Of a DNA stretch of 64,000 nucleotides, positions 1-64,000 are shown piece by piece (positions within the stretch are counted from its first letter, which is position 1; each line of letters starts with the position of its first letter). Under the pieces are notes generated by a model. It was given only the letters and a program-made list of their open reading frames with translations. It was not told the DNA's origin and did no database searches. The stretch is from assembly GCA_021555105.2 (NCBI GenBank), contig CP134604.1, positions 2,294,001 through 2,358,000 on the forward strand. Reading direction: 5' to 3'. The DNA comes from Thalassospiraceae bacterium LMO-JJ14. Lineage in GTDB: Bacteria; Pseudomonadota; Alphaproteobacteria; Rhodospirillales; Casp-alpha2. Both the position numbers and the translations under genes were made by a program.

Positions 1-1659
1 GTCGTGCTGTTCGGCACCGGCCAGCCATTTGTCAGGATCGGCCGGCGTTTCGTCGTTGATCCAGTAGCAGTACTTGCCAGCCGCGGGCGGGTTGACGACA
101 CCGGCGATATGGCCGGATGCGGAAAGCACGAAGCGGATCGGGCCTTTGTAAAGCTGCGTCGCCTTGTAGGTCGGAATCCACGGCGCGATGTGATCTTCGC
201 GAGTCGAAATGATGTACGTCGGCACATCTATCTTGCGGAGGTCCAGCTTGACCCCTTCGATTTCGATACCGCCCGGTTCGACCAGTTTGTTGTCGAGATA
301 CATGTTGCGCAGATAGAAGCTGTGCATGGCCGCCGGCATCCGTGTCGAGTCCGAATTCCAGTACAGCAGATCGAACGGGAACGGATCCTTGCCGAGCAGG
401 TAGTTGTTGACCACGAACGACCACACAAGATCATTGGCCTTCATCATATTGAAGGTCGAGGCCATCTCGCTGCCTTCCAGATAGCCGCGGGAATTCATCT
501 TGTCTTCGAGGTTCTTGAGCGAGGTGTCGTCGATGAACACACCAAGATCGCCGGCTTCCTCGAAGTCGACCATCGTCGTGAAGAAGGTGGCGGATTTGAC
601 GCCCTTCATCTTTTTCGCCGCCATATAGGCAAGCGTGGTCGCAAGCAGGGTGCCGCCGATGCAATAGCCGATGGCGTTGACCTCGTCTTCGCCGGTTGCC
701 TTCTTGATCGCTTCGATGGCGGCCAGCGGACCTTCAAGCATGTAATCGGTAAACGTTTTCATGGCCAGTTCGCGGTCCGGGTTGACCCAGGAAATCACGA
801 ACACGGTGTTGCCTTGTTCAACGGCCCATTTGATGAACGAGTTTTTCTCGCGCAGATCGAGGATGTAAAACTTGTTGATCCACGGCGGGCAGATCAGCAA
901 CGGCGTCTTGGCGACTTTTTCCGTCGTCGGCGTGTACTGGATCAGCTCCATCAAGTCATTGCGGAAGACAACCTTGCCCGGCGACGTGGCGACATTTTTG
1001 CCGACTTCGAAGGCATCGGCATCGGTCATCTTGATCGAGAGTTTTCCGCCGCCGCGCTCCAGATCCTCAAGCAGGTTGCGCAGACCGTTGACGAGGTTCT
1101 CGCCATGGCTCTCGATGGTCGTCTGCAGCACTTCGGGGTTGGTCATCACGAAATTGGTCGGCGACAGCGCATCGACATACTGCTTGGTGAAGAACTCGAC
1201 CTTCTTGTGGGTTTTCTTGTCCAGGCCCTCGACGTCGCTGACGGTGGATTCCATCCAGTTCGATGTCAGCAGGTAGGACTGCTTGATAAAATCGAAGACT
1301 TCGTTTTCCCAGGCTTCGTTCTTGAAACGGCGATCGTCGCGCTCCGGCTCGACAACGGGTTCGGTATCCTGACCCATCATGCGGCTCGCGGTGTTCTGCC
1401 AGAGCTTCATATAGTCCTGCCAGAGGTGCATGTTGGCTTCGACCATTTTATGCGGCTGGGTCATCATCTTGGAGGTCATCTCGAAAAACGCCGTACCGAT
1501 GTTCAGCGGGTCGTCGATGCCGACGGAAGACTTGCCGGGCTGGGAATGACTGCTCAGGAATTCCTGCACGAGGCGCTGCGAGCGCTCGGCGATATCGGCC
1601 ATCGTTTCCGAAATCTGGGACTCATCGATATCGACTTTTTGCTTGGATTGATCAGTCAT
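1..1659 (-). CDS. phaC: Class I poly(3-hydroxyalkanoate) synthase, C-terminus cut by window edge
   Basis: Polymerises 3-hydroxyacyl-CoA into PHA storage granules in the cytoplasm. The reading frame is open from ATG at 1659 to base 1, so about 553 residues are visible and only the extreme C-terminus is missing. The PhaC lipase-like box GYCIGG places the nucleophile at Cys333. REDHIAPW gives the catalytic Asp489 and SGHIAG gives His517; the 28-residue Asp-His spacing matches the Cupriavidus enzyme. An AGGTG sequence lies 5' of the start. Length and the long N-terminal helical region fit class I (no PhaE/PhaR partner is seen here). A long open frame on the opposite strand is a codon-bias shadow. 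Confidence 0.96.
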   Translation of the reverse strand, partial: MTDQSKQKVDIDESQISETMADIAERSQRLVQEFLSSHSQPGKSSVGIDDPLNIGTAFFEMTSKMMTQPHKMVEANMHLWQDYMKLWQNTASRMMGQDTEPVVEPERDDRRFKNEAWENEVFDFIKQSYLLTSNWMESTVSDVEGLDKKTHKKVEFFTKQYVDALSPTNFVMTNPEVLQTTIESHGENLVNGLRNLLEDLERGGGKLSIKMTDADAFEVGKNVATSPGKVVFRNDLMELIQYTPTTEKVAKTPLLICPPWINKFYILDLREKNSFIKWAVEQGNTVFVISWVNPDRELAMKTFTDYMLEGPLAAIEAIKKATGEDEVNAIGYCIGGTLLATTLAYMAAKKMKGVKSATFFTTMVDFEEAGDLGVFIDDTSLKNLEDKMNSRGYLEGSEMASTFNMMKANDLVWSFVVNNYLLGKDPFPFDLLYWNSDSTRMPAAMHSFYLRNMYLDNKLVEPGGIEIEGVKLDLRKIDVPTYIISTREDHIAPWIPTYKATQLYKGPIRFVLSASGHIAGVVNPPAAGKYCYWINDETPADPDKWLAGAEQHD

Positions 1660-2007
1660 TTAAACACCTATCAGAAGCCTTTGATAAACAAGAGAAACCG
1701 CTAAACGTGCCGGATGGAAACGTGAAGGCTTGAACACGCTTCCGGCACGGGTCACTGCCGATAAAGCCAGCTTGAAATTTGTATATCGCCATGCTTATTG
1801 TGCAATGCAACATATTTGCATGTTTGTAAAGATTTAACCCTTTGGGAGCAATGTAAAATCTTGCGCTCATTGTATGTTATGCTTTCAATAGCGCAGGATA
1901 ACAGAATAATAGGCCCGATCAGGGGCTGGCATGGCAGTGTGCTTGTGCCATAAGGTTGCCGGGTAGGGCATATCCGGCAGGAAATAACGAGGGAGCTTAG
2001 GGGCGCA
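1660..2007. other. Intergenic region between divergent phaC and OmpA-like lipoprotein gene
   Basis: This 348-bp gap separates two divergently transcribed genes and must hold both promoters. The middle (about 1780-1880) is AT-rich compared with the flanks. No convincing consensus promoter, RNA gene or terminator was identified. Short open frames here have no credible ribosome-binding site or domain. Confidence 0.5.
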
Positions 2008-3189
2008 ATGACAAGAACGCTTGATTCCGTGGTTGGTAAAACCGGCCAGCGACCGCTATTGAAAAGCATGATTGTCGTTATCGGCAGCTCGATTGCTTTG
2101 AGTGCGTGTTCGAAGGTTCCCGATGCCATCAACCCTGCTGCCTGGTACCGCTCGACGTCGGACTACGTCGCAGGTGAAGACAGCAAAACCAATGAAGCAG
2201 CCGGCAATGACCTGCAGGCAAATCGCGGTGAACAGCCGCCGGGCGCCGATGGCGCGAGCCCAAATCTCAGCCGTGTCGACGAGCAGATGGCGCAACGCCA
2301 GAACATGACCAGTGGCCTGACCGCCGATACGCAGGGCCGCAAGTATGCCGACAGCGTGCAGCGCCAGGGGGATTCTGCGCAGAATTCCCTGTATGCAGAG
2401 GACAAGGCACCGAGTGCGCCGCAGGTCGAAGCACAGCAAATCGCCCCGGCACCGCAACCCGCCAAGCCGGTGATGACGACCAAGGCGCCGGAACCGGCAA
2501 TGCCGGCGAAAACGGTGACGAAAACCGCCGAAAGCAGTGTCGCCCCCGTTTCCAGTGGACCGGATGCTTCCTACGGCGTCGATCCTGGCATGCGCGGCCG
2601 GTTGCAGCAGCAATTGGCGGAAATTCAGGCGCGTGCCGCCGATCAGGGATCGTTGCTGCCGTCTGATACGGGCTATGCCGGGGACGGTCAGTCGACCGTG
2701 ATTATTTCTTCCGGCGGTGTGCAGACGGCAATGGCGCCAACCATGCAGTTCCAGAATGTCGGCACCGGTGCCCCCCTGTCGCGTCTGGCCGCAGGGCAGG
2801 TTTCCAACAATGGCGCACTGCCTTTGCCGTCGACATCGACCAAGGTGGCGACGATCCTGTTCAATAACGGTTCAGCCGGCCTGGATGCCAACGATCGCAA
2901 AATTCTTGCCGACGTGGCCCGCCTGCAGCGTGAACGCAATGCCACCGTACGGGTGATCGGACACGCCAGCCAGCGCACGAAAAACATGGATCCGTCGGTA
3001 CATAAACGCGCCAATTATCAGGTTTCGGTCAAGCGTGCCAATCAGGTTGCGTCTGAATTGAAGCGGATGGGGATTTCATCAGAGAAAATCCTGACGGCAG
3101 CCGTCGGCGACAATCATCCGATTTATCTTGAAGTCATGCCGTCGGGTGAAGCCGGAAACCGCCGCACCGAAATCTATCTTTCAAACTAG
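2008..3189 (+). CDS. OmpA-family peptidoglycan-binding lipoprotein
   Basis: The 393-residue protein begins with a basic stretch, a hydrophobic segment (about 18-33) and a lipobox LSAC ending at Cys34, so it is probably a lipoprotein, although the pre-lipobox region is longer than usual. The middle (about 50-280) is low-complexity, rich in Ala/Pro/Gln. The C-terminal ~110 residues form an OmpA/MotB-like peptidoglycan-binding domain with IGHASQRT near 328, an R-A-x-x-V segment and the closing NRRTEIYL. ATG at 2008 is preceded by TAGGGG. The protein likely ties the envelope to peptidoglycan. It is divergent from phaC and about 70 bp before alaC. Confidence 0.8.
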   Translation: MTRTLDSVVGKTGQRPLLKSMIVVIGSSIALSACSKVPDAINPAAWYRSTSDYVAGEDSKTNEAAGNDLQANRGEQPPGADGASPNLSRVDEQMAQRQNMTSGLTADTQGRKYADSVQRQGDSAQNSLYAEDKAPSAPQVEAQQIAPAPQPAKPVMTTKAPEPAMPAKTVTKTAESSVAPVSSGPDASYGVDPGMRGRLQQQLAEIQARAADQGSLLPSDTGYAGDGQSTVIISSGGVQTAMAPTMQFQNVGTGAPLSRLAAGQVSNNGALPLPSTSTKVATILFNNGSAGLDANDRKILADVARLQRERNATVRVIGHASQRTKNMDPSVHKRANYQVSVKRANQVASELKRMGISSEKILTAAVGDNHPIYLEVMPSGEAGNRRTEIYLSN

Positions 3190-3258
3190 CTGCCAATTCG
3201 CCATTTCGTACGAATTCAGCCTTGTATCGCTGGGGTCTTTCTGTGATGAAAGAGCGCC

Positions 3259-4482
3259 ATGGAACGTGACTTTTACAAGATCAGACGCCTGCCGCCGTAT
3301 GTCTTTGCCGAGGTAAACGACATGAAGGCGCGTGCGCGCGCCGACGGTGCCGACATTATCGATTTCGGTATGGGTAACCCGGATTTGCCGACACCGGAAC
3401 ATGTGGTCGCGAAGCTCAAGGAAACCGTCGATAACCCGAAGACGCACCGCTATTCGAATTCACGCGGTATTCCGGGTCTTCGCAAGGCGATTGCCACGTA
3501 TTACGGCCGTCGTTTCGGTGTCGACGTCGATCCCGACAAGCAGGCCATCGTCACGCTTGGTTCCAAGGAAGGGCTGGCCAACCTGTCGCAGGCGATCACC
3601 AGTCCGGGCGACGTTATCCTGGTGCCGAACCCGAGTTACCCAATCCATCAGTTCGGCTTCATCATCGCCGGCGCGGCGGCCCGCTCGATCCCGGTCAAGC
3701 CGGGGCCCGAGTTCATGGCGGCCCTGGACCGCGCCGTGCAGCACAGCGTGCCGAAGCCGACGGCGGTGGTGCTCAACTATCCGAACAATCCGACAGCCGA
3801 ACTGGCCAGCCTCGATTTCTACGAAGAAGTCGTCGATTTCTGCCGTCATCACGGTATCTGGATATTGTCCGACCTGGCTTACGCCGAAATCTATTTCGAC
3901 GGCAATCCACCGCCGTCGATCCTGCAGATACCCAAGGCATGGGATGTCGCCGTCGAATTCACATCGATGAGCAAGACCTATTCCATGCCGGGCTGGCGCA
4001 TCGGTTTTGCGGTCGGCAATGAACGCCTGATCGCGGCACTGGCACGGGTAAAGTCCTATTTGGATTATGGTGCCTTCACACCGATCCAGGTGGCTGCCGC
4101 TGCCGCGCTGAATGGTCCGCAGGATTGTGTCGACGAAGCCAGAAGCATCTACAAGGAACGCCGCGATATTCTGATCGATGGCCTGTCTGCCGCCGGCTGG
4201 AATATCCCGTCACCGCCGGCGACGATGTTTGCCTGGGCACCGATACCACCTGCGTTCAAGGACATGGGATCGATCGAGTTTTCCAAACTGTTGCTGAGCG
4301 AAGCCGAGGTCGCCGTCGCACCGGGGCTGGGCTTTGGGGAACATGGCGACGATCATGTCCGTATCGGCCTGGTCGAAAACGTCCAGCGTACACGTCAGGC
4401 GGTCCGCAACATCAAGAATTTCCTGAAAAGCCATGGTGTGAATGCCGATCCGGCCGCAAACCGTGCCAAGGAGGCATCATGA
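3259..4482 (+). CDS. alaC: PLP-dependent aminotransferase, AlaC / LL-DAP-aminotransferase-like
   Basis: A fold-type I class I/II aminotransferase of 407 residues. The PLP Schiff-base lysine is Lys239 in SMSKTYSMPGWR; NYPNNPTA (173-180) and SDLAYAEIYFDG (204-215) are the other cofactor-binding signatures. The overall pattern (N-terminal DFYKIRRLPPYVF, FGMGNPDLPTP) fits the AlaC group, which makes alanine from pyruvate; close relatives are often labelled LL-diaminopimelate aminotransferase. Its stop overlaps the hom start by 4 bp (ATGA), indicating translational coupling and a role in amino-acid biosynthesis. Exact substrate cannot be fixed from sequence. Confidence 0.85.
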   Translation: MERDFYKIRRLPPYVFAEVNDMKARARADGADIIDFGMGNPDLPTPEHVVAKLKETVDNPKTHRYSNSRGIPGLRKAIATYYGRRFGVDVDPDKQAIVTLGSKEGLANLSQAITSPGDVILVPNPSYPIHQFGFIIAGAAARSIPVKPGPEFMAALDRAVQHSVPKPTAVVLNYPNNPTAELASLDFYEEVVDFCRHHGIWILSDLAYAEIYFDGNPPPSILQIPKAWDVAVEFTSMSKTYSMPGWRIGFAVGNERLIAALARVKSYLDYGAFTPIQVAAAAALNGPQDCVDEARSIYKERRDILIDGLSAAGWNIPSPPATMFAWAPIPPAFKDMGSIEFSKLLLSEAEVAVAPGLGFGEHGDDHVRIGLVENVQRTRQAVRNIKNFLKSHGVNADPAANRAKEAS

Positions 4483-5768
4483 ACACCATCAGGATCGGCA
4501 TCGCCGGTCTCGGCACTGTCGGCGCAGGGACGGTACAGGTGATAGAAACCCATAAGAACCTGCTGTCGTTGCGGGCCGGATGCGATATTGAAATCACCGC
4601 CGTTTCCGCGCGTTCGCGCACGCAGGACCGGGGCATCGATATTTCCGGGTATCGCTGGTATGACGATCCGGTAGAAATGGCCGCTGCCGACGATATCGAT
4701 CTTGTCGTCGAACTGATCGGTGGCTCGGACGGGGTTGCCAAGGCGCTGGCCGAGAAAGCGCTTAAGGCCGGCAAGCATGTGGTGACCGCCAACAAGGCCC
4801 TGATCGCCCATCACGGCAGCGATCTTGCCGCGATTGCCGAGGCGTCCGGAGCCGCGATTTATTGTGAAGCGGCTGTCGCCGGCGGCATTCCCATACTGAA
4901 GGGTCTGCGCGAAGGGCTGGCCGCGAACGGCATTAAACGGGTTTACGGCATTCTCAACGGCACCTGTAACTACATTCTGACGGAAATGCGCGATACGGGG
5001 CGCAGCTTTGCCGACGTTCTCGAAGAGGCTCAGAAGTTGGGATACGCCGAAACCGATCCGAGCTTCGATGTCGACGGTATCGACACCGCCCACAAACTGG
5101 CGATCCTGTCGGCGCTTTCGTTCGGTACAAAAATCGATTTCGACGGCATTCACGTCGAGGGGATCCGCAATATCGCCCCCATCGATATCGATTTTGCCGC
5201 AGAACTGGGATATGGCATCAAGCTGCTGGGCATTGCATCGCTGGACGGCGATGTGGTGGAACAGCGGGTGCACCCCTGCATGGTGCCGATCGACACCCCG
5301 ATCAATCTTGTCGAAGGCTCTTTCAATGCCGTCGTTGCCGAGGGCGATTTCGTCGATACCGTGTTGCATGAAGGCCGTGGCGCCGGCGGCGGCCCCACCG
5401 CGTCCGCCGTCGTCGCCGACATCATCGATATCGCGCGCGGGCATCGTGTGCCGCTTTTCGGCATACCGGCAAGCACGCTTCGCGACATTCCGACACGCCC
5501 CATGGATCGTCATATGGGGGCGTATTACGTCCGCTTTAATGTCGTCGACAAGTCCGGCGTGTTTGCGGAAATCGCCGGCGCGCTGACGGATAACGATGTT
5601 TCCATGGAATCCGTGCTACAGCGTTCCCGCGATCCCGGGCAGATCGTTCCGGTTGTCATGACGCTGCACGAAACCGAAGAAGCGGCCATGCGCCGCGCCG
5701 TCGATCAGATCAGCCGTATCGATGCCGTGGTGGAGCCGCCGGTCGTTATTCGAATCGAAGCTCTATAA
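4479..5768 (+). CDS. hom: Homoserine dehydrogenase
   Basis: Reduces aspartate semialdehyde to homoserine, the branch point to threonine and methionine. The 429-residue monofunctional form has an N-terminal NAD(P) Rossmann motif GLGTVG (residues 10-15), the catalytic core with VTANKALIA, GILNGTCNYILTEM and DPSFDVDGIDTAHK, and a C-terminal ACT domain (YYVRFNVVDKSGVFAEIA onward) that normally carries threonine feedback inhibition. The chosen ATG overlaps the alaC stop and has GGAGG six bases upstream. Upstream in-frame codons lie inside alaC and are not used. Confidence 0.96.
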   Translation: MNTIRIGIAGLGTVGAGTVQVIETHKNLLSLRAGCDIEITAVSARSRTQDRGIDISGYRWYDDPVEMAAADDIDLVVELIGGSDGVAKALAEKALKAGKHVVTANKALIAHHGSDLAAIAEASGAAIYCEAAVAGGIPILKGLREGLAANGIKRVYGILNGTCNYILTEMRDTGRSFADVLEEAQKLGYAETDPSFDVDGIDTAHKLAILSALSFGTKIDFDGIHVEGIRNIAPIDIDFAAELGYGIKLLGIASLDGDVVEQRVHPCMVPIDTPINLVEGSFNAVVAEGDFVDTVLHEGRGAGGGPTASAVVADIIDIARGHRVPLFGIPASTLRDIPTRPMDRHMGAYYVRFNVVDKSGVFAEIAGALTDNDVSMESVLQRSRDPGQIVPVVMTLHETEEAAMRRAVDQISRIDAVVEPPVVIRIEAL

Positions 5769-5910
5769 GGCCGGAACTAACTGCTGTTTGGGTCTGGTAA
5801 AACCCGGTTTTTCAGTCTTTTTGAGCTGTAATATCCCGAAAACCTGCTTTTCACGAAACTATCAGGTATTCTTCCTTTAGTTCGATCCTTGATACGGACA
5901 AAATAGCACT

Positions 5911-6888
5911 ATGTCTGAACCCGCAGCAAAAGACCGTAACCTGTCGCTTGAGCTGGTCCGTGTGACCGAAGCCGCCGCCTTGGCGGCGTACCGGCACATG
6001 GGGTCGGGCGATCATATGCAAGCCGATCAGGCCGCCATTTCCTCGGCCAAGGAATTGCTGAACAGCCTGGCCATCGAAGGCACGGTGCGTGTCGGGGAAG
6101 GGCAGAAGGGTGAGGTTGAAAAGCTTTATCTGGATGAAAGTGTCGGCACCGGCCGGGGGCCAAAGGTCGATGTTGCGGTTGTCGCCCTTGAAGGGGCGAG
6201 CATCGTTGCCCGTGGCGGGCCGAACGCCATCTCCACGGTGGCCATGGCGGAGGGGGGCAGTTTTCTGAAAGTCCCCGACATCTATATGAGCAAGATCGCC
6301 GTCGGCCCCGGACTGCCGCAAGGGGTTATCGACCTTGACCGCGAACCAGAGGAAAATCTCAAGGCCCTGGCCGCCGCAAAGTCGGTACCGGTTTCGGATC
6401 TGGTCGTCTGCATGCTCGACCGCCCGCGTCACAGTCCGCTGCTCGACAAAGTCCGTGCCGCCGGTGCGCGTGTCCGTCTGATCCTGGGCGGCGACGTCTC
6501 GGCAACGATTGCAACGGCACTGGATGAAGGCGGGGTCGATATCTACATGGGCATCGGTGCGGCCCCACAAGGTGTGTTGTCGGCGGCTGCGCTGCGAGGA
6601 TTCGGCGGGCAGATGCAAGGCAGGCTCTATGCCCGCAAGGACGATGACAGGCTGCTTGCCCGCGACGCTGGGATCGAGGATTTCGACAGGATTTACACCG
6701 AGCAAGATATGGCCAGCGGTAACGTGACCTTTGCCGCGACCGGTGTGACGTATGGCGCTATTCTACGCGGTATCCATAGCCAACACGGCGGTGCGCTCAG
6801 CCATTCACTCGTTGTCCGCTCACTTACCGGCACATACCGCTTTATCGAGGCACACCATGACTTCACACGCCGGCCACCGGTCGGCTGA
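5911..6888 (+). CDS. glpX: GlpX-like protein (class II fructose-1,6-bisphosphatase family) with a degenerate active site
   Basis: Full-length GlpX fold (325 aa) recognisable throughout (RVTEAAALAAY, VGTGRGP, SKIAVGPG, GIGAAPQGV, ATGVTYG). Alignment by eye to E. coli GlpX shows several functional positions changed: Lys29 is His35, Asp61 is Gly67, Asp85 (in the D-P-I-E-G-T motif) is Val91, Thr90 is Ala96 and Glu213 is Gln219. Asp33 (Asp39), Glu57 (Glu63), Glu88 (Glu94) and Asp188 persist. Metal-dependent phosphatase activity is therefore doubtful. A separate intact class I fbp lies 2.4 kb downstream. The gene sits between hom and recJ, overlapping recJ by 32 bp. The symbol is by homology only. 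Confidence 0.88.
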   Translation: MSEPAAKDRNLSLELVRVTEAAALAAYRHMGSGDHMQADQAAISSAKELLNSLAIEGTVRVGEGQKGEVEKLYLDESVGTGRGPKVDVAVVALEGASIVARGGPNAISTVAMAEGGSFLKVPDIYMSKIAVGPGLPQGVIDLDREPEENLKALAAAKSVPVSDLVVCMLDRPRHSPLLDKVRAAGARVRLILGGDVSATIATALDEGGVDIYMGIGAAPQGVLSAAALRGFGGQMQGRLYARKDDDRLLARDAGIEDFDRIYTEQDMASGNVTFAATGVTYGAILRGIHSQHGGALSHSLVVRSLTGTYRFIEAHHDFTRRPPVG

Positions 6889-8695
6889 GACAACCTTGGA
6901 CACTATCGCAAGCGGCGTGTTTTCAGGTGTCGAGAATTCCGTTTCGGGCCGCCGCTGGGTTATGCGTGACATAGACGAGCGGGCCGCGCTCGCCATGTCG
7001 CAATCGCTGGGGCTTTCGGATATCACCGCGCGTGCACTCACAGGCCGGGGTATCGGCATCGAAGATGCGGAAAAATTTCTCGCGCCGACCCTCAAGGACC
7101 TGTTGCCCGATCCGAGCCGCTTCGTCGATATGGACAAGGCTGCCGTCCGGCTTGCCGATGCCGTCCTGAATAACGAAAAAATAGCCCTGTTTGCCGATTA
7201 CGATGTCGATGGTGCGACCTCGTCGGCTGTGCTTGCCCGGTTCCTGCGCACCGCCGGTGCCGAACCGCTGGTTTACATCCCGGACCGCATCAAGGAAGGC
7301 TATGGCCCTTCCGTCGGCGCCATGCAAAAGCTGGCCGGGCAGGGGATCGGTGTCGTAATCGCTTTGGATTGCGGCACAACCGCGTTCGATGCCTTGAAGG
7401 CCGGCAAGGATGCGGGATTGGATATTGTCGTCATCGATCACCATGAGGCCGAACCGCAATTGCCGGATGTCCTCGCACTGGTTAACCCGAACCGGATGGA
7501 TGAGGACAGGGTTTACGGCCATCTGTGCACGGCCGGACTCGCTTTTCTGTACGCCGTCGCAATCAACAGGGAACTGCGCAAACGCGGCTACTGGACGGCT
7601 GAACGTCCGGAACCGGTATTAACCCGTTCTCTCGACCTTGTGGCGCTCGGTACCGTTTGCGATGTGGTCAAGCTTGAAGGCATCAACCGCGCCTTCGTCG
7701 TGCAGGGCCTGAAGGTCATGGCAAAGCGTGAAAATACCGGTCTCAGGGCCTTGTCGGATGTCGCCGGACTGCATGCCATGCCGGAAAGCTATCACCTGGG
7801 CTTTGTCCTGGGGCCGCGCATCAATGCCGGTGGCCGAATTGGCGATTCCGGCATGGGTGCGAAGCTGCTCAGGACCGAAGACCCAGGCGAAGCTGCCGCG
7901 ATCGCAACACGCCTCGATATCCTCAACGGGGAGCGGCGCGAGATCGAAGCTGCCTGCTTCGAAGCAGCCCTTCAGCAGATAGAAAAAGGTCCCGAGCCGG
8001 GGGCTGCCGTTGTATGCGCAGATCAGGGCTGGCATCCGGGCGTCGTTGGCATCGTCGCCAGCCGGCTGGTCGAGCGCTATCACCGCCCGGCTTGCGTCAT
8101 TGCCATGGACGGCGACACCGGCACCGGGTCCGGCCGCTCTGTCTATGGAGTCGATCTGGGAGCTGCGATCATTGCCGCACGTCAAAAAGGCATTTTGATC
8201 AAGGGCGGTGGCCATGCCATGGCGGCCGGGTTTTCTGTATCGAGTGGCGCGCTTGATGAATTCAGGGCTTTTCTGGATGAACGCATATCCCAACAAACTG
8301 GCGGAGCACTAATCAAACCCGACCTGCGTCTGGACGGATCAATCGCCTTGCGTGGCGCAAGCGTCGAGCTGGCGGCGGAAATCGCTACCCTGGCACCATT
8401 CGGCCCGGGCAACCCCGAACCGCGCCTGGCGATCAGAAACGTCAAAATACCCTTTGCCGATATCGTCGGCGGTGATCATATCCGCTTTTCACTGTCGCAA
8501 GGCAGCGGCGGCACGCTGGAAGGTATTTCGTTCCGTTCCGTCGGCACACCACTCGGCCAGTTGCTGCTTTCGGCACACAATCAAACGGTTCATGTCGCCG
8601 GACGCCTGAAAGCCGATAGCTGGCAAGGGCGTACACGTGTTAAGTTTCATCTTGAAGACGTTGCACTGACGCAGGCAAGCGGAGACGTTGGATAA
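6857..8695 (+). CDS. recJ: Single-stranded-DNA-specific exonuclease RecJ
   Basis: 5'-3' ssDNA exonuclease in recombination and mismatch repair. The 612-residue protein carries the DHH-family metal motifs: motif I DYDVDG at 114-119, LDCGTTA at 170-176 and DHH at 194-196. These are followed by a DHHA1 domain (INAGGRIG, and GGGHAMAAGFS typical of RecJ) and a C-terminal OB fold (GNPEP onward). ATG at 6857 is preceded by GAGG and lies inside the end of glpX (32-bp overlap), so the two are probably co-translated. A longer frame reaching back to 6752 would overlap glpX much more and lacks a ribosome-binding site. Confidence 0.95.
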   Translation: MTSHAGHRSAETTLDTIASGVFSGVENSVSGRRWVMRDIDERAALAMSQSLGLSDITARALTGRGIGIEDAEKFLAPTLKDLLPDPSRFVDMDKAAVRLADAVLNNEKIALFADYDVDGATSSAVLARFLRTAGAEPLVYIPDRIKEGYGPSVGAMQKLAGQGIGVVIALDCGTTAFDALKAGKDAGLDIVVIDHHEAEPQLPDVLALVNPNRMDEDRVYGHLCTAGLAFLYAVAINRELRKRGYWTAERPEPVLTRSLDLVALGTVCDVVKLEGINRAFVVQGLKVMAKRENTGLRALSDVAGLHAMPESYHLGFVLGPRINAGGRIGDSGMGAKLLRTEDPGEAAAIATRLDILNGERREIEAACFEAALQQIEKGPEPGAAVVCADQGWHPGVVGIVASRLVERYHRPACVIAMDGDTGTGSGRSVYGVDLGAAIIAARQKGILIKGGGHAMAAGFSVSSGALDEFRAFLDERISQQTGGALIKPDLRLDGSIALRGASVELAAEIATLAPFGPGNPEPRLAIRNVKIPFADIVGGDHIRFSLSQGSGGTLEGISFRSVGTPLGQLLLSAHNQTVHVAGRLKADSWQGRTRVKFHLEDVALTQASGDVG

Positions 8696-8722
8696 ACACT
8701 GCCGTAAAACATGGGGGATGCT

Positions 8723-9169
8723 ATGAGCGATAATACAAAATGGGATAAGCGATTTATGGAGCTTGCCGGCTTTATCGCGCAATGGTCCAAGGATCCCTCG
8801 ACCAAGGTCGGTGCGGTCATTGTCGATCCCCGCAACAAACGTATTGTCGCCACGGGATTCAACGGGTTTCCGTTCGGTGTCGAGGATACGGCAGATCGGC
8901 TCGGGGACCGCGCCATCAAGTATGAAATGGTGGTGCATGCCGAAACCAACGCCCTGATGTTTGCGGGCAACCAGGCCAACGGCTGTACGCTTTTCGTAAC
9001 ACCCTTGCCTCCGTGTGCGCGCTGTGCCGTGCTGATCATTCAATCCGGCATCAGCCGCGTTGTCTCGCCGACACCGGACACCTCGAAAGAACCCTGGAAG
9101 ACACAGTTCAAGATATCCTCGCAGATGTTTGCCGAGGCTAATGTCGACGTGGATTTATTGGACATTTAA
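8723..9169 (+). CDS. Deoxycytidylate (dCMP) deaminase-family protein
   Basis: Zinc-dependent CMP/dCMP deaminase fold, 148 residues. His72-Ala-Glu74 (HAE) and the PPCARC motif (Cys98, Cys101) are the zinc ligands and catalytic Glu. The N-terminal WSKDPSTKVGAVIVD and GFNGFP segments are those of dCMP deaminases, which provide dUMP for thymidylate synthesis. An earlier in-frame ATG exists at 8711, but GGGGGA sits 6-11 bases before the ATG at 8723, which decides the start. ComEB-type proteins belong to the same family. It follows recJ closely. Confidence 0.85.
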   Translation: MSDNTKWDKRFMELAGFIAQWSKDPSTKVGAVIVDPRNKRIVATGFNGFPFGVEDTADRLGDRAIKYEMVVHAETNALMFAGNQANGCTLFVTPLPPCARCAVLIIQSGISRVVSPTPDTSKEPWKTQFKISSQMFAEANVDVDLLDI

Positions 9170-9261
9170 TCGCCGTTTGCGTTGGCCTTCCGAAACGCGT
9201 GTGCTAAGCCAATTAATGGCTACGGCAGTTTTTTTCCGTACCCAATACGATATAACTGATT

Positions 9262-10296
9262 ATGGGGGAAACCGTGTCCTACCGCGAGACACTGAAGCAC
9301 TTCATTATGCGCCAGCAGTCCCATATCACTGGGGTTACCGGCGAGTTCACACTGCTGCTGGACGACGTATCATCAGCCTGCAAGGGCGTTGCCAATCTGG
9401 TGCGTCGCGGCGAACTGTCAGGAGAACTGGGTGCTGCGGTCGGCATCAATGTACAGGACGAAAATCAGAAAAAACTCGATGTGATGGCCAACGAGCTGGC
9501 GATCAGCTGGTGCGAAAAGGGCGGTCAATTGTTTGCCATGGCATCGGAAGAAATGGTCGACGTTTATCCGGTTCCCAAGGCGCTCACGCGCGGGAAATAC
9601 CTGCTCATTTTCGATCCGCTCGACGGATCCTCGAATATCGAGGTCAACGGCCCGATGGGCACGATATTCTCGATATGCTGTATGCCGGACGAACCCGGCG
9701 ATGACCTGGCGCAGAATTTTATGCAGCCCGGCACGCAACAGCTATGTGCAGGGTATGTGCTGTTCGGCCCGGCGACGATGATGGTTCTGACGACGGGGAA
9801 CGGCGTCAACGGCTTTACCCTGAACCCAGACATCGGTGAATTCGTGCTCACCCACCCGGACATCCGCATCCCTGAAGACACACAGGAATTCGCGATTAAT
9901 GCATCCAATCAGCGTCACTGGGAGCCCCCGGTCAAGCGCTACGTGGATGAATGCCTGGCCGGGAAAACCGGCCCGCGCGAAAAGGATTTCAATATGCGCT
10001 GGGTTGCGGCGATGGTCGCGGACGTACACCGCATTATTACACGGGGCGGGATATTCATGTACCCGATCGACGAGAAAATCCGCGAGAAGGGGGGGCGTCT
10101 CCGCCTATTGTACGAAGCCAATCCGATGTCGTTTATCATCGAGCAGGCTGGCGGCTTGGCCACAACGGGGCGTGAACGTATTCTTGAAGTGCAGCCGACG
10201 GGGCTACATCAGCGCGTTCCGGTTATTATCGGTGCTAAAAACGAAGTGCAACGTCTTGTTGATTATCACGCCGAGCATGATGCCGCTAACGGCTGA
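9262..10296 (+). CDS. fbp: Class I fructose-1,6-bisphosphatase
   Basis: Hydrolyses fructose-1,6-bisphosphate in gluconeogenesis. The 344-residue protein has the class I signature DPLDGSSN at 118-125 (metal binding), the N-terminal ITGEF-like helix (TGVTGEFTLLL), MRWVAAMVADVHR and GGIFMYP for substrate binding, and RLRLLYEANPMSFIIEQAGG. All usual motifs are present, unlike the GlpX-like protein upstream. ATG at 9262 has no ribosome-binding site; GGGGGA at 9264-9269 instead suits a GTG at 9274 (V-S-Y-R-E-T), which may be the true start. Confidence 0.95.
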   Translation: MGETVSYRETLKHFIMRQQSHITGVTGEFTLLLDDVSSACKGVANLVRRGELSGELGAAVGINVQDENQKKLDVMANELAISWCEKGGQLFAMASEEMVDVYPVPKALTRGKYLLIFDPLDGSSNIEVNGPMGTIFSICCMPDEPGDDLAQNFMQPGTQQLCAGYVLFGPATMMVLTTGNGVNGFTLNPDIGEFVLTHPDIRIPEDTQEFAINASNQRHWEPPVKRYVDECLAGKTGPREKDFNMRWVAAMVADVHRIITRGGIFMYPIDEKIREKGGRLRLLYEANPMSFIIEQAGGLATTGRERILEVQPTGLHQRVPVIIGAKNEVQRLVDYHAEHDAANG

Positions 10297-10323
10297 TCCC
10301 CAAAGGGGCGGCACCTGATGGCA

Positions 10324-10701
10324 TCAAAATATGGAAGCTGGGTTGTTGAAAAATGTCATCAGCTTTTCAAGCGTTTGTTCGGTGAGGTGGATAGTGGTTT
10401 TTCTGCCCTTGCGCTCCAGACGGACGTATTCCTTTTTCTCCCAATCGTGCAGCATTCTGTGCGCACTTGTACGGGGCAGGCTCATGGCTGCGGCAAAAGC
10501 CGTAATATCCGTCTCATAACCTTGACGTGCAGAGCGGTAGAGCATCGTCATGGCCGTCATGACGACGACACCGTTCTTTTCAGCCCATAATCTATTTAAA
10601 GATGAGATTGTTTTAAGGTAAGCCTCAGCCGGTTTGAGCATATCGTCGTTGGAGTAAGCGGCATGCGGAGAAGATTGAGAACCTGAATGCTGTGCGTTCA
10701 A
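10324..10701 (-). CDS. Small winged-helix transcriptional regulator (MarR-like)
   Basis: About 125 residues. A helix-turn-helix is visible in TDITAFAAAMSLPRTSAHRM, followed by a basic wing (YVRLERKGRKTTIHLT) and a C-terminal helix. I do not recognise a named family; MarR-like or a short winged-helix repressor is the best description. The start is uncertain: a TTG at 10701 has GAAAGAGG five bases upstream, another TTG exists at 10716, and the first ATG is about 20 codons further in. The gene faces fbp tail to tail and has a long AT-rich upstream region. Confidence 0.6.
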   Translation of the reverse strand: MNAQHSGSQSSPHAAYSNDDMLKPAEAYLKTISSLNRLWAEKNGVVVMTAMTMLYRSARQGYETDITAFAAAMSLPRTSAHRMLHDWEKKEYVRLERKGRKTTIHLTEQTLEKLMTFFNNPASIF

Positions 10702-11131
10702 GGTAACCTCTTTCAAGTGTACTTAAACTTAATCACAAGTTCCCGTTTAGATGATCAAAGGCCTGGCGACCACATTATTCGTGTCCAATTTGGTATATGG
10801 AAAAATAGGTTCAGCGCCCAACTTGAATTAAGTCAAAAGATTGTCATTTTATATCTAAGTTCTGGAAATTTTATTTACTAAATTCCTATTTAATAAATGA
10901 AATACCTATTCATGATAAGTGAATATAATAGATGCCTGAGACGGCAGCTCGCAAATAAAATGTGTGGGCACACATCTTGCGGTAGCGATTCTTATTCATA
11001 GTTCGATTGTTCGAAATTTAAAGGGTATACTACTTAAAGATGAAATTAGTTTTTTGAAAAATCATTATATTTAATCAATAACGAGGCATTCTTCCGATAT
11101 CGGCAGCCTTAGGAGATGCTTTACGCGGATT
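10702..11131. other. AT-rich intergenic region
   Basis: About 430 bp between the small regulator (minus strand) and the end of the GntR gene (minus strand). It is clearly richer in A/T than nearly all of the window, especially 10790-10950 and 11020-11090, which hints at imported DNA or a strong regulatory region. No tRNA, hairpin terminator with T-run, or credible ORF was found. Confidence 0.45.
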
Positions 11132-11809
11132 TTAGTGCTCGCGGAACGATGCGAAGACCACCTTGCCTGCTTCCCGAACATGAGCGACAGCGGCCTTGCG
11201 TGCCTGGCTTGGCGTACCGTTCAAAAGGACATCGACAAGTTTCTCGATCTCGCGGAGACTGACGTCGATGCGTCCCGGTGTCTTCATCGAGCGTGCGCGA
11301 AGTAAAATGGCACGCGCATTCAGCAAGCTGAGGGATCGTCCCAAAGCATCATTTCCTGCGCCACGCATGAGGCAGTCGTAAAACTTGTTTTTTGCCTCAA
11401 GCCAGCGAATTGGGTCGTCTACTTTAAAAGAATCGCGCATGTCTTGCAGAGTTTCCCGAAGTTCCTCCTTGGAATCGTCCGAAGCATTCCGCACATAGAG
11501 ATCTGCAGCCAGGCCCTCCAGAACCTCACGGACCTGGTAGATTCCCCTGGCTTGTTCTTCGGTGATGACGGCGACAACCGGTCCACGATGCGCAACAACT
11601 TCGATAACACCTTCACTTTCCAACTGCCTGAGGGCTTCTCGAACAAGCGTTCGGCTGACCCCTGTCATTTCACACAGATCGCGTTCACGCATACGCTCAC
11701 CCGATGCGAACCTGCCCACGGCGATGGCAGTACGGATACTTTCTGTCACATCATGTCGCAGTGGCGTGGTCGGTTTTATGACTTTGAAGCTGTATTCGTG
11801 GCGCGCCAT
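11132..11809 (-). CDS. GntR-family transcriptional regulator, FadR/FCD subfamily
   Basis: The 225-residue protein has an N-terminal GntR winged helix (about 17-75: LRHDVTESIRTAIAVGRF, MRERDLCEMTGVSRTLVREAL, LESEGVIEV) and an all-helical C-terminal FCD ligand-binding domain (about 88-215). FCD regulators usually bind carboxylic acids and control the adjacent uptake or catabolic operon. Here the divergent neighbour is a broken TctB-like transporter gene, so the regulator may be an orphan of a lost tricarboxylate-type uptake operon. Confidence 0.85.
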   Translation of the reverse strand: MARHEYSFKVIKPTTPLRHDVTESIRTAIAVGRFASGERMRERDLCEMTGVSRTLVREALRQLESEGVIEVVAHRGPVVAVITEEQARGIYQVREVLEGLAADLYVRNASDDSKEELRETLQDMRDSFKVDDPIRWLEAKNKFYDCLMRGAGNDALGRSLSLLNARAILLRARSMKTPGRIDVSLREIEKLVDVLLNGTPSQARKAAVAHVREAGKVVFASFREH

Positions 11810-12175
11810 TCTTGATGTTGCCCCTTCCTGTTATCCTGCCCGGTCCGTTGTTTCGGCCGTGACGTCCGATCGGAATTCATAAGCGCTGAGCCATGTGTAC
11901 ATATCGGTACTGATCGCCTTTAGTCACGTTCAAAACAAGCAGAAACAAAACAGTGCCTGACGGATCGGCTCCGTCATGTGTGCTTGGTTGATCATATAGA
12001 TGCCGCCGAAGCTTCCCAAGTGTCAAACAGCTGCAGGGTTGATCTTGGCCCGTCACACTAAGATTGTATAATCGCATGATTAAAGGGTTATCTTGTAAAA
12101 ATTACCTGCTTCTAAACGGTGCAGACACAATCACCGGGCAAGGAAACGGCGAACAAAGACCGGGAGCAGAATGTA
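11810..12175. promoter_or_regulatory. Divergent promoter region of GntR gene and decayed transporter operon
   Basis: This 366-bp spacer separates the GntR regulator from the tctB remnant. It contains a partial inverted repeat GATTGTATAATC at 12062-12073 (GATT arms paired with AATC), which resembles the short TTGTATACAA-like operators bound by FCD-type GntR proteins. This is a weak single-site match. A GGGAG ribosome-binding site lies just before the remnant start at 12176. Confidence 0.3.
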
Positions 12176-12597
12176 ATGCGGAAAGCCGATCTCATCGGCG
12201 GTATCGGGCTGCTTCTTGCCTGATTACTTCTGATCTTCTATGTGATTTCGTTGAAACCGAGGAAGGAATTTTCTTCGGCCTTTTACCCAAGGTCTACCCG
12301 ACCGTGATGGCGTCGGGCATGACATTGTGCGCGTTCGTCCTGATCGTTCAGCCCTTGCTGCAGCGTGCACATGACGATGAACTTTTTCCCATGACCGCTT
12401 GGCAGTTTGCGATATTTCTCCTGTCTGCCGTCATCGTGCTGTGCGCCGTCCTGACCATCGGAGAAATCGGCATCCGAACAGGCGGCCCGGTTCTCATCTC
12501 CTGCCTCATGCTGTTTCTGGGTGAACGCAACATCCCCCTGATTTGCGTCACCGCCATTTTGCGCAAGGTATCGGCAAGAAACGGGACATCGACCTAA
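12176..12597 (+). pseudogene. Decayed TctB-like small membrane subunit of a tripartite tricarboxylate transporter
   Basis: From ATG 12176 (after GGGAG) the frame reads MRKADLIGGIGLLLA then TGA, continues in frame with LLLIFYVI, and then shifts. The rest of the protein continues in another frame from about 12260: GIFFGLLPKVYPTVMASGM and three further hydrophobic stretches up to GERNIPLICVTAIL. Put together this is a four-helix protein like TctB of the TctABC family, broken by one nonsense codon and one frameshift. No intact tctA or tctC is present. Identification rests on topology and general resemblance, so the family name is tentative. Confidence 0.55.
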
Positions 12598-12680
12598 CTT
12601 TCCACGACACCAAAACGGCCGATGAAATCATGAAAAATCAGCGCGGGGTCTATGTGAAGATTCAAGAAGCCGTCAAGTAA
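12569..12680 (+). pseudogene. C-terminal fragment of an unidentified protein
   Basis: A short frame ending in TAA at 12678-12680 reads about 36 residues (ending TADEIMKNQRGVYVKIQEAVK). It has no start codon or ribosome-binding site of its own and directly abuts the decayed tctB-like gene. It looks like the tail of a larger deleted gene, perhaps a solute-binding protein of the same operon, but this cannot be shown. A good terminator follows 26 bp later. Confidence 0.4.
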
Positions 12681-12706
12681 CACACCCTATCAACTTGTAG
12701 ACTTTG

Positions 12707-12738
12707 CCCGGGCCATGAAAACGGTCCGGGTTTTCTTT
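12707..12738 (+). terminator. Rho-independent terminator of the decayed operon
   Basis: CCCGGGCC (12707-12714) pairs with GGTCCGGG (12723-12730, one G-T pair) across an 8-base loop and is followed by TTTTCTTT. It ends the plus-strand transcript that carried the broken tctB-like gene. Confidence 0.75.
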
Positions 12739-12883
12739 GCTTTGCAAGAAAGTTCACGGCCATATTCTCGTTGTGCTGGGTGCGCACAAATACGATCTGG
12801 TCCGGCGTTCGGTCAGGTCGTTAAACTGGCGTTCGCGGCGCGGTGGCCCAACTCGCGCAGCTTGGCAATATGGAACGGACAGT

Positions 12884-14050
12884 ATGGATTTCTCACTCAG
12901 CGACGAACAAAAAGCCATTTGCGACACCGTAAGCCGTATCTGTGCCGGATTTAACGATGATTACTGGCTCGCGCGGGACCGCGACGGTGTCTTTCCCCAC
13001 GATTTTTATCACGCCCTGGCCGAAGAGGGATGGCTGGGCATTTGCACGGCGCAAGCAGAGGGCGGTGCCGGGCTGGGCATCACCGAAGCCGTCATGATGA
13101 TGCGGACGATCTCGGAATCGGGGGCCGGGCTGTCCGGTGCCTCTGCGGTTCACATCAATATCTTCGGTCTGAACCCGGTCGCTATTTTCGGCACCGAAGA
13201 ACAAAAGCAACGGATGATCCGCCCGATGGCCGAGGGCCGGGAAAAAGCGTGTTTCGCGGTTACCGAACCCAGCACCGGGCTTAACACCACGCAACTGAAG
13301 GTCCGGGCCGAACGGCATGGCGATAAATATCTGGTGAATGGCCAGAAGGTATGGATATCCACGGCGCAGGAAGCCGACAATATCCTGCTGCTCGCGCGAA
13401 CCACGCCGCTCGAAGACGTCGACAAGCCGAGCCATGGCCTGTCGCTGTTCTACACCCCGTTCGATCGCAAGCGCGTCAAGGTCGTCGAAATCGACAAGAT
13501 GGGCCGCAAGGCCGTCGATTCAAACGAACTGTTCTTTGAGGATTTTGAAATTCCCGTCGGCGATCTGATTGGCGAGGAGGGACGGGGGTTCGAATACATC
13601 CTGCATGGCATGAACCCGGAACGGATGCTGATTGCCGCCGAGGCCGTCGGTCTCGGCTTTGCGGCGGTGCGCCGCGCTGCTGCATATGCCAACGAGCGGA
13701 TCGTGTTCAATCGCCCCATCGGTAAAAACCAGGCGATCCAGCACCCCCTGGCCGAATGCCAGTCGGCTTTGGAAGCCGCCTGGATGATGACGCTGAAAGC
13801 GGCCTGGGAATACGATCAGGGGCTGCCCTGCGGTGCGACGGCAAACATGGCCAAATATCTGGCCGGCGAGGCCGGTTTCAATGCCTGTCAGACGGCTGTG
13901 ATGACGCATGGCGGCTTCGGTTATGCCAAGGAGTACCATGTCGAACGTTATCTGCGTGAAAGCCTGATCCCAAGGATCGCGCCTGTCTCGCCGCAGCTCG
14001 CACTGTGCTACATCGCCGAGCGTGTGCTTGGTCTGCCGAAAAGCTATTGA
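12884..14050 (+). CDS. Acyl-CoA dehydrogenase family protein
   Basis: FAD-dependent flavoprotein of 388 residues with the three ACAD domains: N-terminal helical (MDFSLSDEQKAI), middle beta (ACFAVTEPSTGLNTTQL, KVWISTAQEADN) and C-terminal helical (NRPIGKNQAIQHPLAE, THGGFGYAKEYHVER). The C-terminus reads RESLIPRIAPVSPQ where classical acyl-CoA dehydrogenases have the YEGT segment carrying the catalytic glutamate, so it belongs to a divergent subgroup and its substrate is unknown. The start is ATG 12884, where homology begins; the ribosome-binding site is weak (GGA). It is a single gene. Confidence 0.85.
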   Translation: MDFSLSDEQKAICDTVSRICAGFNDDYWLARDRDGVFPHDFYHALAEEGWLGICTAQAEGGAGLGITEAVMMMRTISESGAGLSGASAVHINIFGLNPVAIFGTEEQKQRMIRPMAEGREKACFAVTEPSTGLNTTQLKVRAERHGDKYLVNGQKVWISTAQEADNILLLARTTPLEDVDKPSHGLSLFYTPFDRKRVKVVEIDKMGRKAVDSNELFFEDFEIPVGDLIGEEGRGFEYILHGMNPERMLIAAEAVGLGFAAVRRAAAYANERIVFNRPIGKNQAIQHPLAECQSALEAAWMMTLKAAWEYDQGLPCGATANMAKYLAGEAGFNACQTAVMTHGGFGYAKEYHVERYLRESLIPRIAPVSPQLALCYIAERVLGLPKSY

Positions 14051-14067
14051 TGATCCAAAACGACAAA

Positions 14068-14087
14068 AGCCCGCCGGAGGGCGGGCT
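14068..14087 (+). terminator. Hairpin terminator after the acyl-CoA dehydrogenase gene
   Basis: AGCCCGCC (14068-14075), loop GGAG, GGCGGGCT (14080-14087): a perfect 8-bp stem 17 bases after the stop. No clear T-run follows on the plus strand. On the minus strand AAAAGC precedes it, so it may serve transcripts from either side. Confidence 0.6.
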
Positions 14088-14103
14088 AGCGTCTTTGGCT
14101 GAA

Positions 14104-14179
14104 TGGCGTCCCCTACGGGACTCGAACCCGTGTTTCCGCCGTGAAAGGGCAGCGTCCTAGACCGCTAGACGAAGGGGAC
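14104..14179 (-). tRNA. tRNA-Glu (anticodon TTC)
   Basis: On the minus strand the sequence folds as a standard 76-nt tRNA: acceptor GTCCCCT / AGGGGAC, anticodon loop CTTTCAC with TTC anticodon, T-loop GGTTCGAGTCC, and an encoded 3' CCA (14104-14106). Confidence 0.97.
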
Positions 14180-14296
14180 ACGGTCAGCGAGGGTGGTGGT
14201 ACCCACTCAGAGCGGGGAAATCAAGCGAGAAACGATGCCAAGGCAATAATTTTTTTGAAATCCAAGCCTGCTGCAACGAGGGCAGGGATTTCTCCC

Positions 14297-14602
14297 TTAA
14301 TTTTCGTCGCGTACCTGATTGACCAAGGCTTCCAGCCCGGATTTCTGCTGCACCGGAGCCGTGTGCTTTTCCAGGTAATACGCATAAATCTGCAGGAATT
14401 CCTCGGCGAAGAATGTCGGATCGATTTCGTCCGGTTTCTCGGAATTGGCGATGGCAAATGCCGAGAAATTGGCAGCGGCATGACGCAGACCGGCGGCGAT
14501 ATCGACCGGGTTCATGCCTTCCTGCAGGCGATTGTTCGCCATGTTGATGACCTGATTGGCAAGTTGGATGCTCAGGGTTTGGCGGTCTTCTTCTTCACTC
14601 AT
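14297..14602 (-). CDS. Small conserved protein, DUF3144-like
   Basis: A 101-residue acidic, helical, soluble protein. The segment QVINMANNRLQEG with RHAAANFSAFA resembles the DUF3144 pattern (I-x-L-A-N ... A-A-A-R-F-N-A-F); this is by memory of the family and uncertain. No signal peptide or membrane segment is present. It lies between tRNA-Glu and the response regulator on the same strand, 80 bp downstream of the latter. Function unknown. Confidence 0.65.
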   Translation of the reverse strand: MSEEEDRQTLSIQLANQVINMANNRLQEGMNPVDIAAGLRHAAANFSAFAIANSEKPDEIDPTFFAEEFLQIYAYYLEKHTAPVQQKSGLEALVNQVRDEN

Positions 14603-14682
14603 ATCGGATTTGCCTCAAGTAATGGGGGCGGCACTTTAACGGCCTGCCTTTTTCGGTGAAAGGGCGACGTGGCGGGCTTTGT

Positions 14683-15414
14683 TCAATCGGCCCGCTTGAT
14701 CGCCGCAGCGAACATATATCCGGTGCCACGAACGGTCTTGATGATTTCAGGATGGCGCGAATCCTGCTCGACCTTGCGGCGCAAGCGCGTGACGAGTACG
14801 TCGATCGAACGGTCGAACGGTTCCCAGTCACGACTGTATATTGCACTCAGCAGGTGATCGCGCGACAAAACCCGGCCGGCTTTTTCAATGAACTCGTTCA
14901 GAAGGCTGAACTCACCGGATGTCAGTTCAATTTTTTCACCATCCGGATTCTTTAGCTCCCGGCTGTCGAGGTTGAGAACCCATCCATTGAAACTGACATG
15001 ACGTTGTTCGCCATCCAACGGGATAGCCGCCGTTTTACGCCGCTCGGTGACACGGCGCATGACGCTTCTGATGCGCGCCAGAAGCTCGCGCTCGTCCCAG
15101 GGCTTGGTGACATAGTCATCGGCGCCGATTTCAAGGCCGACGACGCGATCGATGGCGTCGTCCTTGCTTGTCAGAATAATGATGCCGACGGCATATTTCT
15201 CGCGCAATTGCTTGGTCAGATCGAATCCGTCATCGTTGGGTAACTTGAGATCCATAATCGCCAGATCGGCAGGATCCTTCGCCATCAGAGCGTGCATATC
15301 GCTGCCGTTATCGCAGGTACTGATTCGGTAACCTTCGCCTTCCAGATAAAGCCGGAGGGCCTTCTGAACGAAAGTATCATCTTCAACAACAAGAATATGC
15401 GCGGAATCGGCCAT
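14683..15414 (-). CDS. OmpR/PhoB-family response regulator
   Basis: The 243-residue two-domain regulator has an N-terminal receiver with the acidic pair Glu11/Asp12-Asp13, phosphoacceptor Asp55 (IMDLKLPNDDGF), a switch Thr in ILTSKDD and Lys in TKPWDE. The C-terminal winged helix (about 145-240) contains LTSGEFSLLNEFIEKAGRVLSRDHLL and the recognition helix DRSIDVLVTRLRRK. The arrangement resembles TorR/ArcA-type regulators. It is divergent from the repeat-protein / hybrid-kinase operon, whose kinase has an HPt domain and could be its phosphodonor (inference). Confidence 0.92.
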   Translation of the reverse strand: MADSAHILVVEDDTFVQKALRLYLEGEGYRISTCDNGSDMHALMAKDPADLAIMDLKLPNDDGFDLTKQLREKYAVGIIILTSKDDAIDRVVGLEIGADDYVTKPWDERELLARIRSVMRRVTERRKTAAIPLDGEQRHVSFNGWVLNLDSRELKNPDGEKIELTSGEFSLLNEFIEKAGRVLSRDHLLSAIYSRDWEPFDRSIDVLVTRLRRKVEQDSRHPEIIKTVRGTGYMFAAAIKRAD

Positions 15415-15567
15415 AATAGGGTATACGTCTTACTTATCAAAAATCGCGTGAAATGGAACTATCGCACGTTTGCCGTGACCCGGTTACACTACGCGAGATG
15501 ACGGGTAGCCCGCAACTTATTGAAGGGGAAAATAATAATACTCCTGGTTGCGGGACATGAGGTAAAA

Positions 15568-17886
15568 ATGACGAAAAAAGAAGAAAGCGCCGATAATGAA
15601 ATGCCGAACCCGGGTCCGGGCGTAAGCCTGTGGCTGACGCAGATTCTCGGCCTGCCGCGTGCTTCGAAAGCGAAAACTAAACCGCTTCTTCCCAGTGAAT
15701 TCGCGTTGCGGAATGAAACCGACAAACGGCTTGCATTCACACCTCCCGACGAAGTCATCCAGGCAGACGGCGGCACACTGCGGCAGCTCGAGATTCGTGG
15801 CCTGCCCAAGGGTGTTACCCTGAGCCGCGGCACCTTGACGGAAGAGGGGTTCTGGCTGCTTTCCCCATCCCAGATGCAAGGTGCGATGGCCATTATACCG
15901 GCGGAAATTTCTTTGCCATTTTCGGTCATGCTCAAGGGCGTCTTTGTCGGCAGCGATTCCGATGCACCCTGGAGCGAATTGACGGGCTACGAGTTCTCGA
16001 TAGAAACGCCAGCGCCGATGCACGAAGAACAAACGCCGGCGGCAATACCCGCCCGAAAGCCGGAAGCAATGCCGGAATCAATGCCGGAATCAATGGTTGT
16101 CATCGATCTCGACGTTTCCGTCGGCACAGATGATCCCGATATACTGAAGGGCATTACCGTCAGATTTTCCGGGCTTCCCGATGGCGCGCAGCTCAGCGCC
16201 GGAAGCGACGACAAAGGCATATGGACAGTTCCGGCAACCGAACTTTCCGATCTCAGTATCATCATTGCTGAAAACACGCGCGATTTTGATCTGAATGTGG
16301 AAATGGACATTGCCGGTTCGCCGCCGCAAACAGCCAGCATCCATGTTGAAAATTCGACCGAAACCGTTGATCCAGCATCCTCGTTCACCGTGCATCTGAC
16401 GCCCAGCGGGTATGCCGCGGACGAGGCGAAAACACGGATCAGTATTTATGCCGACGGTACGGCCATATATGACAGGATCGTCAACTGGTCTGCATCCACG
16501 AACCAGGATGTCGAATTATTGGTGCCCTATGGCGATGATGCGCTGCCGTTCGAAATCGTCATGCGTTATGACAGTTTCGGTGTATCGGCGAACGCACCGA
16601 AATTACTCGGTTTGAATATCGACGGCACCGCCGTTGCACCGCAATCGTCTGCGATTTCCGGCCAAGGCGAGCTTGTAGGCAGCGGCCTTGTCTGGCGGGG
16701 CGACCTCATCATCGATGTGCGTCATGCCCTGAAGCCGCCGGAAGATGTGAAACCGGACCAGGAAATCGAAAACGAACAGCCGCATCTGCCTTCCGAAATC
16801 GCCGAGCCACATGCGAACGTCGCATCCGCATCCATGGATGTGCAGCCGGCAAGTGCGGACAAAATTCTCGACCCATCGGATGAACCTCTGTCCCAGACAG
16901 TCGATGAGCCGGAGGTGCATCTCAGCGAGCCCGATGATGATGACGGGATTGATGAAGCAGATTTCGATGCCGCACCACCGCCAGAAACCAGCAAGGCCGA
17001 TGTCGAGCTTCCTGAAAAAAGCGATGTCTTGATCGTCGATGCGTCTTACAGCGATCTGCAGCGCCCGGCATTCCTCAACGAGCTACGCAGTTTGCGGAAC
17101 TTCATCCGCACCCGGCAGAGTGACGAGACCGGCGAGATTTACGAGCGGCTAGGGATCGACGTTACGAAATGGCATGACATGAGCGTGCGCGGCCCGACCG
17201 GTGCCGAAGTTCAGCTCGATCCTCTATTGCCGAAACTTGCTCCCCATGGCGGGAAAGACAATGCACGGGAAATGCTGCCGCTGAGTCTGTCCGATATTCC
17301 TTCTGAAACCGGGATTATGATACGGATCACCGGCCTTGCACCGGGGGCATTGCTGTCACACGGGCAAAATCTTGGCAATGGCATCTGGCAGCTCGGTGTC
17401 CATGAGATCGAGAACGTTTCCTTGCTGCCTGCCGTTGCCGACAATGCATCCAGGGCCTTGCATATTGCGTGGAACGGGACCGGGGATGAACGCGATATCG
17501 TTGAGGTCAGGAAATCCCTGATTGTCGGCCTGCGTCATGCCGGACCGAAAAGGCGCGGCATCGAAATGCACGGAATGCCGCTGCCGATAGATCCGGAAAC
17601 TTTCGATCCGGACGGGCATGGTTCGATTTCATTGACGCTCGGCGAAATGCCGCCCGGTGCGATCCTGTCACACGGCAAAAATCATGGCGGGGGCGTATGG
17701 ACAGTGGAACTGGATAGCGGTCAGGGCGTGTCGCTTTTTTCCGCAGCTGCAACGCCTCCTTTCGAGATTTCACTGACATGCGTTGCCCTGAATCCGCAAA
17801 CAGGGAATAGCACGGTGGTCTCGCGAATTCTCGACGTTACGCCCGGGCAATCGAAAATCCGCCTGCGTACCGATATGGCCGCTTGA
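15568..17886 (+). CDS. Acidic repeat protein with four Ig-like 'LSxG...GxW' modules and a central beta-sandwich
   Basis: A 772-residue protein of unknown function. Four copies of a module occur at about 71-127, 191-248, 580-640 and 688-745, each reading roughly G-[LM]-[PA]-x-G-x-x-L-S-x-G, then G-x-W-x-[LV] and a hydrophobic strand. This pattern resembles Ig/cadherin-like repeats of large bacterial adhesins. Residues about 272-385 form another beta-rich domain reminiscent of calcium-dependent carbohydrate-binding modules, and 390-485 is an acidic linker. No signal peptide, membrane span or RTX motif is seen. ATG at 15568 has GAGGT just upstream; an earlier TTG at 15520 is unlikely. It heads an operon with a hybrid kinase and a diguanylate cyclase. 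Confidence 0.75.
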   Translation: MTKKEESADNEMPNPGPGVSLWLTQILGLPRASKAKTKPLLPSEFALRNETDKRLAFTPPDEVIQADGGTLRQLEIRGLPKGVTLSRGTLTEEGFWLLSPSQMQGAMAIIPAEISLPFSVMLKGVFVGSDSDAPWSELTGYEFSIETPAPMHEEQTPAAIPARKPEAMPESMPESMVVIDLDVSVGTDDPDILKGITVRFSGLPDGAQLSAGSDDKGIWTVPATELSDLSIIIAENTRDFDLNVEMDIAGSPPQTASIHVENSTETVDPASSFTVHLTPSGYAADEAKTRISIYADGTAIYDRIVNWSASTNQDVELLVPYGDDALPFEIVMRYDSFGVSANAPKLLGLNIDGTAVAPQSSAISGQGELVGSGLVWRGDLIIDVRHALKPPEDVKPDQEIENEQPHLPSEIAEPHANVASASMDVQPASADKILDPSDEPLSQTVDEPEVHLSEPDDDDGIDEADFDAAPPPETSKADVELPEKSDVLIVDASYSDLQRPAFLNELRSLRNFIRTRQSDETGEIYERLGIDVTKWHDMSVRGPTGAEVQLDPLLPKLAPHGGKDNAREMLPLSLSDIPSETGIMIRITGLAPGALLSHGQNLGNGIWQLGVHEIENVSLLPAVADNASRALHIAWNGTGDERDIVEVRKSLIVGLRHAGPKRRGIEMHGMPLPIDPETFDPDGHGSISLTLGEMPPGAILSHGKNHGGGVWTVELDSGQGVSLFSAAATPPFEISLTCVALNPQTGNSTVVSRILDVTPGQSKIRLRTDMAA

Positions 17887-17910
17887 ACAGGCGCAGTTCA
17901 TGAGATTCCG

Positions 17911-20900
17911 ATGAAATTCCCAGTTGCCCTGCGGGTCTATACTGTTTTTGCTTTTGTTGCCGCTCTCGCAGCAGGCATCGGCGGAATAATTTTTGTCGAT
18001 GAGCAGAAACTGGAGCAGCAAGCGCGGGACCTGGCCGAACGGCATCGAACCGTCAGCATTCATGTTACCCGTCTGAACGATCACGTTTGGGAAGTGACGG
18101 ATATCGCGCTAACGGCCGACATCGCGGGGCCGAATGCGCCGGGAGATACCCTAAAGGCGCTTATCATGTCTACGCTGGCCAGGCACACACCGAGTGTGGA
18201 AAAACTGGCTGAAACGCAATCAAGCGAAAATGTCACGCGTTTGGGGGCGGCGCGTACGGCGCTGGAAAACGCACTCGTTTCCGGGATCTCCGGCAAGGCG
18301 CTCTTCACACTATCCAAAGAATATACCAGCGTCGTGCAACAGATCGCCGAGGCTGCTGATGCCAAGGTCGCGGCAGAGCGCACGGCGCAGGCAGAACTTA
18401 GTGCTAATCTGGAACGTAAAGCCGTGCTGCTTTCAATTGCCGGACTCATTCTCGCGATGCTGGCGATGCTGTACCTCTACCGGAACGTGATCCTTCGCCT
18501 GTTGCGACTGCAATCGAGCATGTCGGCTTTCGTCGAGGGACGCGAAGCTGAAATCCCGACATCGGGAAATGATGAAATCGCCAGCATGGGGCGGGCGCTG
18601 GATTATCTGGTCACGACTCTGAAACGCCGCGAAGCCCGCTTGGAAGAACAACTGATCTTTCAGCGCACGCTTTTGGACACCATACCGAACCCGATTTTCT
18701 ATAAAGACGACAACGGCAGGTTCACCGGTGCGAATGCCGCGTTCGAGGCGGTTGTCGGATTGACGCCTGACGAGGTTGTCGGCAAGACGCCGTTCGATAT
18801 CGACCGGCCTGATCTTGCAGAACGGTATGATCCGCAAGACCGCGCCACGGGACCCGGCAAGAAACGGTATTCCTATGAAACGGATAAGGCATTCGCCGAC
18901 GGCAAAATGCACCATGTGATGATCGAAAAGGCGCACTTCATCAATGCCGATGGAAAATCAAACGGTGTCGCCGGGGTTATGGTCGACATCACACGTCTGA
19001 AGGAGGCCGAACACGAACTGCAGGACGCGAAGGAGATTGCCGAAACCGCAAACCAGGCAAAATCGAGCTTCCTTGCCGCAATGAGCCATGAAATCCGCAC
19101 CCCTATGAACGGCGTCACCGGCATGGTTGAACTGTTGGAGCAGACCCGCCTTGAGCGCGAGCAGCGGAATATGCTTCGCACGGTGCGTGAATCGGCCGAG
19201 TCCTTACTCAGGATCATCGATGACATTCTCGATTTTTCGAAAATCGAAGCCGGTCGCATGGATCTCGAACACGTGCCGGTGTCCTTGTCGGGCATCGTTA
19301 ACGGTGTCGCCGAGACACTGGCGCCGAACATCCGCCGCCAGGGACGCGATGTCAGCCTGATCACTTATACCGACCCGGAAGTTCCTGCCTGGGTCAAAAG
19401 CGATCCGGTCCGCCTGCGGCAAATTCTGATGAACCTTGCCGGCAATGCATCGAAGTTCACGGAAGCCGGCAAGGTCGTCATCAGCGCAGAGTTGGCCGAA
19501 AAACGTGAAGACGGCGTCATGGTCAGGTTCCAGATCAGCGATACCGGCATCGGTATTTCAAAGGAAAATCAGGACAAGCTGTTTGAAGCTTTCACTCAGG
19601 CAGAGGGATCGATCACGCGCCGGTTTGGCGGCACAGGTCTTGGTCTTTCAATTTCAAGACGGCTGGTCGATTTGATGGGCGGACGCATCGGCGTCGAGAG
19701 CGAACTCGGTAAAGGTGCGACGTTCTGGTTCGATATTCCGTTCGAACTGAGCGAACCGCCAGATGTTACGGAACGGAACGATCCGTTACCCGACTTGCAC
19801 GATATCAGCGTCCTGATCTGTATGCCGGACATGGATGAACGGAAGTTCATAGAAGCGTATCTGACATGCCACGGGATCCGGCATACCGCCGCCGACACGG
19901 TCGGCCAGATGCTGGAAAGAAACGCCATGAGCGATGTCGTCATCGTTGACGATTGGCCGGGAAGCGGTGGTTCAGCCGGCGAGTTGGCCCAGGCCATCAT
20001 CGATGAAACATCGGCGCAAAACCCGCCCGGGATCGTTAAGTTGGAAAATCGGCGGACAGTCGCGTCGAAAGCGAAGAAGCAATCCGGTGTCGGTTTGCAG
20101 CGTCCTTATAGCAAGCAGGCACTGATCGAGGCTGTTGCCGCCGCTGCAGGGCGCATCGATACAGTACGGATCAACATCGCCAATGCCGAAAACGACAGCA
20201 TCCCCGTCGAGACGCCGCCATCGATCGATGAAGCGCGGGAAAGCGGACGTCTGATCCTGGCCGTAGAGGATCATCCTGTGAACAGGCATGTCCTGATGCG
20301 CCAGTTGAATACTCTCGGCTATGCGGCCGAGATGACCGAGAATGGCGTTGAGGCCTTGAAAAAATGGCAGGACGGCGGCTATGCCCTGGTCCTCACTGAC
20401 TGCCACATGCCTGAGATGGACGGCTTCGAGCTTACAGCTGCGATCCGCGCCGCCGAAGAAGCGACGGGGGTACACACACCGATTATCGCAGCCACGGCCA
20501 ACGCCTTGCAGGGGGAGGCTGAGAACTGTCTCCGCGCCGGGATGGACGGGTATATTGCGAAACCGGTGAAGCTTGACGTTCTGGCCAACGAAATACTCAA
20601 GTGGCTACCCGATGCGCCGCCGTCGCCGTATGCCGTTTCCGCCGGCAATACATCTGCAGCCGGAGACGATGTTCTCGACTTCGCTGTACTACGTGGCATT
20701 TGCCATGGCGATGAAGCGATGCTTCTGGAAATGCTCGGGGATTTTCTTGATATCAATCAAAACGTGGTTGACGATTTGATGCAGGCCGTCAGGAACAAAA
20801 ACGGCGACGCTATCCGCTCCCATGCGCACAAGCTGAAAGGTTCGGCCGGTACCGCGGGCGCGAAACGGCTTGCCGAAGCGGCGAAGGCCCTTGAAAAATC

Positions 20901-21000
20901 CACCAATGATCAGGACGATGCCGATATCGCAGCATTTGCAAAAACGCTGATGTCGGAATTCGAGGCCGTCCGCACAAAGATCGACTCAGTGAAAGGCTGA
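17911..21000 (+). CDS. Membrane hybrid sensor histidine kinase (sensor-HAMP-PAS-HisKA-HATPase-REC-REC-HPt)
   Basis: A 1029-residue unorthodox kinase. Transmembrane segments at about 8-30 and 172-192 enclose a helical periplasmic sensor domain. Then come HAMP, a PAS domain (about 250-365), HisKA with His393 in MSHEIRTPMNG, HATPase_c (NLAGNASKF, DTGIGI, FGGTGLGLSI), a degenerate receiver (about 625-765), a canonical receiver with Asp830 (LTDCHMPEMDG), and an HPt domain with His973 (AHKLKGSAG). This allows a full His-Asp-His relay to a separate response regulator. It lies 24 bp after the repeat protein and 5 bp before the diguanylate cyclase. Confidence 0.93.
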   Translation: MKFPVALRVYTVFAFVAALAAGIGGIIFVDEQKLEQQARDLAERHRTVSIHVTRLNDHVWEVTDIALTADIAGPNAPGDTLKALIMSTLARHTPSVEKLAETQSSENVTRLGAARTALENALVSGISGKALFTLSKEYTSVVQQIAEAADAKVAAERTAQAELSANLERKAVLLSIAGLILAMLAMLYLYRNVILRLLRLQSSMSAFVEGREAEIPTSGNDEIASMGRALDYLVTTLKRREARLEEQLIFQRTLLDTIPNPIFYKDDNGRFTGANAAFEAVVGLTPDEVVGKTPFDIDRPDLAERYDPQDRATGPGKKRYSYETDKAFADGKMHHVMIEKAHFINADGKSNGVAGVMVDITRLKEAEHELQDAKEIAETANQAKSSFLAAMSHEIRTPMNGVTGMVELLEQTRLEREQRNMLRTVRESAESLLRIIDDILDFSKIEAGRMDLEHVPVSLSGIVNGVAETLAPNIRRQGRDVSLITYTDPEVPAWVKSDPVRLRQILMNLAGNASKFTEAGKVVISAELAEKREDGVMVRFQISDTGIGISKENQDKLFEAFTQAEGSITRRFGGTGLGLSISRRLVDLMGGRIGVESELGKGATFWFDIPFELSEPPDVTERNDPLPDLHDISVLICMPDMDERKFIEAYLTCHGIRHTAADTVGQMLERNAMSDVVIVDDWPGSGGSAGELAQAIIDETSAQNPPGIVKLENRRTVASKAKKQSGVGLQRPYSKQALIEAVAAAAGRIDTVRINIANAENDSIPVETPPSIDEARESGRLILAVEDHPVNRHVLMRQLNTLGYAAEMTENGVEALKKWQDGGYALVLTDCHMPEMDGFELTAAIRAAEEATGVHTPIIAATANALQGEAENCLRAGMDGYIAKPVKLDVLANEILKWLPDAPPSPYAVSAGNTSAAGDDVLDFAVLRGICHGDEAMLLEMLGDFLDINQNVVDDLMQAVRNKNGDAIRSHAHKLKGSAGTAGAKRLAEAAKALEKSTNDQDDADIAAFAKTLMSEFEAVRTKIDSVKG

Positions 21001-21005
21001 CCCTT

Positions 21006-22292
21006 ATGTCTCCGCGGATTTTATATGTTGAAGACGATGCCTTTGTCGCAAGGATGGCGAAGCGGAGCCTCGAAAGAGATGAGTTTGACGTCACAATCTG
21101 CGACGATGGGATAGAAGGTCTGGCACAGGCAAAATCCGGAGCCTACGACATCATCCTCCTCGATCACATGTTGCCGAACATGTCCGGGATCGAAATTCTG
21201 AAACAACTCGAAGGACAGGACACACCTGTTGTCATGGTATCCGGTTCTTCCGAATTAAGCGTCGCCGTAGAGGCCATGCGCATGGGCGCCGCCGATTATG
21301 TCATCAAGGAAACGGACGGAAGTTATCTCGACCTGCTGCCACGCACCGTGAAACGGGTCCTCAATCACATGCGCCTTCTCGAAGCCAAAAAACACGCCGA
21401 TGAGCGTATTGCAAAACAGGCTGAAACCATTCAGGGCGTTCTCGACAACATGGATCCGGGCATCACGTTGTTCAGCGCCGATATGAAACTGCTTTCCTAC
21501 AATGAGCGGTTTGTCGAACTTTTCGACCTCGCACGCGGATCGGTCGGCGAAGGGGTCACTCTGACGGATATCCTCAAGCAAATGGCGTCCGGCGGAGATT
21601 TCAGTGAAGAGAGCGCCGATGACGCCATTGCCGAGCGCTTCAACTTGTTCAAGTCCGGTGAAACATTCCGCATCGATCATGCCCGGCCGAACGGGCGGGT
21701 GATTGAAATTCGCGGCGGGCCGATGCCGGGCGGCGAGTTCATTGCTTCCTATACCGACATCACCGAGCGGAAAAGCATGGAAGAAGAGCTTCGCCGCCTT
21801 GCGACGACGGACCCGTTAACCGGCGTCAACAACCGTCGCCGCTACAATGAAATATCGGAGCGCGAACTTACGCGCTGCAAACGTTACCAGCACCCCCTGT
21901 GTGTCCTGATGCTCGACGCCGATCATTTCAAAACCGTAAACGATACCTATGGCCACGATGCGGGAGACCGTGTCCTGCAATCCCTCGCCAAGGCTTGTTC
22001 GGCCGAGCTGCGCGATGTCGATGTGCTGGGGCGTTTCGGCGGTGAGGAATTCACCGTCACATTGCCTGAAACGGAGCTTGAAACCGCGCTTGATGCGGCA
22101 GAGCGTTTACGCGTAGCACTGTCGGCGATCAAGGTGCAGCTCGATGACGGTCAGGAAATTTCTTTTACGGTCAGCATCGGTGCAAGCGAATTAAGGGATA
22201 AGAACGAAACTCTCGCCGATCTTCTGAACAGGGCCGATGCCGCTTTGTATATTGCCAAAGAGCAGGGACGAAACCGCGTTATTTCCGCCTGA
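21006..22292 (+). CDS. Response-regulator diguanylate cyclase (REC-PAS-GGDEF)
   Basis: A 428-residue c-di-GMP synthase. The N-terminal receiver has phosphoacceptor Asp53 (LLDHMLPNMSG), a PAS-like domain follows (about 140-255), then a GGDEF domain. The active-site loop is GGEEF at 345-349, and an RxxD inhibitory site (RDVD, 336-339) sits exactly five residues before it, so product inhibition is likely intact. It starts 5 bp after the hybrid kinase stop, implying that phosphorylation by that kinase controls c-di-GMP output. Confidence 0.94.
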   Translation: MSPRILYVEDDAFVARMAKRSLERDEFDVTICDDGIEGLAQAKSGAYDIILLDHMLPNMSGIEILKQLEGQDTPVVMVSGSSELSVAVEAMRMGAADYVIKETDGSYLDLLPRTVKRVLNHMRLLEAKKHADERIAKQAETIQGVLDNMDPGITLFSADMKLLSYNERFVELFDLARGSVGEGVTLTDILKQMASGGDFSEESADDAIAERFNLFKSGETFRIDHARPNGRVIEIRGGPMPGGEFIASYTDITERKSMEEELRRLATTDPLTGVNNRRRYNEISERELTRCKRYQHPLCVLMLDADHFKTVNDTYGHDAGDRVLQSLAKACSAELRDVDVLGRFGGEEFTVTLPETELETALDAAERLRVALSAIKVQLDDGQEISFTVSIGASELRDKNETLADLLNRADAALYIAKEQGRNRVISA

Positions 22293-22364
22293 CGTATTAA
22301 TCATCCATTCATGATTGTTGCTATAGCCTTAAGTGTTATCCAGAACGGATGCAGGAGATAGAAC

Positions 22365-22712
22365 ATGTCCATGTTCCTTGCCGTCGTTGCCTTGTTCGTG
22401 GCGTTTGGCGCATTGTGGTTTACCAGCGAAATTGCCCGGCGCGTTGATTTGCGCAACAAGACGGTGCTGGGTGCGCATACGTTTTCTGAAACGGATTCCC
22501 TGCAACACGCGGAAAGACGGATCAGGGAACTGTCGCTCGGATTGCAGGCCGCAGAACAAAAAATTCAGTCCCTGAACATGCAAAGCAGCGAGTTGGAAAA
22601 TGAGATCTCAGTCTCGGATAGCCTGAACGCGAAGCCCGCCAGACCAATCAGCACACTGGATATTCTTCGTGGTGCGCACCGGTTTTACCCCAGTGACAGC
22701 CATAATTCCTGA
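22365..22712 (+). CDS. Small single-pass membrane protein with coiled coil
   Basis: A 115-residue protein with one N-terminal membrane helix (about 3-20) and a predicted coiled coil (about 45-85: HAERRIRELSLGLQAAEQ). The start has AGGAG upstream. No family recognised; its position between signalling and flagellar-type genes gives no firm clue. Confidence 0.65.
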   Translation: MSMFLAVVALFVAFGALWFTSEIARRVDLRNKTVLGAHTFSETDSLQHAERRIRELSLGLQAAEQKIQSLNMQSSELENEISVSDSLNAKPARPISTLDILRGAHRFYPSDSHNS

Positions 22713-22929
22713 TCCCGGCGGAATAATATGCAGGATTGCATATTTTCCTGTTTGCGACCTTTTGGGCGCGTCGTCGCCGTTAACCTTTCAAGGCCGCAGT
22801 TTCATTGACCTTTTGGCCTTAAAAATTTAAAATATAAACCGTTTAGTGTAAGTTCTGCTAAGTGTACCCGGCGTGTGGGTGGGCGGCAGAACGTTTTGGG
22901 TTGGAATTGGATGAGGGTTTAAGGCTTAA

Positions 22930-23370
22930 ATGGCCAGTGTACCCAAGCCAACGGCTATAGCGACAACGGCACCGGCACACACGTCCCGGACTGTCGGTGC
23001 ATCTACACGCGTTGCCGCTACCTCGACTTCCCAGGTCGACGCGCTGAATGCGGGCACGAACATATCTTTCGACGCCGCTGCCTCCGGTTTCCAGAACGAG
23101 CAGAATCATTCCCAGCTAAGCAGGGAAGGGCACCAGCGCCAACAATATACGGATCCCGGATTTGACCGTTTGTTTACGGCGAATACGCATGACTTTGCAC
23201 GGATCTTCGAAAATCAGGACAAATCGAATGTCGCAGGCAGCCGAAGCAAGAATCAATCGCAACCGGTTGGCCGCCCTGTTGCCAGCGTCATCAAGACCTA
23301 TGAAACGAATGCTCTGGTTATTTCGGGGCAACAGCCCTTAAACGGCACAACGTTCAGCTTTAATCTCTGA
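22930..23370 (+). CDS. Hypothetical protein, Ser/Thr/Ala-rich
   Basis: A 146-residue protein with a low-complexity Ala/Thr/Ser N-terminus (first ~40 residues) and a polar, Gln/Asn-rich remainder ending in SFNL. No membrane segment or clear signal peptide is seen. An AAGG sequence precedes the ATG by a few bases. The gene is 92 bp upstream of a flagellar rod-type protein, so an appendage-related role is possible but unproven. Confidence 0.6.
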   Translation: MASVPKPTAIATTAPAHTSRTVGASTRVAATSTSQVDALNAGTNISFDAAASGFQNEQNHSQLSREGHQRQQYTDPGFDRLFTANTHDFARIFENQDKSNVAGSRSKNQSQPVGRPVASVIKTYETNALVISGQQPLNGTTFSFNL

Positions 23371-23399
23371 TCTCTGTTTTTATTTGAATTCATTGCGGC

Positions 23400-23413
23400 G
23401 TGACGCATGTCAC
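23400..23413. promoter_or_regulatory. 14-bp palindrome GTGACGCATGTCAC
   Basis: Perfect inverted repeat (GTGAC arms, GCAT centre) in the 91-bp gap before the short flagellar-type gene. Its position suits an operator. No regulator can be assigned. Confidence 0.35.
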
Positions 23414-23431
23414 TTCGCAATTCGCCCTGTC

Positions 23432-23450
23432 CCGATAGTTTGCCTATCGG
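23432..23450 (+). promoter_or_regulatory. Hairpin overlapping the Shine-Dalgarno of the short flagellar-type gene
   Basis: CCGATAG (23432-23438), loop TTTGC, CTATCGG (23444-23450). The last GG of the 3' arm is the start of the GGAGA ribosome-binding site, 11 bases before the ATG at 23462. Folding in mRNA would partly mask the site, so translation control is plausible. Confidence 0.45.
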
Positions 23451-23461
23451 AGACATAAAAC

Positions 23462-23785
23462 ATGGCACTATCTACGACACTTACAACAGCGGCTTCCGGC
23501 TTACGCGCAACGTCCGTTCGCGCCAGCAGTGCCGCCAACAATATCGTCAACATCAACACGCCCGGCTTCGAGGCGAGCACGCTCAGCCAGCAGACGGTCT
23601 ATAGTGGCAGCAACCCGGGTGGTGGAACGGCGGTCGAAGCGCAACTGATCGGCAGCGGTCTTGCACCGGACCTGGGGCAGGAACTGACGACCTTGATCGA
23701 AGCGGAAACGGTTTACCGGGCAAACGCGGAAGTTTTCAGAACCGCTTCCGAACTTTCTCGCCGGACACTCGACGCCCTCGCATAG
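23462..23785 (+). CDS. Short flagellar basal-body rod-family protein
   Basis: A 107-residue protein. The N-terminus (TTAASGLRATSVRASSAANNIVNINTPGF) is the rod/hook-family signature, and the C-terminus (DLGQELTTLIEAETVYRANAEVF) is the Flg_bbr_C helix shared by FlgC/FlgE/FlgF/FlgG. It is shorter than FlgC (about 135 residues) and lacks the intervening domain of FlgF/FlgG. No other flagellar gene is nearby, so it is probably an accessory paralogue of the axial family. The GGAG ribosome-binding site is part of a hairpin. Confidence 0.85.
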   Translation: MALSTTLTTAASGLRATSVRASSAANNIVNINTPGFEASTLSQQTVYSGSNPGGGTAVEAQLIGSGLAPDLGQELTTLIEAETVYRANAEVFRTASELSRRTLDALA

Positions 23786-23881
23786 GTGCGGACAGCATCC
23801 GCCTTTTCCCGATGTAAAGATTCGGTTTACCATTCCCGCATATTGTAACGGCACGTGAACTGTTTGGAGTTGCTTGCGCAA

Positions 23882-24409
23882 ATGCCAGCCGATGTCAGCA
23901 ATGCATTCGATGTGGCGTTCTGGTTCGCCGACACGGCGCTGAACGAGAATGAATACTTGCAGCCGCAGAAATTGCAGCGTCTGCTTTTTCTGTCCCAGGC
24001 TTATTATTGCATCGTGCATCCGGGCCGTAAGCTCATGCCGGCGATTTTTGTTGCCGACGAGATTGGACCGATCGAGCCGAATGTGCATATGGCCTTTTCA
24101 AGGGGCCGGCCTGAGATCGATGCCGAATTATTTTTGCCATTCGAAGTCGAAGAATTTTTGTCCGGCATCTGGCGCCGCTTCGGGCATATGCCTGTTGAAC
24201 GGCTCGACGGTATCACGAAGGAAACAAGCGCCTACAAGAATGCCATCAAACGTGGACCGCGTGCCGAGATGACGCTCAAGGAAATGGGCGTGTCGTTCGT
24301 TGACAACCGCGAAGCGCCGGCCGCAGAACAGGTCGCCAAAAAGAAAATTTTACGGACTCAATCGGGCAGAGCTGTTCAGGTGAAAGCTTGGGTGCCAGGT
24401 GCGAAATAG
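23882..24409 (+). CDS. Panacea-domain (DUF4065, SocA/GepA-like) protein
   Basis: A 175-residue protein. The N-terminal half shows the Panacea pattern: DVAFWFADTAL, PQKLQRLLFLSQAYYC (family form K-L-Q-K-L-L-Y-F-A-Q), then FVADEIGPIEPNVHMAF (family form A-W-x-x-G-P-V-x-P). The second half has FLSGIWRRFGHMPVERLDGIT, matching the family's V-W-x-x-Y-G ... L-S-x-L-T-H. Panacea proteins are mostly antitoxins or ClpXP adaptors (SocA). No toxin-like gene adjoins it; neighbours are the flagellar-type gene and the histone-like gene. ATG 23882 is chosen over a GTG at 23855. Confidence 0.75.
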   Translation: MPADVSNAFDVAFWFADTALNENEYLQPQKLQRLLFLSQAYYCIVHPGRKLMPAIFVADEIGPIEPNVHMAFSRGRPEIDAELFLPFEVEEFLSGIWRRFGHMPVERLDGITKETSAYKNAIKRGPRAEMTLKEMGVSFVDNREAPAAEQVAKKKILRTQSGRAVQVKAWVPGAK

Positions 24410-24681
24410 GTTTTGCATATTTGTTTAAAACAACGAATCGACTTTAAAATATGCGTTGTTTATTTTGTGTGTACGATGACTGTGTAGAAATAATCAATAC
24501 GTGACTCTGACAATATCTATCGCTTCACAATCAAAAGGATGTAAGGTGATACAGTTGTTTAGGGTATTCTGCTTCGATTGGCTTGCAGGAAAATTTATCA
24601 AGTGTGATGCGTTGCACTTCCGATGTTATCCACAAGCTGTTATAGAGTTCTGACTTTTTATTGACGGGAGGTTTTATTTTT
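24410..24681. other. AT-rich intergenic region before the histone-like gene
   Basis: About 270 bp, AT-rich, probably carrying the promoter of the following gene. AAACAACG (24428-24435) and CGTTGTTT (24454-24461) can pair across an 18-base loop just after the Panacea gene, followed by ATTTTGTGT; this may be a weak terminator. GGGAGG (24665-24670) is the ribosome-binding site for the next gene. Confidence 0.4.
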
Positions 24682-25191
24682 ATGGCGAAAGCAGCAACGA
24701 AAAAAGCAGCGGCTAAAAAGCCGGCTGCTAAGAAGAAGGCACCGGCGAAAAAAACGGTAGCCAAGAAAGCACCAGCTAAGAAGGCGGTCGCGAAGAAGAA
24801 GGCTCCGGCGAAAAAGGCAGTAGCCAAGAAGGCCCCTGCCAAGAAGAAGGTTGCCGCGAAGAAGAAGGCACCGGCGAAAAAAACGGTAGCCAAGAAAGCG
24901 CCTGCCAAGAAGAAGGTTGCCGCGAAGAAAAAAGCACCGGCGAAAAAGGCAGTAGCCAAGAAGGCACCTGCCAAGAAGAAGGTTGCCGCGAAGAAAAAGG
25001 CACCGGCGAAAAAGGCAGTAGCCAAGAAAGCACCTGCCAAGAAGAAGGTTGCCGCAAAGAAGAAGGCACCGGCGAAAAAGGCGGTTGCTAAAAAAGCGCC
25101 TGCCAAGAAGGCGGCAGCTAAAAAGAAGGCACCTGCCAAGAAGAAGGCTCCGGCCAAGAAGCCGGCACGTCGTAAAGCGGCCAAGAAATAA
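24682..25191 (+). CDS. Histone H1-like Lys/Ala/Pro-rich DNA-binding protein
   Basis: A 169-residue protein made almost only of Lys, Ala, Pro and Val in KKAPAKK-type repeats, like bacterial H1-like proteins (AlgP/HctB type) that bind and compact DNA. The core consists of five 22-residue units of the form K-[AV]-[AV][19 protein letters not shown]. It ends PARRKAAKK. Start ATG 24682 follows GGGAGG; a TTG at 24661 precedes that site and is not used. A strong terminator follows at 25241. Confidence 0.9.
24781..25110 (+). repeat. Five tandem 66-bp coding repeats in the H1-like gene
   Basis: The motif AAGGTTGCC recurs at 24847, 24913, 24979 and 25045, exactly 66 bp apart, and a slightly diverged unit begins at 24781. 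Each encodes 22 residues. In-frame gain or loss of units would change protein length without breaking the frame. Confidence 0.9.
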
Positions 25192-25550
25192 TCAGTCATT
25201 CCGGCGCCGATTGGCTGCCTGATTGGACGATTACAGAATGGAGCGCTGTCCTGGGGGGCAGCGCTCTTTTCATATTGCATTCCTGTAGAAATCTAAAACT
25301 CTGACTTTTACGCCCTGCCGCACAAGCATGAGCGGACCATGTTTATGCCCGGCGCATTTGCATGGCAGGCGTTTTTTTCGAGGTGACGATAACCGGTCTG
25401 AAATTGAGTCTTCGCTCTAGCCCATGACCTTGCTATAGGCCTTGTCGATCCTTGTTCTCTTTATTTTCAGACATGCACGCTCCCCCAGTTTGCATTATCG
25501 TTACCTGCGTCATTCATGTCTGTCACCGTACCGATCAGGGAAAACTCACC
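25192..25550. other. Intergenic region downstream of the H1-like gene
   Basis: Holds the 25241 terminator. A second T-run (25372-25377) is preceded by GGCAGGCG (25364-25371), which can pair with CGCCCTGCC at 25311-25319 with one bulge, so a second, long-loop terminator or small structured RNA is possible. The promoter of the next gene should lie in 25400-25530. No ORF is supported. Confidence 0.35.
25241..25270 (+). terminator. Rho-independent terminator of the H1-like gene
   Basis: GAGCGCTG (25241-25248) pairs perfectly with CAGCGCTC (25259-25266) across a 10-base loop, followed directly by TTTT. Confidence 0.85.
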
Positions 25551-26639
25551 ATGTCATCAAATACCTTCAAGATCGCCGTCATGCCCGGCGATGGCATCGG
25601 TCTCGAAGTGATGGACGCCTGCATAGCCGTCCTGAATACCGTCACCAAAAAGATTGGCGGCCCCGGGCTCGACCTTGAACATGTTCCCGGCGGTGCCGCG
25701 CACTACCGCGATCACGGTACGGATCTGCCTGAAGAAAGTTTCGAGGCCGCGCGTGCGGCGGATGCCATTCTGTTCGGCGCCATGGGCTTGCCGGATGTCC
25801 GCAAGACGGATGGTACCGAAATAAACCCGCAACTCGATCTTCGTTTCGGGCTTGAGCTTTACGCCGGAGTCCGTCCGGTCCGTGTATTGCCCGGCGCGCC
25901 GACGCCGCTGGCCGACCCGCGTGCCCAGGATATCGATCTCGTATTGATCCGTGAAAATACCGAAGGCCTTTTTGCCGATATCCGCAAACCGCGCCATGAC
26001 GATGGCGAGCAAGCCGAAGACCGCTGCCTGATAACCCGCAAGGGTTCCGAACGGGTTATTGAGTATGCCTTCAAACTTGCCGAAACACGCGCCCGCACGC
26101 GAACCGATGCCCGGCGCGTGACATGCGTCGACAAGGCAAATGTGCTGCATTCCATGGCGTTCTTTCGCACGATCTTTGACGAGGTCCGCGCACGGCATCC
26201 GGAAGTTGAAGCCGATTACGGATATGTCGACGCCATGGCGCTCAATCTCGTCAAGCGGCCGTGGGATTATGACGTCATGGTGATGGAGAACCTTCTCGGC
26301 GATATCCTTTCCGATCTGACGGCGGGCATCGTCGGCGGACTCGGCATGGCACCGTCGGGCGATATCGGCGACAAGCACGCACTGTTCCAGCCGTCGCACG
26401 GCAGCGCGCCGGATATTGCGGGGAAAGGCCTGGCCAATCCGGTGGCCATGATCCTGTCGGCGTCGATGATGCTGACCTGGCTCGGCGCAGAGCACGGCGA
26501 AGCACTCTGCACGGAAGCGGGTGCGATGATCGACAAGGCCGTCGCGGATGCGTTTGCCACCGGCCAGTTGAAGCCGAGTGAATTCGGTGGTCCGCACGGC
26601 ACCAGCGACATCACCAATGCGATATTGAATGAAATTTAG
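25551..26639 (+). CDS. Isocitrate/isopropylmalate dehydrogenase-family protein (tartrate-dehydrogenase-like)
   Basis: A 362-residue beta-decarboxylating dehydrogenase. Signatures: MPGDGIG near the N-terminus, LVLIRENTEGLFAD, CVDKANVLHSM (catalytic Lys) and VMENLLGDILSDL with the metal-binding Asp, then FQPSHGSAPDIAGKG and NP for NAD binding. It resembles 3-isopropylmalate dehydrogenase but lacks its leu-operon context and reads more like the tartrate/D-malate dehydrogenase branch. ATG 25551 is preceded by AGGGA. Substrate uncertain; it oxidises a 2-hydroxy acid with NAD. Confidence 0.85.
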   Translation: MSSNTFKIAVMPGDGIGLEVMDACIAVLNTVTKKIGGPGLDLEHVPGGAAHYRDHGTDLPEESFEAARAADAILFGAMGLPDVRKTDGTEINPQLDLRFGLELYAGVRPVRVLPGAPTPLADPRAQDIDLVLIRENTEGLFADIRKPRHDDGEQAEDRCLITRKGSERVIEYAFKLAETRARTRTDARRVTCVDKANVLHSMAFFRTIFDEVRARHPEVEADYGYVDAMALNLVKRPWDYDVMVMENLLGDILSDLTAGIVGGLGMAPSGDIGDKHALFQPSHGSAPDIAGKGLANPVAMILSASMMLTWLGAEHGEALCTEAGAMIDKAVADAFATGQLKPSEFGGPHGTSDITNAILNEI

Positions 26640-26760
26640 GCAGAAAAATTTTCTGAATAAGTTCGCGTCAAAATCTTTTCAAGCTGATAACGCCACATTA
26701 AGGTAACAGTCATAAGACGTGGAAATGCACAACAGGGCTGAGTGAGGGGATACTACGCGA

Positions 26761-28194
26761 GTGACAAACTCGGAACAGGACGACCCCCTGAAACCTTTCG
26801 ATGAAATGCTCGAGCCGGATGGCACGGTTCGAATGGCCTACGCGCAATATGGCGAATGGCTGGACGGCATCAGCAAAGACACCCTGATCCGCAAAGACCA
26901 GCAGGCCGACATGATGTTCCGCCGGCTGGGCATTACCTTCACGGTTTATGGTGACGCCGAGTCGACTGAACGGATGATCCCGTTCGACATCATTCCGCGC
27001 ATCATCGATCCGGATGAGTGGGATTTTCTGGCCCGCGGTACGGTGCAGCGTGTTGATGCCCTGAACGCTTTTCTGGACGATGTTTATCACGATCAGGCGA
27101 TCCTCAAGGCCGGTCGCATTCCGCCTGAACTGGTCCTCAACAACGATGCTTACCGGCCGGAGATGTTGGATCTGGATTTGCCGCGGCGAGTTTACGGTCA
27201 TATCGCCGGCGTCGATGTCGTCAGAACAGGCCCCCGGGAGTTTTACGTTCTGGAAGACAATGTCCGTACGCCGTCGGGTGTGTCCTACATGCTGGAAAAC
27301 CGCCAGACCATGATGAGGCTGTTTCCGGAGCTTTTCGCTACCAACCATGTCGCACCGATCGGCCGGTATCCGACGGAGCTTCGCAACAACCTGAAATCCG
27401 TGGCACCCGTCGGCGTCGACGATCCGACGATTGTTCTTTTGACGCCGGGTCGTTTCAACAGTGCCTATTTCGAGCATGCATTCCTGGCCACTGAAATGGG
27501 TGTGCGTCTGGTCGAAGGCCAGGATCTGTTCGTCGATGAAGGTCTTGTTTATATGCGGACCACGGCCGGCCCCAGAAGGGTCGACGTCATCTATCGGCGT
27601 ATTGACGACGATTTTATCGATCCGTTGGCATTCCGCCCGGATTCCATGCTCGGCGTACCGGGCTTGCTGTCGGTTGTCCGCCGCGGCCGCGTGACGCTGG
27701 CCAACGCCATCGGCACCGGCGTCGCTGACGACAAGGCAATGTATGTCTATGTCCCGGAAATGATCCGCTTTTATCTGGGCGAAGAACCGATCCTGCAGAA
27801 CGTGCCGACGTACAGCCTGCGAAATCCGGATGATTACAAATACGTCCTGGAAAACCTTGAAAGCCTTGTCGTCAAGGAAACTCACGGTTCCGGCGGTTAC
27901 GGTATGCTTGTCGGACCGAAGAGCACGAAAAAGGAACGCGAGGAATACGCGCTTCGCCTGAAGGCAGATCCTGATTTGTTTATCGCGCAACCGACACTTT
28001 CGCTTTCCACATGTCCGACATGGGTCGATCAAGGTGTGGCTCCGCGCCACGTCGACCTCAGGCCATTCGTATTGTCTGGGCAGCGCACCACGGTCATGCC
28101 GGGCGGTTTGACGCGTGTCGCCCTCAAGGAAGGGTCGCTTGTCGTCAACTCCTCGCAAGGCGGTGGCACCAAGGACACATGGGTGCTGGAATGA
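26761..28194 (+). CDS. Circularly permuted ATP-grasp protein
   Basis: A 477-residue protein of the circularly permuted ATP-grasp family (formerly DUF404/DUF407). Recognisable segments are FTVYGD, PFDIIPRII, LVLNNDAYRPEM, VLEDNVRTPSGVSYMLENR and VVKETHGSGGYGMLVGP, with a closing SQGGGTKDTWVL. Such proteins are predicted to form peptide or amide bonds. It starts at GTG 26761, with GAGGGG about 10 bases upstream, and its TGA overlaps the ATG of the alpha-E gene. It is the first gene of a four-gene operon with alpha-E, transglutaminase and Anbu proteins. Confidence 0.92.
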   Translation: MTNSEQDDPLKPFDEMLEPDGTVRMAYAQYGEWLDGISKDTLIRKDQQADMMFRRLGITFTVYGDAESTERMIPFDIIPRIIDPDEWDFLARGTVQRVDALNAFLDDVYHDQAILKAGRIPPELVLNNDAYRPEMLDLDLPRRVYGHIAGVDVVRTGPREFYVLEDNVRTPSGVSYMLENRQTMMRLFPELFATNHVAPIGRYPTELRNNLKSVAPVGVDDPTIVLLTPGRFNSAYFEHAFLATEMGVRLVEGQDLFVDEGLVYMRTTAGPRRVDVIYRRIDDDFIDPLAFRPDSMLGVPGLLSVVRRGRVTLANAIGTGVADDKAMYVYVPEMIRFYLGEEPILQNVPTYSLRNPDDYKYVLENLESLVVKETHGSGGYGMLVGPKSTKKEREEYALRLKADPDLFIAQPTLSLSTCPTWVDQGVAPRHVDLRPFVLSGQRTTVMPGGLTRVALKEGSLVVNSSQGGGTKDTWVLE

Positions 28195-29138
28195 TGAACG
28201 CGACGACCATGTTGAGTCGCACGGCGGACAGTCTGTATTGGCTCGGGCGTTACGTCGAGAGAGCTGAGAACAGTGCACGCCTGCTTGACGGCGCACACCA
28301 CCTGAACCTGCTGCCGCTTACTTCTGAAGAGCAGAACCAACTATGGCGTAAACTTTTCCAGAGCGAGAATGAAATTCAGGCATTCATGGAAAAGCATAAT
28401 CAGTTTACCGACAAGAATGTCATCGAATTCCTGACTCTCGATAAAGATAACCCTTCAAGCATCCTGTCGTGCATCGCAGGCGCACGCGACAATACCCGCG
28501 CCGCCCGGGCGGAACTGACGACGGAAATATCCCAATGCATGAACCAGACATGGATCGATATCCGTGGTGTGACCATGCAGAATATCGATGAGCGCGGCAT
28601 TCAGGATTTTCTCGATTTCGTGAAGGAACGCGCGCATTTGTTCAAGGGTGTGATTTACGGAACCATGCGCCGCGGTGAACCTTTCCTGTTCTGGGAACTT
28701 GGAACGGCACTGGAGCGGGCTGAGAATACCTCACGCCTGATCATGACACGCGCGGACGCTTTCCACCGTGTCCATCGCCGCGATGACGGCTTTGATTTTT
28801 ACCGCTGGGGGACGTTCCTGCGTTCCGCCAATGCGTATAGCGCCTATCGGCAAATATACGGTGATATCGACCCGGTTTCCGTTGCCGAGATGCTGATCCT
28901 GAACACGAATATTCCGCGCTCCCTGCTGGCCTGTATTGAGGATACGACGGAAATTCTGAAGACCCTTCGCCGTGAAGCGCCTTGCGCGGAAATGTCGGAG
29001 CGGCTGGCCGCCGAAATCCGCGCCATCAGGCTGGACCAGATCCTGCGCTCGGGACTGGACAACTTTTTGAACGATTTCAGAAAACAGGTCCATGCACTGA
29101 GCGATCAGATCCGCATAGACTTCATGATGGTCCGCTAG
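28191..29138 (+). CDS. Alpha-E domain protein
   Basis: A 315-residue all-helical protein of the alpha-E family (DUF403). The N-terminal MLSRTADSLYWLGRYVERAENSARLL is diagnostic, and ERAENTSRLIMTRADAF repeats a similar helix. It is always found with the permuted ATP-grasp protein and probably acts with it. ATG 28191 overlaps the previous stop (ATGATG; 28194 is an alternative). The next gene begins 9 bp after its stop. Confidence 0.92.
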   Translation: MMNATTMLSRTADSLYWLGRYVERAENSARLLDGAHHLNLLPLTSEEQNQLWRKLFQSENEIQAFMEKHNQFTDKNVIEFLTLDKDNPSSILSCIAGARDNTRAARAELTTEISQCMNQTWIDIRGVTMQNIDERGIQDFLDFVKERAHLFKGVIYGTMRRGEPFLFWELGTALERAENTSRLIMTRADAFHRVHRRDDGFDFYRWGTFLRSANAYSAYRQIYGDIDPVSVAEMLILNTNIPRSLLACIEDTTEILKTLRREAPCAEMSERLAAEIRAIRLDQILRSGLDNFLNDFRKQVHALSDQIRIDFMMVR

Positions 29139-29147
29139 GGGGCAAAG

Positions 29148-29954
29148 ATGCGATTGAACATTGCCCATGAAACCTTTTACCGGTTCGCCGAACCGGCCAA
29201 GCATTCCATTCAGTACCTGCGCCTGACGCCGGGACCGAGCACCTGTCAGCGGGTTCTCTCATGGTCGGTATCGACACAGGGGACGATCACACCATGGATA
29301 GACGGCTTCGGTAACAGTGCGCATGTCTCGACCATTGACGAAGAACACGACGAAGTGAAAGTCGTCGTCGAAGGCATCGTTGAAACCGTCGATACATCCG
29401 GTGTGCTGCCGGCAAGGGACGGGCTTCCTCCTGCACTTTTCCTGCGCGACACGCCGTTCACCACTATCGGCGATGCCACCAAGGCGCTGGCCGCAAATCT
29501 CGTCGACGAGATCAGAAACGACACCCTTCCCGGACTGCATAATTTGATGGACCGTATCGCCGACGAGGTGACGTACACACAAGGCGCGACGACCATAGAA
29601 ACCTCGGCCGAGGAAGCGGTCGCAGCCGGCTCAGGGGTCTGTCAGGACCATGCACATATATTCCTGACATGTGCACGGTGGGCCGGTATACCGTCCAGAT
29701 ACGTTAGTGGTTACCTTCTGGCGGGGCAGGGGAATGACAGCCATGTCGCATCCCATGCCTGGGCGGAATGCCATGTTCCCGGTCTCGGCTGGGTCAGCTT
29801 CGATCCGACCAATCGGCAATCGGCCACCGAGGAATATGTGCGACTCGCGATCGGCTTCGATTACATGAGCGCGGCGCCCGTCCGGGGATCACGTCTGGGC
29901 GGCGGCGTCGAGGAGATGTCGGTTCGCGTGCAGGTCGAGCAAACGCAGAACTAA
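29148..29954 (+). CDS. Transglutaminase-like cysteine peptidase/amidase
   Basis: A 268-residue protein with an N-terminal beta domain (DUF-type Bact_transglu_N: MRLNIAHETFYRF) and a transglutaminase core. The catalytic triad is visible as Cys165 in GSGVCQDHAHIFL, His in SHAWAECHVPGLGW and Asp in FDPTN. The family hydrolyses or transfers peptide amide bonds. GGGG precedes the ATG. It is the third gene of the ATP-grasp / alpha-E / Anbu operon and may process peptides made by the ATP-grasp protein. Confidence 0.92.
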   Translation: MRLNIAHETFYRFAEPAKHSIQYLRLTPGPSTCQRVLSWSVSTQGTITPWIDGFGNSAHVSTIDEEHDEVKVVVEGIVETVDTSGVLPARDGLPPALFLRDTPFTTIGDATKALAANLVDEIRNDTLPGLHNLMDRIADEVTYTQGATTIETSAEEAVAAGSGVCQDHAHIFLTCARWAGIPSRYVSGYLLAGQGNDSHVASHAWAECHVPGLGWVSFDPTNRQSATEEYVRLAIGFDYMSAAPVRGSRLGGGVEEMSVRVQVEQTQN

Positions 29955-30073
29955 AGCCGCTTCCAGGCGCACGACCGGATACCGTTCGTATGCTGCTGCA
30001 TGTGCGAAAAGATACTTGATCAAACCCGATTTCATGGCCATTGATAGGGCTGATTTTCATCAAAAGGTGAAAC

Positions 30074-30832
30074 ATGACCTATTGTTTGGGTATTCGCTTG
30101 AACGACGGCATTGTGTTTGCGGCAGATTCCCGCACCAATGCCGGTGTCGACAACATCTCGATGTTCCGCAAGCTTTTCACCTTCGAAACGCCGGGTGAGC
30201 GTGCCATCTGTGTAATGACTGCCGGTAACCTGGCAATCACCCAAGCGGTTATCTCGCAACTGGAGGAGGGGCTCGACGACGGCACCGAGGAAGATACCCT
30301 CTATAACGTGCCATCGCTTTCTGAAGCGGCGAAGATGGTCGGCCACGCCCTCAGAAACGTTCGTGCGCGGGACGATGAATATCTGAAATCCGAATCTGCG
30401 GATTCCAGCGCGACATTTATCGTCGGCGGGCAGATCAAGGGGCGCCGCATGCGCCTGTTTCTGGTTTATTCCGCCGGCAACTATATCGAAGCGACCGAAG
30501 AAACGCCGTATATGCAGATCGGCGAGTCCAAATACGGCAAACCAATCCTGGAACGCGTCGTGACCCCGGAAATGGATTTGGCGCAGGCGGCCAAATGCGC
30601 CCTGGTTTCGATCGACAGCACGATCCGCTCCAACGTTGCCGTCGCGCCGCCGATCGACATGGTACTGATCCGCGCCGACGAATGCCGTATCGGCATGATG
30701 CACCGGATCATGGCGGACGAGCCGTATTATACCGATCTCTCGAAGAACTGGGGCGAGGGGCTGCGCAATCTGTTCGACAGCCTGCCGACACCTGACTGGC
30801 TATACGACGAACACTCGGATAAATCCGCCTAG
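30074..30832 (+). CDS. Anbu, proteasome-like Ntn hydrolase
   Basis: A 252-residue proteasome beta-subunit homologue (Anbu/BPH). After removal of Met1 the N-terminal nucleophile would be Thr2; Asp18 (AADSRTNAG) and Lys33 (FRKLF) complete the proteasomal active-site trio. DEYLKSESADSSATFIVGG and RSNVAVAPPIDM are typical of Anbu. AAAAGGTG precedes the ATG. It ends the ATP-grasp / alpha-E / transglutaminase operon, 119 bp after the transglutaminase. Its TAG stop lies in CTAG, shared with the convergent antiporter gene. Confidence 0.92.
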   Translation: MTYCLGIRLNDGIVFAADSRTNAGVDNISMFRKLFTFETPGERAICVMTAGNLAITQAVISQLEEGLDDGTEEDTLYNVPSLSEAAKMVGHALRNVRARDDEYLKSESADSSATFIVGGQIKGRRMRLFLVYSAGNYIEATEETPYMQIGESKYGKPILERVVTPEMDLAQAAKCALVSIDSTIRSNVAVAPPIDMVLIRADECRIGMMHRIMADEPYYTDLSKNWGEGLRNLFDSLPTPDWLYDEHSDKSA

Positions 30833-32517
30833 ACGATCATCACAACCAGGAACAGGAACAGGATGCTGATGACAATCAGCGCCATGGTTCCTGCGTGCAT
30901 GGTTTGCGAGATCGGCGATTTGTCACCATGCTGGCGTTCGATCATCGCGGTAATCTCGCCGAGGACAACCAGCGCTTCGTCGCGGATCATTCGGTCCAGT
31001 TTGCCGATCATACCGCCGGTACAGCGCAGCACACACGGCAGGAATTTTCGGTATATCCAGTCCGTATCGAGATTCAGCGACGGCATCTCCGCAGGATACC
31101 AACCGCTCCTGATCAGCACGATGAATGCCAGTAAGGCGAAAACCAATAACTGTAGCTGGGTAATGACGTGCGCCGTCGTATAGGGCGTGTAATCGACGGG
31201 GAACGGCAGGATTGCATACAGCGGGTCCGGATAGACACCGATAAAAATACACAGAAATGCCGTTATCGCCATCGCCAGCAGCATGTTCCACGGCGCTTCC
31301 TTGACGCGCCGGCCGCTGTCATGTGCGAAGAAGGCAAAGTAGGGAATCTTGATGCCCGAATGCTCCATCACACCGGCGGAAGCCATCAATAGAACGATCC
31401 AGGCGATCCAGTGGCCTTCACCCGCTGCTGCGGTCATGATCATGGATTTCGTGACGAATCCCGAAAACAGCGGGAACGCCGAGATCGACATGGCGCCGAT
31501 GGTGCAGAAAATCGCCGTGAACGGCATCGATTTGTAGAGCCCGCCCAACTCGGATGCCTTGCAGGTCCCGGTACGGTACAGCACAGCTCCCATCGACATG
31601 AACAAAAGCGCCTTATAGAGGATATGCGCAAACGCATGTGACGCCGTGCCGTTCAGCGAAAGTTCCGTACCGACACCGATGCCGACGACCATGAAGCCAA
31701 GCTGGTTGTTCAGGGAATAGGCGAGCACTTTGCGAAGATCGTTCTCAATGACGGCAAAGAAAATCGGAAACGCGGTCATCGTCGCGCCGATGGCAATCAG
31801 GATTTCCGTTCCGGCGAAGCCGCGCGCCAATGCATAAACGGCCAGCTTGGTCGTAAATGCGCTCAGGATCACGGTCCCGGTTACGGTGGCCTTGGGGTAC
31901 GAATCCTGCAGCCAGTTATGCAAAAGCGGGAAAGCGCATTTGATACCGAAAGCGATGAAGATCAGTTTCCCGGCAAGGGTTTCGATGCCGATATGATCGA
32001 ACGACAGTGAGCCGGTCTGTTTGTACCAGAGAAGCACGCCGGACAGCAGAATCACGCCTGAGCCGACCTGGATCAGCAGATAACGCATGCCTGTCTTGTA
32101 CGCGGCTTCGTTTCTCGATGCCCAGATCAGGAACACCGAAGAAATCGCCGTCAGTTCCCAATACACGAACAGGGTAATCAGATCGCCGGCAAAAACCGCG
32201 CCGACCGCGGCCCCGGCATAGATAAGCGCCGATATCTGCTGCATCTGGTCTTTCACATGCAGCGCGTACAACATGCCGAGGAATGCCGCCAGATGGAAAA
32301 TATAGCCCCAGACAAGGCTCAGCTTGTCGACACGCAACAGTTCTAGGGTGTAACCCAGCGCATCGATCGTTGCGCTGTCGCCGACGTTAAGGCCGAGCGT
32401 GTAAATGAAACCGACAATCGGCACCGCCAGCAGCGCCCAGCCGCGGATCGACGCCGGAATCAACGGCGCGACGACACCGGCAACGATCATGATCAGACCG
32501 GGATTGAGGCTATTCAT
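30829..32517 (-). CDS. Third proton-conducting (MrpD/NuoN-like) antiporter subunit
   Basis: A 562-residue polytopic protein of the proton_antipo_M family. Key features: LFVYWELTAISSVFLIWASR (family Glu in TM5), IAFGIKCAFPLLHNWLQDSYPKA (Lys in TM7) and KVLAYSLNNQLGFMVVG. A C-terminal soluble stretch plus a final membrane helix (last ~20 residues) extends beyond the usual core, as in MrpA/NuoL-like proteins. It is the last gene of the cluster; its start overlaps the stop of the 89-aa gene by 8 bp. Likely translocates Na+ or H+. Confidence 0.88.
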   Translation of the reverse strand: MNSLNPGLIMIVAGVVAPLIPASIRGWALLAVPIVGFIYTLGLNVGDSATIDALGYTLELLRVDKLSLVWGYIFHLAAFLGMLYALHVKDQMQQISALIYAGAAVGAVFAGDLITLFVYWELTAISSVFLIWASRNEAAYKTGMRYLLIQVGSGVILLSGVLLWYKQTGSLSFDHIGIETLAGKLIFIAFGIKCAFPLLHNWLQDSYPKATVTGTVILSAFTTKLAVYALARGFAGTEILIAIGATMTAFPIFFAVIENDLRKVLAYSLNNQLGFMVVGIGVGTELSLNGTASHAFAHILYKALLFMSMGAVLYRTGTCKASELGGLYKSMPFTAIFCTIGAMSISAFPLFSGFVTKSMIMTAAAGEGHWIAWIVLLMASAGVMEHSGIKIPYFAFFAHDSGRRVKEAPWNMLLAMAITAFLCIFIGVYPDPLYAILPFPVDYTPYTTAHVITQLQLLVFALLAFIVLIRSGWYPAEMPSLNLDTDWIYRKFLPCVLRCTGGMIGKLDRMIRDEALVVLGEITAMIERQHGDKSPISQTMHAGTMALIVISILFLFLVVMIV

Positions 32518-32779
32518 CGTAATAATCCTCGTCCCGCTTGATCAGTTTTCTGAGGAATTTACCGGCCATGACGATGCCGAAGAAGGCGATGAAACCGAAA
32601 ATGCCGTAAAATCCGGCCAATTCCTCGACCGCATAATGCGGATGTTTGTGATAGACGAAGTCCGCGAGGAACAGCAGCGCGCAAATCGCATAGACCGCAT
32701 AGACGACCTTGTCGACGTTCTTTGGATTATCCAGCCAGTACTTTTTCGGATCGTGCATCTTTGGTGTGTGCTCGCTCAT
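32510..32779 (-). CDS. Small membrane protein of the Mrp-type cluster
   Basis: An 89-residue protein with two membrane helices (about 25-43 and 53-72), a polar N-terminus with HDPKKYWLDNP, and an acidic tail RDEDYYDE. It has no MrpA-G counterpart that I recognise. It lies between two large ion-pumping subunits with 3-bp and overlapping junctions, so it is probably a structural or accessory subunit of the complex. Confidence 0.75.
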   Translation of the reverse strand: MSEHTPKMHDPKKYWLDNPKNVDKVVYAVYAICALLFLADFVYHKHPHYAVEELAGFYGIFGFIAFFGIVMAGKFLRKLIKRDEDYYDE

Positions 32780-32782
32780 CGA

Positions 32783-34336
32783 TCAGCCTCCGAAAACCGG
32801 TGCCAGGAACGCGCGGATGCGGTCCACATAAAAGAACAGGGCAAAACAGCCAATGGTCGTCAGTACAATCGGTGCCAGACACAGGATCGGCGCATCCTGA
32901 ACGCCTTGTCTGCCGAACGTCAGCGGACGCAACAGCGGGTGCGTCGAAGGCGCATGATGATGGGCGTCATGCCCGTGATCATGATCGTGCTCGGTGGCGG
33001 GCGCGGGCGGTTTTTCCTTGCCGAAGAAGCCGTACAGCACCACCGGCATCAGATATGCGATGTTGAGCAGCGATGAGATCATCAGTACGGCGATGAAAAT
33101 CACCTGATCGGTCTCGGCGGCCGCCAGCGCCAGATACCACTTCGACCAGACGCCGCCGAGCGGCGGCAAACCGATGATCGACAGCGAGGCGATAAAGAAA
33201 CAGAAGAAAGTGACCGGCATCTTGCGGCCAAGCCCGTGCATGTCGGAAATCTCGGTCTTGTGCGCAAAAACGATGATGACACCGGCACAGAAGAACAACG
33301 TAATCTTGCCGAATGCGTGCATCACGATATGCAGCGTCGAACCCATGGCACCGATGTTCGACGCCAGCATGGCGCCCAGTACGATATAGCTGAGCTGACT
33401 GATGGTCGAATAGGCGAGCCGCGCCTTGAGGTTGTCCTTGCGCATGGCGACAAGCGACGCCAGCAGGATGGTCATCCCGGCAACATACGCCAGCCAGGTC
33501 GATGCGCCTGTATCCCTGAGCGTATCCAGACCGAAGATAAAGACACTCACCTTGATTACGGAAAACACGCCCGCCTTGACGACGGCGACGGCGTGCAGCA
33601 ACGCAGACACAGGTGTCGGCGCCACCATGGCCGCCGGCAGCCAGCGGTGGAACGGCATCAGCGCCGCCTTGCCGATACCGTAGATATACAGCCCGAACAG
33701 CACCACGATGACGCCTTCAGGTGCATTGCCGGCGAGAATGCCGCCCTGTTTGAAGTCGAGCGTACCGACCTCGACATAGGTCCAGATCGTCGCCGTTAGC
33801 AGGAAGGTGATCGAAGTACCGATCAGGATGCCCAGATAAACCCGCCCGGCGCGCCGGGCTTCGTCAGTGCCTGAGTGGGCGACCAGCGGAAACGTCGAAA
33901 TTGTCAGGATTTCATAGAACACGAACAGCGTCAGCATATTACCCGCATAGGCGATACCCAGTGCTGACATGATGGCGATGGCAAAGCAGAAGAAGAAACG
34001 AGTCTGATTGCTCTCGTGGTGGCCGCGCATGTAGCCGAAGGCATAGAACGACGTCAAAATCCACAGGAAGCTGGCAATCCCGGCGAAGATCATGCCAAGC
34101 GGTTCCAACGTGAACGTGATCGAAAGCCCCGGCAGCATTTCTATCAGGGTAAGGGTCGGCCGCACGCCGGAATCGACAATCTGGATCAGTTGCCAGACGA
34201 TCCCGAACAAAACCACCGCCGTGATTACGGTCAGCCCGTCACGGATGTTTTCCGAGGCCGGTCCGGAAAGCAAAAGCAGGAATGCCCCCACGAACGGGAT
34301 CAGGAGGGATAGAAGGACGAGAGTCTCGGGGCTCAT
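32783..34336 (-). CDS. Second proton-conducting (MrpD-like) antiporter subunit
   Basis: A 517-residue polytopic protein of the proton_antipo_M family with LFVFYEILTISTFPLVAHSG (TM5 Glu), GKAALMPFHRWLPAAMVAPTPVSALLHAVAVVKAGVF (Lys and ion-path residues) and ARLAYSTISQLSYIVLG. A His/Asp-rich loop (HDHDHGHDAHHHAP) near the C-terminus could bind metal. The start overlaps the preceding gene's stop. Confidence 0.9.
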   Translation of the reverse strand: MSPETLVLLSLLIPFVGAFLLLLSGPASENIRDGLTVITAVVLFGIVWQLIQIVDSGVRPTLTLIEMLPGLSITFTLEPLGMIFAGIASFLWILTSFYAFGYMRGHHESNQTRFFFCFAIAIMSALGIAYAGNMLTLFVFYEILTISTFPLVAHSGTDEARRAGRVYLGILIGTSITFLLTATIWTYVEVGTLDFKQGGILAGNAPEGVIVVLFGLYIYGIGKAALMPFHRWLPAAMVAPTPVSALLHAVAVVKAGVFSVIKVSVFIFGLDTLRDTGASTWLAYVAGMTILLASLVAMRKDNLKARLAYSTISQLSYIVLGAMLASNIGAMGSTLHIVMHAFGKITLFFCAGVIIVFAHKTEISDMHGLGRKMPVTFFCFFIASLSIIGLPPLGGVWSKWYLALAAAETDQVIFIAVLMISSLLNIAYLMPVVLYGFFGKEKPPAPATEHDHDHGHDAHHHAPSTHPLLRPLTFGRQGVQDAPILCLAPIVLTTIGCFALFFYVDRIRAFLAPVFGG

Positions 34337-35820
34337 TTCGATCCTCCGAGCAGAGTCTGTGCCGCGCTCATGGCGACTTCACCGGTATAGGTCGCATCGA
34401 TGCCGAACCAGAAGGCGGCACCCAACAACACATACGTCGGCACCAGCAGAGTAAGTGGCGCTTCTGTCCGGTCCTCATTGCCGATCGCCGGGTTGCGGAA
34501 ATACATGATTTCAACGACACGCCAGACGTAAATCACGGCCAGCAGGCTCGACAGCATGATCAGCAGGGCCACCGGCCACAACCCGGCGGCAAGCGCACCC
34601 TCGACCAGATAGAACTTGGAAATGAAACCGACGGTCAGCGGCACGCCGATCAGCGAGAACCCGCCAGCAACGATGGCAGCCGCCGTCAACGGCATGCGTT
34701 TGGCAAGCCCGGCCATGTCTTCGAGTTTGACCGAGCCGATGACGTAATAAACGCACCCCAAAGCCATGAACAGACCACCCTTCATCAGAGCGTGGTTGAA
34801 CATGTGGATGATGCCGCCGGCCAGTGCCGGGGCATTGCCGATCGACATGCCGAGAATCATGTAGCCGACCTGCGCGACGCTGGAATAGGCAAGCAGGCGT
34901 TTGACATTAGACTGGTATATCGCAACCAGGGAGCCTGCGAACATACCAACGATGGCTAGCACCATGACCGCGGTCCGCACACCGTATGTTTCCAGCGGAT
35001 CGACATCGCCGAAAACCGTGAATATCAGCCGGATCAGTGCATATACGGCGACCTTGGTCGCGGTCGCGGCAAGGAAAGCCGTCACCGCCGAGGGCGCAAA
35101 GGTATAGGCATTGGGCAGCCAAACATGCAGCGGGAACAGAGCAAGTTTGAGGCCGAAACCGACAACAATGAAGGCCAGTGCAGCATGAATGGTTGCGGTG
35201 TTCTGCACGGCAGGCAGCAGGGATGCCAGATCCGTCATGTTCAGGGAACCGGTCATCATATAGACCATGCCGAGACCGATTACATAAAACGTCGCACCGA
35301 GGGTGCCCAAAATCAGATATCTGAGGGACGCCGTCAGTGCCCGGCGGTCGTCACCCAAGCTGATCAGCACATACGTCGCAAGTGACGACACTTCCAAGAA
35401 TACAAACAGGTTGAACGCATCGCCGGTGACGGCCATGCCGATCAGCCCCGCTGTGCAGAGCAGCATCATGCAATATGCGAGATAGTGCCGTTCGCTGGGA
35501 ATCTCACGTTCGATGCTTTGTTTGGCATAGGGCATGACGACAGCGGCAATGGCCGAAACAATGACGACGACAAGCGCCCCCAATTCATCGACGTGATAGA
35601 CAATCCCCCAGGGACCATCCCAATCACCCAGATTGTAGACAATAGTGCCATTCGCCATCACCTGCTGGATCAACACCACCGAAAGGAAGAAATTGACGAT
35701 GGCGATGAGCGTGGCCCACCCCCATGCAAACGTGCCGTTCCTGACAATAACGCAGAACGGCGCCGCCATCAGCGGAACGATCACAACCAGGACGGAAATA
35801 TGCTCGGCGAGAAACGTCAC
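34333..35820 (-). CDS. mrpD: MrpD-like Na+/H+ antiporter subunit
   Basis: A 495-residue polytopic protein with the MrpD/NuoM pattern: LFVFLEVSSLATYVLIS (TM5 Glu), GFGLKLALFPLHVWLPNAYTFAPSAVTAFLAA and RLLAYSSVAQVGYMILG. It directly follows the MrpC gene as in Mrp operons. The start is GTG 35820, overlapping the mrpC stop (GTGA). Symbol by position and similarity. Confidence 0.9.
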   Translation of the reverse strand: MTFLAEHISVLVVIVPLMAAPFCVIVRNGTFAWGWATLIAIVNFFLSVVLIQQVMANGTIVYNLGDWDGPWGIVYHVDELGALVVVIVSAIAAVVMPYAKQSIEREIPSERHYLAYCMMLLCTAGLIGMAVTGDAFNLFVFLEVSSLATYVLISLGDDRRALTASLRYLILGTLGATFYVIGLGMVYMMTGSLNMTDLASLLPAVQNTATIHAALAFIVVGFGLKLALFPLHVWLPNAYTFAPSAVTAFLAATATKVAVYALIRLIFTVFGDVDPLETYGVRTAVMVLAIVGMFAGSLVAIYQSNVKRLLAYSSVAQVGYMILGMSIGNAPALAGGIIHMFNHALMKGGLFMALGCVYYVIGSVKLEDMAGLAKRMPLTAAAIVAGGFSLIGVPLTVGFISKFYLVEGALAAGLWPVALLIMLSSLLAVIYVWRVVEIMYFRNPAIGNEDRTEAPLTLLVPTYVLLGAAFWFGIDATYTGEVAMSAAQTLLGGSK

Positions 35821-36182
35821 TCCTGGCGCTCCTCTTGCTCGCGGACTTCATCGTCTTCGATGGTGCCGAAGCTTTCCTGAATTCGTACGACGAGCGCCAG
35901 CCCGAGCGCCGTCGTCGCAACGCCTACGACAATGGCCGTCAGGATCAGGACATGGGGCAGGGGGTTGGAATAGACCTCGATCCCGTCAGCCAAAATCGGC
36001 GCGGTGCCGCCCTTGATCTTGGCCATCGAGATATAGAAGACGAAAACAGAAACCTGAAAAACGTTCAACCCGACGATTTTCTTGATCAGGTTTTCGTGGG
36101 AGATGACGATATACAGGCCGATCATCATCAACAGGAAGACGATCCAGTAATTCAGCAGCCCCGGGAATTCATATTCAATCAT
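35817..36182 (-). CDS. mrpC: MrpC (NuoK-like) antiporter subunit
   Basis: A 121-residue, three-helix NuoK/MrpC-like protein: YWIVFLLMMIGLYIVIS, NLIKKIVGLNVFQVSVFVF and DPLPHVLILTAIVVGVA-type segments (here SNPLPHVLILTAIVVGVATTALG). ATG 36182 has AGGAGG eight bases upstream, inside the end of mrpB, and is preferred to an earlier in-frame ATG at 36203. Confidence 0.92.
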   Translation of the reverse strand: MIEYEFPGLLNYWIVFLLMMIGLYIVISHENLIKKIVGLNVFQVSVFVFYISMAKIKGGTAPILADGIEVYSNPLPHVLILTAIVVGVATTALGLALVVRIQESFGTIEDDEVREQEERQE

Positions 36183-36645
36183 CACCGGCGCCTCCTGTGG
36201 CATCCTTCGGCACCGGATTTACATCCGTTGCCGCACGTCCGGCAAAGGCGCAGAAAATGGTCACGATACCGGCAAAGACCGTCATGCCGACGCCAGCCTC
36301 GACGAGAAGAATTCCAATGTGCTGACCATGGGTCGGTTCGTGCGAAAGAATATTGTAATCGAGGAATTTGCTACCCAGGAGCATGCAGACAACGCCGACG
36401 CCCGAATACAGCAGTACACCGAGCGAGAGCAACAGCCTTGTCAGCCATGAGGGCAGGGCCTTGCGTAACGTACCGAGACCGAAAATCAGACCATAAAGTA
36501 TATAACCGGAAGCGAAGATGACCCCGGCCTGAAAGCCGCCACCCGGCCCGAAATCGCCATGCCATTGCACATAGAGTGCAAACAGGAGAATGAACGGGAT
36601 CAGCAGCTTCGAGACAACACGAAGGACGCTTTTGCGATGCATCAT
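36175..36645 (-). CDS. mrpB: MrpB-like antiporter subunit
   Basis: A 156-residue, four-helix protein with the MrpB signature HGDFGPGGGFQAGVIFASG near residue 30. The last loop (GILLVEAGVGMTVFAGIVTIF) is also typical. It overlaps both neighbours by a few bases. Confidence 0.92.
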   Translation of the reverse strand: MMHRKSVLRVVSKLLIPFILLFALYVQWHGDFGPGGGFQAGVIFASGYILYGLIFGLGTLRKALPSWLTRLLLSLGVLLYSGVGVVCMLLGSKFLDYNILSHEPTHGQHIGILLVEAGVGMTVFAGIVTIFCAFAGRAATDVNPVPKDATGGAGDD

Positions 36646-37226
36646 GACTTCGGCCCTCCATCGCCGCTGCCCTTTTTGCGGCGTCTGTTACGTCCGATCA
36701 GGGTCAGAACACCGACGGCGGCGGTAAAGATGACGAAAGTCTCTCCCATTGTGTCGTAACCGCGGTAGCTGGCCAAAACCGACGTCACAACATTGGGCAG
36801 GCCGATTTCTTCCGCAGAATCATTCAGATATCGTGGCGCCACATGATTATGAATAGGCGCGCTTGGGTCGCCGTAGAGCGGCATGTCGATACTGCCGTAA
36901 ACCAGGGCCGCAAACATCAGCACACACACGAACAGTCCCTTGATCGTCCGCGTGCTCGGCGTCACGTTTTCACGATCAGACGTCAAAGCCAGCGTCCCGA
37001 TCATCAGCACCGTGGAAGCACCCGCACCGACGGCGGCTTCGGTGAAAGCGACATCGACAGCGTCCAGGATGACGTAAAGCGTGGCGCCCATCAGCGAGTA
37101 GATACCGCTCAGCATGACGACCGCGAACAGATTGCGGATACGCGCAATGGCAATGCCCGTGATCGCCATGATTACCAGTGTTGCCACGTTCAGCAGGTCA
37201 GAAGTGATGACTTCTATATTCATCAA
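36642..37226 (-). CDS. Stand-alone MrpA C-terminal-like subunit (DUF4040 / MbhD-MbhE-like)
   Basis: A 194-residue membrane protein. Its first half (LSGIYSLMGATLYVILDAVDVAFTEAAVGAGASTVLM) is the DUF4040 domain that forms the C-terminal part of MrpA in classical antiporters and MbhD in membrane-bound hydrogenases. The second half (RGYDTMGETFVIFTAAVGVLTLIG) matches the MbhE / MrpB N-terminal region. In this cluster it is a separate gene between MrpG and MrpB, which is the Mbh-like arrangement. Confidence 0.85.
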   Translation of the reverse strand: MMNIEVITSDLLNVATLVIMAITGIAIARIRNLFAVVMLSGIYSLMGATLYVILDAVDVAFTEAAVGAGASTVLMIGTLALTSDRENVTPSTRTIKGLFVCVLMFAALVYGSIDMPLYGDPSAPIHNHVAPRYLNDSAEEIGLPNVVTSVLASYRGYDTMGETFVIFTAAVGVLTLIGRNRRRKKGSGDGGPKS

Positions 37227-37582
37227 TCGCCCCCGACAACGGTCTTGGTCTTGCGGGCAAGTTCGCGTTCTTCATCCGTGTCGACTTCCGGCAGCACATC
37301 GTGATTGATGGCGGCACGCGCCAACGCATATGTTGCGGTCGGGCTAGTGAAGAAGACGAAAATCAGGATCAGCACCAGTTTAGCGCTTACCAGCGTGAAG
37401 CCGGCCTGAAACATCAAACCGACGAACACAAGACCGATACCCAGTGTATCGATCAGCGATGCTGCATGCAGCCGCGCATAAACATCTTTCAGTTTGAGGA
37501 TTCCGTAACCGCCGATCAGGCAGAACACGATCCCGCCGACAATGAAAGTCCAGCTCACGACATCGAGGATCTGGTCCATCAA
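37223..37582 (-). CDS. mrpG: MrpG antiporter subunit
   Basis: A 119-residue, three-helix protein with the MrpG/MnhG pattern LIGGYGILKLKDVYARLHAASLIDTLG and LVLILIFVFFTSPTATYALARAA. Its start overlaps the mrpF stop and its stop overlaps the next gene by 4 bp. Confidence 0.93.
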   Translation of the reverse strand: MMDQILDVVSWTFIVGGIVFCLIGGYGILKLKDVYARLHAASLIDTLGIGLVFVGLMFQAGFTLVSAKLVLILIFVFFTSPTATYALARAAINHDVLPEVDTDEERELARKTKTVVGGD

Positions 37583-37869
37583 ATGTCCCCCGCCGGGTCG
37601 CCGTCGTCACCATGCCCCATGTCGGAATATGTAACGTATTTGGTGACGGCAATGGTGCCGATGAAGTTGATCAGTGCGTAGACCATGGCGAGGTCAAGAA
37701 ATTCCGGCCGCCCATCGACGAATCCGTAGATGGCGATCAACATGACGGATAGCGTCCCGAAGATATTAACGGCCAAAATCCGATTATAGATGCTTGGGCC
37801 GATCAGCGCGCGCACGAGAACCAAAAGCATGGTCACGACAACACCGGCAGCAGCGGCGGTGAACATCAT
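37579..37869 (-). CDS. mrpF: MrpF antiporter subunit
   Basis: A 96-residue, three-helix protein typical of MrpF: VRALIGPSIYNRILAVNIFGT, DLAMVYALINFIGTIAVTKY. ATG 37869 overlaps the mrpE stop (ATGA); an upstream in-frame start at 37917 is inside mrpE and unlikely. Confidence 0.9.
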   Translation of the reverse strand: MMFTAAAAGVVVTMLLVLVRALIGPSIYNRILAVNIFGTLSVMLIAIYGFVDGRPEFLDLAMVYALINFIGTIAVTKYVTYSDMGHGDDGDPAGDI

Positions 37870-38363
37870 GAACCCGGACTCCCGATTTGCGGCACGGGAT
37901 CGCCGACGAGCTTGCACACTTTTTCGTTCATCTCGCCGGTTCTGAGACCGTCGGCCGTATCGTCCATGATTGCATGCACGACGATATAACCGTCTTCAGC
38001 CGCCAACGAAACCGTACCGGGCGTCAGCGTAATCGAATTCGCATAAATTGTTTGTCCTAACTCATCGGACTGGCTAGCCGGAACGCTGAGCACCTGTGGG
38101 CGTATGCCCCCGCAAAGGATTGCCCTGGCAACCGCTATGTTGGACATAACGATTTCTTTTAATAGCCATGGAAAATACGTCAGACCGGGCAGGGTCAGAT
38201 GTATCGGGTGGCCTTCGTGGTCAACGATATCCAAGCGCCGTGAGATCAAGACGCATAAAGCGATTGAAGCGACACCTAGGATGATAATCAGAGTCAGCCA
38301 GTACCCCGATAAAAGAACCCAAAATCCCGCTAATGCAGCAGCCAGTGCAATGGCTTGAAACAC
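37866..38363 (-). CDS. mrpE: MrpE antiporter subunit
   Basis: A 165-residue protein with two N-terminal membrane helices and a cytoplasmic domain, as in MrpE/MnhE: FPWLLKEIVMSNIAVARAIL followed by YANSITLTPGTVSLAAEDGYIVVHAI. It is the first gene of the ten-gene cluster. GTG 38363 has AGGGGAG just upstream. Confidence 0.92.
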   Translation of the reverse strand: MFQAIALAAALAGFWVLLSGYWLTLIIILGVASIALCVLISRRLDIVDHEGHPIHLTLPGLTYFPWLLKEIVMSNIAVARAILCGGIRPQVLSVPASQSDELGQTIYANSITLTPGTVSLAAEDGYIVVHAIMDDTADGLRTGEMNEKVCKLVGDPVPQIGSPGS

Positions 38364-38477
38364 ACATGCTCCCCTTTGTGCCGTCCCTTGAACGCCCTCG
38401 GCTTGAAACCGAATTACCTTGTACCCATACGGGTTTAGCGCTTTCCTTTAAAAGCAATTTAAGGGGTGGGACTTACA

Positions 38478-38951
38478 GTGACCAGCAGATTTTTAACGAT
38501 ACGGCGACCAAAAAGACATTTTTCAGTTCCACTTATGCTGATGGTGGCATTCGCAGCTATTCTCGCGACCGTATCCGAGGCCGGCACGCCTGTCGTGAGT
38601 ATAGAAACGCCGACCGCCCGGCATGAATTTAAGGTTGAAATCATGCGCACAGCCGAAGATCGCGCGCGCGGCTTGATGTACCGCATGCACATGGATACTG
38701 ATCACGGCATGCTTTTCGATTTCGGAAGCACCGTCATCGCGCGTATGTGGATGAAGAACACATATATTCCGCTCGATATGCTTTTCATTCGAACTGACGG
38801 TACGATCAGCAACATCGCCCGCAACACCATCCCGCATTCGACGGAGGTGCTCAGCTCGGACGGTGAAGTCCGCTATGTGCTCGAAATCAACGGCGGAATA
38901 TCGGACCAACTCGGCATCTCTGCCGGCGATGTCGCCAAACTTCCCAAATAA
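38478..38951 (+). CDS. Exported DUF192 family protein
   Basis: A 157-residue protein with an N-terminal signal sequence (basic start, hydrophobic LMLMVAFAAILATVSEA, likely cleavage after SEAG) and a DUF192 domain: RTAEDRARGLMYR, GMLFDFGSTVIARMWMKNTYIPLDMLFI and a closing YVLEINGGISDQLGI. DUF192 proteins are small beta-barrels of unknown function. GTG 38478 follows TGGGA; an in-frame GTG at 38466 is an alternative. Divergent from the mrp cluster. Confidence 0.88.
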   Translation: MTSRFLTIRRPKRHFSVPLMLMVAFAAILATVSEAGTPVVSIETPTARHEFKVEIMRTAEDRARGLMYRMHMDTDHGMLFDFGSTVIARMWMKNTYIPLDMLFIRTDGTISNIARNTIPHSTEVLSSDGEVRYVLEINGGISDQLGISAGDVAKLPK

Positions 38952-38958
38952 GGAAAAA

Positions 38959-40938
38959 TTACTCTGCGCTATCGATAGCTCTTGCGGATGGAAACAGTAA
39001 CTTGATTTCCGTGCCGACGCCGATCTCGCTGGATATTTCCAGTTTACTTTCATGCAGATCCATCAAGGCACTGACGATCGGCAGCCCGAGACCAGTCCCT
39101 GGTGTTTCCTTGGTCAAAGGATTCTCGATACGCCCGAACGGCGCCAATGCAGTATCGGTCTCATCAATATGGAAACCGCATCCTGTATCCTTGATCGAAA
39201 CACATACACCGCCGTCCTGTACCCTGAAAATCATGACATTGATGGCACCGCCCTCGACATTGAATTTTTCGGCATTTGAAAAAAGGTTGAACAGAATCTG
39301 CGCCAGCGCGCGCGGGTCGGCATACAGTTTTTGCGCATCTTCACTAATCTGTACATTGAAGCGGATCTGCCGTTGCGAGAAACGATGCGAAAAAAGGCGC
39401 TCAGACTGCATGACGGCCTCACGCAGATTAACATCCCTTTCTTCAAGCTTGAACTTGCCGGCTTCGATCTTGGAGAGATCGAGCAAATCGTTAATCAGAC
39501 TCAGCAGATGTTGGCCACTATTGTGAATATCCCCGGCATAATCGATATAGGACGCGTTGCCGACAGGGCCGAAAAGCTGTTCCGAAATGATATCCGAAAA
39601 TCCGAGAATGGCATTAAGCGGCGTTCTCAGTTCGTGGCTCATGTGTGCAAGAAATTCGGACTTGGCACGGCTTGCCTGCTCGGCTCGTTCCTTTTCCCGG
39701 CGCAGCGCTTCTTCGGCTTCGATCAGACTGGCGATATTCCGCCCACCACCACGGTATCCGATGAATGCCCCGAATTCATCAAACACCGGCTTGCCGCTGA
39801 TGGACAGATGGATCTCGTTCCCTGCATCTGTCATGCGCGAATATCGGACATCGCTGAAGCTCTCGCGATTATTCAGAATGTCCTCAAAAGAACGCAGCTT
39901 CTTTTCACCGAAGCGGGAAGGGTTGGTTTCACGATGCGTGCGGCCAATGTGCCCCGCAGCAGACAAACCCGTCACCGCCGGATCATCCACCGATATGTAT
40001 GTATATCTGAGACCGGCATCCATCTCCCAGAACCAATCCGCCGCCGTGCTTGAGAAATCGAGCAGCCTTTGTTGACTGTCACGAAGTGCCATTTCGGTCA
40101 TTTTTTGCGGCGTGATGTCGTTCGACATCGTGATCGTACTTCCGTCTTCGAGCTTTGCTTCGTTGATCAGGATGGTCATCCCGTTCTGCCTTGAAATCTC
40201 GAAGGCACCGCGCGGATTTCTGTGACGGTCCAGGCGGCTTTTAATCCAGATGTCGCGGTCCTCCTTACTGCCAATCAATTCATGGTCAGCGAGGGCATTC
40301 AGGTGATCTTCAAAACTGACACCGAGTTTTGTATGTTCAGGTACCGCGGCATTCAGACGCAGGAAGTGATCGTTGTATAGAACCAGCTGGTCCTCACTGT
40401 CCCAGATCGTGAAAATACAATCCAGAGAATTGATCGCGGTCATCAGGACATTTTCTGCAGACTTAGCCTTGGCCTCTGTCTGTACCCTTTTGGTGATATC
40501 GGCGGCGACACCGTAGTAACCATGAAATGCGCCTTGTGAGTCGAAGACCGGCCGCCCTGTTGCGGAAATTTCCCGGACTTCACCACTGCTGTGCAGTCGC
40601 GTATAACGGAAATTCCTGAACGGCCGGTGCGCTTCCAGATCGTCAAGATGACAGCGCCATTCCGGTGAATTCAGATCATCGGCCGAAAGCTCTGCCCGGG
40701 TCTTGCCAAGCTGATCCGACATCGGGATGTCGACGGATTCAACAACTGCCGGAGACATGTAGGTAAAGCGGTGCAGTTCGTCCGTCCGCCAGAACATTTC
40801 GGAGGACATAAGGCCGATAACGTCATAGAAGCGTTCGTCTTCATCGATCTTGGCACGCAGGCGCGCGTTTTCCGCGCGCAGGGACTCGACCTCCGCCAGA
40901 AGCGATTTTTTGGACTTTGTCGAATTTCCCCCAGGCAT
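38959..40938 (-). CDS. Cytoplasmic PAS-domain sensor histidine kinase
   Basis: A 659-residue kinase with no membrane helix. An N-terminal coiled coil (about 5-35) precedes three PAS domains (about 40-150, 165-275 and 290-405), then HisKA with the phosphoacceptor in FLAHMSHELRTPLNAILG and HATPase_c (NLFSNAEKFN, DTGCGF, GTGLGLPIV). Multiple PAS domains suggest sensing of redox or small molecules. No response regulator adjoins it. It lies 46 bp downstream of glnS on the same strand. Confidence 0.92.
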   Translation of the reverse strand: MPGGNSTKSKKSLLAEVESLRAENARLRAKIDEDERFYDVIGLMSSEMFWRTDELHRFTYMSPAVVESVDIPMSDQLGKTRAELSADDLNSPEWRCHLDDLEAHRPFRNFRYTRLHSSGEVREISATGRPVFDSQGAFHGYYGVAADITKRVQTEAKAKSAENVLMTAINSLDCIFTIWDSEDQLVLYNDHFLRLNAAVPEHTKLGVSFEDHLNALADHELIGSKEDRDIWIKSRLDRHRNPRGAFEISRQNGMTILINEAKLEDGSTITMSNDITPQKMTEMALRDSQQRLLDFSSTAADWFWEMDAGLRYTYISVDDPAVTGLSAAGHIGRTHRETNPSRFGEKKLRSFEDILNNRESFSDVRYSRMTDAGNEIHLSISGKPVFDEFGAFIGYRGGGRNIASLIEAEEALRREKERAEQASRAKSEFLAHMSHELRTPLNAILGFSDIISEQLFGPVGNASYIDYAGDIHNSGQHLLSLINDLLDLSKIEAGKFKLEERDVNLREAVMQSERLFSHRFSQRQIRFNVQISEDAQKLYADPRALAQILFNLFSNAEKFNVEGGAINVMIFRVQDGGVCVSIKDTGCGFHIDETDTALAPFGRIENPLTKETPGTGLGLPIVSALMDLHESKLEISSEIGVGTEIKLLFPSARAIDSAE

Positions 40939-40984
40939 TTATGACCCTTTTGAAAGCCCAAGCGGGATTGGCAATAAAACGAAC

Positions 40985-42682
40985 TCAGCCCTTTGACTGT
41001 ATTTTGGCCCACGTATCTCGAAGTGTCATGGTTCTGTTGAAGACCGGAGCCGTGTCGGTGCTGTCCGGGTCCTTGGCAAAATAGCCCAGCCGTTCGAACT
41101 GCATCGCTTCACCCGCTGCAAATTCTATCAAAGTCGGTTCCAGTTTGCAGCCTTTAAGGATTTGCAGGCTGTCCGGATTGAGCGTCGAGACGAAATCTTC
41201 CTGGCGCCCTGGATTGGGGTCCGTGAACAAGTGATCGTACAGACGCACTTCGGCATCGACGGCATCGATATCGGATACCCAGTGCAGGGTTCCTTTCACC
41301 TTTCGTCCGTCGGGCGCATCGCCACCCTTTGTTTCCGGGTCATAGGTGCAGCGCAGTTCGACAACTTCGCCGCTGGCGTCCTTGATGACATCCGTGCAGG
41401 TGATGAAATATGCCCAGCGCAGCCTCACTTCGCGGCCCGGCGCAAGACGGAAGAATTTCTTCGGTGCATCCTCCATGAAATCGTCATGCTCGATATAGAT
41501 TTCGCGGCCGAAGCTGACGGTCCGCGATCCTGCGGCCTCGTCTTCAGGGTTGTTGACGGCGTCGAGCGTCTCGCTTGTGCCTTCGGGATAATTCTCGATC
41601 ACCACCTTCAGCGGTCTGAGGACGGCCATCCTGCGTTCGGCCACCTTGTTCAGATGCTCACGGACACAATGATCGAGAACCGCCGGTTCCACGGTGCTGT
41701 CGGATTTGGTAACCCCCAGGCGAGAAACGAAATCCCTGATCGCGAAAGCCGGAATGCCGCGGCGGCGCAGGCCGGAAATCGTCGGCATGCGCGGGTCGTT
41801 CCAGCCTGAAACATGGCCTTCGCTGACGAGCTGTGTCAGGCGGCGCTTCGACAAAACGGTGTATGTCAAATTCAATCTGGCAAATTCGTACTGACGCGGC
41901 CGGGCAGGGACCGGCAGGTTATCGATGAGCCAGTCGTACAGCGGCCGGTGATCCTCGAATTCCAGAGTGCACAGCGAATGCGTGACGCCTTCGATGGCAT
42001 CGGACTGACCATGCGCAAAGTCATACGTGGGATAGATGCACCATTTATCGCCGGTGCGCGGATGCGGTTTGTGCACAATGCGGTAAATCACCGGATCGCG
42101 CAGGTTGATATTACCCGACGCCATATCGATTCTGGCCCGCAGCACCTTGGCGCCGTCGGTGAATTCACCGGCTTTCATACGCGTGAAAAGATCGAGGTTT
42201 TCCTCAACGCTACGGTTCCGAAAGGGGCTTTCGCGACCCGGCTCCGTCAGCGTGCCGCGATATTCCCGTATTTCTTCGGCGTTCAGGTCGTCGACATAGG
42301 CCTTCGCGTTTTCGATCAGATGCACGGCCCAGTCATACAGCGTGTCGAAATAATCCGATGCATGACGGGGCTCTCCGTTCCATTTGAAGCCGAGCCAGCG
42401 GACATCCTCTTCGATGGCATCGATGAATTCCTGCTCTTCCTTGGCCGGATTCGTGTCGTCGAAACGCAAATTGCACGTGCCGTTGAACTCGGCGGCGACA
42501 CCGAAATTCAGGCAAATAGATTTGGCATGACCGATGTGCAGATAACCGTTCGGTTCCGGCGGGAAGCGGGTGACCACGCTTTGCGTTGTGCCGTCGGCAA
42601 GATCGGCGCGCACCCGTTCGCGGATGAAATCGCGCGGTTCCGGCGCCGTTTCGGTTTGAGTTTCGCTATCGTTCATCGACAT
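40985..42682 (-). CDS. glnS: Glutaminyl-tRNA synthetase
   Basis: Class I aminoacyl-tRNA synthetase of 565 residues charging tRNA-Gln directly. HIGH motif at 49-52 ([10 protein letters not shown]), the GlnRS/GluRS Rossmann segment [14 protein letters not shown]-type VLSKRRL, and a C-terminal two-barrel anticodon-binding domain from about 340 on ([18 protein letters not shown]). The N-terminus lacks the YqeY-like extension. Many Alphaproteobacteria rely on GatCAB instead, so its presence marks the lineage or an old transfer. Confidence 0.97.
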
Positions 42683-42833
42683 ACCGGCCCGTCATTGTCT
42701 GTCTTGTAAAGCTATAGAGGTCCCCGAATGCTTACGCATCAATCGGGTGTGTGCGGTGTATGTCTGCCAAAAATGCGGGGAAAGTGAAAGGAAAAGCGAT
42801 GTCTGGGGAAAGGCAGGGGCTGAAATCAGCCAT

Positions 42834-42868
42834 TAAAAAGCCCCGGCCTTATGAAGACCGGGGCTTTA
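42834..42868 (-). terminator. Strong terminator of the 27-aa small-protein gene
   Basis: AAAGCCCCGG (42837-42846) pairs perfectly with CCGGGGCTTT (42858-42867) around an 11-base loop. Read on the minus strand the stem runs into TTTTTA. It lies 26 bp after the small gene's stop. Confidence 0.85.
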
Positions 42869-42893
42869 TAAAGCGATGATCATGAGAAATTCC

Positions 42894-42977
42894 TCAGAAC
42901 AGGTGAACCACAACTGCGAGAATAGCGACTGCACCGACGAAGGAACCCATGACCGTGTTGAAGACTTGATAATCCAT
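42894..42977 (-). CDS. 27-residue single-pass membrane small protein
   Basis: The minus strand encodes 27 residues: a short polar start MDYQVFNTVMG, then a continuous hydrophobic helix SFVGAVAILAVVVHLF, then TGA. TTTGGAG lies eight bases before the ATG, and a textbook terminator follows 26 bp after the stop, so the unit has every part of an independent gene. It is below usual gene-finder length limits. The size and form recall small oxidase or transporter subunits (CydX, KdpF), but I see no specific match and no partner gene nearby. Confidence 0.7.
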   Translation of the reverse strand: MDYQVFNTVMGSFVGAVAILAVVVHLF

Positions 42978-43070
42978 GGTAGGCACTCCAAAAGAGGTTA
43001 AACGTTGTTGAGAAACTCTCTCTACGCCTGCACCGGATTCCACACCATCGCTTGTTTTGCTAATCAGTTA

Positions 43071-43083
43071 TGCGTTAAACGCA
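43071..43083. promoter_or_regulatory. 13-bp palindrome TGCGTTAAACGCA
   Basis: Perfect inverted repeat (TGCGTT, A, AACGCA) about 95 bp upstream of the small-protein start. Possible operator; no known family assigned. Confidence 0.35.
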
Positions 43084-43170
43084 TGGCTAAGCAACCATTC
43101 AGTTGACCGCAGGCATTCGCTGAGTCGCTTGTCTGTATTGGCTTACAGCCACCAATGGTTTGCGCGCTCC

Positions 43171-43190
43171 GGTGTGATCCACATCACACC
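43171..43190. promoter_or_regulatory. CRP/FNR-type palindromic operator
   Basis: GGTGTGATCCACATCACACC is a perfect inverted repeat with 8-bp arms and a 4-bp centre. It contains TGTGA-N6-TCACA, the consensus of CRP, and is one base per arm from the FNR/FixK core TTGAT-N4-ATCAA. It lies about 195 bp upstream of the small-protein start and 200 bp upstream of tRNA-Pro. Confidence 0.6.
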
Positions 43191-43388
43191 TGAAATACGA
43201 CCTTGCCATGCATCAGATGGATGCCAGGGAGGCGTTTTCGGACGCAAATAGAGTGAATAAAATCAGCTTAAATTGACGCGGCATCGTACAATTTGCACAG
43301 CCGGGCAGGGATATTTCCGCCGGCCCGGCGTTCAGGGCGAAATGGACACTTGCTAAAATTCATCCGAAACCATAGGTTTCGCGCGCGT

Positions 43389-43465
<77 letters not shown>

Positions 43466-43477
43466 TTTCTCCGGAAA

Positions 43478-44470
43478 TCAGCCGCCGACGTCGATCACGC
43501 AAACACCTGCTGCGGCGTCGGCCTCAATCATTTCGTGCGCTGAAACGACCCCCTCCAGTGTAAACGGATGATGCGCGGCGACGCGGTGCTTCAAGTGCCC
43601 TTTGGCGAGCATGCCGTTGATGGCAGCGAATATCTCGAGGTGTGTCTGCTTGGGCAGGGAATAGATGGTGAATGGCCGCATGGTGATGTTCTTGAACATC
43701 AAGGGCAGAAACGGCAGCACCGGCGCCTCGACCGCATCCGAGCTGTAGGCCGTAATCACGCCGTTGCGGGCGACGATTTCCGGAAACAGATTGACGTTGG
43801 CGCCGAAGGCAACCTCGGAAACCCGATCCACACCGCGTCCGCCGGTCAGTTCCAGCACCTTGGCGGCAACATCGTCGGTCTTGTAATTGACCACGTGATC
43901 GGCGCCGAGTTCCTTGGCATAGATCTCGTTTTCCGGCTTGCCGACCATGGCGATCACCGAGGCTCCGCCCAGCTTCGCCATCTGCACGGCGTAGGAACCG
44001 ACCCGTCCGGCGCCGCCGGAAACGAGGATCGTCTGCCCCTCGATCGGGCCGTCTGAAAAGATGCTGTAATACGCCGTCACCGCCGGCACGCCCATGCACG
44101 CACCATCCAGAAGCGATGCCTGATCCGGCAGCTCCGGCGCCATATAAGCGGGGAGCGTGCAGTATTCGGCAGACGTGCCCATGGGGCGCCCGGCCTGTGC
44201 GCCGAAAATCCACGCGTTTTTACCTATCCGGTTCGGATCGATGTTGGAGCCGACGGCATCGATCACGCCGGCGCCGTCGTTGCCTGAGACGATCGGCGAG
44301 AACGCCGGCAATTCGCGGCCGCTGGCGCGGCGTTTCGCGTCGGTCGGATTGATGGCCGAGAAAGCCGTTTTCACGCGGACCTCGTCCGGTCCCGGCTCGA
44401 CCTTGTCGATTTCCACCATGTGCAGCACGTCTTTTGCCGCGCCTGCTTCGCTGAACTGAATTGCTTTCAC
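43478..44470 (-). CDS. Zinc-free MDR-family NADPH:quinone oxidoreductase-like protein
   Basis: A 330-residue medium-chain dehydrogenase/reductase. GroES-like N-terminal domain (VKAIQFSEAG, AFSAINPTDAKRR) and a Rossmann domain with SGGAGRVGSYAVQMAKLGGASV for NAD(P)H. The structural/catalytic zinc cysteines are absent, as in quinone oxidoreductases (QOR). GTG 44470 has GGGGAAG upstream, matching where homology begins; the longer frame to 44524 is not used. Divergent from the NDUFS4-like gene. Confidence 0.87.
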   Translation of the reverse strand: MKAIQFSEAGAAKDVLHMVEIDKVEPGPDEVRVKTAFSAINPTDAKRRASGRELPAFSPIVSGNDGAGVIDAVGSNIDPNRIGKNAWIFGAQAGRPMGTSAEYCTLPAYMAPELPDQASLLDGACMGVPAVTAYYSIFSDGPIEGQTILVSGGAGRVGSYAVQMAKLGGASVIAMVGKPENEIYAKELGADHVVNYKTDDVAAKVLELTGGRGVDRVSEVAFGANVNLFPEIVARNGVITAYSSDAVEAPVLPFLPLMFKNITMRPFTIYSLPKQTHLEIFAAINGMLAKGHLKHRVAAHHPFTLEGVVSAHEMIEADAAAGVCVIDVGG

Positions 44471-44587
44471 GCCGTCTTCCCCCGTATTCGTCGTGTTGCC
44501 ATGTGCCCAGGCCCTGAAATCCATTGCCTTCGGCGATTTCTCGCGTATCTTTCAGAGACTATATTGGTTCCAGCGGAGAGTTTTTCC

Positions 44588-44896
44588 ATGCCCGATGTGC
44601 GTATCTATCAGCCGACCAAGACTGCCATGCAGTCCGGGCGCGCCAACGTCAAGAAATGGATCCTCGAATTCGAGCCCGGCTCGCGCAAGGAAACCGACAC
44701 CCTGATGGGCTGGACCGGATCGCGCGACACCCGCGGCCAGGTCCGCATGAAATTCGACAGCAAGGAAGATGCGATCAGCTTCGCCAAGAAAAACAGCCTG
44801 ACGTATCACGTCTCCGACCCGAAAAAGCGCAAGATCAAACCGAAAAACTACGCCGACAACTTCGCCTTCGGCCGCAAGACCCTGTGGACACACTGA
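44588..44896 (+). CDS. NDUFS4-like NADH dehydrogenase accessory subunit (ETC_C1_NDUFA4 family)
   Basis: A 102-residue homologue of the mitochondrial complex I 18-kDa subunit NDUFS4. The pattern VRIYQPTKTAMQSGRANVKKWILEFEP, LMGWTGSRDTRGQVRMKFDSKEDAISFAKK and PKNYADNFAFGRKTLWTH is diagnostic. In Alphaproteobacteria it associates with the peripheral arm of complex I. GGAGAG precedes the ATG. The stop overlaps the next start (TGATG). Confidence 0.93.
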   Translation: MPDVRIYQPTKTAMQSGRANVKKWILEFEPGSRKETDTLMGWTGSRDTRGQVRMKFDSKEDAISFAKKNSLTYHVSDPKKRKIKPKNYADNFAFGRKTLWTH

Positions 44897-45651
44897 TGCG
44901 CCGTCTCTGGCTGGCAGCAACATGCGCCGCGCTTGTCCTTGCGGCTGCGTCCGTTCAGGCGAGTTTCCTCGATAAACTGAAAGGGGCTGTCGACCAGGTT
45001 ACCAGCGGCTCGAGCAGCGGTTCGAGCGGGACGTCCACGGGTGCGCTCGGCACCGATCAGATCATCGCCGGCCTCAAGGAAGCGCTGCGCGTCGGCGCGG
45101 AGCGGGTCACCGCCCAGGTCGGCGCGGCCGACGGCTTCAATGCCGATCCGGCGATCCACATTCCGCTGCCAGAGCAACTGGCCAAGGTGCAGGACCTGAT
45201 GCGCAAGTTCGGTCTGTCGGCGCTGGCCGATGATGTCGAGTTGAAGATCAACCGCGCCGCCGAGGAAGCCGCGCCGAAGACCAAGGAACTAATCTGGAAG
45301 GCCGTCAACGAGATGACGCTGGACGACGCCAAAAAGATCTATGACGGGCCCCAGGATGCCGCCACGCAGTACTTCAAGCGGGTCGCGACGCCGGATTTGA
45401 AAGCCACCGTGGAACCGGTCATCGACAATGCCCTGCAACAGGTCGGCGCGATCACGGCTTATGACTCATTGATGAGCAAATACAAGGGCTTGCCGCTCGT
45501 TCCAGATGTCAAAGCAGACCTGCAGGCGCACGCCACGCAGATGACGCTTGACGGCATTTTCCACTATCTGGCCAAGGAAGAGGCGGATATCCGCGCCAAC
45601 CCGGCGGCCCGCACCACGGATATCCTGAAGCAGGTCTTCGGCGGCTCGTAA
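44896..45651 (+). CDS. Exported DUF4197 family protein
   Basis: A 251-residue protein with a signal peptide (MRRLWLAATCAALVLAAASVQA) and a mostly helical DUF4197 domain: GLKEALRVGAERVTAQVGAADGF, IHIPLPEQLAKVQDLMRKFGLS, AKKIYDGPQDAATQYFKR and a C-terminal ALDGIFHYLAKEE-like segment (MTLDGIFHYLAKEEADIR). A Ser/Gly linker follows the signal. Function unknown. ATG 44896 overlaps the previous stop by one base. Confidence 0.9.
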   Translation: MRRLWLAATCAALVLAAASVQASFLDKLKGAVDQVTSGSSSGSSGTSTGALGTDQIIAGLKEALRVGAERVTAQVGAADGFNADPAIHIPLPEQLAKVQDLMRKFGLSALADDVELKINRAAEEAAPKTKELIWKAVNEMTLDDAKKIYDGPQDAATQYFKRVATPDLKATVEPVIDNALQQVGAITAYDSLMSKYKGLPLVPDVKADLQAHATQMTLDGIFHYLAKEEADIRANPAARTTDILKQVFGGS

Positions 45652-45726
45652 GTAGCTTCCCGATCACCCCGCGCACGTCTTTCCGTTGCACCTTTTCACC
45701 ATGCGGATTAGAAAGGCGTCGCCCGC

Positions 45727-45803
45727 GCGCCCGTAGCTCAACTGGATAGAGCATCCGCCTTCTAAGCGGACGGTTGCAGGTTCGAGTCCTGCCGGGCGCG
45801 CCA
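45727..45803 (+). tRNA. tRNA-Arg (anticodon TCT)
   Basis: A 77-nt cloverleaf: acceptor GCGCCCG / CGGGCGC, D-arm with AGCTCAACTGGATAGAGC, anticodon loop CTTCTAA (TCT, reads AGA), T-loop GGTTCGAGTCC, encoded CCA. It directly precedes the SLOG-like / PRTase cassette. Confidence 0.97.
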
Positions 45804-45828
45804 AATTTTCCAGCAGACACCGCTGATT

Positions 45829-46389
45829 TCAGAAATTCAGGACTTCCTGCCGCGCGCCATCAAGATCGGTCAGCAGTTTCTGAACGTTCAGTTTCTTATT
45901 CAGTTTCTCGATGTCAGCCGGATCACCACGCCGGAGCAACAGGCGTAATTTCTTCGCATCCGAAATGGTCTCGAATGACTTGATGCCAGACAAATACATC
46001 AAGGCCGTTTTGTCCTGCCTGAGCATCTCAATGACATTGCTGATGGAGCCCGAGCTTTTACCATCCCATATAACGAGGGCGAAATCGGCGTCTTCGGCCA
46101 TTTTTTTGTCTTTCACCGTGTAGAAATCACGGCCTTTCAGGTTGCTGTCGACGTCAATCATTTCGACTGGCCATTCGCCCAGATTGTTTCGGCATCTCAC
46201 CCCGGAGCAATAAACCTTCACATTTCTGTACCCGATTTCGCTCAGATACCCCTGCATCGCCTTGTCGGCACCGTTCGCATCACCAATCACGATGTCGAAT
46301 TCATTGTTCACGATATTGGAGATCCGACCTCGGATATTCTCGTTCAGCCGGCTGACCGCACGGGACCCCGAAAGAAATACGGTTGTCAT
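45829..46389 (-). CDS. SLOG-like nucleotide-binding protein
   Basis: A 186-residue protein beginning MTTVFLSGSRAVS (Rossmann-like, strand then glycine/serine turn) with GDANGADKAMQGYL, the VYCSG...RCRNN segment and DADFALVIWDGKSSGSISNVIEML. This matches the DprA/LOG-related SLOG group (YspA/DUF2493-like) that binds nucleotide ligands in bacterial conflict and stress systems. The C-terminal ~50 residues are charged helices. Its start overlaps the PRTase stop (ATGA), so both are made from one transcript. Base composition is visibly lower in GC than the flanks. Confidence 0.75.
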   Translation of the reverse strand: MTTVFLSGSRAVSRLNENIRGRISNIVNNEFDIVIGDANGADKAMQGYLSEIGYRNVKVYCSGVRCRNNLGEWPVEMIDVDSNLKGRDFYTVKDKKMAEDADFALVIWDGKSSGSISNVIEMLRQDKTALMYLSGIKSFETISDAKKLRLLLRRGDPADIEKLNKKLNVQKLLTDLDGARQEVLNF

Positions 46390-46958
46390 CTATTGCTCCG
46401 GGTTCGCGTCATTGTCAGCGCGCAAATATCCCCAGCTTTCGCGTCGTCTCTTAAAACTTTCGTACAGGCTTCAAGCGTGGCGCCCGAGCGGAACAAATCG
46501 TCGAGTAACAGCACTTTTTTTCCCGCAAGATCGACGTCCCCCGATAAGGAAATGGCGTCTTCCAGCAATGCCGCACGTTCTTCGGGAAAATCGACATTCT
46601 TCAATTCTGGTCCCGCTTTTTTGGACAAACAGCCCATAAGCACCTTCACTCCTCTGGATATCCCAAGTGCCTTCGCAATTTCGTCGACCGGTTGAATGGC
46701 TCTTTGGGCCGAGGACGGAACAGGCACGATTGCATCAAAGGTTTCAATTCCATTTATCCGGCTTAACAATTTTATGATCCCGGCGACGGCAGACTTATTG
46801 CCCTTGTATTTGAGCTGATAGAGCAGCTCACCCATCTCACTGCGTGTATTATCGAAGCGATCATGGCCAAATTGATCCACTCCCAGATACACGCTATCGA
46901 CCGTATGCAAGTCGAACGCAAATCCCTTTCTCCAGCTCCCTTTGATCTCATGCGCCAT
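46386..46958 (-). CDS. ComF-like phosphoribosyltransferase
   Basis: A 190-residue type I PRTase. The PRPP-binding loop is VLLLDDLFRSGATLEAC near residue 155, and FDAIVPVPSSAQRAIQPVDEIAKALG is the ComF-like segment before it. It lacks the N-terminal zinc ribbon of true ComF; instead it opens SWRKGFAFDLHTVDSVYLG with a TRSEMGELLYQLKYKG stretch. ATG 46958 has GGAGGG upstream; the longer frame to 47072 is not used. Coupled to the SLOG-like gene; together they may make or sense a nucleotide signal. Confidence 0.78.
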   Translation of the reverse strand: MAHEIKGSWRKGFAFDLHTVDSVYLGVDQFGHDRFDNTRSEMGELLYQLKYKGNKSAVAGIIKLLSRINGIETFDAIVPVPSSAQRAIQPVDEIAKALGISRGVKVLMGCLSKKAGPELKNVDFPEERAALLEDAISLSGDVDLAGKKVLLLDDLFRSGATLEACTKVLRDDAKAGDICALTMTRTRSNR

Positions 46959-47128
46959 TATACCCTCCACGCGGCCTGTTTGAATATCTTTGAGGCTATG
47001 GAAGGGTGAGGGCGCTTTTTTGCCCTGCCGCCTGTGTTGACCCGTTCCCATGACAGTGACCGCTTCGGGCACTTATCCCCGGAAATAGCCTGCAAGGCCT
47101 CTTGTCAGCGCATCGGCGATTCGGCAAT

Positions 47129-47143
47129 GTTCTATTTATGTTC
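47129..47143 (+). promoter_or_regulatory. LexA (SOS) box GTTC-N7-GTTC
   Basis: GTTC at 47129-47132 and GTTC at 47140-47143, spaced by seven bases: the alphaproteobacterial LexA operator. It sits right at the 5' end of umuD and overlaps the first candidate start codon (47138). Confidence 0.75.
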
Positions 47144-47569
47144 TCATATGTAAGCAAGCCCCAAGTGATCATCGCCAAGCCGGACCGCCGGTTCGCGCTG
47201 ACATTGTATCTAAGCCGTGTTGCCGCCGGGTTTCCGAGCCCGGGGGACGACTTCGCCGACGGCACGCTGGATCTGAACGATCTGGTCGAGCATCCGTCGG
47301 CGACGTTCCTGGTCCGTGTCAGTGGCGAGTCGATGACCGGGGCCGGTATCGACGACGGCGACCTTCTGGTCGTCGACCGTTCGCGCGAGGCCAAGCACGG
47401 CCACATCGTCATCGCCGTCGCGTACGGCGAGATGACGGTCAAGCGGCTGGAGCGGCGCGGCCCGCGCTGGTGGCTGATCCCGGCGAACGCCGATTTTCCG
47501 CCGCTGGCGCTGCCCGAGGACGGGGAGATCTGGGGCGTCGTCGCGCACACCATCAAGAGCTACAGATAA
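47138..47569 (+). CDS. umuD: UmuD-like S24 self-cleaving protein of translesion polymerase V
   Basis: A peptidase S24 (LexA/UmuD) domain with the catalytic Ser in [13 protein letters not shown] and Lys in [15 protein letters not shown] is the UmuD pre-cleavage region (usual Cys/Ala-Gly site not clearly recognised). Translated from ATG 47138 it has about 143 residues, but the LexA box covers this ATG, so the true start may be GTG 47165 or another downstream codon. umuC begins at the last base of its stop. Confidence 0.9.
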
Positions 47570-48840
47570 TGCCGCCCATTATTCCCCCCATCATAGCTTT
47601 GGCCGACGGCAACAACTTCTTCGTGTCGTGCGAACGGGTGTTTCAGCCCGATCTCAGGAACAAGCCCGCCGTCGTGCTGTCGAACAACGACGGGTGCGTC
47701 ATCGCGCGCTCCGCCGAAGCCAAGGCGCTCGGCATCGGCATGGGTGAGCCGTACTTCAAGATGCGTGAGAACCCGGCGTGGCGGGGCGTTCAGGTGCGCA
47801 GTTCCAACTACACGCTGTACGGCGACATGAGTGCGCGCATGATGGACGTGTTTGCGCAATTCACCCCGGACATCGAGGTCTATTCCATCGACGAATGCTT
47901 CCTCGACCTCAGCCACGCCGCCGCCGGGGACGCGGCCGCTTATGCGCAGGACATCCGCCGCACGGTGCTGCAGTGGACCGGCCTGCCGGTCAGCATCGGC
48001 ATGGCGCCGACCAAGACGCTAGCGAAGATCGCCAACCGGCTGGCCAAGAAAGCGGACGGGGTCTCTGTATTGCTCGCCCCGGAAACCCACACGGCGGCGC
48101 TGGCGGCAACGCCGGTCGGCGATGTCTGGGGGATCGGCCGGCGCTGGACCCGGATGCTGCAGGGGCACGGCATTCATTCGGCGCTCGATCTCAAGCGTGC
48201 CGACCGCACATGGGCGCGCCAGTGCATGGGCGTGGTCGGCCAGCGCACCGTCGACGAGCTGAACGGCATCCCCTGCATCGCGCTCGAGGACTGCCCGCCC
48301 GACAAGCAGACGACGGCGGTGACACGCAGCTTCGGCAAGATGATGACAACCCACGAAGAGCTGCAGGAAATCGTCAAGGCGCTGGCGTCCCGGGCCGCGG
48401 AAAAGCTGCGCCAGGGCGGGCTGATCGCCGAAATCGTCAACGTCTTCGTGCGCGGCAACCCGTTCCGCCCGGACCTGCCGCAGTTCACCGGTTCGGCATC
48501 GATCGGGCTGACGCCGGCCGGCAATCACACCGGCGATATCGTCAAGGCGGCGATGAAGGCGCTTCGCCAGGCCTACCGGCCGGGCATCCCCTATAAAAAA
48601 GCGGGGGTCATGATGTTCAACCTGCACCGCGTCGACGCCGCGCCGATGACCCTGTTCGACACCGCACGGCCGCCCGGTGCCGATAAGCTAATGCAGGCCT
48701 TTGATGCCATCAACGGCCGCTTCGGCGCCGGCAGCATCGGTTACGGACAGGTGTACCGGCCGCGGCACTGGTACATGAATCAGAACCACCGCAGCCGCCG
48801 TTACACGACACGCTGGGACGAACTGCCGGAAGTCCATTAA
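47569..48840 (+). CDS. umuC: UmuC, Y-family DNA polymerase V catalytic subunit
   Basis: A 423-residue Y-family polymerase. [18 protein letters not shown] holds the first catalytic Asp, and [12 protein letters not shown] is the hallmark Y-family motif with the other acidic residues. [18 protein letters not shown] and the helix-hairpin-helix region VWGIGRRW follow, then the little-finger domain and a C-terminal UmuC-specific segment ([26 protein letters not shown]). It performs SOS translesion synthesis with UmuD'. One-base overlap with umuD. Confidence 0.95.
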
Positions 48841-48922
48841 GTGCTGCCTGATATGGTGCCTGAAATAGCGCCTGTGCCGGCGATCACTTCCATTTGAATC
48901 CGTAAACGGCTATAACGTTCTG

Positions 48923-49315
48923 ATGATGAAGCAGAATGCTGTCACATTGACCGGAAAAACGGCACTTGCCGCGCTTGCCATCTGTGCGCTCACCGCCACG
49001 GACGCGGCGGCGAAAAACCGTATCAAGGGCGAATACGCCAATACCAAATCCTCCATGAGCAGTGTCGGAAAACTCAATCCGAAGCTGTCGCGCATGTGCC
49101 GCCAGGGGGTGTTCAAGCAACGCAAGGTACTCAGGTTGTCGATCGGTTATATCGGCGGCAAGGGGCAGGGGATCACAGGTGTCGCCAAGCCGGGCTGGAA
49201 TCTTTATGACCCGACCGGGGCCGGCGATCCGAAATACACCTATCATTTCTATAACCAGGGGTACTCCAACTGCCGCGTCTACGAGGCTTTGACGCCGCCG
49301 CCACCCCGGCGATAA
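48923..49315 (+). CDS. Secreted hypothetical protein
   Basis: A 130-residue protein with a signal peptide (MMKQNAVTLTGKTALAALAICALTATDAAA) and a small basic mature domain with two cysteines, aromatic residues near the end and a proline-rich tail ALTPPPPRR. No family recognised. The ribosome-binding site is unclear and 48926 is an alternative start. Confidence 0.6.
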   Translation: MMKQNAVTLTGKTALAALAICALTATDAAAKNRIKGEYANTKSSMSSVGKLNPKLSRMCRQGVFKQRKVLRLSIGYIGGKGQGITGVAKPGWNLYDPTGAGDPKYTYHFYNQGYSNCRVYEALTPPPPRR

Positions 49316-49334
49316 GCGCACAGGCCGCCCCTGC

Positions 49335-49958
49335 ATGACCGACTTCATCGATCTGTTCCCGACCAAGCTGGTGCGCCGTCAGTTGCCCGATTTCGAGGAA
49401 CCGACCCGCGACCTGATAAAACTCGTTCGCGAGATGGAAAAGGCCAACAAGGCGCTGACCACCGACTACCGCGAAAACAACCCGCTTGAGTACGACCGCG
49501 AGGGACCGAATTGGCTGCGTGCACAGATCAACCAGACGGTGATCGATTACCTGCGCGAAATCGGCATCGATTACGCGGTCAACTGGCAGATCCATGCCTG
49601 GGCCAACATCAACCGCCAGGGCGATTACCACGACCCGCATAACCATCCGCATTCGTATCTCAGCGGTACGTATTATCTGAAGATACCGGGGGACAATGCG
49701 AAGAAGCGCCAGCGTAGCGATGTACGCCCGAACTGCATCACGTTCTATGACCCCCGGACCGGGTTCAACATGTCATCGATCAAGGGCGACCCATACGTCG
49801 ATCCGGAATATACGGTGTTGCCGGAACCGGGATTGCTGATGATGTGGCCGGCCGCGATGATGCATTTCGTTCATCCGAACCTGAGCGATGAAACCCGCAT
49901 TTCGCTGAGCTTCAATATCGTCCTCAAGTGGTCCGACGATTATCTGCCACAGCAGTAA
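49335..49958 (+). CDS. TIGR02466-type putative 2OG-Fe(II) oxygenase
   Basis: A 207-residue protein with the family pattern: FPTKLVRRQLPDF near the N-terminus, WQIHAWANINRQGDYHDPHNHPHSYLSGTYYL (iron-binding His-rich strand, residues 85-116), LPEPGLLMMWPAAMMHFVHPN and the 2-oxoglutarate-binding ETRISLSFNI. Substrate unknown. Start ATG 49335 follows the previous gene by 20 bp. Confidence 0.85.
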   Translation: MTDFIDLFPTKLVRRQLPDFEEPTRDLIKLVREMEKANKALTTDYRENNPLEYDREGPNWLRAQINQTVIDYLREIGIDYAVNWQIHAWANINRQGDYHDPHNHPHSYLSGTYYLKIPGDNAKKRQRSDVRPNCITFYDPRTGFNMSSIKGDPYVDPEYTVLPEPGLLMMWPAAMMHFVHPNLSDETRISLSFNIVLKWSDDYLPQQ

Positions 49959-50083
49959 TTCCGCCGCCTGATTTTTCCAAAATCCTAATACACCCTAACG
50001 GCTTGTTAAGAATTGCCGTCGCATACTTGTGGCCGGTTGGGACTGGGACCAGCACAGAAGGTGATAGAGGATTCCCGCAGTCC

Positions 50084-50470
50084 ATGGGGCTTATTGAAGA
50101 ATTACGCAGGCGTGCAAAACACGTCGTCGGGCCGTTGTTCGGTATCGTCGCCGTCGCTTATTTCGCCTACCACACGGTGCACGGAGACCGCGGTCTGCTG
50201 GCCTTGCTGCAGATGCGCGAGCGTGTCGCCGAGGCGGAAAATCGTCTGCACAACCTGCAACAGGAAAAGCAGCACTGGGACAGCCGCGTCAAACTGCTGT
50301 ACCCGGACAGCATCGATCGCGACATGCTCGATGAACGGGTGCGTATCATGCTCGGATATGCGCGGGCCGACGATCTCGTCGTCCTGACAAGTTCACTGCA
50401 AAGTTCGCTGGATAAATCTTTGGCACATTCACTGAGTAGCAAAGGAGAAACCGATGGCCTCACTCGCTGA
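50084..50470 (+). CDS. ftsB: Septum formation initiator FtsB/DivIC-like
   Basis: A 128-residue bitopic protein: one membrane helix (about 16-32) followed by a coiled coil (MRERVAEAENRLHNLQQEKQHWDSRVKLL) and LDERVRIMLGYARADDLVVL, the FtsB/DivIC pattern. In Alphaproteobacteria it commonly sits just upstream of pdhA, as here with two small genes between. It forms the divisome FtsQLB complex. GAGG is about 13 bases upstream, so spacing is loose. Confidence 0.85.
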   Translation: MGLIEELRRRAKHVVGPLFGIVAVAYFAYHTVHGDRGLLALLQMRERVAEAENRLHNLQQEKQHWDSRVKLLYPDSIDRDMLDERVRIMLGYARADDLVVLTSSLQSSLDKSLAHSLSSKGETDGLTR

Positions 50471-50807
50471 TAAACTGGTGCCGCCGTATTATGCGGCGAT
50501 CATCGAAAACAATCCGCATACGTCATTCGACGAACCGGCTAACACCGGCGACCGCCTGGTAACGCTTGCCGTCCGCCGGCCCGGTTTCCTGGGACTTGAA
50601 ACGGCGCGTGCCGGAGACGGTCGCCCCGTTACGGTCGCTTACTGGCGGGAACTTTCGGATGTCGAAGGCTGGCAATCGGAAAGCGGCGCTGTCGGTGCGG
50701 CTTCTTATCCGCTGGAAGTCTGCCGAGTTGCTAACACCAACGACAATTCCGTACGCGCACTGTTCAGCAGCGATGCGACAACCGAACGAACCGCACACCA
50801 TATCTAA
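50454..50807 (+). CDS. ABM-like (dimeric alpha/beta barrel) protein, copy 1
   Basis: A 117-residue protein: PPYYAAIIENNP, a helix DRLVTLAVRRPGFLGLETA and a strand VTVAYWRELSDVEGW are the features of antibiotic-biosynthesis-monooxygenase-type ferredoxin-like barrels. The AAAGGAG site is strong, and the start overlaps the ftsB stop by 17 bp. It is a divergent paralogue of the next gene. Substrate unknown. Confidence 0.75.
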   Translation: MASLADKLVPPYYAAIIENNPHTSFDEPANTGDRLVTLAVRRPGFLGLETARAGDGRPVTVAYWRELSDVEGWQSESGAVGAASYPLEVCRVANTNDNSVRALFSSDATTERTAHHI

Positions 50808-50820
50808 GGAGGATTGGGTA

Positions 50821-51204
50821 ATGGCTAAATTCGATCCGCGACGCGATCCGCCGTATTTCGCCGTCATCAATCGCACTGCACCGGCGGGGCTTGATGCCGG
50901 GCAGTTCATGGATGCCGGTGAAAAGATGGTCGGTCTTGCCGCCGCCGAGCCCGGGTTCCTTGGCATAGAAGAGGTCACCGACGACGGCGGGAATGCCTAT
51001 ACGGTCTGTTATTGGGAGCGGGTACAGTCACTCAGGCGCTGGCGCGGCGATCTTGCCAATCACATCCCCCCCAAAATCAGCCCCGAGCAGGTGGTCTGTT
51101 TCGAAGGTTGTTACTGGCATTGGCTGCGCGATGTTTTCGATGCGATCTCGCGTGTCGATCGTGGAAATGTCGTCGAAGTTGCATTCGGAAAAGCTGCAGC
51201 TTAA
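50821..51204 (+). CDS. ABM-like (dimeric alpha/beta barrel) protein, copy 2
   Basis: A 127-residue paralogue of the preceding protein: PPYFAVINRTAP, EKMVGLAAAEPGFLGIEEV and YTVCYWERVQSLRRWRGD. The C-terminus is longer and carries several aromatic residues (CFEGCYWHWLRDVF). AAGGAGG sits 11 bases before the ATG. It is 13 bp from copy 1 and 143 bp before pdhA. Confidence 0.78.
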   Translation: MAKFDPRRDPPYFAVINRTAPAGLDAGQFMDAGEKMVGLAAAEPGFLGIEEVTDDGGNAYTVCYWERVQSLRRWRGDLANHIPPKISPEQVVCFEGCYWHWLRDVFDAISRVDRGNVVEVAFGKAAA

Positions 51205-51347
51205 CTTCTATCGCATTAACTTACGGATACATTTCAGGAACAAAAACCAAATCACGGTCACTTTACTTGAATGTAAATAAAAGATCGCCTAGCATCCTTC
51301 GACAGAGCGGTGGTTAACCGCCGCAAAACCCAAATCGGGAGGAAGCA

Positions 51348-52403
51348 ATGGCGAGAGCACCGAAGACCGGCGCGAAATCCGCAAGCGCTGCGAAACCCAG
51401 TGCGAAAAGCAAGGCCAAGCCCGCGGCCAAGAAATCCGTAGTATCGGGTGAACAAGTTTTATCCTATTACCGTGACATGTTGATGATCCGCCGTTTTGAA
51501 GAAAAGGCGGGGCAATTGTATGGCATGGGCCTAATCGGTGGTTTTTGCCATTTGTACATCGGCCAGGAAGCCGTCGTCGTCGGCATGACCCAGGCTGGCA
51601 CCTCGGATGATAGCGTCATCACATCGTATCGCGACCATGGCCATATGCTGGCCTGCGGCATGGACCCGAAAGGCGTCATGGCCGAACTGACCGGTCGCCG
51701 TGGTGGTTATTCCAAGGGCAAAGGCGGCTCGATGCACATGTTCTCGCGCGAAAAGAATTTCTTCGGCGGTCACGGTATCGTCGGTGCGCAGGTGCCGCTC
51801 GGCACCGGCCTCGCATTCGCACACAAGTACAAGGAAGATGGCGGAGTCTGCCATGCCTACATGGGGGACGGTGCCGTCAACCAGGGGCAGATTTATGAAA
51901 GCTTCAACATGGCAGCACTCTGGAAGCTGCCGGTCGTCTATGTGATCGAAAACAACAAGTACGGTATGGGTACATCGATCGAACGTGCCTCATCGAATGT
52001 TGAACTGTCGGAGCGCGGCGCCGCGCATGACATTCCAGGCAAAACCGTCAACGGCATGGATGTCCTCGACGTCGTCGAAAAGGGCTCTGCGGCTCTGGGT
52101 CACGCGCGTTCGGGAAAAGGACCAATGATCCTGGAAATGAAGACCTACCGCTATCGTGGTCATTCCATGTCGGATCCGGCGAAATACCGCTCCAAGGAAG
52201 AAGTACAGAAAATGCGCAAGGAGAGCGATCCCATCGACAACTTGCGCCACACGATCCTGGAAGCCGATTATGCAAGCGAAGATGCATTGAAGGATATCGA
52301 TAAAGAGATCAAGTCAATCGTCACCGCTGCTGCGGAATTCGCGCAACAAAGCCCCGAGCCAGATGAACAGGAACTGTTCACCGATGTCCTCAAAGAGGCT
52401 TGA
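51348..52403 (+). CDS. pdhA: Pyruvate dehydrogenase E1 component, alpha subunit
   Basis: A 351-residue E1-alpha. The thiamine-diphosphate motif GDGAVNQGQIYESFNMAALWKLPVVYVIENN spans residues about 170-200, and RYRGHSMSDPAKYRSKEEV is the phosphorylation-loop-like region of the mitochondrial type. The first ~32 residues are a Lys/Ala-rich extension. CGGGAGG precedes the ATG. It forms an alpha2-beta2 heterotetramer with PdhB, decarboxylating pyruvate and acetylating the E2 lipoyl group. Confidence 0.96.
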   Translation: MARAPKTGAKSASAAKPSAKSKAKPAAKKSVVSGEQVLSYYRDMLMIRRFEEKAGQLYGMGLIGGFCHLYIGQEAVVVGMTQAGTSDDSVITSYRDHGHMLACGMDPKGVMAELTGRRGGYSKGKGGSMHMFSREKNFFGGHGIVGAQVPLGTGLAFAHKYKEDGGVCHAYMGDGAVNQGQIYESFNMAALWKLPVVYVIENNKYGMGTSIERASSNVELSERGAAHDIPGKTVNGMDVLDVVEKGSAALGHARSGKGPMILEMKTYRYRGHSMSDPAKYRSKEEVQKMRKESDPIDNLRHTILEADYASEDALKDIDKEIKSIVTAAAEFAQQSPEPDEQELFTDVLKEA

Positions 52404-52435
52404 GCCCGTAAATTACCCAAAAAAAGGTTAATATC

Positions 52436-53809
52436 ATGGCCACACAAGTATTGATGCCGGCGCTGTCGCCGACCATGACCGAGGGAAAAATTGCCAAGTG
52501 GATGAAATCCGAGGGTGATTCCGTTTCCAGCGGCGATGTTCTGTGCGAAATCGAAACCGACAAGGCGACGATGGAAGTCGAAGCTGTCGATGAGGGTATT
52601 CTCGGTAAAATCCTGGTGCCCGAAGGCACGGAAAATGTCGCCGTCAATGCGCCCATTGCCGTGCTCGTCGAAGAGGGTGAAAGCGCCGACGACGTTGCCG
52701 ATGCACCGGCACCGGCCGCCGCCCAGTCAACCCCGCAAGAAGACGCTCCGAAGGACGAACCCAAGGCCGCCGCACAGCCTGCCCAGCCGGTCGCCGCGCC
52801 TGCCGCCGAACCTGACTACGACGGGCCGATGAAAACACAGACCGTGCGCGAAGCCCTGCGCGACGCCATGACCGAAGAGATGCGCAAGGACGATACGGTG
52901 TTCCTCATGGGCGAGGAGGTCGCCGAGTACCAGGGCGCCTACAAGATTTCGCAGGGCATGCTGGATGAATTCGGCGCCAAGCGAGTGATCGACACACCGA
53001 TCACGGAGATCGGCTTTACAGGCCTCGGCGTCGGCGCAGCCTTCTACGGTCTGAAGCCGATTGTTGAATACATGACCTTCAACTTCGCCATGCAGGCGGT
53101 CGATCACATCATCAATTCCGCAGCCAAAACGCTGTACATGTCCGGTGGCCAGATGGGCTGTCCGATCGTTTTCCGTGGCGCGAACGGCGCGGCTGCACGC
53201 GTCGGCGCGCAGCATTCGCAATGCTACGCGTCGTGGTACGCGAACTGCCCGGGCATTAAGGTGGTCGCGCCCTGGTCGGCAGCTGATGCCAAGGGCCTTT
53301 TAAAAAGTGCGATCCGAGATCCCAACCCGATTATTTTCCTGGAGAATGAAATCCTTTACGGGCAAAGCTTCGAACTCCCGGACAGCGACGATTTCACGCT
53401 GCCGATCGGCAAGGCCAAGATCGAACGCACGGGCGCCGATGTTACCATCGTTGCCTATTCCATTGCCGTCGGCATTGCCATGGAGGCAGCACAGAAGCTG
53501 GCCGAGGAAGGCATCGATGCGGAGGTTATAAATCTGCGCACGATCCGTCCGATGGACACCGAAACAATCATTGAATCAGTGAAGAAAACCAATCGCCTGG
53601 TCAGCGTCGGCGAAGGCTGGCCGACCTGCGGGATCGGGGCGGAGGTCTCCTCCGTCGCCATGGAGCACGCCTTCGACTACCTAGACGCGCCGCCGGTGCG
53701 TATCGCCGGTGTCGATGTCCCGATGCCATACGCCGCAAACCTCGAACGCCTGGCGCTGCCGAAAGCGCCGGATGTGATCGAGGCCTGCAAATCCGTCTGC
53801 TACGCCTAG
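52436..53809 (+). CDS. pdhB: Pyruvate dehydrogenase E1 component, beta subunit with N-terminal lipoyl domain
   Basis: A 457-residue protein. Residues 1-80 are a lipoyl domain with lipoylated Lys43 ([12 protein letters not shown]), followed by an Ala/Pro/Lys linker (about 85-130) and the E1-beta transketolase core ([40 protein letters not shown]). The C-terminal transketolase domain ends SVCYA. The fused lipoyl domain is an alphaproteobacterial trait. It starts 33 bp after pdhA. Confidence 0.96.
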
Positions 53810-53822
53810 GGGAGACCGCAAC

Positions 53823-55157
53823 ATGCCGATCAAAGTACTGATGCCGGCGCTGTCGCCGACGATGACGGAAGGCAAGCTGGCCAAATGGCTGATCAAGGAG
53901 GGTGACACCGTCGAAAGCGGCGACGTCATGGCCGAGATCGAAACCGACAAGGCAACCATGGAAGTCGAGGCCGTCGACGAAGGCAAGGTCGGCAAGATTC
54001 TCGTCGCCGAAGGTACCGATGGCGTTGCGGTGAATACCGTGATCGCGATGTTGCTTGAAGACGGCGAGGATGCGAGCGCGCTGGACGGTGTCGATACATC
54101 CACCGCTGCCGCACCTGCCGCCAAGGAAGCGCCTGAGAAATCGTCTGAGGAAGCGAAAGCCGAACCTACCGCCCCGGCGGCCCCGACCCCTGCAGCCGCT
54201 GCTGCGGCGCCTGCGGCAAAATCCGATGGGGGTCGTATCTTTGCGAGTCCGCTGGCCAAACGTATGGCAAACATGGAAGGTCTCGACCTGTCGCAACTTA
54301 GCGGTTCCGGGCCGCATGGCCGTATCGTCAAACGCGACATCGAAAAGGCGCTGTCCGAAGGCACCGGCAAAGCCGCGGCAGGTAGCGCTGCGCCAAGTGC
54401 ATCGGCAACATCGGGCACGGTCGCTGCCGTACCGCCGGCGGGTATCGATGCCGCCATGCTGGAACTGCTGCCTGAATTCGAAAGCGTGCCGAACAGCAGT
54501 ATGCGCAAAGTCATCGCCAAACGCCTGACGGCGTCGGCGCGCGATATTCCGCATTTCAACGTCACAGCCGATATCGACATCGACAGGCTGTTATCGTTGC
54601 GCAAGGAACTCAACGGACGCGACGGGGCGGACTACAAGATTTCCGTCAACGATTTCGTCATCAAGGCCGTGGCGTTGACGTTGAAACGCCAGCCCGACTG
54701 CAACGCGGCCTATACCGACGATGCCATCCTCAAGTTCAGCCGTGCCGATATCTCGATGGCGGTTGCCGTCGACGGCGGTCTGATCACGCCGATCATCAAG
54801 GACGCCGGATCGAAGGGCCTCGCCACCATCTCGGCCGAAGCCAAAGAACTCGCCGGCAAGGCTCGAGACGGAAAACTGCAGCCCCAGGAATATCAGGGCG
54901 GCACGTTCTCGATCTCCAACCTCGGCATGTTCGGGGTAACGTCGTTCAACTCGATCATCAATTCACCGCAGGGCGGCATTCTGTCTGTTGGCGCCGGCGA
55001 ACAGCGCGCGGTCGTCAAGGACGGTGCTATTTCCATCGCCACCATCATGACGGTGACACTGGCGGTCGATCACCGCTGCATCGACGGTGCGGCGGCGGCG
55101 GCCTTTGTGCAGGAACTCAAGGGTATCCTTGAAGATCCGCTGCAGTTGATGTTGTGA
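53823..55157 (+). CDS. pdhC: Dihydrolipoamide acetyltransferase (E2) of the pyruvate dehydrogenase complex
   Basis: A 444-residue protein with one lipoyl domain (Lys43), a Pro/Ala linker, a peripheral-subunit-binding domain (about 136-175: FASPLAKRMANMEGLDLSQLSGSGPHGRIVKRD), a second linker and the acyltransferase core ending with the catalytic DHRCIDGA motif. The lipoyl domain is nearly identical to that of PdhB, pointing to a shared origin. AGGGGAG precedes the ATG. Confidence 0.96.
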   Translation: MPIKVLMPALSPTMTEGKLAKWLIKEGDTVESGDVMAEIETDKATMEVEAVDEGKVGKILVAEGTDGVAVNTVIAMLLEDGEDASALDGVDTSTAAAPAAKEAPEKSSEEAKAEPTAPAAPTPAAAAAAPAAKSDGGRIFASPLAKRMANMEGLDLSQLSGSGPHGRIVKRDIEKALSEGTGKAAAGSAAPSASATSGTVAAVPPAGIDAAMLELLPEFESVPNSSMRKVIAKRLTASARDIPHFNVTADIDIDRLLSLRKELNGRDGADYKISVNDFVIKAVALTLKRQPDCNAAYTDDAILKFSRADISMAVAVDGGLITPIIKDAGSKGLATISAEAKELAGKARDGKLQPQEYQGGTFSISNLGMFGVTSFNSIINSPQGGILSVGAGEQRAVVKDGAISIATIMTVTLAVDHRCIDGAAAAAFVQELKGILEDPLQLML

Positions 55158-55166
55158 GTTGAGCCG

Positions 55167-55529
55167 GTGCAGAAAGTCAATTTCGCGGAGAAGTTCGACG
55201 CGTTTGACGATCATTGGCGTCCGAAGATCGTCGGCAGCTTTGATGACTACGACATCAAATTGGTGAAGGTCGAAGGCGACTTCGTCTGGCATAAGCACGA
55301 CGACATGGACGAGGTCTTTATCGTCATGGACGGTGAGTTGAACATCGATTTCCGCGACGGCCGCCAGACCTTGGGTTCCGGCGAAATGATCGTCGTGCCG
55401 CGCGGGGTCGAACACAAACCGCACGCCACGAACGAATGCAGGATGATGTTGCTGGAACGAAAAGGTGTCGTGAACACGGGCGACGCCGAAAAAAGCGAAC
55501 TGACGGCCCCCGGAGAGGTGAGAATATAA
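55167..55529 (+). CDS. Cupin-fold protein in the PDH operon
   Basis: A 120-residue single-domain cupin: FVWHKHDDMDEVFIVMDGELNIDF (motif 1, His/His/Glu) and IVVPRGVEHKPHAT (motif 2, His). It begins at GTG 55167, 10 bp after pdhC and without a strong ribosome-binding site, and is followed at once by lpdA. Its role is unknown; co-expression with PDH is implied. Confidence 0.8.
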   Translation: MQKVNFAEKFDAFDDHWRPKIVGSFDDYDIKLVKVEGDFVWHKHDDMDEVFIVMDGELNIDFRDGRQTLGSGEMIVVPRGVEHKPHATNECRMMLLERKGVVNTGDAEKSELTAPGEVRI

Positions 55530-55530
55530 A

Positions 55531-56937
55531 ATGGCTGATACAAAATTCGACGTACTCATCATCGGCGGCGGCCCGGGCGGCTATGTCACCGCGATCCGTG
55601 CCGCGCAACTCGGTTTCAAGACCTGCGTCGTGGAAAAGGCACACCTCGGCGGCATCTGCCTGAACTGGGGCTGCATTCCGACCAAGGCGCTGCTGCGCAC
55701 GGCGGAAATCTATCACTACATGCAGCATGCCAAGGACTACGGTCTCAGCGCCGAGAAAGTCGGCTTCGATATGAAAGCCGTCGTCGAACGCTCGCGCGGT
55801 GTGTCGTCGCGGCTGTCGGGCGGTGTGGCGCACCTGATGAAGAAGAACAAGATCACCGTTGTCGACGGCACCGCCAAACTCAACGGTCCCGGAAAGGTCG
55901 ACGTCACGGGCAAGGACGGCAAGGCGCTCGGCAGCTATACTGCCGAGCACATCATCGTCGCCACCGGGGCGCGCCCGCGTGCACTGCCGGGGATTGAACC
56001 TGACAAGAAACTGATCTGGACTTATTTCGAAGCCATGGTGCCGGACGTGACGCCGAAAAGCCTTCTGGTCATCGGCTCGGGTGCCATCGGTATCGAGTTC
56101 GCCAGCTTCTATCAGACCATGGGCGTCGACGTGACGGTGGTAGAGGTGATGAAGCAGATCATGCCGGTCGAGGACGAGGAGATTTCCAAGTTCGCCCGCA
56201 AGCAGCTTGAAAAGAACGGCCTCAAGATCATGACCGAAGCCAAGGTGACCGGCGTCAAGAAAGGCGCCGACAACGTCACCTGCACGATCGAGGACGCCAA
56301 GGGCAAAACCCAGGAGATCACCGTCGACCGGGTAATTTCAGCCGTCGGCGTGCAGGGCAATATCGAAGATATCGGCCTCGAGACGACGAAGATCAAAACG
56401 GATCGCGGCTGCATCGTCGCCGACGAATTCTCGCGCACGGCGGAGAAGGGGATTTACGCCATCGGCGATGTCGCCGGCCCGCCGATGCTGGCGCACAAGG
56501 CCGAGCACGAAGGCGTCATCTGCATCGAAAAGATCGCCGGCGTCGAGGGCGTGCACCCCATGGACAAGGGCAAGATACCGGGCTGCACGTATTGTCATCC
56601 GCAGGTCGCCTCGGTCGGGCTGACCGAAGCCAAGGCGAAAGAGCAGGGCTATGACGTCAACGTCGGCCGCTTCCAGTTCCTCGGCAACGGCAAGGCGATT
56701 GCCTTGGGCGAAGATCAGGGACTGGTCAAAACCATCTTCGACAAGAAGACCGGACAGCTTCTGGGCGCGCACATGGTCGGCGCCGAAGTGACGGAGCTGA
56801 TTCAGGGCTTCGTCGTTGCCATGAACCTCGAGACCACCGAAGAAGAGCTGATGCACACGGTGTTCCCGCACCCGACACTTTCGGAAATGATGCACGAAAG
56901 CGTGCTGGACGCATACGGCCGCGTCATCCATATGTGA
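55531..56937 (+). CDS. lpdA: Dihydrolipoamide dehydrogenase (E3)
   Basis: A 468-residue flavoprotein. GGGPGG (12-17) binds FAD, the redox disulfide is Cys43-Cys48 ([13 protein letters not shown]), [12 protein letters not shown] is the NAD site and [14 protein letters not shown] carries the catalytic His-Glu pair. It reoxidises E2 lipoyl groups. It is part of the PDH operon, 2 bp after the cupin gene. Confidence 0.96.
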
Positions 56938-56958
56938 TCATCGCCCTAGAGAGGCATA

Positions 56959-57912
56959 ATGAGCAAAGTCGAAAACCTCAGCCGCGTCCGCCATCCGGAG
57001 AAAATGAAAAATCCGGAGAACGAGCCGCTACGCAAGCCGGCGTGGATCCGCGTCAAGGCGCCGACGTCCGAAGGCTATAACGAAACCCGCAAGCTGATGC
57101 GTGCGCGCAATCTGCATACGGTGTGCGAGGAAGCTGCGTGTCCGAACATCGGCGAGTGCTGGTCTGCGGGGCATGCAACGGTGATGATCCTGGGTGATAT
57201 CTGCACGCGGGCTTGCGCGTTCTGCAACGTCGCCACCGGCAAGCCCGGCGCAGTCGATCCGATGGAGCCGGAAAACCTTGCGATCTCGGTTTCCGAGCTC
57301 GGCATGAAGCATCTGGTGATCACCTCGGTGGACCGCGACGACTTGGCAGATGGCGGCGCCGAACAGTTCGTGAAGTGTATCGAACGCATCCGCGAAACGA
57401 CGCCGGAAACGACCATTGAAATCCTCACCCCCGATTTCCGTGACAAGCCGGGCGCACTGGAGAAAGTCGTCGCGGCACACCCCGATGTCTTCAACCACAA
57501 TCTGGAAACCGTGCCGCGCCTGTATCCGACGATCCGTCCCGGCGCACGGTATTTTCATTCACTGAAGCTTCTCGATACGGTGAAACGCGAAGACCCGTCG
57601 ATCTTCACAAAGTCGGGGATCATGGTCGGGCTTGGCGAAACGCGCCCGGAAGTCATGCAGGTGATGGACGATCTGCGCTCGGCGGATGTCGACTTCCTGA
57701 CCATCGGTCAGTATCTGGCGCCGACCAAACGACATGCTCCGGTTGACCGCTTCGTCACGCCGGACGAGTTCGCGGACTACAAGAAGATCGCTGAATCCAA
57801 GGGGTTCCTGATGGTCTCATCAACCCCGCTGACGCGCTCCAGCTATCATGCCGACAGCGATTTTGCGGAACTGCGTAAAAATCGCGAGGCCAAGCTTGCC
57901 GCCGGCAAGTAA
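56959..57912 (+). CDS. lipA: Lipoyl synthase
   Basis: A 317-residue radical-SAM enzyme inserting sulfur into octanoyl groups to make the lipoyl cofactor used by PdhB/PdhC. The auxiliary cluster cysteines are Cys56, Cys61 and Cys67 ([13 protein letters not shown]), the radical-SAM cluster is Cys82, Cys86 and Cys89 (CTRACAFC), and the C-terminal RSSYHA supplies the Ser ligand. GAGAGG precedes the ATG. Placement beside lpdA is functionally coherent. Confidence 0.96.
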
Positions 57913-57934
57913 CCCGCGCCGCGTCTTCTGAAAG

Positions 57935-58366
57935 ATGCCGACACACGCCGAAAAACGGGTCCTGCCCTACAGCCGCGAACAGCTGTTCGACCTTGTCATC
58001 GATGTTGAAAAATACCCGGAATTCCTGCCGTGGTGTCTCGGCTGCCGGGTGCGCAAACGTGAAGAGCACCTCGTCGTTGCCGACATGATCATCGGCTTCA
58101 AGGTCTTCCGCGAGAGTTTTACGTCAAGGGTCAGTCACCAGCGCCCTAACCGGATCGACGTCACCTACACCGACGGTCCGTTCAAGTACCTGAACAATCA
58201 CTGGATATTCAACGATATGGGGGACGGCACGACAGAGATCGACTTCTTTGTCGATTTCGAGTTTCGTTCGCGCATTCTGCAGGCGGCGATCGGCGCCGTA
58301 TTCTCGGAAGCCGTCCGGCGTATGATCGCCGCTTTCGAGACCCGGGCCGGTGAGCTGCATGGGTGA
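57935..58366 (+). CDS. Coq10/RatA-type START-domain protein
   Basis: A 143-residue polyketide-cyclase/START protein: KRVLPYSREQLFDLVIDVEKYPEFLPWCLG and FKYLNNHWIFNDMGDGTTEIDFFVDFEFRSR are standard. Homologues include mitochondrial COQ10 (ubiquinone binding) and E. coli RatA. In this lineage the lipA neighbour favours a Coq10-like role in ubiquinone function (inference). Confidence 0.9.
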   Translation: MPTHAEKRVLPYSREQLFDLVIDVEKYPEFLPWCLGCRVRKREEHLVVADMIIGFKVFRESFTSRVSHQRPNRIDVTYTDGPFKYLNNHWIFNDMGDGTTEIDFFVDFEFRSRILQAAIGAVFSEAVRRMIAAFETRAGELHG

Positions 58367-58378
58367 CGGTATTACGTC

Positions 58379-58496
58379 GCCCTGAACTCGATTCAGGGCA
58401 CATGCTTCGAGACGCTCGCGATACTTGCTCCTCAGCATGAGGAGGCTGCTCTCTCCAAAGCCTCATCCTGAGGAGCCCCAAAGGGGCGTCTCGAAG
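58379..58496. repeat. Palindromic intergenic repeat element with multiple hairpins
   Basis: A first hairpin, GCCCTGAA / TTCAGGGC (58379-58399), is followed by an element bounded by perfect inverted repeats CTTCGAGACG (58405-58414) and CGTCTCGAAG (58487-58496). Inside lie CTCCTCA-gca-TGAGGAG (58428-58444), CCTCA-tcc-TGAGG and GCCCC-aaa-GGGGC. This is the style of the dispersed intergenic palindromes seen in many Alphaproteobacteria. Only one copy is in this window. It lies between two convergent genes and may also end transcription. Confidence 0.75.
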
Positions 58497-58516
58497 GATA
58501 GGCAGAAAAATGTTCT

Positions 58517-59002
58517 TCAGGTTTCCGCCAACGCCTTCATCATCTCAAGCGCCTTGAGCGCAGAGGCAAGACGCACCGCATGGCGGTCGCCGTCGAACAG
58601 ACAGCGCTCATGGATCGTTTTATCCGCGCTCGCCGCCGCGATATGCACCAGACCGACCGGCTTTTCAGCCGAACCGCCACCAGGGCCGGCGACACCGGTG
58701 ATGCCACATGCAATGTCGACCCTTGCCGCCCGGCGCGCGCCTTCGGCCATGGCGCGGGCGACCTCCTCGGAAACCGCGCCGACACTTTCAAACAACGACA
58801 ACGGCACGCCGATCATTTCATGCTTGGCCTTGTTGGTGTAGGTGACGAAGCCACGTTCCATGACATCGGATGAGCCGGCGATCGCCGTCAGCGCCGCCGC
58901 CGCCATCCCGCCGGTACATGATTCCGCCGTGCAGAGTGTCCAGCCGCGATTCCGGCAGGCGCTCAGCACATCTTCAGCAGCGTGGATCAATTCGTCTTCC
59001 AT
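58517..59002 (-). CDS. cinA: CinA-family nicotinamide-nucleotide amidase (PncC)
   Basis: A 161-residue stand-alone CinA C-terminal domain: TAESCTGGMAAAALTAIAGSSDVMERGFVTYTN and ACGITGVAGPGGGSAEKPVGLVHIA are diagnostic. It deamidates NMN to NaMN in pyridine-nucleotide recycling. The N-terminal MoaB-like domain of full CinA is absent, as usual for PncC. It lies 9 bp after pgpA on the same strand. Confidence 0.92.
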   Translation of the reverse strand: MEDELIHAAEDVLSACRNRGWTLCTAESCTGGMAAAALTAIAGSSDVMERGFVTYTNKAKHEMIGVPLSLFESVGAVSEEVARAMAEGARRAARVDIACGITGVAGPGGGSAEKPVGLVHIAAASADKTIHERCLFDGDRHAVRLASALKALEMMKALAET

Positions 59003-59011
59003 CTCTATACC

Positions 59012-59509
59012 TTACCCTATACCCAATAAACGCGGCGCGCCCTGCATCAAGCCGTATAGACAGGCAGCCGCGGCAATACCGGCCAGGATATCGTCGGCCA
59101 TGACGCCAATACCACCCTGAACATTTTTGTCGGCCCATGAAATCGGCCACGGTTTCCAGATATCGAATGTCCGAAACAGCACAAATGCGATCAGTGTTCC
59201 TTGCCAGGTCAGGAACGCCGCCATCGGCAACATGGCCAGCCACTGCCCGGCAACCTCATCGATAACCACCGGACCGGGATCATGTTCGCCGGCCTGCGCC
59301 ATATAGGCATCCGCCGCCCATACACCGATCAACGAAATACCGATGGCGGCGAGCGCCAACGCAAGCGGCCCCCCTTCATGTGCCAGGGCCCAGCCGACAG
59401 GCAACGCAAACAACGAACCGAAAGTCCCAGGCGCAAACGGTGCGTAGCCCGCACCGAACCATGTGGCCAAGAGAATCCGGATATCCGAAAGCGGTGGGCG
59501 CTCAGTCAT
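59012..59509 (-). CDS. pgpA: Phosphatidylglycerophosphatase A
   Basis: A 165-residue membrane protein with four helices and the PgpA signature GAGYAPFAPGTFGSL and DPGPVVIDEVAGQWLA. It dephosphorylates phosphatidylglycerophosphate in cardiolipin/PG synthesis. It heads a two-gene operon with cinA. Confidence 0.92.
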   Translation of the reverse strand: MTERPPLSDIRILLATWFGAGYAPFAPGTFGSLFALPVGWALAHEGGPLALALAAIGISLIGVWAADAYMAQAGEHDPGPVVIDEVAGQWLAMLPMAAFLTWQGTLIAFVLFRTFDIWKPWPISWADKNVQGGIGVMADDILAGIAAAACLYGLMQGAPRLLGIG

Positions 59510-59829
59510 TTTATGTCCTCAAGTCGCATGTCCGGGCCAAGGATGAACCATGCGCGGCCTCCATGTCGACTGCATACATTGTAAAGTCCAGGTTTTCCGG
59601 GCTTTTTCGACTCAATACACAGGATTAATACGGTATTAATCTCTTGCAACAAAATGGCCAAGTAGATACGGTTTGTCGTCGACGTTCGGAAGCGATTCTG
59701 GGGTGATTTCGCTTTATATCGTTTACCAATGAAAACCGGGAAACAACGAGAATATCCGGTTAAATAATAAACTGTTCATTCGGTGAAATCCGAAGAATAC
59801 ATTAGGGTGCGCTAAGGGGGTGTTTCAGC
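59510..59829. promoter_or_regulatory. Divergent promoter region of pgpA and the M23 peptidase
   Basis: About 320 bp, AT-rich in 59620-59800. No clear consensus promoter, palindrome or RNA was identified. AAGGGGG (59814-59820) is near the M23 start. Confidence 0.4.
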
Positions 59830-61155
59830 ATGCGGGATTGGGGTGACAAAGAAACGTTTAGGGACCGTTTGCAGCGGTTCCTCGACCGCGTTTTCCCCGA
59901 ACGGCAAATCCATCTTCGCACCCGTGGCCGCATCAGCTTTTTCCGTGTCCCTCAATGGGCGCAACTCACAACGACCAGTCTGGTTATCGTATTCACGGGC
60001 TGGGTCGGTTATTCCACCTTCAGCTACATCCAGCATGACGAAATCATCGGCGCCAAGAATTCGATGATCACGGATGCCCGTCAGGCATATGACGATCTGC
60101 TTTCGGATGTGACCGCGTATCAGCGCCGCTTTGTCGAGCTGACGCGTGAGCTTGAAGACAACCACAATCTGATGCTCAGTCTGGTCGAACGCAATGCGAC
60201 ACTGCAGCGCAGCCTGTCGACGGTCGAGAAACGTTTGGAAAACACCGAGAGCGAACGTGAAAACGTCGCCGGTGCACGGGAAGTTCTGCGCGACAAGCTG
60301 GGCCGCCTTGAAAACGATATGCGTTCGCTGTCGACAAAGAACTTTTCTCTTCGCGATAATCTGATGACGGTGGAAACCGATTTGCAGACCGTCGTCCGCG
60401 AACGTGATGAAGCGCACCATCATAATACGGAACTGCAATCCCAGGTCGCGATACTCGAAGATCGCCTGAACGGCCTGCAAACCGCGCAGGATACCGCCGT
60501 CGAAAAAATGACCGAACGGACGATGGCTTACATCGGCTCGCTTGAAAAAGTGGTCGAGATCGCAGGCATTGAGGTCGATAGCCTGTTGGCTTCGTCAGAC
60601 GAGATCGTCGGCAAGGTCGCACAGGGCGGCCCTTTCATTCCGATCAAACCGGAAGAAGCGGGCGGTCACCTTATGAAGAAGCTGACCCGCCTCGACGATC
60701 ATCTCGGACAGTGGGAGACCCTTCAGGCCGTGATGGCCCGGCTGCCTTTGGCGGCGCCGTTGAACACTTATTACGTAACCAGTTCGTTCGGCAAGCGGCG
60801 TGACCCGATGAACAAGCGCTGGTCGGCACATTATGGCGTCGATTTCGGCGGGCCGATGCGCTCGCCGGTCTATGCGCCTGCATCCGGGGTCGTCAAACAG
60901 GCCGGGACCAAAGGCCGGTACGGTCGCTTTATCGAAATCGATCATGGCTCCGGCATTCTGACTCGCTACGGTCACCTGAATAAGATCATGGTCAAACGCG
61001 GCGATAAAATCGACTTCCGCCAGAAGATCGCTGAACTGGGCAGTTCCGGCAGGAGTACAGGTCCGCACCTGCATTACGAAATCGTCTTTAACGGCAAACC
61101 CAAGGACCCGATGCGGTTCATCAAGGCAGGACGGCATGTTTTCCAAAAGCAATAA
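59830..61155 (+). CDS. M23 zinc endopeptidase with N-terminal anchor and coiled coil
   Basis: A 441-residue protein: cytoplasmic N-terminus, one membrane helix (about 48-68), a long periplasmic coiled coil (about 85-220) and a C-terminal M23/LytM domain. Zinc ligands are visible in HYGVDFGG (His, Asp) and PHLHYE (His); GRYGRFIEIDHG and YGHL are conserved. It cleaves peptidoglycan cross-links. The next gene, a bactofilin, starts inside its last codons. This pairing (as in the LmdC-BacA type) suggests localised cell-wall remodelling. Confidence 0.92.
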   Translation: MRDWGDKETFRDRLQRFLDRVFPERQIHLRTRGRISFFRVPQWAQLTTTSLVIVFTGWVGYSTFSYIQHDEIIGAKNSMITDARQAYDDLLSDVTAYQRRFVELTRELEDNHNLMLSLVERNATLQRSLSTVEKRLENTESERENVAGAREVLRDKLGRLENDMRSLSTKNFSLRDNLMTVETDLQTVVRERDEAHHHNTELQSQVAILEDRLNGLQTAQDTAVEKMTERTMAYIGSLEKVVEIAGIEVDSLLASSDEIVGKVAQGGPFIPIKPEEAGGHLMKKLTRLDDHLGQWETLQAVMARLPLAAPLNTYYVTSSFGKRRDPMNKRWSAHYGVDFGGPMRSPVYAPASGVVKQAGTKGRYGRFIEIDHGSGILTRYGHLNKIMVKRGDKIDFRQKIAELGSSGRSTGPHLHYEIVFNGKPKDPMRFIKAGRHVFQKQ

Positions 61156-61600
61156 GAAACAGGCACCCAATAACAAGCCAACCCCCGTACCGGCGCCTCC
61201 ATCGATCGTCAGCCGGGATCTCAGCATTGTCGGCGACCTGCTCAGCGATGGTGAAATCCAGATCGACGGTAAGGTCAACGGCGACATTCGCACACGCATC
61301 CTGATCGTCGGCGAAAGCGCCAAGGTAAAAGGCGAGATCGTTGCCGAAACCTGCCACGTTCTTGGACGTGTCGACGGGCAGATCAAGGCCAAGGTCGTCA
61401 AACTGGCCGATACCGCCCATGTCGTCGGCGATATCCTGCATGAAGACCTGTCGATCGAAACCGGCGCCTTTCTGGAAGGTCACTGCAAGCGGATGGTCAT
61501 CCCCGAGGATGTCCACAAGTCCGATAAGGAAGCAGCGGCCGATGCGGCCAAGCAAAAAGCTCACGCCCCACAGAAACCGGCGGCCGCAAACGCAAAATAG
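61136..61600 (+). CDS. Bactofilin
   Basis: A 154-residue polymer-forming cytoskeletal protein. The beta-helical core (about 24-120) shows the repeated I-x-G-x-[IV]-x-G-[DE]-[IV] pattern (IVGDLLSDGEIQIDGKVNGDI, AKVKGEIVAETCHVLGRVDGQIKAK, DTAHVVGDILHEDLSIETGAFLEGHC). Disordered basic N-terminus and Ala/Lys-rich C-terminus are typical. The start lies 20 bp inside the end of the M23 gene. Confidence 0.93.
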   Translation: MFSKSNKKQAPNNKPTPVPAPPSIVSRDLSIVGDLLSDGEIQIDGKVNGDIRTRILIVGESAKVKGEIVAETCHVLGRVDGQIKAKVVKLADTAHVVGDILHEDLSIETGAFLEGHCKRMVIPEDVHKSDKEAAADAAKQKAHAPQKPAAANAK

Positions 61601-61713
61601 CCCCGGCTTTCTCTGATTTCCAAGCTTTCCCGGCCAACGGCGCATTGACGAAATCGCGCCGATAACTACTATATCTCGTCACCATCGGATATTTGGGCCA
61701 CTAGGGGTGCGCC

Positions 61714-63972
61714 ATGAGTAAACACGTCGATCCAGAGGAAATCCGCGAAACACGACTCGCGGATGCACTGTCCGAACGCTATTTGTCGTATGCACTGTCG
61801 ACGATCATGTCGCGCTCGCTGCCGGATGTTCGTGATGGCCTGAAGCCGGTGCACCGGCGCCTCCTGTTTGCGATGCGGCAACTCAAACTCGACCCGGCTT
61901 CGGGGTACAAGAAATGCGCCCGTGTGGTCGGCGACGTCATGGGTAAATATCACCCGCACGGCGATCAATCGATCTACGACGCCATGGTGCGCCTTGCCCA
62001 GGAATTCGCGCAGCGCTACCCGCTTGTCGACGGACAGGGCAATTTCGGCAACATCGACGGCGATAACGCCGCCGCCATGCGCTACACCGAGGCACGCCTG
62101 ACCGAAGTCGCAACACTTCTGCTCAAGGGCATCGACGAAGACGCCATCGATTTCCGCGACACCTATGACGGTGAGGAACATGAGCCGATTGTCCTGCCGG
62201 CGGCTTTTCCCAATCTTCTGGCAAACGGTGCCGCCGGGATCGCGGTTGGCATGGCGACGAATATTCCGCCGCATAATGTCGCCGAGCTGTGTGACGCCAT
62301 GCTGCACATCATCAAAACCGCGAAGCATACGACCGAAGCGGTGATGAATTCCCGCGTCACCTTTGAAAAACTTGTCGAATTCATCCCTGGTCCCGATTTT
62401 CCGACCGGCGGCGAGCTTGTCGAATCCCGAGATAATATCATCGAGGCCTACCGCACCGGACGTGGCAGTTTCCGGCTTCGCGCCAAGTGGGAAGTCGAAA
62501 AACTGGGGCAGGGGCTTTATCAGATCGTCATCACCGATATTCCGTACCAGGTGCAGAAGTCCCGCCTGATTGAAAAGACGGCGGAACTGCTGTTGGCACG
62601 CAAGCTGCCGATGCTGGCCGATATTCGCGATGAATCGGCGGAAGACGTGCGCATTGTACTGGAACCGAAGTCGCGCAATGTCGAACCGGATATGCTGATG
62701 GAACATCTGTTCCGCGAAACCGACATGGAAACGCGGATCAGCCTGAACCTCAATGTTCTGAACCGCGAAAACATTCCCGGCGTCATGAACCTGCGCGAAG
62801 CGCTGGTCGCCTTCCTTGAGCACCGCGAGGATGTCCTCGTCCGCACTACCAAGCACCGTCTGGAAAAGATCGAACATCGGCTCGAAATTCTCGGCGGCTT
62901 GCTGATTGCGTATCTTAATCTGGACGAAGTCATCCGCATCATCCGCGAGGAAGATGACGCCAAGAAAGTCCTCATGAAAACCTTCGAGCTGACCGATGTG
63001 CAGGTCGAAGCGATCCTCAATATGCGGCTGCGCCAGTTGCGGAAACTGGAAGAAATGGAAATCCGCAAGGAAGACAAGAATCTCAAGGCCGAGCGCAAGG
63101 ACCTGAAGGATCTGCTGAAAGACGAAACCAAGCGCTGGAAAACGGTTGAGGGCGAGCTCAAGGACCTGAAGCAATCGTTCGGGCCGAAAACCGATCTCGG
63201 CCGCCGCCGGACCAAAGTCGGCACCCCGCCGACCACCGTGATCGTTCCCATCGAAGCCATGATCGAGAAAGAGCCGGTAACCGTCGTGTATTCCGAAAAA
63301 GGCTGGATACGCGCCGCCAAGGGGCATCTGGACGATGTTTCAGGCCTGAAGTTCAAGGAAGGCGACAAGCTCAAGTTCTGGCTGCATGCCGAAACCACCG
63401 ACAAGGTGATCATTTTTGCCACCAACGGCCGCTTTTACACCATCGGTGTCGATAAGCTGCCCGGTGGCCGCGGTCATGGTGAGCCGATCCGCCTGATGGT
63501 CGATATTCCGAATGGCCACGACGTGGTCAAAATCATGAAATTCGAGGGGGGACGGAAATTCCTGGTGGCGTCCGATGTCGGACGCGGCTTCATCGTTCCC
63601 GAAGACGAGGTCGCGGCGCAGACCAAAAACGGCAAACAGATACTGAATGTCGGATCCAGTGACGAAGCGACGGCCCTGTCCGTTGTGCCCGATGGCGCGG
63701 ATCATGTCGCCGTTATCGGCACCAACCGCAAGCTGGTCATCTTCCCGATCGACGAATTGCCGGAAATGGGCCGGGGCAAGGGGGTCATCCTGCAACGCTA
63801 CAAGGACGGCGTCCTGTCCGACGTGCAGGCGTTCAAGCTGAAGGAAGGCGTGTCTTGGCAAACCGGCTCGGGATTGCGCTCGGAAACCGACCTCAAGGCA
63901 TGGATCGGCAAACGGGCAGGCGCCGGGCTGGTTAAACCGAAAGGTTTTCCGACCAATAACCGCTTTTCGTAA
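61714..63972 (+). CDS. parC: DNA topoisomerase IV subunit A
   Basis: A 752-residue type IIA topoisomerase subunit. The catalytic tyrosine is Tyr124 ([10 protein letters not shown]), the quinolone-determining region is [12 protein letters not shown] (82-91), and the C-terminal beta-pinwheel follows residue about 490 with degenerate GyrA-like blades. The shorter pinwheel and the N-terminus favour ParC over GyrA. It works with ParE (not in the window) in decatenation. Positions matching E. coli ParC Ser80 and Glu84 are Gln85 and Asp89. Confidence 0.93.
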
Positions 63973-64000
63973 TCCGGCGGATAACTGGACAACAGATCGA

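Follow-up and report, generated by a model that had tools for sequence, protein, structure and literature searches.

A degenerate GlpX retained across most Rhodospirillales as a candidate sugar-6-phosphate-binding pseudophosphatase

What keeps a class II fructose-1,6-bisphosphatase (GlpX) gene in place when its product has lost its nucleophile and metal ligands and an intact class I fbp lies close by? The question is raised by a 325-residue GlpX homologue of Thalassospiraceae bacterium LMO-JJ14, encoded in the window, i.e. the whole stretch of 64,000 nucleotides of contig CP134604.1 that was analysed here.

Locus, fold and active site of the window GlpX

The gene stands in the order aminotransferase–hom–glpX–recJ, followed by a deaminase-like gene and then by class I fbp:

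3259–4482, + strand: aminotransferase (class I/II), first gene of the block; profile match and synteny
4479–5768, + strand: hom, homoserine dehydrogenase; profile match and synteny
5911–6888, + strand: degenerate glpX (class II fructose-1,6-bisphosphatase homologue), 325 aa; PF03320, TIGR00330
6857–8695, + strand: recJ; start inferred at ATG 6857, another ATG upstream at 6752
8711–9169, + strand: dCMP/deoxycytidylate deaminase-like gene; no equivalog above cut-off
9262–10296, + strand: class I fructose-1,6-bisphosphatase (fbp); PF00316/PF18913, NF006779 at 508 bits, DPLDGSSN intact

The glpX frame opens with ATG and contains no internal stop. Its product matches PF03320 at 388.8 bits (cut-off 27) over profile positions 1–307 of 307 and TIGR00330 (glpX) at 288.6 bits, above the cut-off of 259.3; this end-to-end match places the protein in the GlpX family by descent and bears out the sequence-only reading, which had called a full-length GlpX here. 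An AF2 model (44 relatives as input; pLDDT 93, pTM 0.91) retains the GlpX fold, matching FBP-bound E. coli GlpX (3d1r) at a Foldseek TM of 0.90 and E of 3e-39. For recJ, the start at 6857 appears likelier than that at 6752, judging from the reading frame; the overlap with glpX is 32 bp with the former and 137 bp with the latter. The intact class I fbp reported 2.4 kb from glpX is present as described.

A search of the host genome (3.89 Mb, single contig) returned one GlpX, which rules out a second, canonical copy, and two class I fbp genes. The second fbp (L194, G000 C1:1118486-1119001) diverges from the window copy and has DPLDGSSN intact. The sole phosphofructokinase (PFK) of the genome (L195, G000 C1:3005269-3006186) scores 494.7 bits against PRK14071, below the cut-off of 544; an ADP-dependent PFK-A has been suggested for R. 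rubrum (PMC11609450), and by analogy the host PFK may be ADP- rather than ATP-dependent.

The active site was aligned by HMMER to GlpX of F. tularensis (7js3) and M. tuberculosis (6ayv) and by MAFFT to E. coli GlpX, in a sequence whose key-position letters match the published numbering (PMC5892879). The HMMER alignment runs without gaps across the key motifs, with DPLEGT replaced by VALEGA and GGAPEGV by GAAPQGV. Misalignment to the solved structures, which had been named as the error that could undo the substitutions, is thereby ruled out. The relevant positions (Ec, E. coli numbering) are as follows:

6109–6111, + strand: Gly67 codon, replacing Ec Asp61; alignment
6181–6198, + strand: VALEGA, residues 91–96, replacing the metal-1/nucleophile motif DPLEGT (Ec D85–T90); alignment
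6421–6429, + strand: RPR, residues 171–173, the kept 6-phosphate-binding motif (Ec K164/R166); both Arg in 91/91 degenerate sequences
6487–6495, + strand: GGD, residues 193–195, at the DGD motif that binds the sugar ring; the window genus lacks the first Asp and keeps G187 and D188
6568–6570, + strand: Gln220 codon, replacing the metal ligand Ec Glu213; alignment

The changes relative to E. coli are D61 to G67, D85 to V91, T90 to A96, D186 to G193 and E213 to Q220. Val91 thus occupies the place of the M1 ligand Asp in DPxEGT, Ala96 that of the nucleophile Thr and Gln220 that of the metal ligand Glu. D33, E57, E88, G89, D117, Y119, R166, G187 and D188 are kept, with Arg at K164, and the 6-phosphate/sugar-binding set (Y119, K/R164, R166, D188) is represented by Y125, R171, R173 and D195. 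Five substitutions had been listed from the sequence: D61G, D85V, T90A and E213Q stand (the Gln being residue 220 and not 219), whereas His35 at K29 is no loss, as canonical relatives carry Glu at that site. In GlpX the metal is held by D85 and E213 (PMC5892879); the F. tularensis T89A mutant is totally inactive and E. coli D61A essentially inactive (PMC10289334). With D85, T90, E213 and D61 gone, the earlier doubt about ordinary FBPase activity seems well placed, and this activity has very probably been lost from the window protein.

Spread, decay and selection across Rhodospirillales

The degenerate state extends far beyond one strain. All six congeners (75–90% identity) are altered at D85, D61 and E213 like the window protein and carry Ala or Ser at T90; changes common to the congeners and seen in ~100 genomes rule out a sequencing error or a single-strain pseudogene. 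Each of the 14 genera of the family is degenerate, one of them represented by a fragment only, with variation in the replacements (V/L/M at D85, A/S/K/T/P at T90, and Q at E213 save in one genus). Rhodospirillales as a whole yielded 91 non-redundant degenerate GlpX from ~21 families, lying in an aspC–hom–glpX–recJ locus where the flanks were readable. Sampled members were degenerate in families f3, f5, f6, f8, f9, f11, f12, f14–f17, f21, f22, f24–f27 and f31, mixed in f19 and f23, and canonical in f20, f29 and f30; in f4 the four key sites are canonical and D61 is lost. In the other alphaproteobacterial families, 69 of 69 sampled GlpX were canonical at all 16 checked active-site positions. The proposed comparison of related genomes therefore came out in favor of conserved substitutions, from the congeners through most families of the order. 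Degenerate members include what we take to be R. rubrum ATCC 11170, M. magneticum AMB-1, M. gryphiswaldense MSR-1 and Magnetospira QH-2.

The GlpX tree contains at least four state changes and eight pure degenerate clades, several of them with weak support. Several independent losses of the catalytic residues are likely but not proven; one early loss followed by regain through transfer is a less likely alternative. The copies L074 and L204/L205 keep Asp85 and have lost Thr90 (to P or A), and could represent early stages of degeneration. Many genomes of the order, AMB-1-like ones included, also encode a second GlpX paralogue of ~33–39% identity (L179–L187, L345–L350), with a canonical DP[VI]EGT; at Ec D33 the residue is frequently N, S or G.

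Conservation in the 91 degenerate sequences was scored at 83 sites with ≥98% conservation among 135 canonical GlpX. D85, T90 and E213, which together with E57 were the sorting sites for the degenerate call, are kept in 8%, 11% and 31%, respectively, and all fall within the six least conserved of the 83 sites (chance ~2e-4). D117, which acts as partner in the second metal site (D116 in F. tularensis), is kept in 35%, and D61 in 19% vs 96% in canonical GlpX. No sequence departs from R164, R166, G187, D188 or E88 (100% kept); retention is 99% at D33, 98% at Y119 and 80% at the sorting site E57. Four of five substrate sites are kept at ≥98% (chance 0.04), and six of seven when D33 and E88 are included (chance 0.004). 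The 6-phosphate/sugar side was not used for sorting, so its frozen state is the telling half of the contrast. Replacements on the decayed side vary by lineage (V/M/L/T/C/S/E at 85; P/K/A/S/R/I at 90), with Lys or Arg at T90 in more than 20 sequences.

Selection was estimated by pairwise NG86. Median dN/dS was 0.05 in the window genus and 0.11, 0.20 and 0.21 in three further degenerate groups; two canonical groups gave 0.06 and 0.10. Synonymous sites were saturated in many of the pairs drawn from the window genus and from the canonical groups. The anticipated low dN/dS was thus found (medians 0.05–0.21 in degenerate groups), and the reading frame is unbroken in nearly all of the ~100 degenerate genomes. 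Degenerate GlpX is under purifying selection, with a slight relaxation in some groups, and combines this with lost catalytic residues in the manner of a pseudoenzyme. That the gene is under selection had been argued from its overlap with recJ; the claim holds by dN/dS and by the invariant sugar-phosphate residues, whereas the overlap is a weak sign, because glpX is absent in what appear to be clean deletions in relatives. In nine of these, from several families (L351–L353, L355–L358, L360, L363), hom directly adjoins recJ. A role as operon spacer is weakened by this adjacency, since glpX is not needed between the two genes; where it is kept, it presumably earns its place. Its absence from several families also means that the role is dispensable, which counts against a kept function.

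Alternative enzymes and competing explanations

Degenerate genomes tend to carry another enzyme for the step between FBP and fructose 6-phosphate (F6P). A PPi-dependent PFK (PPi-PFK) or class I Fbp was found in 90 of 100 degenerate vs 10 of 30 canonical genomes (Fisher 2e-9, uncorrected for phylogeny). In many degenerate relatives a PFK gene lies beside recJ, scoring 468 bits against NF010675 (cut-off 273). The residue that is diagnostic for PPi use is Asp in this enzyme (GGND, PKTIDND), which under the published rule (PMC11609450) makes it a PFK of the PPi type. Some degenerate genomes, those of the window genus among them, have class I Fbp in place of PPi-PFK. The PPi-PFK reaction is reversible, so that the enzyme is able to replace FBPase. 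Within the family, class I fbp neighbours glpX in some genera only (g1, g13 and g3), and many relatives with degenerate GlpX have no Fbp and carry PPi-PFK near recJ instead. The neighbouring class I fbp, to which the sequence-only reading had looked for an explanation, is hence ruled out as the sole general cause.

Ten of the 100 degenerate genomes have neither PPi-PFK nor Fbp. They speak for a residual or conditional class II FBPase, a weak enzyme still serving the ordinary GlpX function, as do the intact fold and mostly intact pocket. Of these ten, however, three encode a second GlpX; six more are incomplete MAGs or contigs that break off at the PFK position, and the last, G108, is 96% complete and fits neither explanation. 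Moreover, degenerate GlpX is missing its nucleophile Thr and, at the same time, two carboxylate metal ligands, and a single change at T90 or D61 is enough to kill other GlpX (PMC10289334), making residual activity very unlikely. A protein that is still an enzyme, with changed chemistry or substrate and working through D33/E57/E88 and the 6-phosphate pocket, is more credible though still unlikely: D33, E88 and E57 are largely retained, so that the protein might bind some metal and have a changed activity, and Lys or Arg recurs at T90. Such an enzyme might act on another sugar phosphate or use a metal-light mechanism in which Lys/Arg replaces T90, variants to which we give the same low weight. 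The P1-site residues differ widely among lineages, a pattern that would not be expected of a single, newly conserved active site.

Slow decay is a further possibility, in which GlpX became useless after the PPi-PFK/Fbp takeover and lingers in the operon before deletion. The lineages in which hom stands directly beside recJ without glpX would be its endpoint, the catalytic residues are among the fastest-changing of the conserved sites, and dN/dS is somewhat raised (~0.2) in two groups. Even so, dN/dS remains far below 1, the frame persists in nearly all of ~100 genomes (14 genera in the window family alone) and the 6-phosphate pocket is invariant in 91 of 91 sequences, leaving this account improbable.

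Instead, we favor a pseudophosphatase in most Rhodospirillales, catalytically dead or in any case no longer of the class II type, that was freed by PPi-PFK or Fbp and kept for sugar-6-phosphate binding in a regulatory role, an overall reading that we hold at about even confidence. In this scheme, reversible PPi-PFK or class I Fbp would take over the FBP-to-F6P step; GlpX would then be free to lose the metal/1-phosphate residues D85, T90, E213, D61 and often D117, and would be retained because its fold, along with the part of the pocket that takes the sugar 6-phosphate, remains of use. The frozen 6-phosphate pocket suggests that degenerate GlpX has kept the ability to bind F6P, or FBP by its 6-phosphate end, and the protein might act as a metabolite-responsive regulator or as a scaffold for partner proteins. 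A retained, non-standard role, as the sequence-only reading had proposed, is well supported; the regulatory part taken by itself we consider evenly balanced. Somewhat more tentatively, GlpX may have a second, non-catalytic function in Alphaproteobacteria that outlived catalysis in several Rhodospirillales lineages; a sugar-6-phosphate sensor acting on the hom–recJ neighbourhood or on central carbon enzymes would be one example, offered with the same reserve.

Significance and relation to known systems

Everywhere annotated as a sugar-phosphate enzyme, the gene probably encodes a non-classical protein that has been widely misannotated. As a TIGR00330 score above cut-off labels the product an FBPase, metabolic models would count a probably dead enzyme, those affected being models of gluconeogenesis and the Calvin cycle in R. 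rubrum and magnetotactic bacteria. With the P1/metal half decayed, the 6-phosphate half frozen and the loss linked to PPi-PFK/Fbp, the order offers a natural experiment in which a second role of GlpX can be told apart from its catalysis. If GlpX does have a second, non-catalytic function of the kind proposed above, Rhodospirillales harbor an order-wide family of metabolite-sensing pseudo-FBPases that have been annotated as enzymes to date. In the open-access literature searched, we found no description of a GlpX pseudoenzyme clade and nothing on point for GlpX in Magnetospirillum.

The closest known counterparts are the class II GlpX of E. coli, M. tuberculosis, F. tularensis and Brucella, the last with assayed FBPase activity (PMC11005471). 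The window protein resembles them in fold (Foldseek TM 0.88–0.91), length, sequence (41–48% identity), 6-phosphate- and sugar-binding residues and E57/E88/D33, but lacks D85, T90, E213 and D61. With canonical GlpX of its own order it shares the hom–glpX–recJ locus. SuhB, an IMPase-family phosphatase involved in rRNA antitermination, belongs to the same phosphatase superfamily as GlpX and has a main role that is apparently not catalysis (PMC4807359), and may by analogy serve as precedent for a non-catalytic role. The comparison differs in that phosphatase activity has been demonstrated for SuhB. We know of no link between GlpX and the Nus factors. More generally, degenerate GlpX resembles bacterial pseudoenzymes, in which catalytic residues are lost and the fold and ligand pocket are kept under purifying selection.
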